DNA of 64,000 nt, from contig JADFKM010000001.1 in NCBI GenBank assembly GCA_022564935.1, positions 29,727 through 93,726 of the forward strand, read 5' to 3'. Position numbers and translations under genes: made by a program. The notes beneath the pieces are model-generated. The model ran no database searches. It saw only the letters and a list, made by a program, of their open reading frames with translations, and was not told the DNA's origin. This document shows positions 1-64,000 of the stretch, one piece after another. Positions within the stretch are counted from its first letter, which is position 1. Each line of letters opens with the position of its first letter. The DNA is from Candidatus Dadabacteria bacterium. Lineage in GTDB: Bacteria; Desulfobacterota_D; UBA1144; Nemesobacterales; JADFKM01.

Positions 1-621
1 AGCCTCGGCTCCAGGGTACTTCAGGGAAGGGCCGTTGAGTTTGCCAAGAAGTTCGGCGTGCCGGTGCAAATCCGCTCCACTATTGAGCCGGAGCGGGAAG
101 GGACCTGGGTGATAGAAGAGCGGAGCGCTATGGGGGAGTTGGAGCAAATGCTTATCTCGGGTGTCACCTTCGATAATAACCAGTCGAAGATAACGGCGAT
201 TAAAGTTCCCGACAGGCCGGGCATTGCGAGCAGACTGTTCACCCTCATAAGCGATGAGGATATCGTGGTCGATATGATAGTGCAGAACGTGAGCACCGAA
301 GGGTACACGGACATAACGTTCACCGTGTCCCGCACAGATTTTAAGAAGGCCCTGGGCATTACCGAAAGAGTGGCGGGCGAGCTTGGCGCTTCGGGGGTGG
401 TGTCCGACAAAAAAATCGCAAAGCTGTCCATAGTGGGTGTGGGAATGAAGACCCATTCGGGAGTGGCATCCGAGATGTTCAGGGTGCTGGCCGCCGAGGG
501 GATAAACATTTTAATGATCAGCACTTCGGAGATCAAGATCTCCTGCGTTGTAGGGGAGAAATACTCCGAGCTTGCCGTAAGGGCGCTGCACAAGGCGTTC
601 GGTTTGGGGGAGGCGAAATGA
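1..621 (+). CDS. lysC: Aspartate kinase, C-terminal part (5' end outside window)
   Basis: The reading frame is open from the first base and encodes the last 206 residues of an aspartokinase, which phosphorylates L-aspartate at the head of the lysine/threonine/methionine pathway. The visible part starts in the end of the kinase domain (a SLGSRVLQ segment followed by [11 protein letters not shown]) and continues through two ACT regulatory domains, with the typical [13 protein letters not shown] and [16 protein letters not shown] segments. ACT domains bind the feedback inhibitor. The stop codon overlaps the cimA start by 4 bp (ATGA), so the two are probably translationally coupled. The start codon and catalytic region are outside the window. 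A Met codon at 58 is internal, not a start. Confidence 0.95.
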
Positions 622-2210
622 GTACCGAAAGAGCGGTAAAGATATACGACGTGACCCTGAGGGACGGCACACAGGGCGAGGACATATCGTTCTCCGTCCA
701 GGACAAGCTGCGTATCGTCGGGAAGCTGGACGAGCTGGGGGTGCACTATATAGAGGGCGGCTGGCCCGGCTCGAACGACAGGGACGAGGAGTTCTTCGAA
801 GAGGTGAAGAAGATTAAGCTCCGGGCCTCAAGGATGGCCGCTTTCGGAAGCACACGCAGGGTATCCATAAGCTGCGATGAGGACGACAACATACAGGCGC
901 TGTTGCGCGCCGAAACGCCCGTTGTTACCATCGTGGGCAAGAGCTGGGACTTCCATGTTACCGAGGTGCTGCGCATCGAGCTTGAGCAGAACCTCGAGAT
1001 AATAAGGGACTCGCTGTCATACCTCAAGGAGCGCACCGACGAGGTGTTCTTCGACGCCGAGCACTTCTTCGACGGCTATAAGCGCAACCCCGAGTACGCC
1101 CTTGCTACTCTTAAGGCGGCCCTTGAGGCTGGGGCCGATGTGGTTGTGCTTTGCGACACGAACGGGGGCACGATGCCCTGGGAAGTGGAGTCCATCGTCA
1201 CTGAAGTGGGTACGAAGCTTGACTCGCCCCCTCTGGGCATACACACACACAACGACGGCGAGATGGGCGTCTCGAACACGCTGTACGCCGTTAGGGCCGG
1301 GGCCTCTCAGGTACAGGGCACGATTAACGGCTACGGCGAGAGGTGCGGCAACGCCAACCTGTGCTCCATCATACCCAACCTGAGGCTCAAGCTGGGCGTC
1401 GAGTGCATAAGCGACGACCGGGTTAAGAAGCTCTACGACGTTTCCCACTTCGTGCACGAGCTGACGAACCTGCCTCCCGTCAAGCACCGCCCGTATGTCG
1501 GCCAAAGCGCGTTCGCCCACAAGGGGGGTCTGCACGTGAGCGCCGTGATGAAAGAGCCGCAGACCTATGAGCACATAGACCCTGATTTGGTGGGCAACAG
1601 GCGGAGGGTGCTTGTGTCGGACCTGTCGGGAAGGGGCAACATCGTCTACAAGGCAAAGGAGCTCGGCGTGGAGCTCGACCCCAAAGACCCGGTGGTCAAG
1701 AAGATCCTGGATGAGCTCAAGAAGCTTGAGAACGAGGGCTACGAGTTCGAAGGGGCGGACGCATCGCTCGAAGTGCTCATCAGGAAACTGCTGGGACAGT
1801 ACAAAAAGCCCTTTGAGCTCAAAGGCGCGCGCATAATCGTCGAGAAGCGAAGGCACGACGACGAGCCCATCTCCGAGGCCACGGTGCAGGTCGAGGTTGA
1901 CGGGGTGATCGAGCACACCGCGGCCATCGGCAACGGCCCGGTAAATGCCCTTGACGGCGCGCTCCACAAGGCACTCGAGAAGTTCTACCCGCAGCTAAAG
2001 GACATAAAGCTTCGCGACTACAGGGTGCGCGTTGTTTCGACCGGGCATGGCACGGACGCAGTGGTGAGGGTGCTCATTGAGTCCACGGACGGCGTGAGGA
2101 GCTGGAGCACCGTGGGGGTGAGCGAGAACATCGTCGAGGCTAGCTGGAAGGCCATGGTGGACAGCATCGACTACAAGCTCATGAGCGACGCCCGCAACTC
2201 TGAGGGATGA
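618..2210 (+). CDS. cimA: (R)-citramalate synthase
   Basis: This 530-residue protein condenses pyruvate with acetyl-CoA to give citramalate, the threonine-independent route to 2-oxobutyrate and isoleucine. It shows the DRE-TIM metallolyase signatures: [16 protein letters not shown] near the N-terminus, the metal-binding [13 protein letters not shown] segment around residue 205, and [15 protein letters not shown]. The C-terminal ~130 residues form a LeuA-type allosteric dimer domain. The [10 protein letters not shown] segment fits CimA better than 2-isopropylmalate synthase. The ATG overlaps the lysC stop, consistent with an operon for aspartate-family and branched-chain synthesis. A 200 bp gap with a G-run repeat and a palindrome separates it from argC. 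Confidence 0.93.
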
Positions 2211-2214
2211 GTGT

Positions 2215-2275
2215 GCGGGGGGGCCAAGGGGGGTAGAAAAGGGGGGGGGTAAGAAAAGGGGGGTAAGAAGAGGGT
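2215..2275 (+). repeat. Imperfect G-run tandem repeat after cimA
   Basis: Directly after the cimA stop codon there are four runs of six to nine G separated by short A-rich spacers. The unit is roughly a G run followed by TAAGAAAA and occurs about three times. On the coding strand the run spacing would allow an intramolecular G-quadruplex in DNA or in the 3' end of the cimA transcript. No protein is encoded here. The repeat unit is visible directly; any structure or role is inference. Confidence 0.6.
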
Positions 2276-2366
2276 CAAACCGGCTCGGAAGCCCCTGGCA
2301 TGCCCTAGCGATTAACCCCGTTCCACACCTTTCTAGAATCTGAGTAACAAATTAATAACCCCCGTT

Positions 2367-2389
2367 TACAACTACCGCCGGTAGTTGTA
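2367..2389. promoter_or_regulatory. Perfect 10-bp inverted repeat upstream of argC
   Basis: Two perfect 10-base arms (TACAACTACC and its complement) flank a 3-base GCC centre, 22 bp before the argC ATG. As DNA it could be a dimeric operator. As RNA it would be a strong hairpin next to the ribosome-binding region. There is no T tract after it, so it is not a typical intrinsic terminator. An arginine-responsive role is suggested only by position. Confidence 0.5.
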
Positions 2390-2411
2390 GAATCGTGAGC
2401 TGGAGTTTCGA

Positions 2412-3449
2412 ATGACGATTACTGTAAGCATTCTCGGAGCCACCGGGTATACGGGCGCGGAGCTTCTGCGGCTCCTCGTCAGTCACCCGGAGGTGGAGAT
2501 ATCGTGGCTTACCTCGGAGAAGTTCGCCGGGCAGCGCATCGACGAGGTATTCCCGAATCTAGTGGGGTTCTGCGACCTCCGGTGCGAGAGCATCTCGAAG
2601 CTCGGTGAGCTGCCCTCTATAGACCTTGCGTTCTCATGCCTCCCTCACGGGACTTCGATGCACTTCGTGGGGATCCTTGTGGACAACGACATCAGGGTGG
2701 TGGATTTCAGCGCCGATTTCAGGTTCCGCAGAGCGGATAACTACACCCGCTGGTACGGCAGGGAGCACGAAAGGCCCGATCTGGTATCCGAGGCGGCCTA
2801 CGGCCTGACGGAGCTCTACAGGAAAAATATCACGAAGGCGCGCCTCGTGGCCAACCCCGGCTGTTTTGCCACCGGGGCCGTTCTGGGGGTCGCCCCCCTG
2901 AGCACCGAGGGGCTGCTGTCCGGTACGACCGTAGTGGTGGACGCCAAGGGAGGGATGTCGGGGGTGGGCAGGGCGCCTGTGCTCGGGGCCCATTTCGTCG
3001 AGGTGAATGAAGCCATATCGGCAGGGCCGCTCGAGGGTCACGGGCAGAAGGGGGAGATCGAGCAGGAGCTTAGGAACATAGCCGTGGAGCCGTCAAAAGC
3101 CGTTTTTATCCCCCACACCGTGCCCGTCTCGAGGGGCATTTTCACCACCATTTATGCGGATTTTCCCAGGAGATTATACATACCTGAGGTGCTGGAGTAC
3201 TACAGGGAGTTTTACAGGGGCGAGCGGTTCATAAGGTTGTGCCCTGAGGGTACGGTACCGGACGTCAAAAACACCCGGTACTCCAATTTCATCGATATAG
3301 GAATAGGGATTCAGGATGGGAAGGTGATAATCTGCATCGCGCTCGACAACCTGGGAAAGGGCGCTTCGGGACAGGCCGTCCAAAATATGAACGTCATGTT
3401 CGGCTTCGACGAGGGTGAGGGACTCAAACACGGGGGTATGTTCCCGTAG
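2412..3449 (+). CDS. argC: N-acetyl-gamma-glutamyl-phosphate reductase
   Basis: This 345-residue enzyme makes N-acetylglutamate semialdehyde from N-acetylglutamyl phosphate with NADPH, the third step of arginine synthesis, in the cytoplasm. The N-terminus has the dinucleotide-binding ILGATGYTGAELLRLL motif. The catalytic cysteine is C151 in NPGCFATGAVL. The usual substrate-loop region GGMSGVGR and the HTVPVSRGI segment are present. Length is normal for the family. The gene starts 22 bp after a palindrome and is followed 9 bp later by an acyl-AMP ligase gene, which has no obvious metabolic link to arginine. Confidence 0.95.
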   Translation: MTITVSILGATGYTGAELLRLLVSHPEVEISWLTSEKFAGQRIDEVFPNLVGFCDLRCESISKLGELPSIDLAFSCLPHGTSMHFVGILVDNDIRVVDFSADFRFRRADNYTRWYGREHERPDLVSEAAYGLTELYRKNITKARLVANPGCFATGAVLGVAPLSTEGLLSGTTVVVDAKGGMSGVGRAPVLGAHFVEVNEAISAGPLEGHGQKGEIEQELRNIAVEPSKAVFIPHTVPVSRGIFTTIYADFPRRLYIPEVLEYYREFYRGERFIRLCPEGTVPDVKNTRYSNFIDIGIGIQDGKVIICIALDNLGKGASGQAVQNMNVMFGFDEGEGLKHGGMFP

Positions 3450-3458
3450 GAGGTCGGG

Positions 3459-4952
3459 ATGAGCGAGACGGGCGGAGTATGGAGCTTGCTCCTGCGCTCG
3501 GCCGGGAGGTTCCCGGAGAGGACGGCGGCGGTCGAGGGGGGCAGGCATATGACTTACGCCGGGCTGCTGCGGAGGGTTAGGAGCCTCGGAGCGCATCTCA
3601 GAATAAAAGGCTTCGGGAAGCGCGACAAGATCGGGCTGCTCCTTCCAAACTCAACTGAGTTCGTCGTCTCTTTTTTCGCCGCCTCAGGCATCGGGGCCGT
3701 ATCCGTTCCGATTAATCCCGCCTACACCGAAGACGAGATCCGGTTCTATGTCGAGCACGGCTCCCTGCGGCTGCTGGTTACGTCTACAGACTTAGCGGGC
3801 GTCGCGGTGAAGGTAACCGAGGGCACGGGCGCTAAGGTCATGACCGTCAAGGGGGACTCGGCGGACTGGGTCTTCGACACCGAAGCCCTTGCTCCTGAGG
3901 TCGAAGAGGACATTGCTCCTGATGACGAAGCGGTATACCTCTACTCAACCGGCTCCACGGGTAGCCCAAAGCGCGTCGGCAGGACGCACGCAAACCTGAC
4001 GGCGCTTGCCTTTAACCACACGGAGACCATCGGATGGAGCGAGGAGGACAGGGTGCTTTTCACCGTCCCTCTCAGCCACACCTACGGGTTCGGCAATTTC
4101 CTCGGCGCAGTGAAGGTGGGTGCTTCTATGTATATGATGGGGCATATGGCAGGCGGCTTCAAGAGGGGTGAGGTAATCGAGGTCATCGAGCGCGAATCTA
4201 TAACCGTTTTTCCTGCTGTGCCCTTCATGCTCGGTATCCTGGCCGACACCCACCTGCAGCGCAGAGTGGATTTTTCATCGCTGCGCATGGCGCTTTCGGC
4301 AGGCGCCCCGCTGACAGGAGACGTGTATACGAAGTTTAGGGACAAGTTCGGCGTCCAGCCGCGCCAGCTCTACGGCTCCACGGAAACGGGGGTGATCGCC
4401 ATAAACATGAGCGAGGACGTCGACACCAGGTTCGATTCTGTGGGCAGGCCGGTTGCTAATGTGGATGTAAGGGTCGTGGGGCCGGACGGCTCGGAGCGCG
4501 GCGTTGATGAGAGGGGCGAGATAACGGTGAGAAGCCCGTCGATGACCACGTCATACTACGACCTCCCCGAGGAGACTGCGAGGGTCTTTAAGGGCGGGTA
4601 CTACCACACCGGAGATATAGGCAGGGTGGACTCCGATGGGTACATATACATCGAGGGGAGGGAGAAGCTGGTGATAAACGTGGCCGGGAACAAGGTAGAC
4701 CCGGCGGAGGTGGAAGCAGTATTGTGCGCTCATCCCGCGGTGAAAGAGGCCGCCGTCGTGGGCATTGCGGACGAGGGGGGCGCCGAGGTTGTGAAGGCGG
4801 TGATCGTGTTGGAGGGTGAGCTTGAGCGGGCGGAGGTCGTGCAGTATTTAAAGGGCAGGCTGTCGGGCTTCAAGATACCGCGTGTTCTTGAATTCCGGGA
4901 CGAGATTCCAAGAAGCCCAACCGGAAAGGTGCTCCGGGAGAGGCTGAGGTAG
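3459..4952 (+). CDS. Acyl-AMP/CoA ligase (ANL superfamily)
   Basis: This 497-residue adenylate-forming ligase activates a carboxylic acid as acyl-AMP and passes it to CoA or a carrier-protein thiol. All core motifs are intact: the P-loop-like YSTGSTGSPKRVGRTHANL around residue 165, YGSTETG around 307, YHTGDIGRVDSDGYIYIEGR around 385, and the C-terminal catalytic lysine in PRSPTGKVLRERL. The ATG follows an AGGAGG ribosome site after the argC stop. A stand-alone acyl carrier protein gene starts 18 bp downstream, so the ligase probably loads that carrier. The acid substrate cannot be told from the sequence. Confidence 0.88.
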   Translation: MSETGGVWSLLLRSAGRFPERTAAVEGGRHMTYAGLLRRVRSLGAHLRIKGFGKRDKIGLLLPNSTEFVVSFFAASGIGAVSVPINPAYTEDEIRFYVEHGSLRLLVTSTDLAGVAVKVTEGTGAKVMTVKGDSADWVFDTEALAPEVEEDIAPDDEAVYLYSTGSTGSPKRVGRTHANLTALAFNHTETIGWSEEDRVLFTVPLSHTYGFGNFLGAVKVGASMYMMGHMAGGFKRGEVIEVIERESITVFPAVPFMLGILADTHLQRRVDFSSLRMALSAGAPLTGDVYTKFRDKFGVQPRQLYGSTETGVIAINMSEDVDTRFDSVGRPVANVDVRVVGPDGSERGVDERGEITVRSPSMTTSYYDLPEETARVFKGGYYHTGDIGRVDSDGYIYIEGREKLVINVAGNKVDPAEVEAVLCAHPAVKEAAVVGIADEGGAEVVKAVIVLEGELERAEVVQYLKGRLSGFKIPRVLEFRDEIPRSPTGKVLRERLR

Positions 4953-4970
4953 GGTAAAATTTGACGGGGA

Positions 4971-5261
4971 GTGAGAACAACTCAGGGTATAATTGACTCA
5001 ATGCAGGACGATATAAAGGCGCGCATAAGGAAGGTGCTCGGCCGTAAGCTCAGGGACATCGATGTCGGGGCGATTGCCGACGAAGCGCTGCTCATAGAGT
5101 ACGGCGTTGGGGCCGATTCTGTGGCGACGCTCGAGCTGCTCGTGGCCCTGGAGGGCGAGTTCGGCGTGAGCATTGACGAGAGCGCCGTCACGCTTGCCGA
5201 GCTTGAGAGCGTGAGCGCCATGGCGGGGTTTATTGCCAAGCTGCTTGAACGCGGCGGCTGA
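4971..5261 (+). CDS. Acyl carrier protein-like phosphopantetheine protein
   Basis: This small acidic protein of 86-96 residues has the four-helix carrier fold signature. The phosphopantetheine site is GVGADSVATLELL; the modified serine is S50 from the GTG start (4971) or S40 from the ATG at 5001. The usual DSL is DSV here, a tolerated variant. Neither start has a strong ribosome site; the ATG at 5001 begins at the normal position for the family. It lies 18 bp after an acyl-AMP ligase, so the two likely work as a loading enzyme and carrier. It is probably a dedicated carrier, not the main fatty-acid AcpP, because no fab genes adjoin it. Confidence 0.8.
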   Translation: MRTTQGIIDSMQDDIKARIRKVLGRKLRDIDVGAIADEALLIEYGVGADSVATLELLVALEGEFGVSIDESAVTLAELESVSAMAGFIAKLLERGG

Positions 5262-5371
5262 GGCGCTTGGCCGCAATAAGGGCACAGTCCACTGCGACCT
5301 CCCGGTGCTTTTAACCTAGGGCGGCTCAGGTTTCATCCCTGGAGGGAATCCCCATCGTTAGTCCCTGAGAC

Positions 5372-6091
5372 TCAATCCTCTGGGGGTTTTTCTTTGAAAT
5401 GGGCGTCGAATGTGCTGATGACTTCCCTGTGCACCTGCTCGCTCGCCTTGGCTATGGGCTCTAGTACTACCTTTTCATATACTCCGGAGGCTACATTCTC
5501 CAGGTTTTCGTCTCCCGTTGTGCGGGCAAGTCTGAGCACTGCGATTGAGTTGTAGAAGATCGCCTTCGACAGGGCGCGCCTGGCGTCGTCGTACTCGAAA
5601 CTCTCAAGCGCCGTCTGAGCTTCCAGCATCGCGTAAAATCCGACTCCGCAAAATAGGGTCAGCAGCTTCTTGGCCTCCTTGGGGGACATGCCCTCGATCA
5701 AGTATATGAGCGGCGCCTGGACAATGGCCTCAATTTCTTCGATGCTCCTGCTTAGCATTGTGGCAAGCTGCCTCATCTTTTCCTCGTCCACCCTGCCGAG
5801 CAGGTCGAGAAGCGCCTTTTGGACGTATTCCAGTGCGAAGCTCTCCCGGATGTCATCGAGGGAGAGGCCATCGGTTTTCAGGGCCTTGATCTGGGCCAGC
5901 TTTTCTATTGTGGAGGCCGGGTAATACAGAGTGGTGGCTTTGTCGCCCTTACCCTTTGCCTTCTTGCGTTTGGGTTTGGAGATGAAACCGAGCTTCGTGT
6001 AGAAGCTAATGGTCTTTTTGGAGTCCTCGCCGAGATTTATGTTGCGCTTTTCGGCCTCGGCTATCAACTCATCTATGTTCAGCTCCCTCAT
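5372..6091 (-). CDS. MerR-type transcriptional regulator
   Basis: This 239-residue protein begins with a winged-helix DNA-binding domain of MerR type (residues about 1-85), including the ISFYTKLGFISKPKR helix-turn segment, a basic KAKGKGDK wing, and the KALKTDGLSLDDIRE region. The C-terminal ~140 residues are helical, contain no cysteine cluster of metal-sensing MerR proteins, and have no recognisable ligand domain. The target is unknown. It is transcribed in the same direction as, and about 110 bp downstream of, the sirtuin gene. An ARNT-like or stress role would be a guess. Confidence 0.7.
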   Translation of the reverse strand: MRELNIDELIAEAEKRNINLGEDSKKTISFYTKLGFISKPKRKKAKGKGDKATTLYYPASTIEKLAQIKALKTDGLSLDDIRESFALEYVQKALLDLLGRVDEEKMRQLATMLSRSIEEIEAIVQAPLIYLIEGMSPKEAKKLLTLFCGVGFYAMLEAQTALESFEYDDARRALSKAIFYNSIAVLRLARTTGDENLENVASGVYEKVVLEPIAKASEQVHREVISTFDAHFKEKPPED

Positions 6092-6201
6092 ACTAATGAT
6101 ATTAAGCCCGATGGGGGTTGTTTGTCAATCGGTATTTTAAGCCCCCTTAGAGATGCTCGCAGCTCGTTACCAAGGGGAGAAAGAGGCGCTGTGTGGTGCG
6201 C

Positions 6202-6954
6202 TCAGTTAAGCTCGATGCGCTCTTTTATCTTGCCCAATATATGTGGGAGCACCTGAGAGGGCTTGCCGTATATGACGGCGTGGGCGTAGTCGTCGGCCAG
6301 GCTCTCCCGCTCGCTTATTATCACGATCTTCGCGCCCTGCTCGTGGGCGACGGCCGGAAGCGATGCGCCAGGCTGCACGTCTAGGGACGCCCCCGCTATG
6401 AGGAACAGCTCGCATCCGTGGAGCTGCATCCACGCCTCCCGTATCTCCCAGTGAGGCGGGGGCTGGCCGGGGAAAGAGATTCCGGGCTTGAGCAGGTCTT
6501 TGCCGCACGCCTCACATGCGGGAACCTCGGCTCCCTTCTCAAGCACAGACATTATATCATCGGTGCGTGCGTCCTTGCCGCAGCTCGTACAGATGATCCA
6601 CTGTATGGAGCTGTGAAGCTCTATTACATCGAGGGTTCCCGCGCGCTGGTGGAGGCCGTCGGTGGCCTGTGTGAAGAGCGAGTGGACGTAACCCATCATC
6701 CCGAGCTCTGCCAGGGCCTCGTGTGCCGGGTTGGGTGCGGCATTTGCCAGCAGGTGATACGCCGACCTGAGGCTCTTCCAGTATTTAGCCCTGACCTCTC
6801 TACTCGAGCGAAAATTGCTTATCGGGGGGTTGAACTCCGGGTCTGAGAAGTCCGGCAGCCCCGATTCCGCGGATATCTCGGGGCCCGTGAGCACCAGAGT
6901 TTTTTTCGAGCTGAGAATCCATTCTATAGAGGATTCTAATGCGTCCCTTTCCAT
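6202..6954 (-). CDS. Sir2-family protein with degenerate active site
   Basis: This 250-residue protein has the sirtuin layout: a Rossmann-type N-terminus with SAESGLPDF, the DGLHQRAG segment, the catalytic histidine H114 in ELHSS, and a zinc module of C122, C125, C147 and C150. Several residues normally needed for NAD-dependent deacylation differ. The GAG loop is GPE (24-26), the Arg after PDF is Ser, the QN pair before the conserved Asp is QA (A97), and the FGE segment is FPG. It may have a changed activity, or bind NAD or acyl groups without classical deacylation. Neighbours are a MerR regulator downstream and a divergently transcribed DUF971 gene. Confidence 0.78.
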   Translation of the reverse strand: MERDALESSIEWILSSKKTLVLTGPEISAESGLPDFSDPEFNPPISNFRSSREVRAKYWKSLRSAYHLLANAAPNPAHEALAELGMMGYVHSLFTQATDGLHQRAGTLDVIELHSSIQWIICTSCGKDARTDDIMSVLEKGAEVPACEACGKDLLKPGISFPGQPPPHWEIREAWMQLHGCELFLIAGASLDVQPGASLPAVAHEQGAKIVIISERESLADDYAHAVIYGKPSQVLPHILGKIKERIELN

Positions 6955-7122
6955 GCTATAATCTATTATACTATGATACCCCTTGGGGCACTACACTCCA
7001 TTTCCATACCAGTTCTGAAGAGCCTGCCCACAGAATGCGTCGACAAGAAGCGATTTACAAACGGATAAAAGGCGTTTTGAGTTAATTCCGGGGCGATTAG
7101 ACCACAGTTTACGGATAAAGGC

Positions 7123-7458
7123 ATGAAGCCCAAGGAGATTACGGAGTTTAGCCAGAGCGCGCTCCTCATTACGTGGGAAGACGGCCACGAGAGCGTATAC
7201 GCCTACGAGGAGTTGAGGGAAGTGTGCCCGTGCGCAGCCTGCAACACCGATGGAAAGCGGGAGGAGAAGCCCAAATCGGGATTCAGGCGCATTCCGCTCA
7301 GGGTTTCAAGGGCGAATGTGACCTCAAAGAGAATTGAGGATGTTGGGAGCTACGCCATCAGGTTTTATTGGAGCGACGGGCACGACACGGGCATCTACAC
7401 ATTCGATTTTCTGCGCAGCATGTGCTCCTGCAACGATTGTATGCCCGAGGCCGGGTGA
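7123..7458 (+). CDS. DUF971 (GBBH-like N-terminal domain) protein
   Basis: This 111-residue protein consists of a single DUF971 domain, related to the zinc-binding N-terminal domain of gamma-butyrobetaine hydroxylase. Four cysteines in CPCAACN (about residues 35-39) and CSCNDC (near the C-terminus) could bind zinc or an Fe-S cluster. The domain core is ITWEDGHESVYAYEELREVC and IRFYWSDGHDTGIYTFDFLR. Stand-alone DUF971 proteins are often found near iron-sulfur assembly or Mrp genes, but none of those are in this window. It is transcribed away from the sirtuin gene. Confidence 0.82.
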   Translation: MKPKEITEFSQSALLITWEDGHESVYAYEELREVCPCAACNTDGKREEKPKSGFRRIPLRVSRANVTSKRIEDVGSYAIRFYWSDGHDTGIYTFDFLRSMCSCNDCMPEAG

Positions 7459-7579
7459 GGCGCTTTGACCGCCGAAGCGCACCGTACAACCATAAATCAG
7501 GCGTTTCAGCCGTGAGTGATGTTGCAGGCAACCCGCTTGAAAGTGATTTTTGCAGCCACACATAGAGGAGGTGAGCCTT

Positions 7580-8536
7580 ATGGACGCGCTGCATGAAGCC
7601 GCCCTCATCGCCGTAAGGGATTGTATGGGGGTAAAGCCGGGCGAGAAGGCGCTTGTGATTACCGACGGGCCCACGAGGAAGATCGGGTACGCGCTGTTTG
7701 AGGTGGCTAAGAAGCTGGGGGCTGAGGCGTTTTTCATCGAGATTATAACCCGCTCCTCCAACGGGCAGGAGCCCCCGGCGCCGGTGGCCGAGCTGATGAA
7801 GCTCGTGGACGTAATATTGATACCGACGCTTATGTCGATGAGCCACACAGACTCGAGGCGCGAGGCATCGAAAAATGGCGTGAGGATAGCCACCCTTCCG
7901 GGCATCACCGAGGATCTCATGGTGCGGACCCTGGGGGCGGACTACTTCGAGATCGGAAAGTTGAGCGACGCCGTGGCGAAGCTACTCACCGAAGGCTTCG
8001 AGGTCAGGGTCACCTCCGCTAACGGAACTGACGTGACCATGGATATAACCGGAAGGGACGGCGCGGCGGATACGGGGCTTAACCACACCCCGGGGAGCTT
8101 CAGCAACCTCCCCGCGGGTGAGGCATATCTCGCCCCGATGGAAGGACGCTCGGAGGGCGTTGTGGTGATCGACGGCTCAATGGCTGGGATCGGGCTGCTT
8201 GGGGAAGAGCGGATCCGCATCGAAATTACCGGCGGCTACGCTACCGCCATAACGGGGGGCGAGGCGGCGGAGAAGCTTCTGTCTCTTATGGAGCCGCACG
8301 GCGCTCCGGCCTTTAACGTCGCAGAGCTCGGCATAGGCACTAACGACAGGGCGCGCATAATGGGGAACGTGCTCGAGGACGAAAAGGCCATCGGCACCGC
8401 TCATATTGCTTTCGGGGACAACAAGAGCATGGGTGGTACGGTGCGCGTCGCCAGCCACCTTGACGGCGTGATACTCAGCCCCTCGGTACTTATCGACGGC
8501 AAGCCGGTGCTTGAGGACGGGGAGCTTGTGCTTTAG
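7580..8536 (+). CDS. Putative M29-like aminopeptidase
   Basis: This 318-residue protein resembles the leucyl-aminopeptidase-like (M29/NicX-type) metalloenzyme family. Visible family segments include the N-terminal CMGVKPGEKALVITDG, SHTDSRREASKNG, the RVTSANGTDVTMDITGR strand, and the C-terminal AELGIGTNDRARIMGNVLEDEKAIGTAHIAFGDN, which carries likely metal ligands (Glu, Glu, His, Asp). The start at 7580 was chosen because GAGGAGGTGAG lies just upstream; an upstream ATG at 7550 lacks a ribosome site. Substrate is unknown. It stands alone between DUF971 and the VWA membrane protein. Confidence 0.75.
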   Translation: MDALHEAALIAVRDCMGVKPGEKALVITDGPTRKIGYALFEVAKKLGAEAFFIEIITRSSNGQEPPAPVAELMKLVDVILIPTLMSMSHTDSRREASKNGVRIATLPGITEDLMVRTLGADYFEIGKLSDAVAKLLTEGFEVRVTSANGTDVTMDITGRDGAADTGLNHTPGSFSNLPAGEAYLAPMEGRSEGVVVIDGSMAGIGLLGEERIRIEITGGYATAITGGEAAEKLLSLMEPHGAPAFNVAELGIGTNDRARIMGNVLEDEKAIGTAHIAFGDNKSMGGTVRVASHLDGVILSPSVLIDGKPVLEDGELVL

Positions 8537-8631
8537 CCGCTGCTAATCCCGCTTACGACACCCCCTCACCCCTCTATCCCGCGGGTAACTCCTTTTTTTT
8601 GGGGGGCATTCTGTGGTAAATTTAAGATACT

Positions 8632-10881
8632 ATGCATCATGAAACCACGAAAATCGTGTTCCTCGGCTCCCCGGGGATTGTCGAGGTAGTGGTGCTTGTA
8701 CTTTTGTTCGCCGTAGTTCTACTGAGCTCGGTCTACACGGCTAGGCGCCTCGGCTCGCTGAAGCAGAAAGCGACGCTGAGCATACTACGCGCCCTCAGTT
8801 TTATCCTCATGGCCCTCATACTGTTAAACCCCGCGAAGAGTGTGGAGCAATACAGGGAGGATAAGCCGCGGCTTGCCGTATTGATAGACTCCTCATACAG
8901 CATGAACCTGCCCTCAGGGGATAGCGTGGGCACGCCCAGGATAGAGGCGTTAAGGGATTTTATAGAACGCAGCGCCCCTTTTTGGAGTGGGATCGAGAGG
9001 GATTTCATCACCAGCTACTACACCTTCGACTCCGGACTCCGGGACGCCTCAAGCGGTTCGGTAGGTGACCTGCTGCCTGTGGGCAAGCACTCGGCCATCC
9101 TAGGCGCCCTGAAAGAGGTCGCCGGTGCGGAGCGGTCCCTGGGGATTGATAGAGTCCTGCTTATCTCTGACGGGGCGCAGCGCGGTGTCACGCCCGAGGC
9201 GCTTGATGATGCCGTCATAGACCTGCCTTTTCCCGTTTACACCCTCGCTGTCGCCAAAGGCGACATAAAGGACATACGCATAGAAAAGGTGCGGGCGAGC
9301 GGCATATCGTTCCTGAAGCGCCCGTTCAAAGTGGAGGTGGAGATAGGGGCAGACGGAATAACGGATGTCGAGGTACCGGTTACGATCAAAGAGGGCTCGA
9401 GGGTGGTTCTTACAAAACAGGCTCTAAAAATACCCGGATCCGGAAGGGCGGGGGTCGAGTTCCAGATTAAGCCCACCGCTGCGGGTAGGAAGGTCTACAC
9501 CGTGTCTATTCCTGCGGTCTCGGGCGACCAAGTGCCTGAGAACAACGAGAGGTCGTTTGTGGTGGATGTGATAATCGACCGGATCAGGGTGCTTCATATC
9601 TCGGGCAGCCCGTCCTGGGACTCGAAGTTTTTGAGGAAGTCCCTGAAGAGAAACCCCAATGTCGACCTTGTGGCCTTTTTTATCTTACGTGACCCTTCCG
9701 ACCTGGTGTTCGCTTCACAGAACGAGCTCAGCCTCATTCCATTTCCCGTGAACGACCTCTTCGGCCCTAACCTGGAGAATTTTGACGTCTTGATATTTCA
9801 AAATTTCAAGACCACCGCATACGGGGTGTCGTTCTACCATCTGAACAACATAAGAAAATATGTCCTTAACAAGGGGGGCGCGTTCTTGATGATTGGAGGG
9901 GTGAAGAGCTTCGACGGCGGTCTTTTCGGCTCGACCCCGCTCAGAGATGTCCTGCCCGTCCGGCTCAGGTCGTCTCGAACGGAGGCGCCCGGGGCGGTTA
10001 ACAAGCAGTTGACAAAAGCCAAACTCACGCGGCTCGGCGAAAAGCACGCCGTAATGAGTATCGTGCCCAAACGGAAAAACAATAAGCAAAACTGGAACTC
10101 CCTTCCAGCCCTGGACGGTTATAATATTGTAGGTGGGGTAAAACCGGGCGCCCAGCTGCTCCTAAGGGCGCCGGGGGACGCGCCGCTTTTTGTGCTGGAC
10201 GAGGCGGGCTCCGGCAAGGTGGCCTCGTTCCTATCGGACTCCTCCTGGAGGTGGGCCTTTTTGTCCGCCCAGGGAGGGGAGAAGATCTCTTACTACGACA
10301 GGTTTTGGGGCAGGCTCCTTCGCTGGCTGGTGGACGACCCGGAGCTCAAAGATGTGAGAGTGTCGTCTGATAAAGCGGTTTACAACCCGGGGGACACGGC
10401 GAATATAGACGTGTGGACGCTGGGTGAGGAGAAAGAGACGGGGGAGCTAAGTACGACCGTCACGCTGCCCGGAGGCGAAGAGGTGGAGCTCTCGCTTAAG
10501 CGAAGCGGGGAGGGTATGAAAGGGGTGCTCTTAATGAATCGAAGGGGTGTGTACAGAGCTTCGGTGAAGGGGGAGACGGGCGCAGGACATGGCGTCGTTG
10601 GAACGGTCGATGAGACCTATTTTGTTATGGAGGCTCCACTGGGCGAGGTATTTCGCAAGACCGCTGACACCGAGCTTCTGAAACAGATTGCAAAGAAAAC
10701 CGGCGGTAGTTTCAGCACCGTTTGGGACAAGGCGGGCGGTCTTGGTCTGTCTTATTCTCCAAAGCTGACCATTACGGGTTATAAGACGCAGAGCGTCTGG
10801 GACACCCCGCTAGTGTTCGCCCTGCTGGTGGGCGTTTTCGCCGGGGAGCTCATTTTGAGGAGGAGGTGGGGGCTGAGGTAG
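8632..10881 (+). CDS. Membrane protein with von Willebrand A and GATase1-like domains
   Basis: This 749-residue protein has two N-terminal membrane helices (about residues 14-36 and 48-66), a VWA domain with an intact metal-ion-dependent adhesion site D86-x-S88-x-S90, an Ig-like segment (about 215-310), a class I glutamine-amidotransferase-like fold (about 315-580, starting RVLHISGSPSWDSKFL), a second beta-rich region, and a C-terminal helix. This architecture is known in families near MoxR/Bat genes, but no such genes are adjacent. The large middle part is predicted to be periplasmic. Function is unknown; the MIDAS suggests Mg-dependent ligand binding. Confidence 0.75.
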   Translation: MHHETTKIVFLGSPGIVEVVVLVLLFAVVLLSSVYTARRLGSLKQKATLSILRALSFILMALILLNPAKSVEQYREDKPRLAVLIDSSYSMNLPSGDSVGTPRIEALRDFIERSAPFWSGIERDFITSYYTFDSGLRDASSGSVGDLLPVGKHSAILGALKEVAGAERSLGIDRVLLISDGAQRGVTPEALDDAVIDLPFPVYTLAVAKGDIKDIRIEKVRASGISFLKRPFKVEVEIGADGITDVEVPVTIKEGSRVVLTKQALKIPGSGRAGVEFQIKPTAAGRKVYTVSIPAVSGDQVPENNERSFVVDVIIDRIRVLHISGSPSWDSKFLRKSLKRNPNVDLVAFFILRDPSDLVFASQNELSLIPFPVNDLFGPNLENFDVLIFQNFKTTAYGVSFYHLNNIRKYVLNKGGAFLMIGGVKSFDGGLFGSTPLRDVLPVRLRSSRTEAPGAVNKQLTKAKLTRLGEKHAVMSIVPKRKNNKQNWNSLPALDGYNIVGGVKPGAQLLLRAPGDAPLFVLDEAGSGKVASFLSDSSWRWAFLSAQGGEKISYYDRFWGRLLRWLVDDPELKDVRVSSDKAVYNPGDTANIDVWTLGEEKETGELSTTVTLPGGEEVELSLKRSGEGMKGVLLMNRRGVYRASVKGETGAGHGVVGTVDETYFVMEAPLGEVFRKTADTELLKQIAKKTGGSFSTVWDKAGGLGLSYSPKLTITGYKTQSVWDTPLVFALLVGVFAGELILRRRWGLR

Positions 10882-10935
10882 ACCGCCGCTCCCGGCTGCG
10901 GAGGTATATTTAGCACGATTTGTGGAGGTTAACGC

Positions 10936-11703
10936 TTGATTCTTGCCCTTGATATAGGGAACACCAACATAGCTTTCGGGCTGTGCAGGGACGGCGAGAT
11001 ACTGAGCCAATGGCGTATAGGCACGGACAAGACCCGTACCTCCGACGAGTACGGCATACTTTTGCGGAGCCTTATCGAGACAAGGGACATAGGCGCCGAC
11101 ACCGTTACCGGAGCCATCATCTCCTGTGTCGTACCACCGCTCCTTGGGCCTCTCACCGACACCGTCAGGGACCATTTCAATGTCAGTCCCATAATCGTAG
11201 GCCCCGGCGTGAAGACGGGGATGCCCATTCTGTACAGCAACCCCAAAGAGGTTGGGGCCGACAGGATCGTGAACGGCGTTGCTGCATACAACAAGTACAA
11301 AAAGGCCGTCGTCGTGGTGGATTTTGGCACCGCCACAACCTTCGACTGCATATCTCAGAGCGGAGAGTACATCGGCGGGGTAATCGCCCCGGGGCTCCAG
11401 ATTTCCTCGGAGGCCCTGTTTAACGCCGCTTCGAAGCTGCCAAAGGTGGAAATCGTAAGGCCGAGGACTGTTGTAGGGAAAACGACTGTGGAGAGCATGC
11501 AGTCGGGGCTTGTGTACGGTTACGCTGGTCTGGTGGACGGCATCGTCGAACGGATACGCAGGGAGATGGACGTAAAGGTAAGGGTGGTGGCCACAGGCGG
11601 CCTTTCTGCGCTCATCGCAAAGGAGAGCAAGACCATCGAAGAGGTGGACGACTTACTTACGCTTAAGGGGTTGATGCTGATCTATGAGTGGAACCGGCCC
11701 TGA
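10936..11703 (+). CDS. coaX: Type III pantothenate kinase
   Basis: This 255-residue enzyme phosphorylates pantothenate, the first step of coenzyme A synthesis. It has the ASKHA-fold motifs DIGNTNIAFGL at the N-terminus, GADRIVNGVAAYNKY near residue 110, and VVVDFGTATTFDCI near residue 127, plus the GGVIAPGLQIS segment. The start is a TTG with a GGAGG site 7 bp upstream, which places the DIGNTN motif at the usual distance from the N-terminus. Its last 20 bp overlap the next gene in another frame, so the two are likely cotranslated. Confidence 0.94.
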   Translation: MILALDIGNTNIAFGLCRDGEILSQWRIGTDKTRTSDEYGILLRSLIETRDIGADTVTGAIISCVVPPLLGPLTDTVRDHFNVSPIIVGPGVKTGMPILYSNPKEVGADRIVNGVAAYNKYKKAVVVVDFGTATTFDCISQSGEYIGGVIAPGLQISSEALFNAASKLPKVEIVRPRTVVGKTTVESMQSGLVYGYAGLVDGIVERIRREMDVKVRVVATGGLSALIAKESKTIEEVDDLLTLKGLMLIYEWNRP

Positions 11704-12091
11704 GCTCCTTTTGTTGAAGCACGAGACCGATAACCCCCACTACGACCTGCTGCTGAGCGCCGGGGGGGTATCGGGCCGCTGGATCCTTAGGGGCTTGCCC
11801 AATGAGGACGGGGGTGCCGGAAGGGGTAGCAGAGGGGGCAAGGAGAGGCTCGCCCTCGAGGACGATTCGGGGGCGGCGGCCGCACCGAGCGGAGAAGTGG
11901 AGGATTTGTGGGGAAAAGGGCCAGTTGAAATAGTCGAAAGCTGTATGATGGAGATAGTTCACAGGGGGAAAAGGAAGATCGTTTTTCGTGTCGAGGGACG
12001 GGCGCTTAAGGGGGAGTACTGCCTTCTCCTTCGCAAATGGGGCCTCCACACGAAGCGCAGGCTGTGGGTGTTCTTCAAGCTCGGGGATTAG
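11684..12091 (+). CDS. LigD 3'-phosphoesterase-like small protein
   Basis: This 135-residue protein resembles the N-terminal 3'-phosphoesterase module of bacterial DNA ligase D. The start LLKHETDNPHYDLLL aligns with the family motif QKHxxxxxHYDxRLE, keeping the putative metal ligands H13, H19 and D21. Later come the WILRGLP strand, the KERLALEDDSG segment and a C-terminal LKGEYCLLLRK-W-F-K pattern like the family's GxWxLxR...WxLxK. The arginine after HYD and the histidine of the EDHP motif appear lost. No ligase or polymerase domain and no Ku gene are present. The ATG lies inside coaX, 20 bp before its stop. Confidence 0.6.
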   Translation: MSGTGPELLLLKHETDNPHYDLLLSAGGVSGRWILRGLPNEDGGAGRGSRGGKERLALEDDSGAAAAPSGEVEDLWGKGPVEIVESCMMEIVHRGKRKIVFRVEGRALKGEYCLLLRKWGLHTKRRLWVFFKLGD

Positions 12092-12266
12092 GCTGGGGAG
12101 TGAGGGGGGCGCGCTAGTTTATATAGCTGGGTGTTTGATCAATAAGATTTGCGCCTATACCCTACCCGCTCGTTCTTTCACGCTTCCAATCTCAGAGTAA
12201 CATGTGCAGGAATCCCTGGTTGCGCAAAAACCTCACATTCAGTACAATGGGAGCCGGAGGTGTGGC

Positions 12267-12854
12267 ATGAGAAAGTTCATGGGGATGTTGCTTTTGTGCG
12301 GCTTCATTGCGTTCGGCGCCATTGGCGGATGTCTGGACAGCATCGATGAATTTGACCTGTTCGTGTCGTGTCAGAGTCCGCCGCTCAACTCCGATTTCAG
12401 CGACAGGGTCGTGATATTTATCGACCCCTTCACCTTGAGGACGGCAGGGGTTACCTCCTTCGGAGATGTCGTTCAGATCTTTTTCGCCGACGACCCCAAT
12501 TCGCAGTTCGACGTGAGCCTGGGGGCCGAGCCGTTATCGGGCACACTGTGCGAGATTGCCGCGGGGGCCTTCGATACGGACATGGACGGCGATTTCCTCG
12601 ACGAGGTGATACTCGACGCCACGGGAGATTGCGGACTTACGGGGGGGCGCACATCTTTCTTTATTGAAAACCTGGAGCTTGCGGGGTTTCCTGAAAGCAG
12701 TTTCGACGGCGACTGCTCCGATATAATTTTTCTGGCATCGGCCGCGGGCTCCGGCGAGAATATGTCCGCATTTGCACGACTTGAGCTAATCAGAAGTGTT
12801 ACGCTGGATGCGCAGAGGAAATTCAGGGGTAGCGTAGTAGCCGGGGTTGATTAA
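12267..12854 (+). CDS. Hypothetical lipoprotein with acidic calcium-like loop
   Basis: This 195-residue protein starts with a lipoprotein signal peptide ending in AIGGC (C22 lipidated). The ATG at 12267 has a GGAGG site and gives a proper signal; an earlier in-frame ATG does not. The mature part is rich in Asp and Ser, has about five cysteines, and contains DTDMDGDFLDEV around residue 108, which resembles an EF-hand or dockerin calcium loop. I do not recognise the family. It sits alone between coaX and a small membrane-protein gene. Confidence 0.6.
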   Translation: MRKFMGMLLLCGFIAFGAIGGCLDSIDEFDLFVSCQSPPLNSDFSDRVVIFIDPFTLRTAGVTSFGDVVQIFFADDPNSQFDVSLGAEPLSGTLCEIAAGAFDTDMDGDFLDEVILDATGDCGLTGGRTSFFIENLELAGFPESSFDGDCSDIIFLASAAGSGENMSAFARLELIRSVTLDAQRKFRGSVVAGVD

Positions 12855-13011
12855 ACATTTCCCGCAAGGTCACGAGCAGTCGTGTGAGGCGCTCGGACAC
12901 TTTAAGGAGGCGGTGAGCTTTCTCCTAAGAACAAAGCCCTTACATTCCAGATCGGTTGTTGTAGGATTTTAAAGGATGGGGGGCAATGAACCCGTTGGGG
13001 AGGTATGGGAA

Positions 13012-13431
13012 ATGGGGATATTTACGGGTTTTTGGGAGAAGCAGAAAAACCCGTGGAGCTGGCTTCACAGGTCTTTATGGGCGGTGGTGTTTTACGTGGC
13101 AGTCTGGCAGCACGACCCTGTTTTTATAGTCGTGTCGCTGATAGGCACCACCATTACGGTGCTGTTCTTCCCTGAGCACAAGAGCCCACCGGCTTATGCG
13201 GTGAGGCTTGTCTCCGCGGCCCAAAGGTTGATGAGCGCGCCCTGGGAAACCGCCAAATATGCGTACATGGGTTTCATGTCTGCGCTGTTCATCGCTGTTT
13301 TGTGGGCGCTTTGGACGCATAGGCCGTGGCTCTCGGTAGGGCTTATAGCGCTTGGTGTTGTGGTAAAGCTCTCGGTGCTCTACGCGCTTTCACGAGGGGA
13401 GTCTGAGACGCAGATTTCCGGGCAGCCTTAG
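13012..13431 (+). CDS. Small integral membrane protein
   Basis: This 139-residue protein has an N-terminal amphipathic start (MGIFTGFWEKQKNPWSW), then about four hydrophobic helices (roughly residues 20-37, 38-55, 82-102 and 105-125). It has no charged catalytic motif. The ATG at 13012 follows GGGGAGG by 8 bp; an in-frame ATG at 12976 would add 12 residues. No family is recognised and its neighbours give no clue. Confidence 0.55.
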   Translation: MGIFTGFWEKQKNPWSWLHRSLWAVVFYVAVWQHDPVFIVVSLIGTTITVLFFPEHKSPPAYAVRLVSAAQRLMSAPWETAKYAYMGFMSALFIAVLWALWTHRPWLSVGLIALGVVVKLSVLYALSRGESETQISGQP

Positions 13432-13530
13432 GGCTCTAAGCAAAGTGTCTCACTCACCTACCCCCCGATTGCCGACATAGAGCGGGAAGGCCTCCTAAAA
13501 CCCGGGCTGTTTATCATGTGACCCGCCCAC

Positions 13531-13629
13531 TTAGCGCCCGCCGCGCGTGTTGCACCTGTCGGTGATAGAGACCCTGAGCTTCTTTACCGTCCTGCCGAAC
13601 CTGTCTATGAGCCTGCAGATGATAAAGAG
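13531..13629 (-). pseudogene. moaA N-terminal fragment (radical SAM remnant)
   Basis: On the minus strand a 32-codon open stretch encodes LIDRFGRTVKKLRVSITDRCN, which closely matches the N-terminus of MoaA (GTP 3',8-cyclase), just before where the CxxxCxxC cluster motif should come. There the sequence breaks to TRGGR and a stop, and there is an in-frame stop upstream with no start codon. The rest of moaA is not nearby. This looks like the residue of a deleted molybdenum cofactor gene. Confidence 0.6.
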
Positions 13630-13713
13630 TCGCTATTCCTTAAGATACCCAAGTTGATGCGGCGCGCAAATACGCTTTACAACCCAATCAAGAGTATCTA
13701 CCATAATAGAGTG

Positions 13714-14631
13714 ATGACTAGCACTTCCCGAAAGCCGCGCTGGATTAAGGGGCGCGTGCCCGCCGGGCCGACGTACAACAGGCTCAGGCGCCTCATGCGC
13801 GAGGGGGGGCTTCACACCGTGTGCGAGGAGGCTCAATGCCCCAACCTGGGGGAGTGCTGGGCCGCGGGAACGCTCACCATAATGATACTTGGGGATACCT
13901 GCACGCGGAGCTGCGGCTTCTGCGCCGTGAAGACCGGAAGCGGAGGGGAGATAGATTGGGACGAGCCGCGCAGGGTTGCCGATGCCGTAGCGGAGCTAAA
14001 AGCCCAAGACCCGCGTCTCTGCTATGTGGTAATTACCTCGGTCAACCGTGACGACAGGAATATGGAGAGCGCGCAGGTGTTCGCCGAGACCATAGCGAGA
14101 GTGAGGGATGGCGTGTCCGGCGTTAAGGTCGAGGTGCTCATACCCGATTTTAAAGGGGAAGAAGAGGCGCTCGGCGTTGTACTCCGCGCAAGGCCGGACG
14201 TGCTAAACCACAACATCGAGACGGTGCCCAGGCTGTACGGGCTGAAGCAGATGACGGAAGCGGGCAGGATTCGTGCCGTGAGACCGCAGGCAAACTACGG
14301 GTGGTCGCTCACGGCGCTGAGGCGCTCGAAGGAGTACGGCCTGCCGGGGATGCTCACCAAGTCGGGCCTCATGGTCGGCCTTGGCGAGGAGCTCGATGAG
14401 GTGCTCGAAACGCTCACGCACCTTCATGCCGCGGGGTGCGACATAGTCACCGTCGGTCAGTACCTGCGCCCGACTGTAGCGCACCTCCCCGTTACTAGGT
14501 ACTACCACCCCCTTGAGTTCGACGCAATCAAGAGCTACGGTGAGGGCGTAATCGGTATCCCGCACGTGGAAGCCGGCCCGATGGTGCGGAGCTCCTACCA
14601 CGCCGAGCGGCAGGTCGAAAGGCTGGGATAG
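13714..14631 (+). CDS. lipA: Lipoyl synthase
   Basis: This 305-residue radical SAM enzyme inserts two sulfurs into protein-bound octanoyl groups to make lipoate. It has both 4Fe-4S cluster motifs: the auxiliary-cluster cysteines C37, C42 and C48 (CEEAQCPNLGEC) and the SAM-cluster cysteines C63, C67 and C70 (CTRSCGFC). HNIETVPRLY and MVGLGEELDEV are typical. The C-terminal RSSYHAE keeps the serine that ligates the auxiliary cluster. The ATG at 13714 puts the N-terminus at the usual distance; upstream in-frame codons encode no conserved residues. LipB is not in the window. Confidence 0.95.
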   Translation: MTSTSRKPRWIKGRVPAGPTYNRLRRLMREGGLHTVCEEAQCPNLGECWAAGTLTIMILGDTCTRSCGFCAVKTGSGGEIDWDEPRRVADAVAELKAQDPRLCYVVITSVNRDDRNMESAQVFAETIARVRDGVSGVKVEVLIPDFKGEEEALGVVLRARPDVLNHNIETVPRLYGLKQMTEAGRIRAVRPQANYGWSLTALRRSKEYGLPGMLTKSGLMVGLGEELDEVLETLTHLHAAGCDIVTVGQYLRPTVAHLPVTRYYHPLEFDAIKSYGEGVIGIPHVEAGPMVRSSYHAERQVERLG

Positions 14632-14666
14632 CGGTAAATCGTCGTAAAAACGAGGGGGGCGGTGCA

Positions 14667-15143
14667 ATGGTGAAATCCTTCATGCGCGTTGTTTACGACA
14701 TAGCCTCATCCCGGCCGGTGACCTGGCTCTATCTCAACGTTTTTCCCCATATAGACCGCCCGCTTCTGCGCGCCACCGGGGGGCGTCTCAGCGTCTCGGT
14801 AGGCTATCCCATACTGCTGCTTGAGACGCGGGGTGCGAAGACGAGCCGCGTGCGCACCACCCCCCTTTTCTATGTGGCCGACGGGGACGATGTAGTGATC
14901 ATTGCCTCAAACGGAGGCGGCCCAAGTCACCCGGCGTGGTACCGCAACCTGCTCGCGCACCCCCGGGCGACGCTCACTCTTCGGGGCGGGACGGCGAAGT
15001 ACACGGCGCGGGAGGCCGAGGGGGAGGAGCGCGGGGCGTTGTGGAGAAAGGCCGTGAGCGCTTATCCGGGGTATGCGAAGTACAGGGTGCGCGCCGGAAG
15101 CCGCGCCATACCCGTTATGGTACTGAGTCCTGTGGATTCGTAG
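14667..15143 (+). CDS. DDN-like nitroreductase-family deazaflavin oxidoreductase
   Basis: This 158-residue protein belongs to the split-barrel DDN family, known for F420-dependent nitroreductases such as mycobacterial Ddn. Typical segments are LLETRGAKTSRVRTTPLFYV (around residues 51-70) and IIASNGGGPSHPAWYRNLLAHP. A good GGGGGGCGGTG site precedes the ATG. Cofactor F420 use is only inferred from family membership: no F420 biosynthesis gene is in the window. It may be cotranscribed with lipA, 35 bp upstream. Confidence 0.85.
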   Translation: MVKSFMRVVYDIASSRPVTWLYLNVFPHIDRPLLRATGGRLSVSVGYPILLLETRGAKTSRVRTTPLFYVADGDDVVIIASNGGGPSHPAWYRNLLAHPRATLTLRGGTAKYTAREAEGEERGALWRKAVSAYPGYAKYRVRAGSRAIPVMVLSPVDS

Positions 15144-15232
15144 CGGATATGCATAGCCAAATGCACCCATAGGTTTTTGGGTAGTCCTGGGTAGTCCATG
15201 GGGTTTGAGCCACTCCCGGATTAACACGAGGG

Positions 15233-15451
15233 TTACCTCGGCCTCGCTGCAAACACAAGAAACGCCCCGGCAAGCGTTATGGTGAGGAGCCACATGAACC
15301 AGAGCACGAGGTCTGTGGGGTAGAACTTGCCGCCTATGCTTACCGCCTCTCCCACCGCTCCCACAACTGGTATGTTGCGGTGGAAATACACGCCGAGGGA
15401 GATCATCGCCACGGCGGCCAGCGCGCTTAACGCTCTTTGTATCCAGATCAT
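15233..15451 (-). CDS. Small two-helix membrane protein
   Basis: This 72-residue protein has two hydrophobic helices (about residues 5-22 and 46-67) separated by a loop with GEAVSIGGKFYP. It lies downstream of an intrinsic terminator that ends the DUF1326 gene. The family is not recognised. Support is limited to hydrophobicity pattern and codon use. Confidence 0.45.
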   Translation of the reverse strand: MIWIQRALSALAAVAMISLGVYFHRNIPVVGAVGEAVSIGGKFYPTDLVLWFMWLLTITLAGAFLVFAARPR

Positions 15452-15468
15452 AATTTACGTACAGGGGC

Positions 15469-15500
15469 AAAAAGGGCGGCATCATTAAGGCCGCCCCTTT
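15469..15500 (-). terminator. Rho-independent terminator after the DUF1326 gene
   Basis: Read on the minus strand, a GC-rich stem (GGGGCGGC pairing with GCCGCCC across a 9-base loop) is followed by a run of five T. It lies about 40 bp beyond the stop codon of the DUF1326 gene. Confidence 0.75.
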
Positions 15501-15541
15501 GCATTTACTTTGAGTCGCTATACGTACCCCGGGGTCGTGAA

Positions 15542-16228
15542 TCAGGCTCCGCCGCCGGAAAGCTCGAAAGAGCCTATCTCGCCGCTTCCAATGTTTACTT
15601 CGTCAAGCTTCATGTCTTTGCCGTGGTCGCTGAACGTGCCCACTGCGGTGCCGAGCGAAAGCATCTTTACAGGGAACGGGTAGACGGGATTGGCAAGCGT
15701 AATGGGCGTGTTCGGGTCGTTCCCTATTGCGGGCTGGACGTCAAACTTTCCGAGCTTTCCCATATCGAGGGTGTGCTTACCGACGGGGCTATCGGGCACA
15801 TTTATATTCACTTTCCCAATGGATATGCCGAGCTGCTCGCCGAGCATGGAGAAAGGAGGCCCAGAGAGTATTGCCCTCAGGGCATTGCGCTGTGCCTTGC
15901 TGCTGCTCTTATCTATGTAGTAAGCGGTGTAGATCCACTTCTGGTTTTCCCTCGAGCCTGTGAATTCGCCCAGCATGCCCCAGGTAACCTCGTCAAGAGA
16001 GACGTCTCCATACTTACCTTCGGTAATGTGAAAGCCGCCCACGAACCTGCAATGGTCGTGGTGCGGGTCGAGTCCGAACAGACACGGGCAGTTGACCCCG
16101 CACGTATCGGTTATGACCATCTGCAGCTTCATGCTCCAGGCGGGCATTGCGGGAGCCTCCTGCGCAAAGGCCGTGGAGACCGGCAGCATGACGGCTACCG
16201 TTAAACAAAACGCCAATAACTTCTTCAT
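15542..16228 (-). CDS. Exported DUF1326-domain protein
   Basis: This 228-residue protein starts with a Sec signal peptide (MKKLLAFCLTVAVMLPVSTAFA, cleavage near residue 22). The mature part matches the DUF1326 family: a Trp-containing start, the cysteine motif CGVNCPCLFG near residue 44, HHDHCRFVGGFHI, then a beta-rich body with GEFTGSREN. The clustered Cys and His residues suggest metal binding, but the family has no established function. A terminator follows, and an AT-rich 290 bp intergenic region lies upstream. Confidence 0.75.
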   Translation of the reverse strand: MKKLLAFCLTVAVMLPVSTAFAQEAPAMPAWSMKLQMVITDTCGVNCPCLFGLDPHHDHCRFVGGFHITEGKYGDVSLDEVTWGMLGEFTGSRENQKWIYTAYYIDKSSSKAQRNALRAILSGPPFSMLGEQLGISIGKVNINVPDSPVGKHTLDMGKLGKFDVQPAIGNDPNTPITLANPVYPFPVKMLSLGTAVGTFSDHGKDMKLDEVNIGSGEIGSFELSGGGA

Positions 16229-16462
16229 GTTATAACCCCTCCTTTTTTATAGGTTTTAAATTTGTTGATCCCAAGCTTAACTGAGATTCATTTCAGTAGC
16301 CTAAATATCATATTATTCACACTATGGGGTATTAATCAATGGAAAAATTAATTTGTTATGTGATTATTCGGTTATTTATATGAACTTTATGAGAGCGAAC
16401 AGGCTTTAACGCGGTTCAGTTTCACCATAAGGCCCGGTTTTTGCAAGGTATATTCTATGAAA

Positions 16463-16491
16463 TTGTCAAGGAACCGTAAACACGGTAGAAT
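16463..16491 (+). promoter_or_regulatory. Sigma-70-type promoter for the 16516 gene pair
   Basis: TTGTCA (16463-16468) and TAGAAT (16486-16491) are separated by 17 bp, close to consensus. A GGAGGAG ribosome site and ATG follow within 25 bp, so the leader is short. The preceding 16229-16460 stretch is AT-rich and shows no gene. Confidence 0.6.
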
Positions 16492-16515
16492 TAATATGCT
16501 CGGAGGAGTGCATAT

Positions 16516-16743
16516 ATGAAGAAGAGCCACAAATTTGACCTTGTTTACGACGTTAGAGTGCTTGAGAAGTGCGTTCGCGAGGGTGTCATCAGCAAAAAGG
16601 ATTACGGCAAATTCTTAAAATCCCTTGAGGACGTGGAAGACAAAGGGGAGCCTCTTGTGTTAGAAGACGAAACGGAGGGAGAAGAGGATCTCGAAGCCGC
16701 CGCCGAGGGTGAGAGCGCCGAAGAAGAGGAAAAAGAGGAATGA
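16516..16743 (+). CDS. Small acidic-tailed hypothetical protein
   Basis: This 75-residue protein has a basic helical N-terminal half (VYDVRVLEKCVREGVISKKDY-like) and a C-terminal half made almost entirely of Glu, Asp and Ala. A near-consensus promoter and ribosome site precede it. Its stop overlaps the start of the DUF4177 gene by 4 bp (ATGA), which supports it being real and cotranslated. The function is unknown. Confidence 0.7.
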   Translation: MKKSHKFDLVYDVRVLEKCVREGVISKKDYGKFLKSLEDVEDKGEPLVLEDETEGEEDLEAAAEGESAEEEEKEE

Positions 16744-16958
16744 AGTGGATATACAAAGTTGTTCCGGTTGATGACCTATTGTCCGAAGACGACCATGACA
16801 TTGCCGTTTCGAAAAAAGCCGCTGCCTCCAGGCGTGAGCGTATCGGCAAGGGTGTGGAAGAAAACCTAAATAATCTCGGCTCGGAGGGGTGGGAATTTGT
16901 GCACGTTATAGGAGACCTGGGTGTGTTCAAGAGGCAAAACGGAAAAGAGGCCTCCTAA
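16740..16958 (+). CDS. DUF4177-type small protein
   Basis: This 72-residue protein has the DUF4177 pattern: an N-terminal WIYKVVPVDDLL strand, a basic helix, then NNLGSEGWEFVHVIGDLGVFKR. DUF4177 proteins are widespread with no known role. It overlaps the acidic small gene upstream by 4 bp. The two proteins have opposite charge and could interact; that is inference. Confidence 0.72.
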   Translation: MKWIYKVVPVDDLLSEDDHDIAVSKKAAASRRERIGKGVEENLNNLGSEGWEFVHVIGDLGVFKRQNGKEAS

Positions 16959-17042
16959 GGAATCCTCTGAGGTCTAGAGTTAGAACCGTTCCACCTCCCA
17001 CTCGTCGAGCCTGAGTTTGCAGTTAGGGTTTGATTGACGGGT

Positions 17043-18104
17043 ATGAATTCAGCTCCGCTCGGCTCAAAGCTTTTATTCCTGCTGTGTTTTTTCTGCATTG
17101 CACTGCCGCCCGTTTACGCCTTTTCGCTGACGATGGAAGGACATGGGGTGTCGTCTCTACAAGATAGCAATGCGCTACGGGCAAGGGAGGATGCCCTGGG
17201 CTTTGCGTTGAGCTCGGTCGTCACACAAGCGGCCGAGATGCTTTCCCCCGGCATCGACCCCATCTTTGCTAAAAGACTTGGCAGCGGGGACGTTAGATCT
17301 TACATCAAGAGCTACAGGATTCAGCACGAATATAATTCCGGCACCGAGTACAAGGTCTGGGTCGAGGCCGATGTAGACACCCTCAAGCTGGGGAGCCGTA
17401 TACGCGGGGTTTTGACCAGACCATCATATAAGACGGGCAAGCCCACCGTTTCAATAACTGTTTTCAACGATGCGGCGGTTTCCAAGAGTTTTTCCAGGGC
17501 TCAGATAAAAAGGGAGATAGCCGTTACGTTAATCGGCAACGGTTATACGGTCCTGCGCGGCGGCGGCCAGATCCAGCTTATAGCGCATGTCGGCGTCAAA
17601 AAGCAAATGAGCAGGGTCGGAGGGAGTGAAGAGCTCCACCATACCCTGAGCACCGTGCTGATAAAGGCCGTCGGCGCTAACGGGCAAGATTTAACGCAGG
17701 TGAGTGAAAGCGCCTATCTGGTTGGAAAGGATGCGCGTGACATCACATCCGCCTCCCTCAGGAAAGCCGCCAAGGGAGCTGCCGGGAAGCTCCTCAAAGA
17801 GCTTGAGGTCTTGGTGCTGCGCGCCGGTAGCGGGAAGGGGGGTTTCGAGCTCGCCTTTTGGGGGGTCATGAGCTACAGGCACTACCGGCAGCTCGATTCG
17901 ATTCTTTCTAAATCGCTCCTGGGAGTAGACGCCGTTGAGAAGAGGGTATTCAAAAACAGCAGGGTGTCTTTCATCGTAGCGCTGAGCGTAGAGCCGGAGG
18001 AGTTCGCAAGGGTACTTACGGGCCTCAATATGATTGATTTTTCCCTCATACTGGAAGGCATTCACAAGAACAGGATCGATTTCACCCTTATTCCCAAAAG
18101 GTAG
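17043..18104 (+). CDS. FlgT/LPP20-like exported protein
   Basis: This ~353-residue protein has a signal peptide (hydrophobic segment about residues 8-26, ending VYAFS). Directly after comes a domain resembling the N-terminal domain of flagellar protein FlgT: TMEGHGVSSLQ followed by ALRAREDALGFALSSVVTQA. Two further alpha/beta repeats follow (about 130-240 and 265-353). The start could also be TTG at 17034. No flagellar genes are in the window, so the FlgT resemblance probably reflects a shared periplasmic fold, not flagellar assembly. Confidence 0.6.
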   Translation: MNSAPLGSKLLFLLCFFCIALPPVYAFSLTMEGHGVSSLQDSNALRAREDALGFALSSVVTQAAEMLSPGIDPIFAKRLGSGDVRSYIKSYRIQHEYNSGTEYKVWVEADVDTLKLGSRIRGVLTRPSYKTGKPTVSITVFNDAAVSKSFSRAQIKREIAVTLIGNGYTVLRGGGQIQLIAHVGVKKQMSRVGGSEELHHTLSTVLIKAVGANGQDLTQVSESAYLVGKDARDITSASLRKAAKGAAGKLLKELEVLVLRAGSGKGGFELAFWGVMSYRHYRQLDSILSKSLLGVDAVEKRVFKNSRVSFIVALSVEPEEFARVLTGLNMIDFSLILEGIHKNRIDFTLIPKR

Positions 18105-18364
18105 CGGTGGTTGTGTTGAGGGGGCGTGCCCTTTGCCCTGATTTTGATGCTTGTGGGGTGATTAATCTACTTCGCCGCGTCCATGCTGCTCATTGAATAG
18201 GCCGTCCTTTCCCCTTAGGAAATGCCGCAGCGCTCTTCGGTGTGGAACAGATTTTCGAGTTCGTCCTCGAATCCCTCACGGGTTTAGTCCGGGAAGTTGT
18301 TCTCTCGCCTAAAGAGCATAAGCTTCATTTTAGAGTCTGTCTTGGGAATAAATCCGGTCATGAG

Positions 18365-18660
18365 CTATTTGACCTCAGAGGACGGGCAAGCCTTTTTCCC
18401 ATGCCAGCTCAGGATGTAGTCGAGGGTGTTTCCGAAGGGCCTTTTTGTCCCTGAAGCCGCTTCCAGCTCGGCGGTCAACTCCTTAAGCCTTTCGGCCGAA
18501 GCGATTAACAAGCTCAAATCGCACCTTAAGCATCCGCCCAGAGTAGAGTGGCGAGAATCTGCGTCAATATGTAGTCGGCCTCTTTTGATTTCTCCATTGC
18601 CTTGCCGCAGGCCTTCATTTCAGTATGTGAGCAGTTCTGCAGATAGTATTCCGCCGTGTT
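18365..18660 (-). pseudogene. Frameshifted remnant of an unknown helical protein
   Basis: Minus-strand frames encode a helical segment (AEYYLQNCSHTEMKACGKAM, then EKSKEADYILTQILATL) that ends at a stop near 18525. In the next frame, ASAERLKELTAELEAASG and NTLDYILSWHGKKA continue to a stop at 18365-18367. Together they look like one helical protein broken by a frameshift. The family is not recognised. Confidence 0.35.
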
Positions 18661-18920
18661 TAAGCGTGTATTGAAAAGCACCCGATACAGATGTATTGCA
18701 CACAGTAAGTGGCGAAGTATTGTAGGAGCCCGGTTTCAGGGGCTGCTTCGTTATGGAGCCGCTCTTTGCTCAAATATATCAAATCACACTCGCAGCTTAT
18801 TGTAAAGGAGGAAAAAAAGTAGGGGGAAGAGCCCTCGGGAAAGCCCTCCCCACTGGGGGGTCATCGACAAACGACTTGTTGAGTCAATCGGAGGGATTCT
18901 CTCCTCTCATAGTTCTATTC

Positions 18921-19165
18921 CTATTCTCCGCACTCGATTTCAACCTGTGCGTTTCCTTGTATCTCAAAGTCTTCTATTGAGCAGGAGGCTCCAGAGACTT
19001 CCACTTCGGCGTTGCCCATGACTCTTATGTCCCGTTCTTCACCATCGATGCTGACACTGTCGCTTTCTGCCTGTGGAGTCGGTGAAAGTGCTGCTTTGAA
19101 CCCCTATGAGTTTCGGCTCGATGTCGAGGCTCAGGGGGAAGCCCAGTATGAACACCCTCTTTATT
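18921..19165 (-). pseudogene. Frameshifted remnant of a beta-rich exported protein
   Basis: On the minus strand a hydrophobic stretch with FILGFPLSLDIEPKLIGVQSS is followed, after a one-frame shift near 19080, by an acidic segment containing SVSIDGEERDIRVMGNAEVE and GNAQVEIECGE, ending at a TAG (18921-18923). The repeated G-N-A-x-V-E pattern suggests a beta-solenoid or adhesin-head type domain. The shift argues for a dead gene. Confidence 0.4.
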
Positions 19166-19246
19166 AAATATAAGGGTAGCCGGCCGTTGTTATCAACCGT
19201 TAAATACCGGTCTTCTTATACTGAAGGGTTTATTCTTCACGGCCCC

Positions 19247-19789
19247 TCACTCTTCGATAAAAAGTGAAACGACACAGGCCGTAAGTGCGAGGGCGGCCAT
19301 AATGGAAAAAATGGCGTTAAAGCCGAATTTCATCGCCAGCAGTCCGCCCAGCGCTGCCGCAATGCCTTCGAATATAGACCTGTAGCCGAAGAAGTCTGAA
19401 TATATCTTCCTTTCCATCCCCTTCTTGAGCGAGGTGGCGATTACCGCGCTCCAGGACGGGGTGATTATGACCTCTCCGAAGGCAAGCAGGGCTTGGATGC
19501 CGAATACGTGAAACGGGCTCGAGGCCATTAGGTAGAGCAGGTAGCAAATGAAGAAGACAAAATACCCCGATGATATCATAAACCTCTTTGAGAGGATGCG
19601 CTCCCTTAAGTTGCTGAGCAGAAAATACAGTACCCCCCTGAGGACTGCGTAGATGCCTATGGCGGTGCCAGCGTCTAATAGCGAGCCTCCTATGTCTTTT
19701 ATAAAGATCGCATAAATTGGGGCAAACAGGTTTACGCCCGAGTGTAAGAGGATCGAGGAGCCCAGTAGTATCTTGATGTTCCTGCTCAT
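19247..19789 (-). CDS. Half-size MFS-type transporter
   Basis: This 180-residue membrane protein has six predicted helices and matches only the N-terminal half of a major facilitator: LHSGVNLFAPIYAIFIKDIG at helix 1, a LSNLRERILSKRF loop between helices 2 and 3 in the position of motif A, and PSWSAVIATSLKKGMERKIYS. It ends with a proper stop right after helix 6. Either it is a truncated twelve-helix transporter or one of the six-helix proteins that work as dimers. There is no second half downstream. Confidence 0.65.
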   Translation of the reverse strand: MSRNIKILLGSSILLHSGVNLFAPIYAIFIKDIGGSLLDAGTAIGIYAVLRGVLYFLLSNLRERILSKRFMISSGYFVFFICYLLYLMASSPFHVFGIQALLAFGEVIITPSWSAVIATSLKKGMERKIYSDFFGYRSIFEGIAAALGGLLAMKFGFNAIFSIMAALALTACVVSLFIEE

Positions 19790-19953
19790 CTAAATGAGCC
19801 TTGAAGTGTAACATAAATCAAGCTCGCAGCCGGTGGATGTGAGAATGGCATGGCGGGGCTCTCCTTACGGGTATGATGTCATCCGCCGTTTAGGGGCATT
19901 GCCCTGAGGGGTACTTGCGCATAGCGCCCGCGGTAAATATAATTGTTTATTGT

Positions 19954-20427
19954 ATGAAGAACATATTACTCGCCGTGGCAGTAGTCCTGATCTTGAGCTT
20001 CCTTCCAGGATGCGGCGACGAATTTGAAGATCCGGAGAGGAACTACATTATAAATCTCAAGGTCCTGGTCAGGGCCATTGAAGGAACCTTTAACGAGCTC
20101 GATAAATCAATAGACAACATTTCATCGATGCCGAAAGCTGAGTGCAAGTCGGAGTTCGGGGCCTTTGAAAGGGATTTTAAAAGGCTTACCGGCGTGTCCA
20201 GCCGCATTGTATCGAAAGCCGAGGAATCGAAGACGATACGAACCCACATCGACGGCGCGCTCAGGTACTCGCTCGCAGCAAGCACTAGGGCAAGGGCTGC
20301 CTGCGACGGGTTGGCTTCTATCGGATTCGGGAGTTCTCGCCCGCTCGACGAGGCCGGGGAGAATATCGAGAAGGCGCGCGCCGAGCTTGAGTCGGTGGTA
20401 ACCACCGTTGAAAAACTGAAGCTGTGA
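19954..20427 (+). CDS. Hypothetical helical lipoprotein
   Basis: This 157-residue protein starts with a lipoprotein signal (SFLPGC, lipidated C20). The mature part is almost all helix with regularly spaced charged residues and three cysteines, fitting an extended periplasmic helical bundle. The ATG at 19954 gives a clean signal; the frame is open further upstream but adds a poor start. A short perfect hairpin (20431-20447) follows the stop. Confidence 0.6.
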   Translation: MKNILLAVAVVLILSFLPGCGDEFEDPERNYIINLKVLVRAIEGTFNELDKSIDNISSMPKAECKSEFGAFERDFKRLTGVSSRIVSKAEESKTIRTHIDGALRYSLAASTRARAACDGLASIGFGSSRPLDEAGENIEKARAELESVVTTVEKLKL

Positions 20428-20430
20428 GTT

Positions 20431-20447
20431 CCCCTCATCATGAGGGG
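20431..20447. other. Small perfect hairpin after lipoprotein gene
   Basis: CCCCTC and GAGGGG arms with a 5-base loop begin 4 bp after the stop codon. There is no T tract, so it may be an mRNA 3'-end stabiliser or part of a weak terminator. Confidence 0.4.
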
Positions 20448-20632
20448 TCATTAACGCTCACCAATACTGCGAATTACCCCTCCGGTTTTCTTTCAGCTCA
20501 CTTGTTTGCTGCTTGCGCGTCCCCCGCTCGCCTTATGATTGGGGGAGGTCGGGTTGGATTTTTTTTTGCCGAATTAAACTTCAATTTTCCGGTTTCCATA
20601 GTAGACTTCTACGTAACGAAACGGGGTGTTGA

Positions 20633-20881
20633 ATGGGCGAATCTGCGTTTATGAAAAAATACCTCCTGATTGCGCTTTCACTCGCCCTGTATATGTGCCC
20701 ATCGGGGTTTTGCCTTGCGGCGCAGAGCAAAGGTGACCCGGTCCGGAGCGGCGGCTGCAAGTAGAGGCCCCCCGAGAAGCTCATCCCGGCTCTGGGGTTT
20801 CAGCTCGGCATGTGCCGGGGGGAAGTCAACAAACACCTAAAAAAGCTTGATGACGAGCACCCCTTTGATTTGTCTTTGTAA
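20633..20881 (+). pseudogene. Small exported protein gene interrupted by an amber codon
   Basis: The frame starts with a signal peptide (MKKYLLIALSLALYMCPSG within it, from ATG 20633 or 20651) and stops at TAG 20762-20764 after 43 codons. Without that stop the same frame runs on to TAA 20879-20881. The downstream part, with LIPALGFQLGMCRGEVNKHL, looks like a folded periplasmic segment, so the TAG is probably a nonsense mutation. The product would be only ~82 residues, so the 3' end may also be lost. Confidence 0.5.
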
Positions 20882-20910
20882 CGGCGACAAAACCCGATAT
20901 AATCAACCCT

Positions 20911-21141
20911 ATGGAGCCTGAAGACATCAAGCGTATGATCGAGGACGCCTTCCCGCAGGATACCGTCGAGGTCGAGGGTGACGGGCAGCACTTCCAGGCC
21001 CTTGTAGTTTCCTCACAGTTCGAAGGCAAGGGGCTGCTTGAGCGCCACAAGATGGTGTATGCTGCGCTTGGTGAGAACATGGCCGAGCGCATCCACGCAC
21101 TCTCACTCAAGACCCTTACTCCCGAGCAGTGGGAAGGATGA
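20911..21141 (+). CDS. bolA: BolA/IbaG-family protein
   Basis: This 76-residue protein is a stand-alone BolA domain: a helix with IKRMIEDAFP, a beta strand with DGQHFQALVVS, then the conserved FEGKGLLERHKMVYAALG with the putative cluster-binding histidine of RHK, and a C-terminal IHALSLKTLTPEQW. BolA proteins form 2Fe-2S heterodimers with CGFS monothiol glutaredoxins and assist Fe-S trafficking. The partner gene grxD lies 190 bp downstream, separated by a terminator and its own promoter. Confidence 0.9.
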   Translation: MEPEDIKRMIEDAFPQDTVEVEGDGQHFQALVVSSQFEGKGLLERHKMVYAALGENMAERIHALSLKTLTPEQWEG

Positions 21142-21192
21142 AGCAGGCTGTGCCGTCTAAGCGGGCCTGCTCCATGCTCGAAACATTCCCTT

Positions 21193-21225
21193 AGCGGCGG
21201 CCGCCTCCGCAGCAGCCGCTTTTTA
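21193..21225 (+). terminator. Rho-independent terminator after bolA
   Basis: AGCGGCGGC pairs with GCAGCCGCT (one mismatch) and is followed by TTTTTAT. It lies about 50 bp after the bolA stop. Confidence 0.6.
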
Positions 21226-21260
21226 TACACCCGCCTAAATGTTCGTCATTAAAAAGCAGA

Positions 21261-21289
21261 TTGCGATTTGGGTCTAAGCGTTGTAATAT
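21261..21289 (+). promoter_or_regulatory. Promoter for grxD
   Basis: TTGCGA (21261-21266) and TAATAT (21284-21289) are spaced by 17 bp. A GGGGG ribosome site and the grxD ATG follow 42 bp later. Confidence 0.55.
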
Positions 21290-21330
21290 ACTTAGGTAAG
21301 CGAAATATATTAGTCTAAGGGGGAACCGTC

Positions 21331-21654
21331 ATGTCTGAAGATATAGTGAGCAAGATTCAGTCACAAATAAACGAAAACGACATCATCATCTACATGAAAG
21401 GCACCCCGGAGATGCCACAGTGCGGCTTCTCCGCCCAGACGGTCGGCCTGTTCAAGTCGTACGGCGTGCCCTTCACCTCGGTCGATGTCCTCGAAGACCC
21501 CGAAATAAGGCAGTCCATAAAGGAGTTCTCCAACTGGCCCACCATCCCGCAGGTCTACATAAAGGGGCAGTTCGTAGGCGGCTGCGACATTTGCAACGAG
21601 ATGCACGCAAGCGGCGAGCTTGAAAAGATGGCGAAGAGCGCAGTAGCGGGCTGA
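21331..21654 (+). CDS. grxD: Monothiol glutaredoxin (CGFS type)
   Basis: This 107-residue protein carries the CGFS motif (C31) in MKGTPEMPQCGFSAQTVGLF, the WPTIPQVYIKGQFVGGCDI glutathione-binding segment, and the C-terminal helix. CGFS glutaredoxins carry a glutathione-ligated 2Fe-2S cluster and deliver it to acceptor apoproteins, often together with BolA. The nearby bolA gene fits this pairing. Length and motifs are fully typical. Confidence 0.95.
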   Translation: MSEDIVSKIQSQINENDIIIYMKGTPEMPQCGFSAQTVGLFKSYGVPFTSVDVLEDPEIRQSIKEFSNWPTIPQVYIKGQFVGGCDICNEMHASGELEKMAKSAVAG

Positions 21655-21720
21655 AGCAGCGCTGCGTAGAAGCTCATAGCCCGCTTCGAAGTGGGACGGT
21701 CTGATGATGGAGCGTGGGCT

Positions 21721-22038
21721 TTAGAGGTCGGTTTCTGTTATTTCGAACTTTGTCCTTAGAAACATTATCAGCTCGGTAAGAGCTTCTCTCATAGACAACG
21801 TTAGTGCGGTCTTTCCGTACCTTCCCTCTACCACGTAATCGAAATCCGCCGTCACGTGGTACTCGGATAGATCCTCTCCCGCGATGGTAGTCGAATCGCT
21901 GAGGATCTGATGGTATTGCGTTACAAGCTTATCGGAAACGGGAGCGGAATCCTCTGAGGGGAGTGAGTACCGCATCGCCTTAAGCTCCGCGTACCGCACC
22001 TTCAATTCGTTCCTCTGTTCTTCAGTCAGCTCCGCCAT
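21721..22038 (-). CDS. Hypothetical protein, paralogue of the N-terminal domain of the next gene
   Basis: This 105-residue protein begins MAELTEEQRNELKVRYAELK and is clearly homologous along its whole length to residues 1-105 of the protein at 22155-22877, which begins MAELSEEQHKKLKIIFAQLR. Shared points are the LP(S/Q) turn near residue 26, a VS-x-x-(L/I)V segment, and the C-terminal FE. It is a free-standing copy of that domain. The same 16-base box lies about 57 bp upstream of both starts. Function is unknown; the domain is likely a helical interaction or sensor module. Confidence 0.7.
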   Translation of the reverse strand: MAELTEEQRNELKVRYAELKAMRYSLPSEDSAPVSDKLVTQYHQILSDSTTIAGEDLSEYHVTADFDYVVEGRYGKTALTLSMREALTELIMFLRTKFEITETDL

Positions 22039-22094
22039 GGTTAGCCCCCTGCATAATGCTTTACATCGGTTATCTATATTGAGTTCCCGCTTCG

Positions 22095-22110
22095 AATCTA
22101 TAATAGCATA
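22095..22110 (-). promoter_or_regulatory. Duplicated promoter/operator box, copy 1
   Basis: The minus-strand sequence TATGCTATTATAGATT lies 57 bp before the 22038 start and is identical to copy 2 at 22932-22947. It contains a TATTAT-like -10 element. Sequence between box and start is not conserved, so the box itself seems to be under selection or recently copied. Confidence 0.55.
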
Positions 22111-22154
22111 GAAGATGTGAAAACAGAGTAAAAGTGTGTCAGAATTTTATCGTC

Positions 22155-22877
22155 TTATTTACTTTCCCTCACCTTAGTTTCATTCAAAATATCCAGTAGT
22201 ATGTCAATAAAAGCCAGTATTTTCATTGCATCCTCTCTGGAAAACTGGTCTGAGAGCTTGTGATGGGTTTCGCCTCTAAAACTTAACATCGTACCCCTAT
22301 AAAGCTGGTAAAAACCTTCTTGTTCGGATGGGGTACCATCTATAACTAGTAAGCCCCTTGTATTATGAAGAACTGTGTTAACTAATTTTACTCCCACCTC
22401 TGTTAAGTCAGGGTCTGCTAAATTTCTAATTCTGTGTTCTAATATGGTGGTTGCTTCTCGTATTACTCTGTCAAAATTTTCTTGGGCTGATAAAAGGTCG
22501 ATGCATCTTTCCTTTAACTCATTATCCTTGATTATCTTAATGATATTTCCTATTCCAACAATTGGTTTACTTTCTACTGATTCGAATTCTATGTTAATCA
22601 GTGCAATTAGTTGTCTAAGAATCGATTTAAATGATAGATTAAAATAACGTCTAACAAGTTTTCTTCCAGTGGTGTATTCAGCATCTGGTTTAATTTTGAA
22701 TTGTGAGAAATCTTTCTCAGATACACTTTCCAAATCTTTAAGAAGTCTAAAATAGCTATTAACGATTTGGTTAGATACCATTTCGGTTTCTTTTTGGGGC
22801 AGTGTGTCATCTATTGCTCTTAGCTGAGCAAATATAATTTTTAATTTTTTGTGCTGCTCTTCAGACAACTCTGCCAT
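22155..22877 (-). CDS. Two-domain protein with C-terminal Hypoth_Ymh (TIGR02391/HEPN-like) domain
   Basis: This 240-residue protein has an N-terminal ~105-residue domain shared with its downstream neighbour and a C-terminal helical domain (about 125-235) that fits the TIGR02391/Ymh family: NFDRVIREATTILEHRIRNL, then EQEGFYQLYRGTMLSFRGET followed by two histidines. The R201-G-E-T-H205-H206 motif resembles the R-x(3-4)-H signature of HEPN ribonucleases, many of them in defence or toxin-antitoxin systems. The gene is clearly AT-richer than its surroundings, which suggests transfer. Whether it is toxic or defensive is inference. Confidence 0.65.
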   Translation of the reverse strand: MAELSEEQHKKLKIIFAQLRAIDDTLPQKETEMVSNQIVNSYFRLLKDLESVSEKDFSQFKIKPDAEYTTGRKLVRRYFNLSFKSILRQLIALINIEFESVESKPIVGIGNIIKIIKDNELKERCIDLLSAQENFDRVIREATTILEHRIRNLADPDLTEVGVKLVNTVLHNTRGLLVIDGTPSEQEGFYQLYRGTMLSFRGETHHKLSDQFSREDAMKILAFIDILLDILNETKVRESK

Positions 22878-22931
22878 TGCAAAACCCCTTCTTACAAATT
22901 AAGTCAGTTGCGCATATGCGCTCCTACTACA

Positions 22932-22947
22932 AATCTATAATAGCATA
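22932..22947 (-). promoter_or_regulatory. Duplicated promoter/operator box, copy 2
   Basis: This is identical over 16 bp to the box at 22095-22110 and lies 55 bp before the 22877 start. It suggests that the two genes arose by duplication including the promoter, or are co-regulated. Confidence 0.55.
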
Positions 22948-23023
22948 AAGTGCTACCATGTTTGAATAGTCCGTGGAAAGAAAGAGTGAGTAAGCGGGGT
23001 GAGAGAATTCGTCCCGGATTGAC

Positions 23024-23878
23024 TCACCGCTGCGGGCAAGGTCTGGTCTCGCCGCATATCTTGGCGCCCTTCATAGTCCGCAGGTAGGCCAGTATTGCGT
23101 TAAGCTCCATCTCGGAAAGGTCGCCGAAGGCGGGCATACCGCTCCGCGCCCTGAAGCCGGGGGCGTTGCGGATGAACTGGCGCAGCATCCCCTCCTTCCA
23201 GTACTCCGTCACATTATGGGGCACATTTAGCTCCGGCCCCACCGTGCCGCCCACTAGATTAACAGTGTGGCACATCAGGCAGCGGGTCTTGAACAGCGTC
23301 ATTCCCCTGTAGACCACCGACGTCTTGGGCACTCTCGGCACGGCGGCGGTGTAGTATTCCATATAGGGCATAACGCTTATGGACTGGAGCTCGTAGGGCC
23401 AGTGGTAGCGTTTGTCCTTATGAGAAACCCCCTCCCACACGAGGTAGAACGGGGCGGGTGAGACGGTTTTGCCGCCCTGCATGACTGGCATCCAGTCCTT
23501 GCCCTTCGGCGCGTTGAGGTCGCGCACGGCTATAACGCCGCGCTTTTTGAGGGCGTCGTCGAGGGACATCACGGGGGTGTATCCGTCGGCGCAGTGGAAC
23601 ACAAGCTCGCCGCCGGCTTTGCGAATCTTCTCTATATCCGGCACAGTCCTCAGCAGCGCCTCAAGCGGGTAGCCCATGTAGCGCTTCTTCTTGCCGTACG
23701 CCGGGTCGTCTGCGATGACAACTTCCACGAGGGGTTTAAGCCTGCCCTGGTTCTTCAGCATCTGTATGTCTATTACCGCATACGGGTCTGCGTGTGCGGC
23801 CATGCCCGCACCGAAGCACAGCGCGAACACTACGGCGAGCAACGCAAGGCCTTCTATACTCCAAAACTTATAAATCAT
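23024..23878 (-). CDS. Exported mono-heme cytochrome c with SUOX-like N-terminal domain
   Basis: This 284-residue protein has an N-terminal signal segment, a ~150-residue region resembling the molybdopterin-binding (sulfite-oxidase-type) fold (YPLEALLRTVPDIEKI, FHCADGYTPVMSLDDAL), and a C-terminal class I cytochrome c domain with the heme site CLMCH (about residues 202-206) and a distal GMPAFGDLSEMELNAILAYL. The first domain lacks an obvious cofactor cysteine, so it may be structural. It is probably periplasmic. The upstream small WG-type gene ends 12 bp before its GAGGAG site, so the two form an operon. Confidence 0.75.
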   Translation of the reverse strand: MIYKFWSIEGLALLAVVFALCFGAGMAAHADPYAVIDIQMLKNQGRLKPLVEVVIADDPAYGKKKRYMGYPLEALLRTVPDIEKIRKAGGELVFHCADGYTPVMSLDDALKKRGVIAVRDLNAPKGKDWMPVMQGGKTVSPAPFYLVWEGVSHKDKRYHWPYELQSISVMPYMEYYTAAVPRVPKTSVVYRGMTLFKTRCLMCHTVNLVGGTVGPELNVPHNVTEYWKEGMLRQFIRNAPGFRARSGMPAFGDLSEMELNAILAYLRTMKGAKICGETRPCPQR

Positions 23879-23890
23879 ATTTAACTCCTC

Positions 23891-24085
23891 TCAATTTCTC
23901 GGCTTCCATATCCACTTGTCCGTTTTGTCGATGAAGCCCCATTTGTCCTTTATAAGCACGGCAGCAAGATCTTCGGAAAATCTCGGAAGAGAGTGAATGA
24001 TAGATTTGTATGCGCATGCCGGGTAGCTGAAATATAGAACGCTAACGGCAAGAGTAACGAGGAATAAAGAGGTTGTTTTTCTCAT
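23891..24085 (-). CDS. Small exported WG-repeat-like protein
   Basis: This 64-residue protein has a signal peptide (cleavage after ACA, near residue 25) and ends with DKWGFIDKTDKWIWKPRN, the core of a single WG beta-repeat (KWGFIDKxGKW). WG proteins normally carry many repeats, so this is a short or truncated version. It is transcribed with the downstream cytochrome gene and divergently from the His/Met-rich gene. Confidence 0.5.
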   Translation of the reverse strand: MRKTTSLFLVTLAVSVLYFSYPACAYKSIIHSLPRFSEDLAAVLIKDKWGFIDKTDKWIWKPRN

Positions 24086-24224
24086 GGTACGCCCCTTACT
24101 GCCCGGTTCTTTAAAGTATAGCGCAATATACGGCTCAAAATCTGCGGGATGTTAGCGGAGGGAGGTAGTTGTAGGGAGAAGAGATTGACTTCGCCGGAAT
24201 TGTGACTAAGCTATTAGTGTAGCT

Positions 24225-24635
24225 ATGAAGTACCTCAGCTTTCTCATAGTGTTGAGCGTGTTTGCGTGCTACGGCGACCTTTGCCCGAAGGTGTACGCCT
24301 CGGCGCCGTCCCACCATTCCACAGAAATGGGAGACGCATTGCACACCTCCCAACATCCCGCGCACATGGACATGGGGCTTGCCGCTTCGCATGACGTGAG
24401 CATGGATACACGTTCCCACTCAGAGCAGTGCGATAGCTGTCAAGATGCCCTCCTCGGCTCTACGGATAAAACGGACTGGAGCCTGTTTCCGGCTCAGGCC
24501 ATACTTCATACCGCAGTTGCCGGAATAGACGCCACGGGGTTAAACGCAGCTCACGGGTACCTGATGAAAACCCCACTTATAAGGAAACACGCCCCTCCTG
24601 AGTTATTCCTGAATAACTCCACCTTCCTGCTTTAA
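24225..24635 (+). CDS. Exported His/Met-rich protein upstream of the Cus pump
   Basis: This 136-residue protein has a signal peptide (about residues 1-26, ending VYASA). The mature N-terminal half is rich in His and Met (HHSTEMGDALHTSQHPAHMD; later a SHDVSMDTRSHSEQCDSC cluster), typical of periplasmic copper or silver binding. It has no recognised family. No clear ribosome site precedes the ATG. It lies 108 bp before the CusC-like gene and is probably part of the same metal-resistance operon, perhaps as a metallochaperone or sponge. Confidence 0.65.
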   Translation: MKYLSFLIVLSVFACYGDLCPKVYASAPSHHSTEMGDALHTSQHPAHMDMGLAASHDVSMDTRSHSEQCDSCQDALLGSTDKTDWSLFPAQAILHTAVAGIDATGLNAAHGYLMKTPLIRKHAPPELFLNNSTFLL

Positions 24636-24742
24636 TCCTTTTCCCACCCACGTGTTTTGTGCGGCGCACCGCTGTTTGAGTATCTGTGCGTCCGCTGTGT
24701 TTTGTCTTGGAAAAAAATATTTTGGGAAAAGAGAGAAAAGCC

Positions 24743-26065
24743 ATGAATGTTCTGAAGAATTTTGGATATAAGACACTGAAGCTTCTGCCGGCGGCGGCGC
24801 TGCTGGTTGCGTTTACGGCCCGCGCCCCGCTCTCGGCAGAGGTGGAGACCCCCGAGTCACAAGAATCAATAGAGTCACTGGAGTCCCTCGTAGAGGAGGC
24901 CCTTCGCAACAACCCGGAGATAAAAGCGGAAAGAGCCAGATGGGAGGCCTCTACAAAGCGTCCGTCACAGGAGGGCGCGCTGCCAAATCCTACCATAGGC
25001 GTAAGATTCAAGAATGTAGGACTTACGGACATAACCCAGGGAGAAGACCCTAGAACGGATATACAGGCCTTTATGAGTCAGGAGATACCATTTCCCGGCA
25101 AACTGTCTCTCAAAGCAGAAGTCGCCCGGGAGCAATCAGAAGCCCAAAGGTGGATATACGATGTGGTCGCCAGGAGAGTCAAGGCCGATCTTAAAGTGGC
25201 TTATCACGACTGGTTCCTGGCTAGTAAATCTATAGAGATCACTCTTAAGAATAAAGACCTTATCGGAAAATTCTTAAAAATCGCCGAAGTAAAATACTCC
25301 GTTGGAGAAGGAATACAGCAAGATGTGCTTAAAGCTCAGGTTGAACTATCGAGATTTATAGAGCAGCTAGAGCTTCTCGGAGAGAAAAAGGGCATCGAAG
25401 AGGCCAAGCTGAGAAGCATTTTGAATCGTCCGCCCGACTCTCCCCTTGGGGAGCCGGAAGAAGTAGAAAAATCTCTTTTTATTCTGACTGAAGACGAGAT
25501 ATACGCGCTTACTCAAGAGAAGGCGCCCCTTCTCAAATCAAAGGAAAGACTGATCGAGAGTAAGAAAAGGGGCTTGGATCTGGCCAAGAAGCAATATTTC
25601 CCCGACTTTATCGTACAAGCCACCTACTTTAACCGTGACGGTGGCGACGGTAATCTCTCGGACTTGTGGCAGGTGGGACTGGAGATGAAGGTTCCTCTGT
25701 ACTTCTGGAGGAAGGAGAAATTCGGAGTTGATGAGGCGGTTTCTCGGTTGCAGGCTGCGCGGGAGGATTATTCAAGCGCGAACCAATCGCTGTTTTTCGT
25801 AGTAAAAGATCATTTCCTGGTCTTAAAGACCTCTGAGAATCTTCTCGAGCTTTTTGAGCAAGGCTTGATTCCACAAGCCTCCTTGTCCCTTGAGTCGGCA
25901 ATAGCAGGTTATCGGGTTGGGAATATAGATTTTCTTACACTCCTGGATAACCTCATAACACTTTTTAACTTTGAACTCACATACTACACCTACCTTACAA
26001 ACTATCAGAATGCATTGGCAAGGATTGAAGAGGTTATCGGCATAGATATTACTGGGGATAAGTGA
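24743..26065 (+). CDS. cusC: TolC-family outer-membrane efflux protein
   Basis: This 440-residue protein has a signal peptide ending near APLSA (residue 30) and two outer-membrane-efflux repeats, each with the long periplasmic coiled-coil helices; LVEEALRNNPEIKAERARWE and the later YRVGNIDFLTLLDNL segment mark the two copies. It forms the outer channel of an RND pump with the next two genes. The ATG at 24743 was chosen over an upstream frame extension because it gives a clean signal peptide after a GAGAG site. Only 7-43 bp separate its stop from the possible starts of cusB. Confidence 0.85.
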   Translation: MNVLKNFGYKTLKLLPAAALLVAFTARAPLSAEVETPESQESIESLESLVEEALRNNPEIKAERARWEASTKRPSQEGALPNPTIGVRFKNVGLTDITQGEDPRTDIQAFMSQEIPFPGKLSLKAEVAREQSEAQRWIYDVVARRVKADLKVAYHDWFLASKSIEITLKNKDLIGKFLKIAEVKYSVGEGIQQDVLKAQVELSRFIEQLELLGEKKGIEEAKLRSILNRPPDSPLGEPEEVEKSLFILTEDEIYALTQEKAPLLKSKERLIESKKRGLDLAKKQYFPDFIVQATYFNRDGGDGNLSDLWQVGLEMKVPLYFWRKEKFGVDEAVSRLQAAREDYSSANQSLFFVVKDHFLVLKTSENLLELFEQGLIPQASLSLESAIAGYRVGNIDFLTLLDNLITLFNFELTYYTYLTNYQNALARIEEVIGIDITGDK

Positions 26066-26108
26066 GAGGGATATGAAAGGAAATAAATGGATAATGAAAG
26101 GAGGAGTC

Positions 26109-27764
26109 GTGATCAAAAAAGCGAAGATTAACAAGGCAATAAAATTCACCGCACTGGGTGTTTTGATCTTTCTCGTCTCCGTTATTGCCCTTTCGTATGT
26201 GAAAAGTAATGGAGGGGCGAGGCAGGGAAAAAGCGTCGAGAGTGTTATCTCCGAAGAGATGCATGAAGACCGCCAAGCAATGGAAGAAGGGGCCCTCCAT
26301 GAGGGGGCGTATAAAGACCAGCACAAAATGGAGGTAAAGACCTCTCATGGGGGAATGGGCATGGAAGAGGATAGGGAAAGGGAGCCATCCCGGGGCACTC
26401 AAGGGCTGGCAAGGGTGCATATAGATCCACGCAAACAGCAGCTCATAGGGGTAAAAACTGGCGAAGTGGCGAAAAGGAAGCTCTTAAAGAATATAAGAAC
26501 GGTAGGAGTAATTGAGGCCGATGAGAGAAAAATCGCAAGGGTCAGCATAAAATTTCGCGGATGGGTAAAGGATGTGTTTGTGGATTACGTTGGGAAATAT
26601 GTAGGGCGTGGAGAACCCCTATTTAACGTTTACAGTCCTGAGGTCGTAGCAACGGTAGAGGAGTATCTTCTTGCCCTGGGGGCGGAGGACTCGTTTGGGA
26701 AAAGCTCTTTTCCGGAGATTTCTTCCAGTGCAAAATCTCTCATTGCGGCTACTCGCAGAAGACTTCTTCTGTGGGATATTTCTGAGAGGGAAATAGAGAG
26801 GATCGAAAAAACGGGCAAGCCGATTAAGTATCTAACCCTCTACTCACCCATAAGCGGGTATGTTACAAAGCGTGAAGCCTTTCCGGAGAAGATGGTCATG
26901 CCAAATGATGTTGTATTTGAGATCGTCGACCTATCTACTGTGTGGCTTTTTGCTGATATTTATGAGTATGAACTCCCCCTTGTGAAGGTCGGGCAGGAGG
27001 CCATAATTACCCTTTCTTACTACCCTAAGGAGGTTTTTCATGGAAAGGTCACATACGTTTACCCCACCGTAGAGACTAGAACAAGGACCGTAAAAGTGAG
27101 GTTTGAGTTTGAGAATGAGGGAATGAAACTAAAGCCCGGCATGTATACCAATGTGGAAATAAAGATCCCTCTTGAAGAAGCGCTTACCGTAACGGAGGAT
27201 TCGGTTATTGACACCGGGGAGAGGAAAATCGTGTTTGTTGCAATGGGAGACGGCTACTTTGAGCCAAGAAACGTTAGAGTCGGGCAAAGGGCTGAAGGTT
27301 ATTATGAAGTTTTAGACGGGCTGAGGGAAGGTGAGATAGTTGTAAGGAGCGCCGTTTTCCTCATAGACTCCGAAAGCCGTCTCAAGGGGGCGATAGAAGC
27401 CTATGTTGCGGGGACGGAGCCTGTTTCGCAAGCCCCGATAGCGGCCCCTAAAGAGATCGATATCTCGTTTTCAACCGACGGGGGGATTTCGCGTGTCGGG
27501 AACAACGCCTTTAAGATCGGCTTGAGGGATATGGAGGGGAATCCGATTACCGACGCCGAGGTTAAAGTCGTGTTTCACATGCCCCCTATGCAATCTATGG
27601 GAATGCCCGCCATGACTATATCCTCGGCGGGAAAGCACAAAAAGGACGGTCTCTACATTGTGAAAATAAAACTCTCTATGAGCGGCTCATGGCAGGTGAA
27701 GGTCATTGCCTCAAGGCCCGGAAAGCCTTCTGCGTCCAGCTTTTTTGAGATTAATGTAAGGTGA
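26109..27764 (+). CDS. cusB: RND periplasmic adaptor (CusB-like) fused to a C-terminal YtkA-like domain
   Basis: This ~551-residue membrane-fusion protein has an N-terminal membrane anchor, a His/Met-rich linker (around residues 42-90), then the usual CusB order: barrel-sandwich (RGWVKDVFVDYVGKYVGRGE), alpha-hairpin, second lipoyl half (LYSPISGYVTKREAFPEKMV), beta-barrel (GQEAIITLSYYPKEVFHGKV) and membrane-proximal part. The last ~100 residues are an added beta domain like YtkA/FixH with a Met cluster (HMPPMQSMGMPAM). The GTG at 26109 has an AGGAGG site; ATG 26073 is an alternative. It links CusA and the TolC-type channel. Confidence 0.85.
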   Translation: MIKKAKINKAIKFTALGVLIFLVSVIALSYVKSNGGARQGKSVESVISEEMHEDRQAMEEGALHEGAYKDQHKMEVKTSHGGMGMEEDREREPSRGTQGLARVHIDPRKQQLIGVKTGEVAKRKLLKNIRTVGVIEADERKIARVSIKFRGWVKDVFVDYVGKYVGRGEPLFNVYSPEVVATVEEYLLALGAEDSFGKSSFPEISSSAKSLIAATRRRLLLWDISEREIERIEKTGKPIKYLTLYSPISGYVTKREAFPEKMVMPNDVVFEIVDLSTVWLFADIYEYELPLVKVGQEAIITLSYYPKEVFHGKVTYVYPTVETRTRTVKVRFEFENEGMKLKPGMYTNVEIKIPLEEALTVTEDSVIDTGERKIVFVAMGDGYFEPRNVRVGQRAEGYYEVLDGLREGEIVVRSAVFLIDSESRLKGAIEAYVAGTEPVSQAPIAAPKEIDISFSTDGGISRVGNNAFKIGLRDMEGNPITDAEVKVVFHMPPMQSMGMPAMTISSAGKHKKDGLYIVKIKLSMSGSWQVKVIASRPGKPSASSFFEINVR

Positions 27765-27785
27765 CGAAGTGAGGGGGAAAAGGAT

Positions 27786-30700
27786 ATGATAGAAAAGATA
27801 ATCGGATACTCTTCTCGAAACCGCTTCATGGTGTTTTTAATGATATTTTTTCTAACGGTCTGGGGCGGCTGGGCCCTTAGGAATACACCGCTTGACGCCA
27901 TACCCGACCTCTCCGACACACAGGTAATTGTGTTTACCGAATGGCCCGGAAGGAGTCCTGACCTCGTCGAGGATCAAATCACATACCCTATTACCACTAT
28001 GCTCCTTGCAGCCCCCGAAGTAACTGTGGTAAGGGGAATATCTATGTTCGGCTTTTCATTCGTCTATGTACTGTTCGAAGACGGCACGGACATTTACTGG
28101 GCGAGAAGCCGCGTGCTTGAGTACCTTATCGGTCTGGGGGGAAAACTGCCCGAAGGGGTGAGCCCGACGCTTGGGCCTGACGCCACCGGTGTTGGCTGGG
28201 TATATGAATATGCCCTGGTTGATGAAACAGGCACCTACGATCTCTCGGAGCTGCGCTCTTTTCAGGACTGGTACTTGAGGTACTGGCTCCAGAGCGTTCC
28301 GGGGGTGGCCGAGGTCGCAAGCGTGGGCGGGTTCGTGAAGCAGTATCAGATAAACATAGACCCAAATAAACTCCTTGCCTATGACATTGATTTAAAAACC
28401 GTCATTGATGCGGTTAGAAGGAGCAATAACGACGTGGGGGGAAGGGTGGTGGAATGGACGGGCAGAGAGTACGTCGTGAGGGGCAGGGGGTATATAAAAA
28501 CCCTCGACGATATAAGGAGCGTGGTCGTATCTGTGGATGGAAGGGGAACAGGAACCCCCGTGCTTCTCAGGGAGTTGGCGCAGGTGCGCTTCGGCCCCGA
28601 TATGCGGCGCGGTCTTGCGGAGCTCGACGGCAAAGGGGAGGTGGTCGGAGGAATTGTCATTGCGCGCTACGGGGAAAATGCCCTGGGCGTAATAAATAGG
28701 GTGAAAGAGAAGATCGAGGAGGTCAAAGGGGCTTTTCCTCCCGGAATTAAGCTTGTTACTACATACGACCGCTCCGAACTCATTAAGAAATCAGTAAAGA
28801 CCCTAGTGAGTACACTTATCGAGGAAAGCGTTATTGTGAGCATTGTCTGTATCGTATTTCTGTATCACTTTAGATCGGCCCTCGTGGTCATTCTGATCCT
28901 CCCCTTTGCCGTTCTTTTTTCTTTCATACCTATGTACTACCTGAACCTTACATCAAACATAATGTCCCTGGGAGGAATTGCCATCGCATTAGGGGCTATG
29001 ATCGATGCGGCAATAGTAATTGTCGAAAATGTCCATAAGAGGCTTGAGCGCTGGGAAGAGGAGGGGGAAAAGCAGGATAGAGTCGGTGTGATGATAGATG
29101 CCGCAAAGGAGGTGGGAAAGCCTATATTCTTTGCCTTGCTCGTAATAACCGTTTCTTTTATTCCCGTCTTTACGCTCGAATACCAGGAAGGAAGGCTTTT
29201 TAAGCCCCTTGCTTTCACAAAGACCTTCTGTATGGCATTTGCCGCCCTTCTTTCCATAACCCTTACCTCCGCTTTAATACCCATCTTTGTCCGCGGCAGG
29301 ATCACACCTGAGAAGAAAAACCCCCTAAACCGCTTTTTAATCAGGTTCTACCATCCGGTGGTTAGGATGGCGTTAAGATTCAAAAAGACCTCGGTACTTG
29401 CAGCCGTTGTGCTTCTTGTGGTTACGATTCCGGCGTTGTCCAGGATAGGCTCTGAGTTTATGCCCCCTCTCAACGAAGGGGTTATAATGGATATGCCGGT
29501 AACTCCGCCCGGAATCTCCATTACGGATGCGGGGGCATTGCTTCAGCTTAGGAATAAGATTATTAAAGAGTTTCCTGAGGTCGAAACGGTTTTTGGAAAG
29601 GCGGGAAGGGCAGAAACGTCAACAGATCCCGCCGGTCTTTCTATGATTGAAACGAATATAGTTTTAAAACCCGAGAGCGAGTGGCGAAAGATTCTCCTCG
29701 GGCGCTGGTATTCGAGCTGGGCTCCCGAGCCAATAAAAAAAGCCCTACGTCTTATTTGGCCTGAAGAAAAAACAATAACCCATGAAGAGCTCGTAAGTGA
29801 GCTGGACAGCGCTCTCCGTATACCAGGTTCTACGAACGCATGGACTATGCCTATAAAGGCAAGGGTGGATATGCTTACAACCGGAATTCGAACCCCTGTG
29901 GGAATAAAGGTTTTTGGGCCTGAGCTTTCTAAGATCGAGGAGATAGGAATGGAAATAGAAAGAGCGCTGCAGGGCGTTCCCGGCACGAGGAGTGTCTACG
30001 CCGAGAGAGTAACAGGCGGGTATTTCATAGATTTTTGGGTGCGCAGAGAAGAAGCCGCTCGCTACGGGCTTAGGGTTGGAGAAGTGGAGGATATAATCGA
30101 AGCGGCGATAGGAGGAAAGAATATAACAACGACAATAGAAGGCCCCGAGAGGTACCCCGTAAACGTTAGATATTCCAGAGAGCTTCGCGATAGTATTCCA
30201 GAGCTTGAGAGAGTGCTTGTTTCGACCCCTGTTGGAGCCCATGTCCCATTACGGCAGCTTGTTGATATCCGTCTAACGATGGGGCCACCTGAAATAAAAA
30301 CAGAAGAAGCGACCAAGGTGGGCTATGTCTATGTCGATATAGCTGGTGTGGATATAGGAAAATATGTGGAGGAAGCAAAAGTGGTTATTGCGGATCAAGT
30401 ACAACTACCGACGGGATATTTTCTCACCTGGAGCGGGCAGTATGAATACATGCTGAGAGTAAAGGAGCGGCTCAAGCTCGTAGTCCCGCTCACGCTGCTC
30501 ATCATATTCGTGCTGCTTTACCTGAACTTCAGAAATGTCATAGAGAGCCTGATAATAATGCTCTCGGTGCCGTTCGCCGCGATCGGCGGTGTGTGGCTTA
30601 TGTACCTGCTCGGCTACAACATGAGCGTGGCCACATGGGTGGGGTTCATTGCGCTCTCGGGGCTTGCCGCTCAAACGGGAGTTGTGATGATCATATACCT

Positions 30701-30989
30701 CGATCAATACTACGATAAGATGCTTCGGGAAGGAAAAACGGGTCTCGATGACCTGTACAAAGCCATTCATGACGGAGCCGTGCAGAGGGTGAGGCCCAAG
30801 ATGATGACCGTCATGGCGATGACCCTGGGGCTGCTGCCGCTTATGTGGAGCCACGGGGCCGGAGCGGACATGATGAAGCGCATAGCGGCGCCCATGATAG
30901 GCGGTCTCGTGACCTCGACGATTCTGACGCTCGTTATCATCCCCGCGGTGTATGCGATTTGGAGGGAAAGGGGTTTGAGAACGAAATAA
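27786..30989 (+). CDS. cusA: Heavy-metal RND efflux pump, Cu(I)/Ag(I) type
   Basis: This 1067-residue twelve-helix inner-membrane pump exports metal using the proton gradient. The proton-relay helix reads GAMIDAAIVIVENVHKRLE, as in copper/silver members. The three methionines that bind Cu(I)/Ag(I) in E. coli CusA (M573, M623, M672) have equivalents at M570 (MDMPVTPPGIS), M620 (LSMIETNIVLKP) and M696 (DMLTTGIRTPVG). The larger offset at the third comes from an insertion of about 25 residues (around 640-670) with many aromatic and Pro residues. Base composition changes within the gene, with a GC-rich last ~550 bp. Confidence 0.93.
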   Translation: MIEKIIGYSSRNRFMVFLMIFFLTVWGGWALRNTPLDAIPDLSDTQVIVFTEWPGRSPDLVEDQITYPITTMLLAAPEVTVVRGISMFGFSFVYVLFEDGTDIYWARSRVLEYLIGLGGKLPEGVSPTLGPDATGVGWVYEYALVDETGTYDLSELRSFQDWYLRYWLQSVPGVAEVASVGGFVKQYQINIDPNKLLAYDIDLKTVIDAVRRSNNDVGGRVVEWTGREYVVRGRGYIKTLDDIRSVVVSVDGRGTGTPVLLRELAQVRFGPDMRRGLAELDGKGEVVGGIVIARYGENALGVINRVKEKIEEVKGAFPPGIKLVTTYDRSELIKKSVKTLVSTLIEESVIVSIVCIVFLYHFRSALVVILILPFAVLFSFIPMYYLNLTSNIMSLGGIAIALGAMIDAAIVIVENVHKRLERWEEEGEKQDRVGVMIDAAKEVGKPIFFALLVITVSFIPVFTLEYQEGRLFKPLAFTKTFCMAFAALLSITLTSALIPIFVRGRITPEKKNPLNRFLIRFYHPVVRMALRFKKTSVLAAVVLLVVTIPALSRIGSEFMPPLNEGVIMDMPVTPPGISITDAGALLQLRNKIIKEFPEVETVFGKAGRAETSTDPAGLSMIETNIVLKPESEWRKILLGRWYSSWAPEPIKKALRLIWPEEKTITHEELVSELDSALRIPGSTNAWTMPIKARVDMLTTGIRTPVGIKVFGPELSKIEEIGMEIERALQGVPGTRSVYAERVTGGYFIDFWVRREEAARYGLRVGEVEDIIEAAIGGKNITTTIEGPERYPVNVRYSRELRDSIPELERVLVSTPVGAHVPLRQLVDIRLTMGPPEIKTEEATKVGYVYVDIAGVDIGKYVEEAKVVIADQVQLPTGYFLTWSGQYEYMLRVKERLKLVVPLTLLIIFVLLYLNFRNVIESLIIMLSVPFAAIGGVWLMYLLGYNMSVATWVGFIALSGLAAQTGVVMIIYLDQYYDKMLREGKTGLDDLYKAIHDGAVQRVRPKMMTVMAMTLGLLPLMWSHGAGADMMKRIAAPMIGGLVTSTILTLVIIPAVYAIWRERGLRTK

Positions 30990-31436
30990 ATTGTAAGGGC
31001 AAGAATAGACTATGATTAAAATAATTTTTTATAATATAAAAAATCAGATGTTGGTTACCCAGGCAGAATAGCGTCCACCAATTGCCTCAAAAACAAAATC
31101 ATACAAATATTCATCTGCAATGAAACAGGTACGCAGTGTACCCTCAAGAAAGGTAAATATAGTTTTAAACATATTATTTTACCAATTAAGGTAAAAAGAA
31201 GGAACTCGGGGACGCATCTGCACCCGGTATTCGGCCCAGGTAGCCAACGAGCAAAAGATATGTAATTGCTCTTTAATCATTCCGATACCGCCCGGGGCGC
31301 TTGGAAAGAGTGTTATTAAGCCAGGCGCCCTCTACTATTACAATAACCACTGTGCCGGGGTGCGCCAGTAGTACGGGGTGGTAGAAGGGTTCTGAAAGTT
31401 CACCCATGCCGGTGTATATTTATTGCAGTCGCAGCA
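30990..31436. other. AT-rich intergenic region
   Basis: This 447 bp stretch after cusA contains no long gene. The first half is strongly AT-rich and contains one possible small minus-strand frame, listed separately. The second half is GC-rich with no recognisable RNA or coding signal. Confidence 0.5.
31044..31172 (-). CDS. Possible 42-residue small protein
   Basis: A minus-strand frame from ATG 31172 to TGA 31044 encodes a hydrophobic, aromatic-rich peptide with FKTIFTFLEGTLRTCFIADE and FEAIGGRYSAW. The composition is protein-like, but there is no clear ribosome site. It could be a remnant of a larger gene. Confidence 0.25.
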   Translation of the reverse strand: MFKTIFTFLEGTLRTCFIADEYLYDFVFEAIGGRYSAWVTNI

Positions 31437-32147
31437 ATGAGAACCCAGCAGTCCCGCTCAATTTTTTTCATCTTACTGATTTCTGCTCTCCTCATGCTTC
31501 AGGCCTGCGCCGCTCATGCGCCGCGCGGATGGGTTGGGACGGGAGTGGGCCGCTACTCCGGGGCCGAGATAGGATACTTTTTCGAGGTTGCGTGCGGCTC
31601 CGAGTTCGGGAGCTCGACGCCTAGGATAAGGAAGTGGATGGGCCGGGTGAGGGTGGCCGCCGAAGGCTCGCCCACCCCCGAAGATTTGAGTGTCCTTGAG
31701 GCGGTCGCGGGCGAAGTCAACCGTATTACAGGCCTTGAGCTGGTGGTGTTCGACCCCGTTTCCCCTAACGTGGTCGTGTACTTCGTGCCTGAGTCACGGT
31801 TCAAATACTACGAGCCGAACTACGTCCCCAAAAACTACGGCTTTATGTGGGCGTGGTGGAGGGGCTCCGGTGAGATTTACAAAGCCAGGGTGATGATTTC
31901 GACCACTGGGATTACTCAGTCTGCGCGCTCACACCTGATCAGGGAGGAGCTGACTCAGGCTTTGGGGCTGATGAACGACTCGTGGAGATACATGGACAGC
32001 GTATTCTATCAGGGGTGGATGGAGGTGACCGAGTACTCCCAGCATGACAGAGCCGTGATAGAGATCCTTTACAACAAACTGATAACGCCGGGAATGACTC
32101 GCGAGAGGGTTATTGAGATTTTGCGGCAAACAGGGGGAAGCTCATAA
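31437..32147 (+). CDS. DUF2927 lipoprotein
   Basis: This 236-residue protein has a lipoprotein signal ending LMLQAC (C24). The mature protein matches DUF2927: YFFEVACGSEFG followed by RIRKWMGRVRV, a middle beta region, and the C-terminal IREELTQALGLMNDS, which resembles the zinc-protease EELxQxxG helix, then DRAVIEILYNKLITPGMT. Family members are secreted and often annotated as putative metallopeptidases; activity is unproven. Its last 6 bp overlap the convergent downstream gene. Confidence 0.75.
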   Translation: MRTQQSRSIFFILLISALLMLQACAAHAPRGWVGTGVGRYSGAEIGYFFEVACGSEFGSSTPRIRKWMGRVRVAAEGSPTPEDLSVLEAVAGEVNRITGLELVVFDPVSPNVVVYFVPESRFKYYEPNYVPKNYGFMWAWWRGSGEIYKARVMISTTGITQSARSHLIREELTQALGLMNDSWRYMDSVFYQGWMEVTEYSQHDRAVIEILYNKLITPGMTRERVIEILRQTGGSS

Positions 32148-32597
32148 GAGGTTCCGGCCGCTTGGGGAAACGGCGGCAGGGGAGAGAAGCTCGGTCCGGT
32201 ACCTGCCGCTGCGGCTTATGATTTGCACGGCCTTTGCCTTGAGCACGTTTTTGAATTTGAAAAGGAAGTACCTCTTTTCTTTCTTGAACCTGCCGTAGAC
32301 CTTAAGGAAGTCGCCCTTTTTGATGGAGAGGTGTCCCTTGGCGTATACCCTGACGCGGTTTTTGCCGGGGTCCGTCAATCTGAACAGCGTGTACGGCTTT
32401 CCCTTGCGCGACTCGGTGAAGCGAACCTTGTCCACCTTGCCTTCCAGGGCTATCTTCCGGCCGTCGAACGCTTTGGGAGACTTCACAACGCCCTTAATTG
32501 AAAGAACAGGGTCGGGGATTTCTCCCGTTTGCGCGTTGGCGGCGCCCCATGAAAGCGCAACGACCGATACTATAACGAAGAGCGACCTGAGAATCAT
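32142..32597 (-). CDS. Exported OB-fold-like protein
   Basis: This 151-residue protein has a signal peptide (ending ANAQ near residue 22) and one beta-barrel domain (about 30-130) with VVKSPKAFDGRKIALEGKVD and FRLTDPGKNRVRVYAKGHLS, the pattern of tRNA_anti-like OB folds found in exported proteins. It is very basic in the C-terminal half. The ATG at 32597 follows an AAGGAG site. The ligand is unknown. It converges with the DUF2927 gene, overlapping by 6 bp. Confidence 0.6.
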   Translation of the reverse strand: MILRSLFVIVSVVALSWGAANAQTGEIPDPVLSIKGVVKSPKAFDGRKIALEGKVDKVRFTESRKGKPYTLFRLTDPGKNRVRVYAKGHLSIKKGDFLKVYGRFKKEKRYFLFKFKNVLKAKAVQIISRSGRYRTELLSPAAVSPSGRNLL

Positions 32598-32835
32598 CAC
32601 TTCCTTACTCCTTTGGCTTCCTTACCTTACCATATTAGATGGCTGTTGCATGCAAGAAGATTCACACTCTATCATACAAAATTGGTATAAATAAATACCG
32701 GAGCAATAGGTTTCAACAAATTTTTACGGATTAGCTTCTTGGATCACTCCCTTCCTTCCCATATCCACTGCATTTGTTATTATTCACCAGTCGTATAAAA
32801 ATCCGCTGTTTTAAAATATAGCACCTAAAAAACTA

Positions 32836-33615
32836 ATGAAGATAAACAATATTTCCAGAGAGCTTCTGCTCAGCGTGTATATTCGGCTCCCACTGCTGGT
32901 TTCATTGCCCTTGAACCTGCCAATGTATTTTAGGCTGTCGGGGTCTGAATTGCGTCTCCTTTTGAGAGAGTGGTACCACAATTTTAGGGTGCTTGGTTTC
33001 CCTACTCCTCAGAACCCTGGGATGCCCGGACTGAACCAGGGGTCTAAGCAGTGGATATTGTTCAAGCTCATAGACAGGGCCATAGCTCTTTGCAGGGAAC
33101 AGGGAGAGTCAATAAAGGGGGTGGAGCTTTTCTGCGCCGACGGGTTCTACGCTAACTATGCCGTCCAAAGGGGGGCGGAAAGCGTTATGGGCATCGATAA
33201 TGACACCTACCAGCAGGATAAGGCCAGGTTGATAACCAAGCTGCTTCATAACGAGGGGAAAATTTCGTTTGCTGAGCGCGATGTGTTTGATCTACCAGAC
33301 TCCTATGATTTCTGTATCTGCGCTGGGGGGCTGTACCATTTGTCGAATCCAAGCGACCTCTTGAAGCTGTTGAGAGAAAGTATCCATACAGCCCTTGTGA
33401 TACAGACTGTTTACTCCCTAGCGATCGAGGCTGAGGATTATTTTGAGACCCCCGCCCCCCATTGGACGTGGGGGTGTAGGTTCAGCCATTTGTACCTGTT
33501 GCAAATGGTCACCGATTGCGGATGGGAGATATTGGAATCGCATACGAACGAGCTTAAGGGGAACAAACGCCCTGAGGATAGAGGCTCGGCTTACCTCCTT
33601 TGCGTTCCAGAGTAG
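32836..33615 (+). CDS. Class I SAM-dependent methyltransferase
   Basis: This 259-residue protein has a ~90-residue helical N-terminus and a Rossmann methyltransferase domain. Motif I is GVELFCADGFYANYAV, with the acidic end of strand 2 in VMGIDNDTYQQDKAR, and motif IV is in FCICAGGLYHLSNPSDLL. The layout resembles CmoB/DUF1698-like enzymes that act on tRNA or small molecules, but the substrate cannot be told. It stands alone. Confidence 0.7.
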   Translation: MKINNISRELLLSVYIRLPLLVSLPLNLPMYFRLSGSELRLLLREWYHNFRVLGFPTPQNPGMPGLNQGSKQWILFKLIDRAIALCREQGESIKGVELFCADGFYANYAVQRGAESVMGIDNDTYQQDKARLITKLLHNEGKISFAERDVFDLPDSYDFCICAGGLYHLSNPSDLLKLLRESIHTALVIQTVYSLAIEAEDYFETPAPHWTWGCRFSHLYLLQMVTDCGWEILESHTNELKGNKRPEDRGSAYLLCVPE

Positions 33616-33717
33616 CTTGCCTACGCGTTCCTAATCATCTTCGTCCTTTAAAGAGTAGACAGGGTGTTGAGAGCGATGGGATTCCCTAATACCTGACATC
33701 TGTTATTATTGAGAGTT

Positions 33718-34101
33718 ATGGGAAAGTTCGCAGTGCGTCCCGAAAAAGAGAGGGCGCTACTTGAGCGAATGAAGAAGCTGCGCATTAGCGAAGGGGACCT
33801 TGCGGAGTCCTTCGTCAGCTCGGGCGGGCCAGGGGGCCAAAACGTCAACAGGACTGCCACATGCGTAGTGTTGAAGCACCTGCCGACCGGTGTAGTGGTA
33901 AAAGCACAGAGAGAGCGCACGCAATCACTCAACCGTTTCCTTGCGCGCCGGATGCTCGTGGAAAGGATCGAGAGGCTCGAGCTCGGAGAGGACTCACCCG
34001 AGGAGAAGAGGCGGGAGAAGTTGAGGAAGCGGAAAAACAGGCGGCGCAGGCGGGCGAAGGCAAAGCACTCAGGCGCTGCCCGGGGCGCTGAAGAGCCGTG
34101 A
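33718..34101 (+). CDS. Release-factor-like ribosome rescue protein (GGQ)
   Basis: This 127-residue protein is a stand-alone RF-1 catalytic domain. SSGGPGGQNVNRTATCVVLKHL contains the GGQ motif that triggers peptidyl-tRNA hydrolysis. The C-terminal ~40 residues are almost all Arg, Lys and Glu, like the ribosome-binding tail of ArfB/YaeJ. It lacks stop-codon recognition domains, so it probably frees stalled ribosomes. ATG 33718 is preferred over a TTG 9 bp upstream. Confidence 0.88.
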   Translation: MGKFAVRPEKERALLERMKKLRISEGDLAESFVSSGGPGGQNVNRTATCVVLKHLPTGVVVKAQRERTQSLNRFLARRMLVERIERLELGEDSPEEKRREKLRKRKNRRRRRAKAKHSGAARGAEEP

Positions 34102-34140
34102 GCTTGAGTGGCCCGGAGTCGCATTTGCGCTCTCAAAATG

Positions 34141-34350
34141 CTATCCCCAGACGTAAATCTTCCTCCCGGACACGTCGAACCTGACGCTCCTGCCGCAGCA
34201 TTCGGGGTACAGCTCGTAAATCCTGGCTGTGAGCTCCTTTTCGCGCTCTTTGACGAGGTCAGTGTCGTTGTCCAGCCTGGCGACCTGGACGGATTTTTGC
34301 ATCTCGAACAATACTGCGTAATCCTCGTCGCGCACTGTAATGGGGTCCAT
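34141..34350 (-). CDS. Small hypothetical protein
   Basis: This 69-residue protein is predicted to be helical for its first half (YAVLFEMQKSVQVARLDNDT) and ends in a short beta segment (GRSVRFDVSGRKIYVWG) after a CC pair. A GGGAGGGG ribosome site precedes the ATG. It converges with the RF-like gene. No family is recognised. Confidence 0.55.
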   Translation of the reverse strand: MDPITVRDEDYAVLFEMQKSVQVARLDNDTDLVKEREKELTARIYELYPECCGRSVRFDVSGRKIYVWG

Positions 34351-34537
34351 GCTGTCCCCTCCCTCTCGACCTCACTTTTTTGAATTCAAGACGCTCTTAG
34401 CCATTGTAGTTTTCAATTTTACAGGGTAAAACTATGAAAGCCAGAAAATCGGGGCAATTTACCTGACAAAAATACCGGCGTGATATAATATATATTAAAC
34501 GGTTCGGTTGAGCGCACGTTCACAGAGAGGATAAAAG

Positions 34538-34960
34538 ATGCCTACAGACACTGAAGTGGTGCTTGAAGCAAACGACAAATTTTACCAGGCGCTCGGCACT
34601 AGAGACCTGGATTTGATGGAGACGGTGTGGGTGTGTGATTCGCGCTCAAAGTGCGTTCATCCGGGCTGGACGATGCTAAATGGCTGGGACGCCATCAAGC
34701 AGAGCTGGGAAAATACTTTTGACCCTGTGGACCTGCTGGAAATAAAGCTCTCCGAAGTTTCAGTGGAAATTAGCGGGGACGTTGCGTGGGTGATGTGTGT
34801 TCAGCAGCTTACCTACATCAGCAGAGCCCCCGTCGGAGTGAACCTCTCCCTCTCTACAAACATCTTTCGCCGCGAGGACGGCGTGTGGCTCATGGTGCAT
34901 CACCACGCCTCGCCCCTACCCGTTATCAACTACGAGATGATGGGCCAGAAGCTGCAGTAG
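34538..34960 (+). CDS. SnoaL-like (NTF2-fold) protein, copy 1
   Basis: This 140-residue protein has the NTF2-like cone fold typical of SnoaL_3/DUF4440 families: an N-terminal helix with ANDKFYQALGTRDLDLMETV, a CVHPGW strand around residue 47, GWDAIKQSWENTF, and the C-terminal WLMVHHHASPLP. It is paralogous to the protein at 55827-56243. Such proteins are often small-molecule binding or of unknown role. GAGAGG precedes the ATG. Confidence 0.75.
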   Translation: MPTDTEVVLEANDKFYQALGTRDLDLMETVWVCDSRSKCVHPGWTMLNGWDAIKQSWENTFDPVDLLEIKLSEVSVEISGDVAWVMCVQQLTYISRAPVGVNLSLSTNIFRREDGVWLMVHHHASPLPVINYEMMGQKLQ

Positions 34961-35154
34961 AGGCAACGGCTTTCACCCTGGATCCCTCCCTTGGTTATGT
35001 GACCATGCAAGTCGTCACATGGGTTTAAAATTTCGAGAGCGCACCGTGGTTGCAACCCCGTTTTTTAGAGGGCAAGGCACGGGATTGGCAACTTTTTGCG
35101 CTTGAGAGTATAATTAATGGGGGATTAACACCACATATGAGAGGAGGAGAGCCC

Positions 35155-35538
35155 ATGTTTCTAAGACCTATATTAACGTTTATTACCGTTATGGCAGTGT
35201 TTTTGTCTTTTGCCCCGGCAGATGTGCCCGCAGGCGCGTTCGAGCTGAAAAAAGGCGCTATCGATTATTTCGCCATCGGCAACAGGCACTTCAGCAAGCT
35301 TCACGGCAGCACCACCGAAGAGAGCCTCGCCCTGGCCGTAGAGGCGTACGACATGGCGCTTAAGCACAACCCTCATTTCGCCGATGCATACAACAACCGC
35401 GGCGTCGCGCACTTCCTGCTGGGCAACTTCGAAGCGGCGATGGCCAATTATCAGGCCGCCCTAGCGCTCGACCCCGACAGCTCAAATATTATGAGCAACA
35501 TGCGCATAATGCAGTGGGAGATGAGGGGGATGAAGTAG
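35155..35538 (+). CDS. Exported TPR protein
   Basis: This 127-residue protein has a signal peptide (cleavage near PAGA, residue 24) and two tetratricopeptide repeats: AVEAYDMALKHNPHFADAYN and NFEAAMANYQAALALDPDSS. The ATG at 35155 has an AGGAGGAGAG site; an open upstream extension lacks one. It is likely a periplasmic scaffold. It is GC-rich, unlike the next TPR gene. Confidence 0.75.
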   Translation: MFLRPILTFITVMAVFLSFAPADVPAGAFELKKGAIDYFAIGNRHFSKLHGSTTEESLALAVEAYDMALKHNPHFADAYNNRGVAHFLLGNFEAAMANYQAALALDPDSSNIMSNMRIMQWEMRGMK

Positions 35539-35713
35539 GCTGGTAGTTTGCTTCCTTGAAATACGGTAAAAAAATTTAGGAAATTATATACGGGCATCGT
35601 GCCACCAATGAGAGGTATAGTGCCCTTATTTTTATCCTCCTTGATATTACATCCTTCCACAGAAACACCGTATTCCCGCAAATATGTAGTTAAAATACTC
35701 GACATCCATTATA

Positions 35714-36709
35714 ATGTCGGGTGAGATGAACTGGATTAAAAAGCCCTCTAATATACTATTCGTGTGTTTACTGGGATTTGCGTTCCTTTTTACCTTAATA
35801 GCATCATTTCTAGATAAGCCGAATCAAATACCTGATGATGGGATAAGTACAGGGATAAGCATTATAAATGTGGTTGCAACAATGATGGGAGTTTTGATTG
35901 GACTCATCGTGTTATTAATAGCGGTAGCCGCTTTTTTTGGCATTGAGAGATTTAAACGATTTGAGGAGAAGATGGAGGAATTTGAGAAAAGGTCGGAGGA
36001 AATAAAGAAAAGATCAGAAGACATTGAAGTTATACATGATGAAGTTAAGAAACATGGAGAAGCCATTGAATATATGCACAAGAAGGCTGAACAGGATTTA
36101 AAAGAGAGGGGGGAAGGAATAGGCACTGTGTCTTTAACCGAAGAACCCACAAAAGAAGTTCAACAAAAACTTGACGAATTTGGCCGTAGGTTGGAATTTG
36201 GTGAATTTATAGGTGCTCCTTTAACTGCTGATAACTATATTACTTATGGTATCGACCTTTATTACAAAGGTGAACATGAACAAGCGCTTAAAGCCTTTGA
36301 AAAAGCATTACGAATAAATCCAGATTTTGCCGATGCATTGAATAATAGAGGTAGTGCACTTAGGCAACTCAAACGTTACGAAGAAGCACTAAAAGCCTAT
36401 GAAAAGGCAATCGAAATAAATCCTGATTATGCAGAGGCGTGGTCTAACAAAGCAGCGGCTCTATTAAATCTTAAGAGACCTGACGAAGCACTTTTACACA
36501 GTGATAAAGCAGTAGAACTAGATCCTAAATCCGCAGGAGCATGGTATAACCGCGCTTGTGCTTATTCTCTGAAGGGAGAAAAGGAGAATGCATTGCCTGA
36601 TTTGGCAAAGTCAATTGAACTCGATGAATATTTTAAAGAAAGGGCAAAAGAAGATGATGATTTTAAGGATTTGTGGGATGACCCTGAATTTAAGAAGCTG
36701 GTTGAATGA
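35714..36709 (+). CDS. Membrane-anchored TPR protein
   Basis: This 331-residue protein has two N-terminal membrane helices (about residues 12-32 and 48-75), a long charged coiled coil (about 80-140, rich in Glu and Lys), then four TPR motifs (about 175-310) such as EQALKAFEKALRINPDFADA and YEEALKAYEKAIEINPDYAE. The TPR part is cytoplasmic if the coiled coil is. Codon use is markedly AT-rich compared with its flanks, suggesting transfer. ATG 35726 is an alternative start. Confidence 0.78.
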   Translation: MSGEMNWIKKPSNILFVCLLGFAFLFTLIASFLDKPNQIPDDGISTGISIINVVATMMGVLIGLIVLLIAVAAFFGIERFKRFEEKMEEFEKRSEEIKKRSEDIEVIHDEVKKHGEAIEYMHKKAEQDLKERGEGIGTVSLTEEPTKEVQQKLDEFGRRLEFGEFIGAPLTADNYITYGIDLYYKGEHEQALKAFEKALRINPDFADALNNRGSALRQLKRYEEALKAYEKAIEINPDYAEAWSNKAAALLNLKRPDEALLHSDKAVELDPKSAGAWYNRACAYSLKGEKENALPDLAKSIELDEYFKERAKEDDDFKDLWDDPEFKKLVE

Positions 36710-36798
36710 AACTGTATATTTGGCTATCAATTTGCGTAGATAAAGAATTTCACTCTATGTATCCTTAACCCCAAACTCATCCCCGGAGGACTCGCGCC

Positions 36799-37821
36799 AT
36801 GAAATTCGGACTCGGGCTACTTTCCATGCAGACCCACCCCGACACTAAGGCTACACACAGGGAGCTTTACGCGCAGGCCCTCGAGCTCGTGAAGCTGGCA
36901 GAGCGGTCGGGCTTCCACTCTGTGTGGCTCTCCGAGCACCACTTCCTGCCCGACGGCTACTGCCCATCGACGCTGGCTGCGGCCTCGGCCATGGCTGCTG
37001 TGACGAGCACCATCAGGGTGGGCACCGCCGTCCTTCTCCTCCCGCTCCACAACCCGGTTCGGGTTGCCGAAGACGCCGCCGTTGTGGATAACATCTCCGG
37101 GGGCAGGCTGGATCTCGGCGTGGCCATAGGCTACAGGAAGGAGGAGTTCGACGGCTTCGGCATTCCCATAGAGCAGCGCCCCTCCCGCATTGAGGAGGGC
37201 ATTGAGGTGCTGCTCAAGTCCTGGGGGGAGGAGAGCTTTACCTATAGCGGCAAGCGCTACGGCTTCAGCGATATAAACGTCACCCCGAAGCCCGTGCAAA
37301 AGCCCGTGCCTATTTATATCGGCGCATTCGAGGCGCCTGCGATACGCAGGGCGGGGAGGCTCGGATATCCCCTGCTCATCGGGCCGGGCAGGACGATGGA
37401 GATGGTGGCAGACACCATCGATACCTACAACGACGCGGCGCGCGAGGCGGGGAAAAACCCCGAGGGTGTCGAGCACATCCTCATCAGGGAAACCTACGTC
37501 CATGCCGATCCGGTGAAGGCCAAAGAGGATGCGGAGAGATACATCATCGGCATGTACAGGTACTATTTCACCCTCGGCGTAAAGATTGTGGTGAGGGGCG
37601 AGCAGATAAGCGGCGTTGACGACCCGCTGTTTGAGCACCTTCCCGAAGACAGATTCGTTATCGGGGAGCCCGAGGGGTGCATTAAGGAGCTGGAGCGCTA
37701 CCGCGATGAGATGGGCATAAAATACATAACGTGCAGGATGTACTTTCCCCAGGCCGACTACCGAGCTATAGCAGACTGTGTTGGGCTTTTCGGTGGTGAG
37801 GTTATAGCCAATATTAAATGA
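36799..37821 (+). CDS. Luciferase-like (LLM) flavin-dependent oxidoreductase
   Basis: This 340-residue TIM-barrel protein belongs to the bacterial-luciferase-like family that binds reduced FMN or F420. Typical parts are the N-terminal FGLGLLSMQTH, SVWLSEHHFLPDG around residue 47, TSTIRVGTAVLLLPLHNPVRVAEDAAVVDNIS split around residues 80-110, and the GRLDLGVAIGYRKEEFDGFG loop. Cofactor and substrate are unknown. A GGAGGA site precedes the ATG. The next gene is convergent. Confidence 0.85.
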   Translation: MKFGLGLLSMQTHPDTKATHRELYAQALELVKLAERSGFHSVWLSEHHFLPDGYCPSTLAAASAMAAVTSTIRVGTAVLLLPLHNPVRVAEDAAVVDNISGGRLDLGVAIGYRKEEFDGFGIPIEQRPSRIEEGIEVLLKSWGEESFTYSGKRYGFSDINVTPKPVQKPVPIYIGAFEAPAIRRAGRLGYPLLIGPGRTMEMVADTIDTYNDAAREAGKNPEGVEHILIRETYVHADPVKAKEDAERYIIGMYRYYFTLGVKIVVRGEQISGVDDPLFEHLPEDRFVIGEPEGCIKELERYRDEMGIKYITCRMYFPQADYRAIADCVGLFGGEVIANIK

Positions 37822-37847
37822 GCGCCGATATTTGAGGGCGGGGCGGG

Positions 37848-40094
37848 CTACTCTTCTTTACTTAGTATTTCGTGAAGCGTCTTGGCTACGTCGCCGATGT
37901 TGTAGGGCTTTGTTATCACGCCCTTAAACCCGTGGTCTTCGAAGTTGCTCATAACCGGGTCGTTGGAATACCCGCTGGATACGATAACCTTAGCATCGGG
38001 ATCGACCTCCAGTATGAACTCGATGGTCTCAAGTCCGCCGATGCCTCCCGGCACGGTCAGGTCAAGTATGACGGCGTCGTAGGGACTGGCATTGTTGATG
38101 GCGGCGTGATACATTTGTGTCGCTTCGCTGCCGTCCTTGGCCAGGTCGGGCTCGTACCCGAGATACTCGATGATCTCTCCAACCACCTCTCTTACCGTCT
38201 CCTCGTCGTCCATCACTAGGATTTTCCCCTTCCCCCTGAGCAGCTCCAGCTCATCGATGTCTTTACTCTGGGCCTCGATGCCTGCGGCGGGTAGAAAGAT
38301 CAGAAACTTTGTTCCCACACCGATCTTGGATTCAACCGTAATGTAGCCCTCGTGGTTATTGATTATTGAATACACCGTTGCAAGCCCAAGCCCGCTCCCC
38401 TTTTCCTTTGTTGTAAAATACGGGTCAAAAATCTTAAGCAGGTAGTCTTCTCTGATTCCGATCCCCGTGTCTTCGATCTCAATGACTATGTAGTTTCCGG
38501 CGGAGAGCGGTATAACTGAGCCCTGTTCGATTTCGACGTTCCTGGCTGTAATTCTTACTTTCCCCCCCTCGGGCATTGCCTCGTTAGCATTCATAGTCAG
38601 GTTCTGTATAACCTGGCTCATCTGCCCTTCGTCCACGTTCACCCTCCACAGGTCTTCGGAAAGGGAGTATTCGGCCCTCACGTTTGAGCCACTCAGCACG
38701 AACTCTGACCAGTCCCTTATAAGGTCCTCCAGACGGATAATTTTTTTGACCGGTGACCCGCCCTTTGAGAAAGTGAGAAGCTGTCCGGTAAGGGTTTTAG
38801 CCCTGAGACACGCATTCTCGGCCTCCACGAGCCTTTTATAGGATTTTGCTTCCTCGTTTACGAGCATTTTAGTTATCGAGATGTTTCCCATAATACCCGT
38901 GAGAAGGTTGTTGAAATCGTGTGCGATACCGCCTGCGAGCGCGCCTATGGATTCGAGCTTTTGAGACTTTATGAGCTCCTCTTCCGCCCGCTTTCGGTGG
39001 GTTATGTCTTCAACGACACCCAATCCGCCCACGACGTTTCCGCTCCCGTCGGTGATAGGGGCGACGCGCACAGAAAGTATCAGCTTCAAGTGACCCGTGG
39101 TCGCCTCGTAAGCGCTCTCTTGGTGGGCGAACTTCCCTTCAAGGGCCATCTCCATTACGGGAATAAAGCCCTTGTCTTTCAGCTCTTTTTGATCCAGCCC
39201 GATGAGTTTATCCCTGGAGGACTGGAGTATCTTAACCATCCGTTCATTGCACTGCGTTATCTTTAGCTCTTTGTCGAACATGTATATGCCGATGGGGGAC
39301 TGGTCGAATAGGGTCCGGTAGACTTCCTCGGACTGTCTGAGCTGCTCGGCCCTGGTGGCGTTGTTGATAGCCATCTCTATTTGCTTTGCTACAATTTCCA
39401 GCAGAGTCAGCTCCTCCTGGTCGAAGGCGTTTAGCTCCATAGAGTTGACGTTGATACAGCCGATGACCCGTTCTTCAAACTCGATAGGCATGGACAGGTA
39501 GCTCTTTGTTCCGAGCTCTTTCCCGGCGGGGCCGATAACGGTGTCTTTGTGTGTGTCGGCCACGTACCTGGGCTTCCCATCCAGTATGGTCTTCCATGTG
39601 AAGCCCTTGGGATGAGGGATACTCGCCACACGCTCCACAAACCAGTCTGGAAGACCCCTGTGCGCCTTCATGACGGCGTCCTGTTCCTCGACGAGGTAAA
39701 TGGAGATGTTGTCGACCCCTTCTATGTTCTTGCTCATCACATCGACTGCGTTCTCAAGCACCTCCTGGAGGTCGATAGATTGATGGATGCTTGCTATCAC
39801 GAGGTTGATGATGGTTTCGTACCTGCTCTTTTTCTCAATCTGGGCGAAGTTTTCTTTGAGGGCTTCCTCGGCCCGTTTACGCTCTTGGGTCTCAGCCTGG
39901 AGGGACTCGTTAGCCTTGGCTAGCTCCTGGGAGCTCAAATCCAGAGACCGCTCCAACATCTCCCGGTCGGAGTCGAACTCCCAGTAAGCGTCGTTTATCA
40001 TAGACAGGAATTCTTCGAGCTCTCGGTCAGGGGGCTCAGGACTGCCGAACTGTTTCTTTAATTGACGCCTCAGAAGGCTATGGATATTTTTCAA
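37848..40094 (-). CDS. Hybrid histidine kinase: GAF, PAS, HisKA, HATPase, receiver
   Basis: This 748-residue protein has an N-terminal coiled coil (about 25-95), a GAF domain (about 100-240), a PAS domain (about 258-375), a HisKA dimerisation domain with phospho-acceptor H392 in [11 protein letters not shown], an ATPase domain (EMPEGG N-box region, [19 protein letters not shown]), and a C-terminal receiver with acceptor D678 in VILDLTVPGG. No membrane helix is seen, so it is cytoplasmic. The start is a TTG 3 bp after the stop of a ruined FIST gene, suggesting a former FIST-kinase operon. Confidence 0.9.
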   Translation of the reverse strand: MKNIHSLLRRQLKKQFGSPEPPDRELEEFLSMINDAYWEFDSDREMLERSLDLSSQELAKANESLQAETQERKRAEEALKENFAQIEKKSRYETIINLVIASIHQSIDLQEVLENAVDVMSKNIEGVDNISIYLVEEQDAVMKAHRGLPDWFVERVASIPHPKGFTWKTILDGKPRYVADTHKDTVIGPAGKELGTKSYLSMPIEFEERVIGCINVNSMELNAFDQEELTLLEIVAKQIEMAINNATRAEQLRQSEEVYRTLFDQSPIGIYMFDKELKITQCNERMVKILQSSRDKLIGLDQKELKDKGFIPVMEMALEGKFAHQESAYEATTGHLKLILSVRVAPITDGSGNVVGGLGVVEDITHRKRAEEELIKSQKLESIGALAGGIAHDFNNLLTGIMGNISITKMLVNEEAKSYKRLVEAENACLRAKTLTGQLLTFSKGGSPVKKIIRLEDLIRDWSEFVLSGSNVRAEYSLSEDLWRVNVDEGQMSQVIQNLTMNANEAMPEGGKVRITARNVEIEQGSVIPLSAGNYIVIEIEDTGIGIREDYLLKIFDPYFTTKEKGSGLGLATVYSIINNHEGYITVESKIGVGTKFLIFLPAAGIEAQSKDIDELELLRGKGKILVMDDEETVREVVGEIIEYLGYEPDLAKDGSEATQMYHAAINNASPYDAVILDLTVPGGIGGLETIEFILEVDPDAKVIVSSGYSNDPVMSNFEDHGFKGVITKPYNIGDVAKTLHEILSKEE

Positions 40095-40097
40095 ACC

Positions 40098-40379
40098 CTA
40101 TCTCTCTGAAAAAGTAGTTATCGTCATAGTCTGGCTATGCAATTCGCAATTCGCCCCCGGGCTGAAGGGTGAGATCTCACCGTATGAATAAAACCCGTTG
40201 AGAAAGGGTTTTTTGCTCAGTACGTCCCGGACGGCCTCTGCCCCCTCTTCGGTGTGGGTTGGTTCTTTTAGAGCTGCAGTGCTGCCGAACATCAGCACCA
40301 GCTGGATTGAGGCGTTCGGTTCCCATGGCACAAAAGTCCATTACGCCGATTCGTCCACTGAGCTTTGCTCGATTTTCAT
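40098..40379 (-). pseudogene. FIST-domain sensor gene remnant
   Basis: The minus strand from ATG 40379 reads MKIEQSSVDESA, then a TAA (40341-40343), then in the same frame a clear FIST C-terminal end: ASIQLVLMFGSTAALKEPTH and FLNGFYSYGEISPFSPGANC, stopping at 40098. Intact FIST proteins are ~380 residues; only ~90 codons remain, so most of the gene is deleted and a stop interrupts the rest. FIST proteins are ligand sensors often encoded beside histidine kinases, matching its place just before the kinase at 40094. Confidence 0.65.
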
Positions 40380-40558
40380 TTGCACATTGCCCTAGATTAA
40401 TATTACACCATGTTGTTAAAGAATGCAGTCACAAAGTTTATGAATTTCAAGATTTGGTGTCTGCTTGGCTTTGTGTTGTAAGGGTGGTGGAGATGCAGGT
40501 TGTCGAGCCTGAACGGAGGTTTTGTATGAGATGTATGAGTTATAGAGCGGGTTAAAAA

Positions 40559-42106
40559 CTATTTTTTGCACACTTTGTACAGCGTCTTGCTTATGGACGC
40601 TATGTTGTACGGTTTTGTTATTACCCCCTTGAATCCATATTTTTCGTAATCACACATTATCGGGTCGTTTGAAAAACCGCTGGATACGATCGCCCTTGCA
40701 CCCGGGTCGATTCGGAGAAGCATTTCTATAGCTTCCCTGCCTCCCATGCCGCCTTGAATGGTTAGATCCAAGATCGCAGCTTCAAACGGAGCTCCTTTTA
40801 GGTGCGCTGCTCTGTAGAGTTCGATAAACTGGTTCCCGTCACCAGTGAAATCCGTTTCATAACCCAGGAAGCTGAGCATCTCTCCAAGCACCTTTCTCAC
40901 CGTTTCGTTGTCATCCATAATGAGTACCCTACCCTGGCCGGTTTTCAGCTCTCCGGGTTTTTCTTCCTCAACACCGGGCTCCTGCTCTGAGGCGGGGAGA
41001 TAAATATAAAACTTCGTGCCCGTACCAAGCTCCGACTCGACCCTTATCAGGCCCCCATGGTTGTCTATGATGGAATAGACCGTGGCGAGGCCCAGTCCGC
41101 TTCCGGCTTGTTTTGTGGTGAAATACGGGTCGAAGATCTTTGTCAAGTGCTCCTCCATTATTCCGCTGCCGTTGTCCTCGACTGTAATTTGTATATATTT
41201 CCCATTTTTGAGAGGGAGCGAGTCTACTGGAGAGATGAGTTTGTTCAAAGCCATGATCTTTATGACTCCGCCTCCGGGCATTGCTTGAATGGCGTTTAGA
41301 ACCAGGTTCTGAATCACCTGGCTCAGCTGACCCTCGTCTGCCTCCGTTCTCCACAGGTCTTCGGTGATGTGGAATTCCCCCCTTACGTTTGAGCCCCTCA
41401 ATACGAACTCTGCCCACTCATTGATGCGGCTTTCAAGGGCTATGACCTTCTTGAGCGGCGCTCCGCCCTTAGAGAAAGTGAGGAGCTGCCTGGTAAGGTC
41501 TTTTGCCATCAGGCACGCCTTCTCCGCTTCTTTGAGAACCCTTAGGGACTCGCCCTGCTCATTCATGTGCATCATCGATACGGAAATGTTGCCCATAATG
41601 CCTGTGAGAAGGTTGTTGAAATCATGGGCGATGCCCCCGGCGAGTACCCCCACCGATTCTATTTTTTGGGATTTTAAAAACTCCTCCTCCATCTTTTTCC
41701 GCTCCGTTACATCGATGAAAAGGGCCACTATGTTCGTTAGGTTTCCGTTATCGTCGCTAACCGGGGATATGCTCAGGTCGTTCCAGAACGGGGTGCCGTC
41801 CTTTTTGTAATTAAGAATCACTATCTCGCAGTTCCGTCCTTCCGAGATCGCCGACCTCAGGAACTCGGCCGATCTCTGGTCGGTGCCCGGGCCCTTGAGG
41901 AGTTGTTTGGTGCGGCCTATAACCTCATGTCTTGTGTATCCGGTGATTACCTCAAAGGCGGAATTACAGTACACTATCGGGTTTTCGGGAAGGTTCGGGT
42001 CTGTGATAACCACACCCTTACTTAAGGATTCAATCGCTCTATAGAACACCGAAAGCTTCATCTTGGTGTCCATGATTACGATATTGTCTTTGGTTGTTCC
42101 AAGCAT
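40559..42106 (-). CDS. Hybrid histidine kinase: LOV-like PAS, HisKA, HATPase, receiver
   Basis: This 515-residue protein has a PAS domain (about 18-140), HisKA with H161 in [11 protein letters not shown], an ATPase domain ([19 protein letters not shown]), and a receiver with D447 in [10 protein letters not shown]. The PAS domain looks like a LOV photosensor ([34 protein letters not shown]), but the flavin-adduct cysteine position (NCRFLQ) reads TKQLLK, with K67 in place of Cys. It shares ~50% or more of kinase and receiver sequence with the neighbour at 37848-40094. AAGGAGG precedes the ATG. Confidence 0.9.
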
Positions 42107-42598
42107 TCCGCCCTCCTTGAAGGTTAAACCTCCTGGCCCGGCGGGTCGAATTGCCTCGTCACGTAACCCCCTAGACCCGCCCTGCCGTACCCATACCTCA
42201 CGGGGTTTCTACGGAGCTCCGCAGGTATGGTTTTGCTCTCAAGAATTCTGCTTGAGTTATGCGTGCTCAGCCCGAAGTCTGCGGCAATCCGCGCGTTTGG
42301 GGTTTTGAACGGGGTCCGTCTACAAAAAAGGCCTTTTTTGAAAAGCTGCAACGGCTTACATTCTCCTCAACTAACAGACTATAACGTTATTATAGTAGAT
42401 AGAAAACAAATATGCAATAGTTAAAGTGTAACTGGATATTTTACGCACAACAATCTATAAACACAAAATATTTTTCTTCATTGAGTGAAACGTAGAGCTG
42501 GCCTTGAATCTGCCGGATAGAAATGCCTCGCCGAGTCGATCGTTTAGCGTGGATGAGATTTTCGTGATATATTTTATCCCATTATTTTTGAGAGAGTG
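42107..42598. other. Intergenic region between kinase and B12 operon
   Basis: The part nearest the kinase is GC-rich; from about 42360 on it becomes AT-rich. A CTATAA/TTATAG inverted repeat with a 5-base centre lies at 42379-42395 and might be an operator for the minus-strand kinase. I see no convincing gene. Confidence 0.4.
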
Positions 42599-42628
42599 TT
42601 GACAACCCCCCTCATGTTCGATTATATT
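42599..42628 (+). promoter_or_regulatory. Promoter of the B12 uptake operon
   Basis: A consensus TTGACA (42599-42604) and TATATT (42623-42628) with an 18 bp spacer place the transcription start just before the cobalamin riboswitch. Confidence 0.7.
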
Positions 42629-42639
42629 CAGCATTGCTT

Positions 42640-42815
42640 AACGTTCTTTTAGAATCTTGCTGCTTTCAGGAAATGGGAAGACCGGTGAGAGACCGGCGCA
42701 GCCCCGCTGCTGTAAGCAGGCCAGAATCCCTGCGGCGTGCCACTGGAGACCCTTGAGGCTCTGGGAAGGCGCAGGGCGTATACAACAGCCTGTAAGCCAG
42801 AAAACCTGCCTGAGG
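42640..42815 (+). ncRNA. Cobalamin riboswitch
   Basis: The region carries the conserved adenosylcobalamin aptamer boxes in order: GGGAAGACCGGTGAGAGACC, then CAGCCCCGCTGCTGTAAG, then GCCACTGGAGAC, then CTGGGAAGGC, and the B12 box GTAAGCCAGAAAACCTGCC at 42792-42810. It lies between a consensus promoter and the btuB start. Bound cobalamin is expected to turn the operon off. Exact boundaries are approximate. Confidence 0.95.
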
Positions 42816-42869
42816 GCTCCAAGCTTTTACTTTTCTTCGAGGGAAGAGAGTAAATGGCTGTGCCGAGCA

Positions 42870-42909
42870 GACCGCCCTTGTCTCCTTCCTTCAAGACAAG
42901 GGGTCGGTC
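42870..42909 (+). promoter_or_regulatory. Riboswitch expression platform: hairpin masking the btuB ribosome site
   Basis: The arms 42870-42883 and 42894-42909 form a long stem (CCCTTGTCT pairing with AGACAAGGG, extended by GACCG with CGGTC) with a 10-base loop. The 3' arm contains the AAGGGG ribosome site and ends at the base before the ATG (42910). No T tract follows. This indicates control at translation initiation. Confidence 0.7.
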
Positions 42910-44787
42910 ATGAAAAAATTAATCGCGCTTATCCTGTTTGTTTTCGCCCCGGCGGCGCTCTGCGAGGAGCTTGAAGAGGCGGCCCTGCCTCCAATAGTAG
43001 TGGAGGAGGAATACACGAGCCCGCCGCTGCAGTTCCCTTCGGCGTTCTCAACGATTCTGCGGCCCGATGAGTTCGGGGGGGAGTTCAACACCTCCTCTGA
43101 GGTGCTTTCTTTCTCCCCGGGGGTTCAGGTAAGGGACTTCGGAGGGTTCGGTCAGCTGAAAACGCTTTCAATCCGGGGCTCTTCCAACAACCAGCTCGTG
43201 GTGCTCCTTGACGGCGTGAGGATCTCAAGCCCTCTTGGGGGCGGCGTGGACCTCTCAACGGTGCCTGTGGAATATGTGGAGAGGTTTGAGATCGTGAGGG
43301 GGGGAGCCTCGGCGCTCGCCGGCTCCGACGCCCTGGGCGGCGTTGTGAACATCGTTACCCGACGAACGGACACTCCCCTTACGAGGGCAACGCTTACCAC
43401 TGGCTCCTTCAGGACGGTTTTGTTGAGCATGTCCCGCTCCGGCAGTTGGGGTGGCCTGGGCTACTTCTTGTCCTTCGCACATGCCCAGAGCAAGGGCGAC
43501 TTTAAATACCGCTCCATCAACGGCCTAAAGGTGCGCCGTATAAACAGTGAGTTCATTTCGGAGAGCTTCCTGGCAAAATTTGACTTCGAGCTTCCTGGAG
43601 GCTGGAAACTCGGTTTGCTCAACGAGTTCTTTTTCGACGACAAAGGCGTTCCGGGACTGGGCGAGTTCCCCGAAGACAGCTCGAACCAGAGGGACGTTAG
43701 GAACCTCACAAGCATAAAACTCTCCAAGGATGGGCTGCTGCTGGGAAAGGCGGATTTCGACCTTGTGCTTTTCGGCAGGTTCGACCAGCTGGACTTCGAA
43801 GACCCTGAGCCGACTCTTGGAGTTCCAATCGACACACTCAGCCGCACGTTTGCCCTTGCCGCAAACCCGAGGCTCATCTGGTACGCACCCCTTGGCCAGG
43901 TGGTGACTGTGGGGGGCGAGGTGAGGGTGGAGGTGCTGAGGGACGAGGGGTTCGATAACCCCGAGAGGCTAACGGTCAGCGCGTTCGCAGGGGACGAGAT
44001 AACGATTTGGAATGGCAGGGTGTTAATACACCCGCTTGTGCGTTTCGACCTGTTTCGCACCTCCGGACGGGAGGATTCCACCGACGCGCAGCTTTCTCCG
44101 AAGATCGGTTTGATATTTGCGCCCTGGGAGTATTTTTTGATAAAGGGCAACTTCGGCAGGTCATTTCGCGCCCCGAGCTTCGGAGAGCTCTTCTTCCCCG
44201 AGCGCGGATTCATAGGGGGCAACCCCGAGCTCGATACGGAAACCTCGATCGACTTCGACGCCGGAGTGGTGCTCGGGCACCCGAAGATAGGTCTTGAGCT
44301 TACGTATTTTAGAACCCGCATCGATAACCTGATCCTGTTTGTGTTCATAAGCGCTAACAGGATCGAGCCGAGGAACGTAGGTAAGGTGGACCAGCAGGGG
44401 GTCGAGGCAAGCCTCATAGCACGTCCCATTAAGTACTTCGAGCTTTTGGCCTCCTACACGCTCCTTGACGGCGAGCTTCGCGACACGGGTGCGCAGCTTC
44501 CGGGGCGGCCGAGGAACAAGCTCGACTTGAGGGGTGTTCTCTACATCAAAGCGCTCAAGCTGTACTGGGAAGCCCACTTCGTAGACAAAATTCCCTTAAG
44601 CCCATTTCCCAACACCAGAAAAACTGATTCGAGGACGACCCACGACTTCGGCGCTCAGGTGAAGTGGAAGGGGGCATTTTTGACTTTCGAGCTAAAAAAC
44701 GTATTCGACAACCTGGACGTTAGGGACGCCTTCGACTTCCCACTGCCGGGAAGGCAGGTGTATTTCACGGGGGGTTTCAGGTTCTAG
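42910..44787 (+). CDS. btuB: TonB-dependent cobalamin receptor
   Basis: This 625-residue outer-membrane receptor has a signal peptide (ending ALC near residue 18), a TonB-box-like PPIVVEEEY, a plug domain (about 40-155) with SIRGSSNNQLVVLLDGVRIS and ALAGSDALGGVVNIVTRRTD, and a 22-strand barrel ending with the C-terminal aromatic GFRF. The cobalamin riboswitch and the downstream binding-protein gene identify vitamin B12 as the substrate. It is a typical length for BtuB (~600). The gene begins directly after a hairpin covering its ribosome site. Confidence 0.93.
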   Translation: MKKLIALILFVFAPAALCEELEEAALPPIVVEEEYTSPPLQFPSAFSTILRPDEFGGEFNTSSEVLSFSPGVQVRDFGGFGQLKTLSIRGSSNNQLVVLLDGVRISSPLGGGVDLSTVPVEYVERFEIVRGGASALAGSDALGGVVNIVTRRTDTPLTRATLTTGSFRTVLLSMSRSGSWGGLGYFLSFAHAQSKGDFKYRSINGLKVRRINSEFISESFLAKFDFELPGGWKLGLLNEFFFDDKGVPGLGEFPEDSSNQRDVRNLTSIKLSKDGLLLGKADFDLVLFGRFDQLDFEDPEPTLGVPIDTLSRTFALAANPRLIWYAPLGQVVTVGGEVRVEVLRDEGFDNPERLTVSAFAGDEITIWNGRVLIHPLVRFDLFRTSGREDSTDAQLSPKIGLIFAPWEYFLIKGNFGRSFRAPSFGELFFPERGFIGGNPELDTETSIDFDAGVVLGHPKIGLELTYFRTRIDNLILFVFISANRIEPRNVGKVDQQGVEASLIARPIKYFELLASYTLLDGELRDTGAQLPGRPRNKLDLRGVLYIKALKLYWEAHFVDKIPLSPFPNTRKTDSRTTHDFGAQVKWKGAFLTFELKNVFDNLDVRDAFDFPLPGRQVYFTGGFRF

Positions 44788-44816
44788 AAATCAACACTAC
44801 AAAGGAGAAAAGAGAA

Positions 44817-46277
44817 ATGAGAGCTTTGTTTGGCATTTTGGTATTGGCGTTTTTAGCGTTTTCTTGCAGCTCCGGCGGAGGCGGCGGAGGCGGGTTTACA
44901 CCCACCGGACGCATAGTGGCGGTGGCCGAGAAGGGAGACTCGACGACGGTTGTGGTCGGAGGGCCCGGGGGGGCAGTAACGCCCGGAAGCGCGGTGTTGA
45001 TAACGAATCTCGGCACGGGGGAGACTGTCGAGAGGACTGCCGGAGGGGACGGCGGGTTCCAGGCCGTTTTCACTGCTTCAACGAACGCCGTGTTCAGGGT
45101 TGTGGCGGAAGCTGACGGTGTGGACATTACCATAGGTGTAACGCTCCTCTCGGACGCCGTATCGCTCGGCCTCGCCACTCTGGGGAGCGTTCCGGCCGAC
45201 ATCGAGATACTGGGTACAAGGGCGTATGTGGTAAACGGGTTCTCGGACAACATTCAGGTATTCGACATAACACAAAACCCTCCGGTGGAAGTGGGCACGA
45301 TAGTGCTTCCGCTGGGGCAGAACCCCGGCCTCATAACTTTCATAGGCGACAACAGAGCGGTCGTGCCCAACTCCATAGGGCAGAGCGTGGCGGTGGTGAA
45401 CATACAGAGCTTCACGTGCGAGCTCATAATTGCAAACGAGCCCGCGGATTTTACCCCGTGCGAGGAGTCGGTAATCATTCCCGGGGCGTTCGAAGAGCCT
45501 TCGGGCGTAACGCTCGTGGACGGGAAGCTGTTCGTTACCAACAACAACCTTGACCCGATGTTCAACCCTTTGGGCCCGGGCTTCATTACAATCATCGATT
45601 TCTCAACACTGGAGCTTGTAGACTTCATCGAAGCGAGCGGGGCGCACTCAGCAAGCCCGGCGCTTATAGGAGGGCTTCTGTGGGTGCTCAACAGCGGCAA
45701 CAACCTGTTCGATCTCGACACGTTTTTATTCAGCTGCGATACCGACTTTCCACCTTCGATTGATATCATCGACCCTGAGACAGGCTCAATAACCGCCTCC
45801 ATTCCCATCCCGCTGAGCCCGCTCAACCCCGATGTCTGCTTTCCCTTCACGCTCGCTCCCACGCCCGACGGCCGCTTCGCATACATGGGCCTTGGCATTG
45901 TGGGAGCGCTCCTGAAGGTAGACCTGCTAAACCGCGTTTTAGTCAGGGGAACGGACGACCCCATATTTATAACCGACCTGGACATCGAAAACCAAATTGA
46001 AGATATTAAATTCACCCCCGACGGTCTGGGCTTTATGGCCCTTTTCAACACGGACCAGATTGCCGTGCTCGACTCAAACACTGACACTGTCAATCCGTTC
46101 CCCTTCATTACCCCGTTCCCGGCGGGTCTCAAGGCGTTCGAGCCGGGCATTGACTTTGTGGAAGGGGTGCAGTTCCTAGCGCTGGCCCCGCAGGGAATGT
46201 TCCCCGACATATACTACATAACCGCTATAAGCAGCCAGCTTAACTCGATAGACACGAGCATGGTTATAGCCCCTTAG
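44817..46277 (+). CDS. Beta-propeller lipoprotein in B12 operon, BtuG-like candidate
   Basis: This 486-residue protein has a lipoprotein signal ending AFSC (C17), a seven-glycine linker (residues 20-26), a beta-sandwich carboxypeptidase-regulatory-like segment (about 30-105), and a beta propeller (about 115-486) with repeated YVTN-like blades such as RAYVVNGFSDNIQVFDI, KLFVTNNNLDP and APTPDGRFAYMGLG. It lies 29 bp after btuB under the same riboswitch. In Bacteroidota the surface propeller lipoprotein BtuG captures B12 and caps BtuB; this protein has the same place and fold. Sequence homology to BtuG is not shown. Confidence 0.7.
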   Translation: MRALFGILVLAFLAFSCSSGGGGGGGFTPTGRIVAVAEKGDSTTVVVGGPGGAVTPGSAVLITNLGTGETVERTAGGDGGFQAVFTASTNAVFRVVAEADGVDITIGVTLLSDAVSLGLATLGSVPADIEILGTRAYVVNGFSDNIQVFDITQNPPVEVGTIVLPLGQNPGLITFIGDNRAVVPNSIGQSVAVVNIQSFTCELIIANEPADFTPCEESVIIPGAFEEPSGVTLVDGKLFVTNNNLDPMFNPLGPGFITIIDFSTLELVDFIEASGAHSASPALIGGLLWVLNSGNNLFDLDTFLFSCDTDFPPSIDIIDPETGSITASIPIPLSPLNPDVCFPFTLAPTPDGRFAYMGLGIVGALLKVDLLNRVLVRGTDDPIFITDLDIENQIEDIKFTPDGLGFMALFNTDQIAVLDSNTDTVNPFPFITPFPAGLKAFEPGIDFVEGVQFLALAPQGMFPDIYYITAISSQLNSIDTSMVIAP

Positions 46278-46402
46278 GGACAGAATCCGCACGGGAGAAA
46301 TTGACCCTTGTAAACAAGCGGCGATTCATTAAATATAAAGGGTGGTAAGGGGAGGGCCAAGGGACACCCAAGCGCCGTCCTCCCTCAAACCGGGACTGCC
46401 GT

Positions 46403-47347
46403 ATGCGAATATGCTCGTTCCTTCCAAGCGCCACCGAGATACTCTACTCCCTGGGACTGGGCGAGAGTGTTGTGGGGGTGACCCATGAGTGCGACTTCCC
46501 GCCCGAAATAATGATAAAGTCCCAGGTCGTAAAGAGCTCCTTCGACCTGCGGAGCCTCTCAAGCTCCGAGATCGACACGCTGGTGAGCGAGAGCTCAAAG
46601 GCCGGCAAGAGCACGTACATAGTCGAGCTCGACGCGTTGAGGGAGGCGAGGCCCGACCTCATCGTCACGCAGGACTTGTGCGAGGTGTGCGCGGTGAGCG
46701 GCGATGAGACGATAGACGCCATAAAGGCGCTTGACCACACCCCGGAGGTCGTCTCGCTCTACCCCAAAAGCCTGGAGGGCATACTGGACACCATCATCGT
46801 GCTTGGTGAGGCCACCGGCACGCAGCGGCGCGCAAGAGAGGTGACCGAAGCTCTCAGAGGGAGAATCGATGCCGTGCGGTCTGTGCTTGCAGGGGAGAGG
46901 GACAGGCCCAGGGTTTTTCCGATGGAGTGGCTTGAGCCGCCCTACGTTGGGGGTCACTGGGTTCCGGAGATGATAGAGATTGCCGGGGGCGACTGCGGCC
47001 TTGGCGAGGCCGGGGAGCCTTCCCGGAGGGTGAGCTGGGAAGAGATCGAGGGCTTCGCCCCGCAGATGATAATAGTTATGGCCTGCGGGTTCGACGTCGA
47101 GAGGACGATCGATGAGATCGACGCGGTCACTTCGAACCCCAGCTGGCGCTCTACTCCCGCATCCAGGAAGGGACACGTATACATAACAGACGCCAATTCG
47201 TACTTCAGCAGGCCCGGCCCCCGCATTGTAGAGGCGCTGGAAATACTGGCGCGAATCCTCCACCCGGAGGTTTGCGACTACCCAATACCTGTGGACTCAG
47301 TGATTAACCTACGCAACTACCTCTACTTCCAGAACTCGCTTGGGTGA
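46403..47347 (+). CDS. btuF: BtuF-like cobalamin-binding protein without signal peptide
   Basis: This 314-residue protein has the class III periplasmic-binding fold: MRICSFLPSATEILYSLGLG, RPDLIVTQDLCEVCAVS, a long backbone helix near residue 140, and the C-terminal EALEILARILHPE. It has the Trp/Glu/Pro motif MEWLEPPYVGGHWVPEMI of the cobalamin-binding subfamily. There is no signal peptide: the first strand starts at residue 2. Such forms may work in the cytoplasm or be exported otherwise. No BtuC or BtuD transporter gene is in the window. It is 125 bp after the lipoprotein. Confidence 0.82.
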   Translation: MRICSFLPSATEILYSLGLGESVVGVTHECDFPPEIMIKSQVVKSSFDLRSLSSSEIDTLVSESSKAGKSTYIVELDALREARPDLIVTQDLCEVCAVSGDETIDAIKALDHTPEVVSLYPKSLEGILDTIIVLGEATGTQRRAREVTEALRGRIDAVRSVLAGERDRPRVFPMEWLEPPYVGGHWVPEMIEIAGGDCGLGEAGEPSRRVSWEEIEGFAPQMIIVMACGFDVERTIDEIDAVTSNPSWRSTPASRKGHVYITDANSYFSRPGPRIVEALEILARILHPEVCDYPIPVDSVINLRNYLYFQNSLG

Positions 47348-47438
47348 GTGGAAGATACCCACTTGAGCCGAAAAGTGTAATGGAGCGGGTAGCCGGTTGG
47401 TAGGGATTGTTTGCCGTGCTTGGAGCTGCTCGGAGGAG

Positions 47439-47942
47439 CTACCTCTTTTTTCCCGCGCCGGCTCTTTGCTGGTAATTAGAAGACGTTTCCCTAGCGCCTG
47501 TGGCAGCGCGGTAGGTGAGCACTACGAACCTGCCTTTGCCTACTATAATCGCATCCCCGTCTTGTATTGGCTGGTCTATCGCCCTTTCCCCTTCGGTCGA
47601 GTTCACGAACGTGCCGTTCATCGAATCGAGGTCTCTCACGACCACTATTCCGTTCAAAATCCCTATCCATGCGTGCTCTCTCGATACGCCCTCGTTGTCG
47701 ACTATGATGTCGTTGTGCTCAGGGTCGCGGCCGATCTTTACACCCCTTGCAGTGACCGGAAATGGGTCCTCGGTATTGAGGCCTTCGGTGGGGTATAGAG
47801 CGCCGAAGGGTCTGTCCTCTATTGTAACACCCCCTTTGTTGGCGCTGCCCTTCGAGAAAAACAGCTTGTATATTAAAAACAAACTGACGCTACAGAGTAT
47901 TGCAACAACTGCGGCGAGCATAAATTGACTGGGCAATTGCAC
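47439..47942 (-). CDS. Membrane-anchored FHA-domain protein
   Basis: This 167-residue protein has one N-terminal membrane helix (about 8-28) and a C-terminal FHA domain (about 60-150) with the phosphothreonine-binding residues in GRDPEHNDIIVDNEGVSREH and MNGTFVNS. FHA domains read Thr-phosphorylated partners. No Ser/Thr kinase gene is nearby. The FHA part is predicted to be cytoplasmic. Confidence 0.82.
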   Translation of the reverse strand: MQLPSQFMLAAVVAILCSVSLFLIYKLFFSKGSANKGGVTIEDRPFGALYPTEGLNTEDPFPVTARGVKIGRDPEHNDIIVDNEGVSREHAWIGILNGIVVVRDLDSMNGTFVNSTEGERAIDQPIQDGDAIIVGKGRFVVLTYRAATGARETSSNYQQRAGAGKKR

Positions 47943-48165
47943 TCTCCCAAGAAGGCTGCATTGAAAATCTAAGGCTGAGATGCGCTATGGCAACGGTCTA
48001 TATTATATAATGTGCGCGTCTCAATTGGAAGCGTGCTTGAAAAAAAACCGGCTTATTCTCCGGGCGTCGCGGGGTGTCGTCGGAAGCGTAAGGTAGTGGT
48101 GTGGTATACTTACGAAAAAAGCGTTTCGGTAGGGTGCGGAGCCGCTAAAAGGGGTGTTGATACAC

Positions 48166-48633
48166 ATGCAAAACACACGAGACACCGAGGCTCAGTGTTT
48201 AGAGATTGCAGATGAGTTAAGACGCAGTCTCGAAATGATTAAGTCAGGCGTAATGGGGGCGCTACTTGGGGGCAGACCCGCCGTCATATACAAGGGCTCC
48301 GGCGAGCGGATACGGAGCCTCAACGGGTGCCGGGAGGCGGCAATCCGTACAACGAGCTTCTTGAGGCCCGAGTTTCCCGTGGTAAGGATGGACTTCGAGC
48401 TTCGCGACCCGGACGGGAGGGCTTTCACCCTTGATTGCTCCTTCGCAGCGGATTCACGAGACGACATGGACGTGCTCAAGGCCGCTGCGAGAAGAGGGGA
48501 ACTGTACCTCGTCTTTGTCGAGCCGGGCGGCGGCGCTCATACTAAAAAGGTGCTTCTTACCGAGATAGAAATCGCCGAAATCGAGGGGGCGCTTTCCGAA
48601 GCGGAGAGCTTTTCCCACAATCCCGGGGGGTAG
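48166..48633 (+). CDS. Hypothetical protein
   Basis: This 155-residue protein has no signal or membrane helix. It has mixed alpha/beta composition: an N-terminal helix (CLEIADELRRSLEMIKSG), a middle beta region (FPVVRMDFELRDPDGRAFTL) and a C-terminal acidic helix. A GTG at 48154 is an alternative start. No family is recognised. It lies 98 bp before fabH but shows no link to fatty acid synthesis. Confidence 0.55.
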   Translation: MQNTRDTEAQCLEIADELRRSLEMIKSGVMGALLGGRPAVIYKGSGERIRSLNGCREAAIRTTSFLRPEFPVVRMDFELRDPDGRAFTLDCSFAADSRDDMDVLKAAARRGELYLVFVEPGGGAHTKKVLLTEIEIAEIEGALSEAESFSHNPGG

Positions 48634-48731
48634 TCTCGCAGGGGGTTGAAGCGGACGGTTTTGAATTTGACAAAACCACCTTCTTAACTGATAATACCCA
48701 ACCTCAAATTCATTCTTGGAGAGGGTTGAAC

Positions 48732-49709
48732 TTGGCCAGCACGAAGATTTCAGGAACGGGCTCTTCCGCTCCTGAAAAGGTAATGACAAATTTTGACTTT
48801 GAGAAGATCGTCGAGACCTCTGACGAGTGGATTCGCACCCGAACGGGCATAGCACAGAGGCACATCGCCGAGGAGGACGTGGCCACCTCCGACATGGCGT
48901 ACGAGGCTTCGAAAAAGGCGGTGGAAGCCGCCGGGATCGACCCCATGGACTTAGGGGGGATAATACTTGCAACGGTAACACCCGACCATTTTTTCCCCGC
49001 CACCGCGTGTCTTATACAGAGCAGGCTTGGGGCGAAAAATGCCTTCGGCTACGACCTGTCCGCCGGATGCTCAGGGTTCGTTTACGGCGTGCAGATGGGA
49101 CAGGGTTTGATTGAGACCGGAGCCGCAGAGCATATACTCGTCATAGGCGCAGAGACGATGTCGCGTATTATGGACTTCGAGGACAGGGCTACGTGTGTGC
49201 TTTTTGGCGACGGCGCGGGCGCCGCTGTGCTGTCGCGCTCAGAGATACCGGGGATAATGTCCCTTTACCTCGGGGCGAACGGCGACGACTGGGAGCTCCT
49301 TCACATGCCCGGGGGAGGCTCGCGCATGCCCCCGACCGAGGAGAGCCTGAGGCAGAGGCAGCACTACATCAAGATGAAGGGGAACGACGTTTTTAAAGAA
49401 GCCGTCAAGACCATGGAGTCTTCCTCCATCAAGGTGCTGATGAAGGCGGGCCTCAAGCCCGATGACATCGACCTTTTCATACCCCACCAGGCAAACCGGA
49501 GGATAATGGAAGCCGTCAGGAAGCGCCTCGGCATTCCAACCGAGAAGGTGTTCGTGAATGTGGACAGGTACGGCAATACCTCTTCGGCTTCAGTGCCCAT
49601 TGCGCTCGACGAGGCGGTAAGGGGCGGCAGGGTCAATGACGGCGACCTGGTGCTGTTTTCCGTGTTCGGCGCCGGGTTCACCTGGGCCGCGGGTTTGGTC
49701 AGGTTTTGA
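48732..49709 (+). CDS. fabH: 3-oxoacyl-[acyl-carrier-protein] synthase III
   Basis: This 325-residue ketoacyl synthase starts fatty-acid synthesis by condensing an acyl-CoA with malonyl-ACP. The catalytic triad is C113 (LSAGCSGFVYG), H252 (FIPHQANRRI) and N282 (YGNTSSASVP). The ISGTGSSAPEKVMTN N-terminus and the TDEWIRTRTGI-like segment SDEWIRTRTGIAQRHI are typical. The start is taken as TTG 48732, with GGAGAGGG 6 bp upstream; TTG 48726 is too close to that site. The gene stands apart from other fab genes. Confidence 0.93.
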   Translation: MASTKISGTGSSAPEKVMTNFDFEKIVETSDEWIRTRTGIAQRHIAEEDVATSDMAYEASKKAVEAAGIDPMDLGGIILATVTPDHFFPATACLIQSRLGAKNAFGYDLSAGCSGFVYGVQMGQGLIETGAAEHILVIGAETMSRIMDFEDRATCVLFGDGAGAAVLSRSEIPGIMSLYLGANGDDWELLHMPGGGSRMPPTEESLRQRQHYIKMKGNDVFKEAVKTMESSSIKVLMKAGLKPDDIDLFIPHQANRRIMEAVRKRLGIPTEKVFVNVDRYGNTSSASVPIALDEAVRGGRVNDGDLVLFSVFGAGFTWAAGLVRF

Positions 49710-49982
49710 GTGGTGAACCTTAAACTGTAACACGTCAATCGTTCCATAAGTTCTATTCCCGACAACTCGGCAGAGCGGCTCTTGAATACAGGCAGCTTAC
49801 CCGTCATAAATTAAGGAATCATATTTAAACAGGAATTAAGGCACCGCCCTTCAGGGTGCTCACTTCTTCCTTGCGAACCAGTAAACCCCTTCGCCGCGTC
49901 CCGGGTCGAGGAACACCTTCTATCGGTGAGGCTCAAGACAAAGGCATTGATTTAATGGTAATGTGATACTAAGTTTTTTACT

Positions 49983-51347
49983 ATGAGCGAGTTGTCTCTC
50001 GACTTATCAAACATGACTGCCGACGGAGATTCGGGGGCGGGAATCACCGAAGACGGGCTTGAGCGTCTCCTGCCGAGGCTGCGCGAGGCTCACGCAACGC
50101 TCTGGCGGGAGAGTGATGAAGGGACGCTCGGTTTTATGAAACTTCCCGGCGCAGACACCGCACCTGTGGCCGAGCTTGCCGGGGAGGTTGTGGAGCGGGG
50201 GTGCGAGGATTTCGTCGTGCTCGGCATCGGCGGCTCATCTCTCGGCGCAAGGGCGCTTACGGAGGCTCTGCTCCACCCAAGCTGGAACCATCGCACACTG
50301 CAACAGCGCGGCGGCAGGCCCAGGGTGTTCGTGATGGAGAACATCGACCCCCGGAGCTTCTCGGCCCTACTTGAGACAATTGATTTGAAGAGAGCTGTGT
50401 TCAACGTCGTGAGCAAGTCGGGGAGGACTGCCGAGACCGTATCGCAGCTGCTTATCGTTAAGGAGCTGCTCGAGGGGGAGGTCGGCTCGGAGTGGGCACA
50501 ACACATCGTCATCACTACCGACCCCGAAAGGGGGCCGCTTCGGGAAATTGCGGGCGTCCATTCCATAGCCTCTCTTCCCGTGCCGCCGGACGTCGGCGGG
50601 AGGTTCTCTGCCCTCAGTCCCGTGGGGCTGTTCCCGGCCGCCGTGGCTGGTATCGATGTGGGGGGCGTGAAGCGCGGGGCCTCGGAGATGGATGCGTACT
50701 GCAGGGACGGGGACATGGCAAGAAACATCGCCTCGGCCCTCGTCTCCTATTACCTCGGGTCTTATGAATTGGGCAAGAAAATAACGGTGCTCATGCCCTA
50801 CAGCGACAGGCTCCGGGCATTCGGGCAGTGGTTTGCCCAGCTGTGGGCGGAGAGTCTCGGCAAAAGGAGAAACGGCGAGTGCGTGGGCCTTACTCCTGCG
50901 CTTGCCCTGGGCGCGACCGACCAGCACTCTCAGCTTCAGCTCTACCTGGACGGCCCCGACGACAAGACGGTGACGTTCCTCAAAGTAGACGACCACGGCC
51001 ATAAGCTCGGTATACCACCGAGCCTGCGGCACGACGAGTTCTCCTTCCTTTACGGGAGCACTCTCAACGAGCTGTTGCGGGCGGAGTACGAGGCTACGAG
51101 GGAAGCGCTGCGGAGGAACGGCAGGAGCAGCGTCACTATAACGCTCTCAAGCGTCTGTCCCGAAACCCTTGGGGCGCTGATGTACCTCTACGAGGTCGTT
51201 GCTGTATTGATGGGGTACATGCTCGACATCAACCCCTTCGACCAGCCCGCCGTCGAGGAGGGCAAGAAGATAGCAAGGGGTATCCTGGAGGGCGAAGTCT
51301 CCCTTGAGCCTCAAACAGCCCGCAAAATAGAGTGCGTCCTGGGGTAG
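49983..51347 (+). CDS. pgi: Glucose-6-phosphate isomerase
   Basis: This 454-residue enzyme interconverts glucose-6-phosphate and fructose-6-phosphate. It has VVLGIGGSSLGARALTEAL (around residue 78), FNVVSKSGRTAETVSQLL (around 140), the catalytic Glu region LGKRRNGECVGLTPALALGATDQHSQLQ (split, around 298-325), and a C-terminal helix with NPFDQPAVEEGKK, where the catalytic Lys lies. It is of the shorter bacterial type. There is no clear ribosome site before the ATG; the frame has no better start. Confidence 0.93.
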   Translation: MSELSLDLSNMTADGDSGAGITEDGLERLLPRLREAHATLWRESDEGTLGFMKLPGADTAPVAELAGEVVERGCEDFVVLGIGGSSLGARALTEALLHPSWNHRTLQQRGGRPRVFVMENIDPRSFSALLETIDLKRAVFNVVSKSGRTAETVSQLLIVKELLEGEVGSEWAQHIVITTDPERGPLREIAGVHSIASLPVPPDVGGRFSALSPVGLFPAAVAGIDVGGVKRGASEMDAYCRDGDMARNIASALVSYYLGSYELGKKITVLMPYSDRLRAFGQWFAQLWAESLGKRRNGECVGLTPALALGATDQHSQLQLYLDGPDDKTVTFLKVDDHGHKLGIPPSLRHDEFSFLYGSTLNELLRAEYEATREALRRNGRSSVTITLSSVCPETLGALMYLYEVVAVLMGYMLDINPFDQPAVEEGKKIARGILEGEVSLEPQTARKIECVLG

Positions 51348-51462
51348 GCGTCACGTCTGAGCCGAAGCCCCGCAGTTCACAGAAGCAGCCGCTCTATCCG
51401 TCTAATATCCCGGTATCCGTCTGTGGTATAGTTGATGACCTTCGTTGTGAGGCTCCCGGCTT

Positions 51463-52353
51463 ATGGATACGCGCTTATATCTGGAAATCGGAAACATCGT
51501 TCTCCCAGTGTTCCTGATCGTGGGCCTCGGGTTTTTGTTCGGCAAGATTTACAGGCTTTCGCTCACTCCAATCAACGATCTGGTCATTTACGTCTTCACC
51601 CCCTGCCTGATGATATCGTCCCTTTCCGGCGACCCTATAGAGGTCGGCCTCGTGGGTAAAGTTTTCGCTTCTGTCATTTTAATCTCCGGCGGCTCGCTCC
51701 TCGTGGGCTACCTTATCATAAGGGCGCTACACTATCCCATCCGGGTATACCTTCCCCCCGTGGCCTTTGCCAACACGGGCAACATGGGACTGCCGCTCGT
51801 GCTCTTCGCGTTCGGGGACGAGGGCTTCAGGGTTGGTATACTGTATATGGTCGGGATGACCATCGTGCACTTCACGGCCGGGATCGCGATCCTGAGCTAC
51901 AGGGAGAGCAGGCTGGAGGTGCTCAAGCTGCCTCTCATATACGCCGCTGTGCTGGGCATAGCTATAAGCCTGCTGGGCTGGCAGATCCCGACGCCGCTCG
52001 ATAGGTCTATCGACCTCCTGGGGCAGGCAACGATACCGATCATGATATTCGCCCTCGGGTACAAGCTCTCCGAAATAACACTGCACGAGGCCGAGAGGTC
52101 GTTCCTTTTCGGTGGACTCAGGATTGGGGTCGGCTTCCTACTCGGCCTGCTTTCTGTCTATGTGTTCGGGCTTCGGGGCGTTAGCTCAGGCGTCGTGATT
52201 ATGGACTCCGCCATGCCCCCGGCGGTGTTTAACTTCGTGCTCGCCGAGAAGTACAAGCAGAACTCTAAGGTCGTGGCCTCCATCATCATGGCGGGCACTC
52301 TGCTTTCGCTCATCACCACCCCCATCATCATCGCATTCCTTCTCAGGAAGTAG
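51463..52353 (+). CDS. AEC-family transporter
   Basis: This 296-residue membrane protein has about ten helices in two inverted five-helix halves, as in the auxin efflux carrier/malonate transporter family. Family marks are FGKIYRLSLTPINDLVIYVF with TPCLMISSL near residue 45, PVAFANTGNMGLPLVLFAFG near 100, and the C-terminal MDSAMPPAVFNFVLAEKY. Substrate (malonate, malate or another organic acid) is unknown. It stands alone after pgi. Confidence 0.85.
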   Translation: MDTRLYLEIGNIVLPVFLIVGLGFLFGKIYRLSLTPINDLVIYVFTPCLMISSLSGDPIEVGLVGKVFASVILISGGSLLVGYLIIRALHYPIRVYLPPVAFANTGNMGLPLVLFAFGDEGFRVGILYMVGMTIVHFTAGIAILSYRESRLEVLKLPLIYAAVLGIAISLLGWQIPTPLDRSIDLLGQATIPIMIFALGYKLSEITLHEAERSFLFGGLRIGVGFLLGLLSVYVFGLRGVSSGVVIMDSAMPPAVFNFVLAEKYKQNSKVVASIIMAGTLLSLITTPIIIAFLLRK

Positions 52354-52415
52354 CGCGCCTGAGCCGGAAACGCCTCCCCAATGGCGTTAACTTGTTGGAG
52401 AGAAAATGAGCGCCT

Positions 52416-53369
52416 CTACCCCCGCATCTTCTTGAGCCTGTCGAGCTCGATGTCAAGCTCCGTGCGAAGCCCAAGGGCGTGCAGCGCCTCGTGAGCCTCC
52501 TGCAGCGATTTGCAGGGCGCCACTGCCCTTGCGGTGGACGATATGTGCTCGAACACGACGCCCGGCGACATGTAGAACGTCACCGTGGACACGAACGAGA
52601 GCGTGACACTGCGCGTGCCGCTCCTTATGGTGGTCTCGCCGTCCAGTCCCCTTGCGCATTCGGCGGGAATGCGGCTCGCCTCGGTAGGCACCACCTCAAT
52701 CGCCCGCTCCATCTCCCTCAGTGTGTCGCGGGTGATGCCCCACGAGCCGAGAATACCGCCCTCTTTAGCAATGGCGTTGAGGGAGCGCTCGACCTCTTCC
52801 TGCGTAAGCTCGCCGTCGCTTCCGAACCCGAACACGCCCATTACGGTTGGGAACTCCCGCTCCAGCTCTGTGAGCGCGGCCGTCATGATAGAGTCGGCGA
52901 GCGGGCTGAGCAGGCCGTTCTCGCTGCCGAAGGCCACTGCGTCGCCGCCGACGTCTACGCCTATGATGAGGTCTGCTCCGATTTTATCGATAGCGTGACG
53001 AAGCCCATCGGCTACGGCGCCCGGCCCGCGGTTGACGTCCACGAGCAGGGTCTCGGTGTCGAACACCTCGGCGAACCCGGCCTCTGCGAACCTGACGCCC
53101 GTGGAGGTAACGGTGTCTTTGTTCGCCCACCAGACGGTGTCGTTGATTTTCCTTGCGTTGCGGGTCTCGGTGAACTTTCTAGGCCCCGGCACCGGGTCGA
53201 ACACACTGCGCTCCCACGAAAGCCCCCCATGCACACACTCCACTCCGAACGCGCGCAGCAGGCCCGCCGTGGGGAGCGTGCCCACTATGTCGCCCCCTCC
53301 GCCTATGCCGAGCAGAATGGCCTTGCTGGAAGATTTTAGTATTTGCTCAAGAGAAGAATCCGGCGTCAA
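52416..53369 (-). CDS. DUF1152-domain protein
   Basis: This 317-residue cytoplasmic protein matches DUF1152: ILLGIGGGGDIVGTLPTAGL (a glycine-rich nucleotide-binding-type loop) near residue 18, LSWERSVFDPVPGPR, and GVDVGGDAVAFGSENGLLSPLAD near residue 135. The N-terminal half is Rossmann-like. No biochemical function is established for the family. A CCCCC/GGGGG hairpin (about 53406-53420) lies upstream. Confidence 0.82.
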   Translation of the reverse strand: MTPDSSLEQILKSSSKAILLGIGGGGDIVGTLPTAGLLRAFGVECVHGGLSWERSVFDPVPGPRKFTETRNARKINDTVWWANKDTVTSTGVRFAEAGFAEVFDTETLLVDVNRGPGAVADGLRHAIDKIGADLIIGVDVGGDAVAFGSENGLLSPLADSIMTAALTELEREFPTVMGVFGFGSDGELTQEEVERSLNAIAKEGGILGSWGITRDTLREMERAIEVVPTEASRIPAECARGLDGETTIRSGTRSVTLSFVSTVTFYMSPGVVFEHISSTARAVAPCKSLQEAHEALHALGLRTELDIELDRLKKMRG

Positions 53370-53633
53370 TTTGTTACCTCCGATTTGTCCGAGCCGTATA
53401 TATTACCCCCAGTTTGGGGGAATGAGAAACGGGGGTTGTTTGTTTGCCTAATTGTTATGGGTGCGCTGAAGAGTCTTGAGAACGCAGTACAGACCGTTTT
53501 AGTTCTTTGCGCCGCCTTTTTCAGGGCCGGGAGTCGGCGAGGGTTTGGGGGTTTCCCAGGGCTCGGGCTTCTTGCCCCCGTTGCACGGCCTCCGGGGATT
53601 GTGTGTGATAATACCCGTAAGAAAGTCCCCTCT

Positions 53634-54020
53634 TCACATACCTAGCCTCGATGGTTCTTCCCTTCCCTCCCTCCAGTGTCTTATTATATAAGGCATTGCT
53701 GCGACGGTCGCCGCTAGAAGGCCGGTTGAGATAACCGCGGCTGCCGTTCCCTCGCCCTCGGTCAACGCCCCTTTCCATGAGCGAAAGGCGAACCACGAGA
53801 GAGCCCCGGCTATTAGCAGCAGCGTGAGAAGAGAGCCGAGGGGGGCGTGTCTCCAGCCCTTTCTCATCAATATCGCCCACAGCAGCATCAGGTTCCCCGC
53901 AGCGCCGAAGGCGAGCAGGGTCCACCTGCCGCCTTGAGGGTTGGATACGAACACTAAGTATCCCACGATCAGAATTAACAGACCGTAAAGGGCCGAGACC
54001 ATTATTGCGTTTATCTGCAT
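53634..54020 (-). CDS. Small four-helix membrane protein
   Basis: This 128-residue protein has four predicted helices (about residues 5-25, 33-50, 59-77 and 90-109) and a charged tail. AGGAGGAGAG precedes the ATG. No family is recognised. Confidence 0.6.
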   Translation of the reverse strand: MQINAIMVSALYGLLILIVGYLVFVSNPQGGRWTLLAFGAAGNLMLLWAILMRKGWRHAPLGSLLTLLLIAGALSWFAFRSWKGALTEGEGTAAAVISTGLLAATVAAMPYIIRHWREGREEPSRLGM

Positions 54021-54129
54021 GAACTCTCCTCCTGGGGTTTTAGATAACGAGGGTCTTAGCTAAATTGTACATTCAAACGGAGCGGGACGGCCCCTAAAAT
54101 CACGACGCCTTGAAAATCTTCCGGCCGCC

Positions 54130-54954
54130 TCAGCGGCTCTCTGTTGTTGAGTAGAAGTACGACTCGGCTTCCTCCAGGATGCTCATGTGGTCAAGGTTGG
54201 GGATTTCAATGTACCGGGTTATCCCCGGGGCTACACCGGCAAGCTCGCGCCCCATCTCAACGGGCACTACCCCGTCTGCGTCGCCGTGTATTATGGCCAC
54301 CTGTGGCGGGTTGGGCCGCTTCGAGAGCTCGGCGAGCCTGCGCCTGTTGTCGAAGCGGTGCGTGAGAAGGTAGCAGAGAGGGTAGCCGACAGTTCGAACG
54401 GCCATGTCGCGCATCGTTGTGAACGGGGCAATTAGCAGGACGCGCTCCACGGGGCGGCGCGTCGCAAACTGAAGGGCCGCAGCGGCTCCCAGGGAGTGTC
54501 CGATTACTCCCATGCCGCTCTCGAGGGCCGAAGGCTCTACGCCCAGGTGCCGTGCGAGTGTACGGAAAGCCTCCTCTGTGGACTCGAGTATTTTAACTGG
54601 AGACGCTCGGCCCTCGTTCTCGCCGTAACCCGGGTAGTCGATGAGTAAGAAACCGTCACGGGTGTGTGGGCTTCCCTCGATAAAGCCCATCCAGTCCAGC
54701 GCGAGGGTGGCGTTGCCTCCGAACATGACCCACAACCTCCCCGGCGGCTCCTGCGGTCGCTCTCTCGGCGGCAGGTAAAAGGTCACCTGCTTGCCTTCTG
54801 TGGTAGTGTAGTCGAGGAGCAGCAGCTCTGCGGGCAGGCGAGACAAGCGCCCAGGCTCGTATGGGCGCGGGAAGTATATCATCCTGTGCTGGAGGAGGAG
54901 GAGCACAAGGGCGATGAGCGCAAAAACGAGAGCCAGGACTATGATCAATTTCAT
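54130..54954 (-). CDS. Alpha/beta hydrolase, membrane-anchored
   Basis: This 274-residue protein has one N-terminal membrane helix (about 3-22) and an alpha/beta hydrolase domain. The nucleophile is S154 in GHSLGAAAAL, the acid is Asp in IIHGDADGVVP (about 227), and the histidine is in NLDHMSI (about 257). The oxyanion region is MFGGNATLALDW. It resembles the bem46/FrsA-like hydrolases that face the periplasm. Substrate is unknown. Confidence 0.85.
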   Translation of the reverse strand: MKLIIVLALVFALIALVLLLLQHRMIYFPRPYEPGRLSRLPAELLLLDYTTTEGKQVTFYLPPRERPQEPPGRLWVMFGGNATLALDWMGFIEGSPHTRDGFLLIDYPGYGENEGRASPVKILESTEEAFRTLARHLGVEPSALESGMGVIGHSLGAAAALQFATRRPVERVLLIAPFTTMRDMAVRTVGYPLCYLLTHRFDNRRRLAELSKRPNPPQVAIIHGDADGVVPVEMGRELAGVAPGITRYIEIPNLDHMSILEEAESYFYSTTESR

Positions 54955-55057
54955 GCTTTGCTGTGATTTCGAGCGTGGAGCTGCCGGAAAATCACGAACG
55001 AAAATATAAACTAATGGACTTCGCTAATCAAAGAACCAGGCTCAATAGACTGTTGTA

Positions 55058-55081
55058 GCGCCCCCTGAGTTCGGGGGGCGC
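55058..55081. other. Strong GC hairpin between genes
   Basis: GCGCCCCC and GGGGGCGC arms with an 8-base loop form a perfect stem between the hydrolase and the next gene. There is no T tract on either strand, so its role is open. Confidence 0.4.
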
Positions 55082-55196
55082 CGTAAAGCTTTTGCTCTTC
55101 ACGGTGGCGGCAGCGATAAAATCCCTTCCATTAAGACGTTAAAAGTTATACAATATACATTAGAGGGCAACAGGAGTGTAAACGTGGGGGGCTGTG

Positions 55197-55448
55197 ATGA
55201 AGATATTGGTAAAGGAAACATGCAGCGGCGATTATAGGGTTTCTTACGACATAGGGAAGTGCTACAACCACTGGAAGCTTAACGATGCCCCTCTTTCTAC
55301 AGTCTGCACTTTTTGCCTTCTTAACGATGGGATTGCCGGAACTTTCGACAGCGAGGGCAATGCGAAGGAGTTTGCATCTTCCCTTCCCAAATGCGGCGAG
55401 CCCTTGAGGCCCCTGAGAGCGGATAAGCTTTCTACGTCACTTTTTTAG
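55197..55448 (+). CDS. Small cysteine-containing hypothetical protein
   Basis: This 83-residue protein contains five cysteines (one in ETCSGDY, one in GKCYNHW, two in STVCTFCLLND, one in PKCGEP), a spacing that could bind a metal. The ATG at 55197 follows a G-rich stretch; a GTG immediately before it is also possible. No family is recognised. Confidence 0.5.
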   Translation: MKILVKETCSGDYRVSYDIGKCYNHWKLNDAPLSTVCTFCLLNDGIAGTFDSEGNAKEFASSLPKCGEPLRPLRADKLSTSLF

Positions 55449-55826
55449 CGCCTTCTTGTCTCCATTTATCTTTCATCGCAACAAAATAGAGCTTACAGGG
55501 TTACAAAGGAATCGAGTGTTCACCCGTATACAGGCTATTCAGTGGGGACTTCCTGGGACTGGACATCATAATTCGTATATGAGAGTAGATATGGTATAAG
55601 AGCTTATTTAACAAGGAATTTTGTGGGGTATAGTAATTAACGAAAATACATTACGAGAATATTCAGGTGGGCTATTAGGAGGAACATTGGAGGAGATACG
55701 GAGTTTGGGCATTTATCTACCTGAATTAAGGTTTAACAAGCGGTGTAGATTAATCTTTCCAGGATTGTTCGTAGGCTAAGCGAGTAAAGAGAAACAGCCC
55801 GAACACCTCCCAATCACAAATCTATC
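55449..55826. other. Intergenic region
   Basis: This 378 bp AT-rich stretch contains no gene, RNA or repeat that I can support. Confidence 0.4.
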
Positions 55827-56243
55827 ATGTCGAACATTTTAGAGCTGGTGCTTGAATGCAACGATAAGTTCTATAGTGCTCTTAGCGATGGAAACCTTGA
55901 GCTGATGGAGTCCGTATGGCTCCACGACGACAAGGTGAAATGCGTCCACCCGGGATGGGACATGGTCAAAGGGTGGGATGCGGTGAAAGAAAGCTGGGAT
56001 GCCATTTTCTTCACAGGCGGCCCACTTGAGGTAAGGACCTCCAACGTGGAGTTGGAAGTCTGTGGAAAAATTGCGATGATAACGTGTGTGGAGCACATCT
56101 CACACAAGGTCGGCTCCAAAATACGAACCGGTTTTGCCCTCGCTACAAACTTTTTTGAGCGGAACGGAGATAAGTGGTTTATGATACACCACCACGCCTC
56201 CCCCGTGCCCGGACGAGGCTTGAACGACGAAAACATACAGTAA
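55827..56243 (+). CDS. SnoaL-like (NTF2-fold) protein, copy 2
   Basis: This 138-residue protein is a paralogue of 34538-34960: the same CNDKFYSALSDGNLELMESV helix, CVHPGWDMVKGWDAVKESWD, and C-terminal WFMIHHHASPVPG. The shared CVHPGW and HHHASP motifs probably mark a ligand or metal site, since three His are kept in both. Role is unknown. The copies are 21 kb apart and not locally duplicated. Confidence 0.75.
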   Translation: MSNILELVLECNDKFYSALSDGNLELMESVWLHDDKVKCVHPGWDMVKGWDAVKESWDAIFFTGGPLEVRTSNVELEVCGKIAMITCVEHISHKVGSKIRTGFALATNFFERNGDKWFMIHHHASPVPGRGLNDENIQ

Positions 56244-56489
56244 CCCCCCTTTTTCCAAGCTGGAAATACCTATGGCAGCTCGACCCCCGGCGTTTGTGCG
56301 GGGAATTGGTAAGCTATCTAATAACACACATGTGTAGACAGCGGAACTCTCAGGGCTGTGTCCGGGAATTTGCGCTCGTGTATTGTTTATACACTAACAG
56401 AACACTTCGGGTGATACTTCTTGGGTGTCGGGGTTAAGGGGAAGAACACTGAGACAACCTGCGGCTTAAAAAAAATGGAAGGTTAATGA

Positions 56490-56984
56490 CCAAACCATAA
56501 GGAGAGCGCAAGCGGACTCGGCCTTACGATGGTTTACTCTATTGTAAAGAACCACGGTGGGCATATCAAAGTGGATTCTAAAGTAGGAAAGGGGAGAATC
56601 CTTATTATGGATGATGATTCATCCGTTAGGGAAGTGGCGGGGACAATGCTCATCCATCTAGGATACACGGTGGACTATGCTTCCGATGGAGCGGAAGCCC
56701 TTTTCAAGTACGCACGCTCCCTGGAAAACGACGACCCTTATGGTCTTGTAATTATGAACCTTACGATACCGGGGGGTATGGGGGGGGGGCTTGAAGCAAT
56801 AGACAGGCTCAAGGAGATCGATCCACGAGTGTGCGCAGTAGTGTCAAGCGGGTATTCGAACGACAGGATAATAAGCGATTACTCCAAGCATGGGTTTAAA
56901 GGGGTGATTACCAAGCCATATAAGATCGAAGACCTCGGGAAGGTCGTCCATGATATATTGATCGTCCGAGGAAGTTTTAATTGA
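56490..56984 (+). pseudogene. Remnant of a third hybrid histidine kinase
   Basis: The open part (ATG 56529 on, 151 codons) starts inside the ATPase domain (ASGLGLTMVYSIVKNHGGHI, partly upstream of that ATG) and jumps straight to a receiver (RILIMDDDSSVREVAGTMLI), skipping the end of the kinase. Histidine-kinase H-box and N-box are absent. The receiver's phospho-acceptor Asp is replaced by N77 (VIMNLTIPGG versus ILDLT in the two intact kinases). One extra Gly appears in a poly-G run. It resembles the kinases at 38-42 kb closely and is almost certainly non-functional as a kinase. Confidence 0.7.
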
Positions 56985-57016
56985 CGGTCTGGCGCTGCTC
57001 TACTTCCCTTTTTACC

Positions 57017-57673
57017 TCAAGCCGGCACTTTACCGCGTTTGCCTGAGTTTCCCGGTGTGCGTACGTCACTGAGCTTGTCCACAAATTCCCTTATCTCAGC
57101 AGTTTTGATCTTCATGCTTATGCGGTTCACGACAAGCCTTGCCGTGATGTCGGCTATGGTCTCCATCTCGACCAGGTTATTCTTGACGAGCGTCTCTCCG
57201 GTGGCGCTGAGGTCGACTATCACGTCTGAGAGGCCCACTAGAGGGGCAAGCTCAACCGAGCCGTACAGTTTCACAATCTCTGCAGTTATGCCCTTCTTGG
57301 CGAAGTGCTCGCCGGTAATTCTGGGGTATTTGGTGGCCACCCTGACGACCTTTGATGAGTCCAGGCTGTAGCCCTTGGGGCCTGCTACCACCAGTTTGCA
57401 CCTGGCTATTCCCAGGTCGAGCGGCTCGTAGAGGTCGTATTTCTCCTCTATCAAAGTGTCCTTTCCCACCACGCCGCAATCGGCGGCGCCGTATTCCACG
57501 TACGCCGGCACGTCAGTGGGGCGGACGATGAGGATTTTAATCCCGTACTTTGGGTATTCGAATATCAGTTTCCTTGACTCGTTGCAGGTTCCCCCCACGG
57601 GAAGGCCGGCTTTCTTCAGGAGCACCGCTACCTCGTCGAAAATCCTTCCTCTCGATACTGCTATGGTTATCAC
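57017..57673 (-). CDS. hisG: ATP phosphoribosyltransferase, short form
   Basis: This 218-residue enzyme starts histidine synthesis by joining ATP and PRPP. Family segments are ITIAVSRGRIFDEVAVLLKK at the N-terminus, RPTDVPAYVEYGAADCGVVG, RVATKYPRIT and the PRPP-binding LVGLSDVIVDLSATGETL. It lacks the C-terminal regulatory domain, so it is the short type that needs HisZ; none is in the window. GTG 57673 is chosen: it has a GGAGGG site and overlaps the murA stop by 4 bp (GTGA). An ATG at 57688 would lengthen it by five residues. Confidence 0.92.
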   Translation of the reverse strand: MITIAVSRGRIFDEVAVLLKKAGLPVGGTCNESRKLIFEYPKYGIKILIVRPTDVPAYVEYGAADCGVVGKDTLIEEKYDLYEPLDLGIARCKLVVAGPKGYSLDSSKVVRVATKYPRITGEHFAKKGITAEIVKLYGSVELAPLVGLSDVIVDLSATGETLVKNNLVEMETIADITARLVVNRISMKIKTAEIREFVDKLSDVRTPGNSGKRGKVPA

Positions 57674-58926
57674 TGCGTTTCCCTCCAAACTCTAGCCCCT
57701 ACGGACTCTAGCTTTTTATCCAGTTTCTCATACCCCCTGTCGAGGTGGTACACCCTCGAGAGCTCGCTCCTGCCTCCGGCGGCAAGCCCGGCGAGAAGCA
57801 GGGAGGCGCTCGCTCTCAGGTCGCTTGCCATGATAGGGGCACCGCTCAGCTTCGGGACTCCCCTTACAACTGCGCTGTTGCCGACCAGTTTTATGTCGGC
57901 GCCCATGCGCCTGAGCTCGCCGGCGTGCATGAAGCGCTGGGGGAAGATATTCTCTGTTACTACGCTCAACCCCTCGGCCACGCTCATCAGAACCATCAAT
58001 TGGGCCTGCATATCTGTTGGAAACCCCGGATAGGGAAGGGTTGAAATGTCGACGCTTTTTGTCCTGCATCCTCCCTTTATCCTAACGCCGTTGTTGGTTC
58101 TCGTTAACTCGGCGCCCGTTTCGATCAGTTTTCCTGCCACCGCGCCGCAGTGCTCGAACCGGCAGTTTTTTATAGTTAGGTCACCCTTCGTCAGGACAGA
58201 GGCGACCATGAAAGTGCCTGCCTCTATTCTGTCGGGCATGACCTCGTGCATATCCACGGGCTCGAGGCTCGTTACACCCTGTATTGTTATAATGTCCTTT
58301 CCGGCCCCTTCTATTTTCGCTCCCATCTTGTTGAGTACTCCGCATAACTCCGAAACCTCGGGCTCGCAGGCTGCGTTGAGGAGCGTTGTCTGCCCATGGG
58401 CGAGCACGGCTGACAATACAACGTTCTCGGTGCCGGTAACCGTCGATATATCGAACGGAACCACACACCCCTTCAGCTTGGAGGCCGTTGCCTCCACATA
58501 TCCTTCTTTGACCTTTATGTCGGCTCCGAGCAAGCCGAATCCCTTGAGGTGCTGGTCTATGGGTCTCTCTCCGATTGCGCAACCGCCGGGAAGGGAAACC
58601 CTTGCCCTTCCGAACCTGGCGATGAGTGGGCCGAGCGCGAGCACCGAGGCTCGCATCGTCTTAACCAGCTCGTACGGGACTAGCCACTTATCCACCCCTG
58701 CTGTGTCGACGGTGAGAACACCGTCTGCGAGGTTGACCCTGGCTCCGAGCATCTCGAGCAGCTTACCCATGGTTCTCACATCGGCTAGGTCGGGCACGTT
58801 TGAGAACGTACTCACACCCTCGGCGAGAACGCAAGCTGCCATCAGCGGGAGCACCGCGTTCTTAGCACCGCTCACCGTTACCTCGCCCTCAAGCCTCCTT
58901 CCCCCTTCGATTACTATCTTCTCCAT
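57670..58926 (-). CDS. murA: UDP-N-acetylglucosamine 1-carboxyvinyltransferase
   Basis: This 418-residue enzyme makes the first committed step of peptidoglycan synthesis. The catalytic loop PGGCAIGERPIDQHLKGF keeps the cysteine that fosfomycin attacks. The N-terminal GGRRLEGEVTVSGAKNAVLP and the RASVLALGPLIARFG segments are typical, and length is normal. The start overlaps the end of prmC by 13 bp and the stop overlaps hisG by 4 bp, giving a tight prmC-murA-hisG operon. Confidence 0.96.
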   Translation of the reverse strand: MEKIVIEGGRRLEGEVTVSGAKNAVLPLMAACVLAEGVSTFSNVPDLADVRTMGKLLEMLGARVNLADGVLTVDTAGVDKWLVPYELVKTMRASVLALGPLIARFGRARVSLPGGCAIGERPIDQHLKGFGLLGADIKVKEGYVEATASKLKGCVVPFDISTVTGTENVVLSAVLAHGQTTLLNAACEPEVSELCGVLNKMGAKIEGAGKDIITIQGVTSLEPVDMHEVMPDRIEAGTFMVASVLTKGDLTIKNCRFEHCGAVAGKLIETGAELTRTNNGVRIKGGCRTKSVDISTLPYPGFPTDMQAQLMVLMSVAEGLSVVTENIFPQRFMHAGELRRMGADIKLVGNSAVVRGVPKLSGAPIMASDLRASASLLLAGLAAGGRSELSRVYHLDRGYEKLDKKLESVGARVWRETQ

Positions 58927-59789
58927 TGTCCCCTCACTACTCTGTCCAGCCCGGCGTAGTCTTTGACTACCGCGATGTCGATGAACCCTGTTTCGGCAAA
59001 AATTTCTTTGACCGCTGTGCCATGAGACTCTCCAATCTCAATTACGCAGGACCCGGGGCTTTTCAGTGCCCTGGGGGCGTCTCGGACTATATGCCTTATG
59101 ACATCAAGACCGTCTTTTCCGCCGATTAGCGCCCCGGGCGGCTCGAAATCCCTTACTTCCCTGCTCAAATCGCCGTACTCGACCTCGGACACATATGGGG
59201 AGTTCGACACTACCACATCCATTGTACCATCTCCGAGGGGGCTAAGCAGGTCGCCTTGGAGAAACTCTACTCTCCCCTCCGCGCAGAGCCTTCGTGCGTT
59301 TGAGGCGGCTACTTCGAGAGCATCTTGTGAGGAATCTATAGCGACGACTTTGGTTCCAGGCGCCTCCAGAGCTACCGTTAAGGCGATGCACCCGCATCCT
59401 GTGCCGACGTCCACGACCCCTGCGCCCTCGTGCAAAGCCCTTATTATACCCAATGCCTCCCGTACGACCAGCTCGGTCTCGGGCCTCGGTATGAGGACAT
59501 GCCTGTTTACTGAGAAGGAGCGGGAGTAAAACTCTTTCTCTTCCAGTATATAAGCAACGGGCTCCCCTGCTAGCCTGCGCTCGATTAAGGAGTCGAATGC
59601 GGCAAGGGCGCCCGAATTTACAGAGCTTTCAGGATGGGCGTAGATGTAAGCGTCTGTGGCGCCGAGGGCCTTCTTAATAAAAATGCGCGCCTCGAGCTCA
59701 GGGCTCTCCACACCCGCCCGCTTGAGCTTCTTGAGCGCCGAGCCGTATAGCTCCTTAAGTCTGGTTCCCCGCCTGCCGTGTTCGTTCAC
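58914..59789 (-). CDS. prmC: Release factor glutamine methyltransferase
   Basis: This 291-residue enzyme methylates the GGQ glutamine of RF1 and RF2. It has a helical N-terminal domain (about 1-80), the EFYSRSFSVNRHVLIPRPET segment, SAM motif I VVDVGTGCGCIALTVAL, and the substrate motif, which reads NSPY (N196-Y199) instead of the usual NPPY. The prfA gene commonly upstream is missing; a ~200 bp intergenic region precedes it. It is the first gene of the prmC-murA-hisG operon. Confidence 0.92.
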   Translation of the reverse strand: MNEHGRRGTRLKELYGSALKKLKRAGVESPELEARIFIKKALGATDAYIYAHPESSVNSGALAAFDSLIERRLAGEPVAYILEEKEFYSRSFSVNRHVLIPRPETELVVREALGIIRALHEGAGVVDVGTGCGCIALTVALEAPGTKVVAIDSSQDALEVAASNARRLCAEGRVEFLQGDLLSPLGDGTMDVVVSNSPYVSEVEYGDLSREVRDFEPPGALIGGKDGLDVIRHIVRDAPRALKSPGSCVIEIGESHGTAVKEIFAETGFIDIAVVKDYAGLDRVVRGQWRR

Positions 59790-59996
59790 AAAGAGAATCT
59801 ATCTCCTCGGAAAGGGGATTTCAAGCCGTTAGTTTCTGGCACTGTATTTGCATCTTGACACATTAGCTTGATCTATGATAGTTTAGTAAGTTACTACTCA
59901 CTGTATGTATAATAAGGGTGCAACTCAAGCGCTCAATGTAAGGCGGGGTTTCTGCATTTATAGGGGGATGTTCAGACCAAGCGTAGGGAGACGATC

Positions 59997-62501
59997 ATGG
60001 GTAACTACAGGCCTAAAGTGTGCAGGCTGTTGCTTACGGTAGTAGTGTCTTGTTTTTCTATGATGTATGTGCTTGTAGGATGTGGCGAGGGGGAAAAAGG
60101 TGAGCCTGCGATTTCCCCTGAAGTTGCCGCTGCGCCTGCAAAAGGTCCCGGCAAAGCAATTAATGAGAAATTCAGAACCGTTAGTAAGGAGCTTGCAGAC
60201 GAGAAGGGCTGCCTTAGCTGCCATGAGGGCATAGAGGACATCAGAGATAAAGGGAGCCTCATGATGCTTATGATTGTAGGGATGGGCAAGCCTCACGGAG
60301 ACCCGGGAGGGTGCGTCGTTTGCCACGGCGGCATACCCGGCGCGACCACATACGAAGAGGCCCATGCGGGCATACCTGTGGAGATGAAGAGCGGGCCGAA
60401 GAACTTCTATCCCGACCCCGGGAGCCTTATTATCGCCGAGAACACGTGCGGGCAGTCGGGCTGCCATACGGATTACGTGTACCGCCTGGAGCGCGCGCTC
60501 ATGAACACCGAGGCCGGAAAAATCCAGGGCAACCTCCACACGTGGGGAATCGAAGAGGTTCAGAACTACAACGTCCCCTGGGGCAACTACGACATCAGTG
60601 ATGACGACGGCCCGACCCCTATTGTGGGCACGATCGCCTATAAAGAGCTGATGGTTGAGAGGATAAAGGCCCACCCCAAGCAGTACCCGTCCAGCCTGAA
60701 GCAAATCCCCCTGCCTACCGTTGAGGAGATTGAGGCGGACCCTAAGCTTGCCGGGTTTACCTATCAGAGGCAAGAGTGCCAGCGGTGCCACGTCGCCGTT
60801 AGGGGTAGGGAGGCGAGGGGTGACTACCGCGGCATGGGGTGCTCGGCATGTCACGTGCTCTACAGCAACGAAGGGTACTACGAGGGCTCCGACCCCACTA
60901 TCGATAAGAACGAACCCGGCCACCTCCTGACCCACGAGATACGCGGCACAAGGAAATCCGGGGGCATCCCGGTGGAGACATGCAATTCGTGTCACAACCG
61001 GGGTAAGAGAATCGGGGTAACATATCAGGGGTTGATGGAGTTCCCCTACGGCACTCCGTTCACAGAGAAAGGCTCCAAGCAGCCGTTGCTCCATACCAAG
61101 CAGTACATGTTCATCTCAGACGACCTGCACCACCAGTTCGACAGGAGCCGTCCCGGCAACCCCAAAGGCGGAATGCTCTGTCAGGACTGTCACACCACAG
61201 TGGATATGCACGGCGACGGCAATATATTCGGCACCACCCTCGCGCAGGTGGAGATAGAGTGCCAGGACTGCCACGGCACGCCGGAGAAATACCCATGGGA
61301 GCTCCCACTCGGATACGGTGAAGAGTTTAACAAAGAGCTAACCTCTGTGCCACGGGGTCTTGCATTAACCCCAATGGGTGTAACGCAGAGGTTTGCGACC
61401 GTATACCCCAAGAAGGACGGCTACCTGCTCAGCGCCCGCGGCAATCCGCTCGGCAATGTGGTCAAAGACGCTGAAAAAGTGATACTCCATTCGGCTACGG
61501 GCGATGACTTTGAAGTACCGGTGTTAAAGACGCTCAAGAAGACGGGCGCCTGGAAGAGCCCCAACGCCATGGTGGCCATGGTGAGCGTTAAGAAGCACCA
61601 GGAAAAGCTAGAGTGCTACGCCTGCCATTCTTCCTGGGCTCCACAGTGCTACGGCTGTCACGTGGTTATGGACTACAGCAAAGGGGAGGACGGAAAGCCA
61701 AAGACCAATATCGACTGGGTGTCCTCGGGCTCCGAGCGCGACCCGCACGGACAAACCGCGGAGTCCAAGCTCGGCATCGGGGGTATTCGTTCGCCCGGAC
61801 TAGCGAGCGAGGGCAGGTCGTATATGAGATGGGAAGACCCTATTTTAGGGATTAACGGCGAGGGGAGAGTTACGCCGCTCATGCCCGGATGCCAGTTGGT
61901 CTTTACCGTGATTGGGCGGGATGGGAAGACGCTCATAAGCAACTTCATTGCTAAGTCCGAAGACGAAGCCAAGGCCATTGGGCAAGAACATATTCCTCTG
62001 GCTTTAGACATGGCCCCCGTACAGCCGCATTCGGCCCAGAGGAAGGCCAGAACATGCGAGAGCTGTCACAACGACCCCAAGGCCGCCGGTTACGGTATTG
62101 GCGGCGGGGTATTCCAGGTGAAGTACTCCAAGCCAATCGTAGAAGACCTGATTGACCAGAAGACGGGCGAGGTGATTCCCAAGCGCTACCAGATACAAAT
62201 ACAGGCGATACCCGACTTGAAGTTCGACTGGTCTACCATCGTGGATAAGGAAGGCAATCAGGTGCAGACCGTGGGCACGCACTGGCCGCTTTCGCGCGCT
62301 TTGAACAAGCAGGAGCGCGACAATTTGACCAGGACGGGACTTTGCATGGGATGTCACAGGGAGATGGCGAACGAGGAGCTGTGGGGGCAGGTCAGCACGC
62401 CCGGCAGTCTCAACCCCGACGAGCATATAGAGCACATGAACCAGCTGCTCCGGGTGTATCCCAAGGGTAAGGACAGAAGCGACGGTTCACGTCCTGAGTG
62501 A
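59997..62501 (+). CDS. Multi-heme (12) cytochrome c lipoprotein
   Basis: This 834-residue protein has a lipoprotein signal ending VLVGC (C29) and twelve heme-binding motifs: eleven CxxCH sites, from C72 (CLSCH) to C783 (CMGCH), and one CX4CH at C151 (CGQSGCH). Spare His residues could serve as second ligands. Spacing is wide between hemes 8 and 9, where a ~100-residue beta-rich domain lies. It is predicted to sit on the outer membrane and carry electrons. A porin-like gene follows 134 bp later, as in outer-membrane electron conduits. It does not obviously match OmcB, MtrA/C or the octaheme reductases. Confidence 0.85.
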   Translation: MGNYRPKVCRLLLTVVVSCFSMMYVLVGCGEGEKGEPAISPEVAAAPAKGPGKAINEKFRTVSKELADEKGCLSCHEGIEDIRDKGSLMMLMIVGMGKPHGDPGGCVVCHGGIPGATTYEEAHAGIPVEMKSGPKNFYPDPGSLIIAENTCGQSGCHTDYVYRLERALMNTEAGKIQGNLHTWGIEEVQNYNVPWGNYDISDDDGPTPIVGTIAYKELMVERIKAHPKQYPSSLKQIPLPTVEEIEADPKLAGFTYQRQECQRCHVAVRGREARGDYRGMGCSACHVLYSNEGYYEGSDPTIDKNEPGHLLTHEIRGTRKSGGIPVETCNSCHNRGKRIGVTYQGLMEFPYGTPFTEKGSKQPLLHTKQYMFISDDLHHQFDRSRPGNPKGGMLCQDCHTTVDMHGDGNIFGTTLAQVEIECQDCHGTPEKYPWELPLGYGEEFNKELTSVPRGLALTPMGVTQRFATVYPKKDGYLLSARGNPLGNVVKDAEKVILHSATGDDFEVPVLKTLKKTGAWKSPNAMVAMVSVKKHQEKLECYACHSSWAPQCYGCHVVMDYSKGEDGKPKTNIDWVSSGSERDPHGQTAESKLGIGGIRSPGLASEGRSYMRWEDPILGINGEGRVTPLMPGCQLVFTVIGRDGKTLISNFIAKSEDEAKAIGQEHIPLALDMAPVQPHSAQRKARTCESCHNDPKAAGYGIGGGVFQVKYSKPIVEDLIDQKTGEVIPKRYQIQIQAIPDLKFDWSTIVDKEGNQVQTVGTHWPLSRALNKQERDNLTRTGLCMGCHREMANEELWGQVSTPGSLNPDEHIEHMNQLLRVYPKGKDRSDGSRPE

Positions 62502-62634
62502 GTCGTGCGGACGCTCAACCATGAAGAGAGTCTCTGTATGAAGTGGCTCTTCCGGGTGTGAATCTTGGCGGGGTATTCGCTCGCCTTAGGTACTGAAAGA
62601 AAACTTTATTAATAATGAGGAAGAGTGTAATCGA

Positions 62635-64000
62635 ATGGAAAAAGCCCGTTTTTTCCAAATATTGTTGCTGCTTCTAGCTCTTGGGTTACTTTTTCCCATC
62701 CCTCCCCTTGTAGCGGCCGGAGGCAGAGACGGCGACGTTGCTGAGCTGAAACGTAAGATTGAGGAGATGGAGAGACAGCGGCGGCTTGAGGCCGAGCAGT
62801 TCAGGAGGATGATCGAGCTGATGGAGGAGAGGGATAGGAGGAGGCAGGAGGAGATTGAGGGATTGAAGGAGAGGATAGAAGAGCTTGAGTCCGCCCCTGC
62901 TCCCGAGAGGGAAGGCGAAAAGATGGAGAAGGCCGCCGCAGTCAAAGAAAAGCTCACCCCCTTTAAGGATAGGCTCAGGGTATACGGCGACTTCAGGCTC
63001 CGCTCGGAGCTCGACACGAACCGCAGGGGCAAAGAAGACCCCAGGTTTAGAGAAAGGATAAGGGGAAGGCTCGGGGCCGAGTACGACATCGTAGAAAACC
63101 AGTTATACGTAGGCGCAAGGGTGCGCACGGGCGACAGTGACGACCCCCGCTCCCCTCACCAGAGCTTGGACAGTGACTTTGAGAGCTTCGAGATAGCCCT
63201 CGACATGGCGTATCTGCTCTACAAGCCGTCGTTTGCGCCGGGCCTCTCGCTCTACGGGGGCAAGTTCGCGCACCCATTCAGGACAAAGGCCGTTTACAAC
63301 GAGCTTGTGTGGGATAGCGACGTGCAGCCCGAGGGGTTTTCCGCCAGCTACGCACATACGTATAACGGTCTCCTCGACGACGTATACCTCACCGCCGGGC
63401 AGTACATCTTGGAGCGGGAAGGAAGCGATATATCATGGCTGACGGTGGCTCAGCTCGCCGTGAGCAAATCCTTCGGCGGTAATTGGAAAATTGTGCTTGC
63501 CTCCGGGCTGTATCTGTATAGCAATCTTACCCCCGGGGACTCCCCCACCCTTGCCAGGCCGCCCAAGAATGCGGGCAACGCAACTGTGGACACCGACGGA
63601 GACGCCCAGCCGGACGCTTTCCTATCCGACTTCGGTATCTTGGACAGCTTTCTTAATATCGAGTATAAAGGGCTGCCGATACCGGTTGTATTGACTGGAC
63701 AGTACTTCCATAACTTCGGCGCAGACATAGACGAAGACGACGGGTTTTCTGTAGGCGTTCAGGTGGGCAAGGCGTCGGAGCCCGGACAGTGGAAGCTGTA
63801 CTACCAGTTCCAGATTGTGGAGCAGGACTCAATTTTCACCCCGTTCTCCCAGGACGACTTCCTACTGGCTACGAATTTCTTGGGCCACGTCGGGGGCATA
63901 ACGTACCGCATCTCGAAGAGAGTAAGCCTCAACCTGTGGACTCTGATAGCCAAGCGGGAAAGGACATTCGCCACCCTGACGGATGAGAACCAGATTAGGA
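62635..64000 (+). CDS. Coiled-coil porin-like outer-membrane protein (3' end outside window)
   Basis: The frame opens at ATG 62635 and is still open at the window end (455 codons). It has a signal peptide (ending LVAAG near residue 30), a charged coiled coil (about 36-100, e.g. ELKRKIEEMERQRRLEAEQF) and then a beta barrel starting near DRLRVYGDFRLRSELD, with alternating strands and Tyr/Phe-rich ends. This is the layout of putative porins paired with multi-heme cytochromes. A Ca-type loop, DTDGDAQPD, lies around residue 320. The C-terminal strands are not visible. Confidence 0.8.
   Translation, partial: MEKARFFQILLLLLALGLLFPIPPLVAAGGRDGDVAELKRKIEEMERQRRLEAEQFRRMIELMEERDRRRQEEIEGLKERIEELESAPAPEREGEKMEKAAAVKEKLTPFKDRLRVYGDFRLRSELDTNRRGKEDPRFRERIRGRLGAEYDIVENQLYVGARVRTGDSDDPRSPHQSLDSDFESFEIALDMAYLLYKPSFAPGLSLYGGKFAHPFRTKAVYNELVWDSDVQPEGFSASYAHTYNGLLDDVYLTAGQYILEREGSDISWLTVAQLAVSKSFGGNWKIVLASGLYLYSNLTPGDSPTLARPPKNAGNATVDTDGDAQPDAFLSDFGILDSFLNIEYKGLPIPVVLTGQYFHNFGADIDEDDGFSVGVQVGKASEPGQWKLYYQFQIVEQDSIFTPFSQDDFLLATNFLGHVGGITYRISKRVSLNLWTLIAKRERTFATLTDENQIR

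Follow-up and report, generated by a model that had tools for sequence, protein, structure and literature searches.

The locus described here is probably the outer-membrane half of a cobalamin-repressed vitamin B12 uptake system, in which a BtuB-type receptor would be covered by a divergent lid of the BtuG type. We infer the ligand, the surface location, the complex with the receptor and the mechanism of this lid. Judged by its sequence, the propeller lipoprotein encoded behind the receptor gene appears to be a divergent BtuG homologue, from a family whose members have BtuB-type receptors as partners in four or more bacterial groups.

Organization of the locus

A promoter-like site, a cobalamin riboswitch, a btuB-type gene and the gene of the propeller lipoprotein are contiguous on the + strand at 42599–46277 of the window, i.e., the whole 64-kb stretch of DNA that was analyzed. 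The original prediction had described these four elements and a BtuF-like gene behind them as lying on one strand, and all five were located on the + strand. The promoter that it listed is a sigma-70-like site (42599–42628, + strand; TTGACA-18-TATATT) and was recognized by consensus match alone, with 11 of 12 positions agreeing. The cobalamin riboswitch aptamer (42644–42827, + strand) is the sole Rfam match within the window and is full-length, as had been claimed; cmscan covers the whole of RF00174 (model positions 1–189, E 2.8e-18), with 80.7 bits compared to a gathering score of 31.5 bits.

Two hairpins are predicted between the aptamer and the btuB-type gene. The first (42822–42859, + strand) is possibly the loop–loop partner of the riboswitch, and a resembling stem and loop are present in most Dadabacterial leaders. 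The second (42870–42909, + strand) sequesters the Shine–Dalgarno sequence AAGGGG (42898–42903), which sits six bases ahead of the btuB ATG; the fold of 42860–42915 has a predicted energy of −21.5 kcal/mol (z −2.47). A similar stem, altered in sequence, occupies this position in 11 of the 12 leaders of the order, and the predicted structures therefore point to control at the level of translation. At low cellular B12 the riboswitch would leave the btuB start accessible, and at high B12 the second hairpin would mask it.

The other genes of the window had been judged not to look like Bacteroidota. This agrees with the genomes of the same order, which are mostly named Candidatus Dadabacteria and in some cases Deltaproteobacteria or Thermodesulfobacteriota. 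Just upstream of the operon, on the − strand (37848–42106), two adjacent hybrid histidine kinases are encoded that have PAS or GAF-like parts, C-terminal receiver domains and kinase halves that are alike.

The btuB-type gene (42910–44787, + strand) encodes a TonB-dependent receptor of 625 aa with a Plug domain (PF07715, 3.6e-20) and a barrel (PF00593, 5.8e-38). Its identification as a B12 receptor is borne out by the highest-ranking NCBIfam model, the B12 receptor TIGR01779 (E 4.3e-46), and by the highest-ranking PDB match, E. coli BtuB, with BtuB1 of Bacteroides thetaiotaomicron ranking lower. The name BtuB-type is used since the score of 157.7 bits falls below the TIGR01779 equivalog cut-off of 599.7 bits. 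As the structural model of the receptor is poor (pLDDT 61.8, plug unmodelled), the extracellular loop EL8 was located by alignment. The EL8-like loop, ILFVFISANRIEPRN, is equal in length to that of other propeller-partnered receptors in the alignment, e.g., IVWQPGPNGIWSPVN in locus L175, and has no aromatic residue ahead of the proline. In Bacteroides, an aromatic residue of EL8 is thought to assist B12 ejection (PMC10404256); the hand-over in Dadabacteria, if real, would therefore need other residues.

The third gene (46403–47347, + strand) encodes a protein of 314 aa that was correctly assigned to the BtuF family (Peripla_BP_2, PF01497, E 2.6e-22) but is no normal exported BtuF. The mature BtuF-like sequence begins at Met1, so that a signal peptide is absent and the protein is probably cytoplasmic; the mature fold also starts at Met1 in 17 relatives. 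Throughout the order (L021–L039) the third gene consistently encodes this signal-less protein, which may bind corrinoids in the cytoplasm, and the gene of another BtuF, one that is exported, often comes next. In most relatives, exported BtuF, BtuD and BtuC continue the btuB–propeller operon; in the host genome they are split off, forming a BtuF-BtuC-BtuD locus on contig C51 (L045:3539–6619) that is led by a second cobalamin riboswitch, which rules out that BtuFCD is missing. The host cell does use B12, as shown by six of its proteins that exceed the B12-binding cut-off. Within the B12 uptake cluster of genome G006 (L036:2854–4876), ORFs were seen by eye that resemble CobS and CobU and hint at cobinamide salvage.

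The propeller lipoprotein and its relationship to BtuG

The lipoprotein (44817–46277, + strand) consists of a signal peptide (residues 1–16), Cys17, a glycine linker (20–26), an Ig-like domain (approximately 30–110) and a propeller (approximately 111–486). The original description as a 486-residue lipoprotein with beta-propeller repeats therefore stands, with a lipobox and seven blades. The codon of the putatively lipidated Cys17 (LAFS-C) is at 44865–44867 (+ strand), and each of the 18 homologues with a complete N-terminus likewise has a cysteine after its signal peptide. The poly-glycine linker and the extra N-terminal beta domain were likewise recovered. The former is a tether of seven glycines (44874–44894, + strand), a region that is glycine-rich in nearly all homologues. 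The latter is an Ig-like or CarboxypepD_reg-like domain (44904–45146, + strand), which has strands at residues 34–110 in the AlphaFold2 model and weak CarboxypepD_reg and Big_6 matches in homologues. The structure prediction that had been proposed as a check, run with 20 homologues, gives this small beta domain and a seven-bladed propeller (mean pLDDT 87.9), and seven blade repeats are also seen when 19 homologues (46–53% identity) are aligned to the lipoprotein.

In general, the locus resembles BtuBG of B. thetaiotaomicron (BtuG1–3) in having a riboswitch-led btuB and an adjacent acidic seven-bladed lipoprotein with detectable profile homology. It differs by the N-terminal Ig-like domain, the seven-glycine tether, four propeller cysteines (201, 215, 307 and 341) that are invariant in addition to the lipid-bearing Cys17, its occurrence in another phylum and the absence of a DUF5074 match at the cut-off. 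The net charge of the lipoprotein is −40, of which −37 resides in the propeller, and relatives range from −35 to −59; BtuG2, with a net charge of −18, draws B12 electrostatically (PMC10404256). An asparagine closes an inner strand in blades 1–4 (residues 140, 185, 242 and 292) and not in blades 5–7, with blades assigned by eye. In BtuG2, blades 1–4 hydrogen-bond the corrin ring (PMC10404256), to which this pattern is no more than a suggestive parallel. Among the B12 contacts of BtuG2 are Trp194, Trp272 and Tyr316. As the lipoprotein holds just one tryptophan in addition to four tyrosines, the Trp194/Trp272 cage is, judged by composition, not kept as such.

Homology to BtuG was searched for in both directions. 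In the PDB, the profile of the Dadabacterial family finds BtuG1 first (E 7e-8), then NHLRC2 and then BtuG2 and BtuG3; YncE was not matched at E up to 1, and a single-sequence phmmer search with the lipoprotein gave no PDB match. Reciprocally, the sole match of a Bacteroidota BtuG profile in the host genome is the lipoprotein of the window (E 3.1e-14). On the lids this alignment spans positions of approximately 71–255; in other genomes of the phylum the same profile also matches YVTN proteins, mostly on one repeated blade. The Pfam model of BtuG, DUF5074 (PF16819), gave the opposite result: it does not match the window lipoprotein and finds 4 of 20 family members, with a best E of 4e-4 that lies below the gathering cut-off. 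The protein is therefore called a BtuG-like homologue and is not filed as a member of BtuG.

Fold comparison did not discriminate between propeller families; the modelled fold of the lipoprotein is generic. BtuG structures are frequent at ranks 2–18 of a Foldseek search. The top 50 of VIA-align hold YncE, Lp49, hydrazine synthase, WD40 and ribosomal propellers, all at Z of approximately 30–31, and no BtuG, an absence that is uninformative there. The best match in architecture, over model residues 18–486, is the leptospiral antigen Lp49 (PDB 3bws; Z 31.4, 14% identity), for which this analysis found no link to B12.

The propeller had been proposed to be convergent or transferred. Convergence is less likely, because profiles tie the lipoprotein more closely to the BtuB-partnered propellers of Zixibacteria and Bacteroidota than to the YVTN proteins of its own phylum. 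In hhalign, the family profile aligns with Zixibacteria at 1.6e-36, Bacteroidota BtuG at 1.3e-24 to 1.7e-24, Marinimicrobia at 1.3e-18 and ordinary YVTN propellers at 2e-17, values that give a ranking and not a measure since profile depths differ (three rows for Marinimicrobia). Transfer from modern Bacteroidota is not supported either, given the failure of DUF5074 and the well-supported Dadabacterial clade (100/100) with its long stem in a second, unrooted tree; a recent transfer was rejected on the strength of this stem.

A separate recruitment, in which the btuB of Dadabacteria independently gained a YVTN propeller of the ordinary kind as its partner, is unlikely as well, and it concerns origin only, being compatible with the same function. 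A first, smaller tree puts the Dadabacterial rows beside YVTN propellers (72/18), and the second tree can be rooted accordingly. However, YVTN propellers split off at 100/98 in this second tree, the profile distances favor the BtuB-linked propellers over YVTN proteins of the same phylum, and the alignment to BtuG keeps one register over most of the propeller. In the first tree a single BtuB-linked clade was rejected by the AU test (p 0.013), a result that is given little weight because two "unlinked" Bacteroidota rows may be true BtuG proteins.

Propeller–receptor pairs within and beyond the phylum

Among 57 genomes of the phylum, clear propeller homologues were found in 24 and BtuB in 21; an alignment-based search was required, as a single-sequence search of the genome contigs with the lipoprotein gave no match. 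BtuB lies directly upstream of the propeller in all 17 same-order loci whose contigs extend far enough, mostly with a riboswitch. Cases of BtuB alone or propeller alone sit at contig ends, as judged from coordinates or, for G007 and G019, by a direct check. Contig ends excepted, BtuB and propeller are jointly present or jointly absent in the order; the small-genome families f5 and f8 and most of f6 have neither.

The pairing extends to other phyla, for which the loci are the best-scoring matches of the family profile and not a random sample. A BtuB-type receptor is located directly upstream of the propeller in 18 of 19 zixibacterial loci, the contig of the 19th being cut, and a cobalamin riboswitch was likewise found in 18 of the 19. 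In Marinimicrobia the receptor is beside the propeller in 14/14 loci (riboswitch seen in 3/14), and in Bacteroidota, here in the GTDB sense (the phylum was drawn for an Ignavibacteriae record), in 15/19 (riboswitch 17/19). As receptors were recognized with the Dadabacterial BtuB model, weak cases in these counts could be other TonB receptors. Control loci with ordinary YVTN propellers of the host phylum have BtuB in none of 20 cases, and seven of them that were scanned for a cobalamin riboswitch had none. In several Marinimicrobia (L222–L229, L231, L097–L099), one propeller lipoprotein is preceded by a tandem of two BtuB-type receptors that differ from each other. Another phylum (G057, L040/L191) has a single-stranded cluster, i.e., with all parts on one strand, in which a cobalamin riboswitch and two TonB receptors accompany a propeller of 446 aa that ends in a FlgD or type IX-like tail.

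The BtuB-linked propellers differ in their anchors. A lipobox is present on those of Dadabacteria, on most of the Marinimicrobia ones and on many from Bacteroidota. Por_Secre_tail domains occur on the BtuB-linked propellers of L096, L154, L167, L179 and L186, and on the riboswitch-linked one of L173. Dockerin_1 is found on those of L153 and L157 (Zixibacteria), which have no lipobox, and many further zixibacterial BtuB-linked propellers show dockerin-like tails by eye. Type IX sorting tails carry proteins to the cell surface, which supports the view that the family in its entirety acts outside the cell; for the Dadabacterial lipoprotein, extracellular placement is what we infer.

A periplasmic accessory propeller, which would face the periplasm and aid the movement of B12 from BtuB to BtuF or scaffold the receptor, is improbable. 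Such a role recalls E. coli YncE, a soluble periplasmic protein whose gene lies near that of the PQQ receptor PqqU/YncD, a TonB receptor locus that has no riboswitch. YncE has the same fold and is unsurpassed in its match to the lipoprotein model beyond the general level of such propellers (Z 30.8), and the YNCE Pfam model matches weakly. Moreover, the residue at +2 after the cysteine is acidic in most homologues, which would signal inner-membrane retention under E. coli rules. Against this stand the type IX tails on BtuB-linked relatives elsewhere, the glycine tether and strong negative charge, which suit a surface catcher, and the preference of the family profile for BtuG structures over YncE.

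It is very improbable that the lid is merely B12-regulated and serves another ligand as XusB does in XusAB of Bacteroides, where a seven-bladed lipoprotein (DUF4374) likewise caps a TonB receptor and binds ferric siderophores in a context of iron uptake (PMC13142918), so that the propeller-lid fold serves several ligands; the lipoprotein shares this fold and lacks the aromatic cage of BtuG, but it has no DUF4374 match and a B12 context, with cobalamin riboswitches preceding the loci across the order and also those of Zixibacteria, B12 receptor models ranking first for the barrel, and BtuF-BtuD-BtuC kept in the same operon in relatives.

Altogether, the BtuG-like reading outside Bacteroidota is supported by the propeller fold, the lipobox, the strict pairing with BtuB, the riboswitch, the negative charge and the two-way profile homology.

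Proposed mechanism and significance

In the divergent BtuG-type lid that we favor, Cys17 would anchor the lipoprotein and the glycine tether would let the acidic propeller sit over the BtuB barrel. By analogy with the pedal-bin mechanism of Bacteroides BtuBG, the propeller would capture extracellular corrinoid and pass it to BtuB. Import through BtuB would be powered by TonB, after which the riboswitch-led BtuF-BtuC-BtuD system on the other contig would move B12 inward.

In the literature, BtuG has been stated to be exclusive to Bacteroidetes on the basis of 313 gut genomes (PMC6143338), and lipoprotein-capped TonB transporters are said to seem exclusive to this group and to be useful in the gut (PMC10404256). 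No paper on BtuG in Dadabacteria, Zixibacteria or Marinimicrobia was found in a search of open-access papers. Based on the sequences of these three groups, the lid design looks widespread. This fits a growing picture: in a recent study, B12-binding DUF4465 proteins were described in eight clades, one cluster of which has 40% of its members close to propellers of PF16819, and it is argued that B12-scavenging extras are not limited to gut Bacteroides (PMC13398666, 2026). We lean towards the view that the capping of B12 receptors by propellers is old, shared across phyla and no Bacteroidetes invention, with three interchangeable anchors, i.e., a lipid (Dadabacteria, Marinimicrobia, Bacteroidota), a type IX tail (Zixibacteria, some Bacteroidota) and a dockerin (Zixibacteria), and that the Dadabacterial corrinoid pocket lacks the tryptophan cage of BtuG. 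Such swapped surface anchors form a natural test of the need for lid tethering, and a divergent pocket would offer a second solution to corrinoid binding. With the BtuB–propeller pair occurring in environmental members of Dadabacteria, Zixibacteria and Marinimicrobia, this capture strategy would extend beyond the gut, as a general answer to scarce B12.
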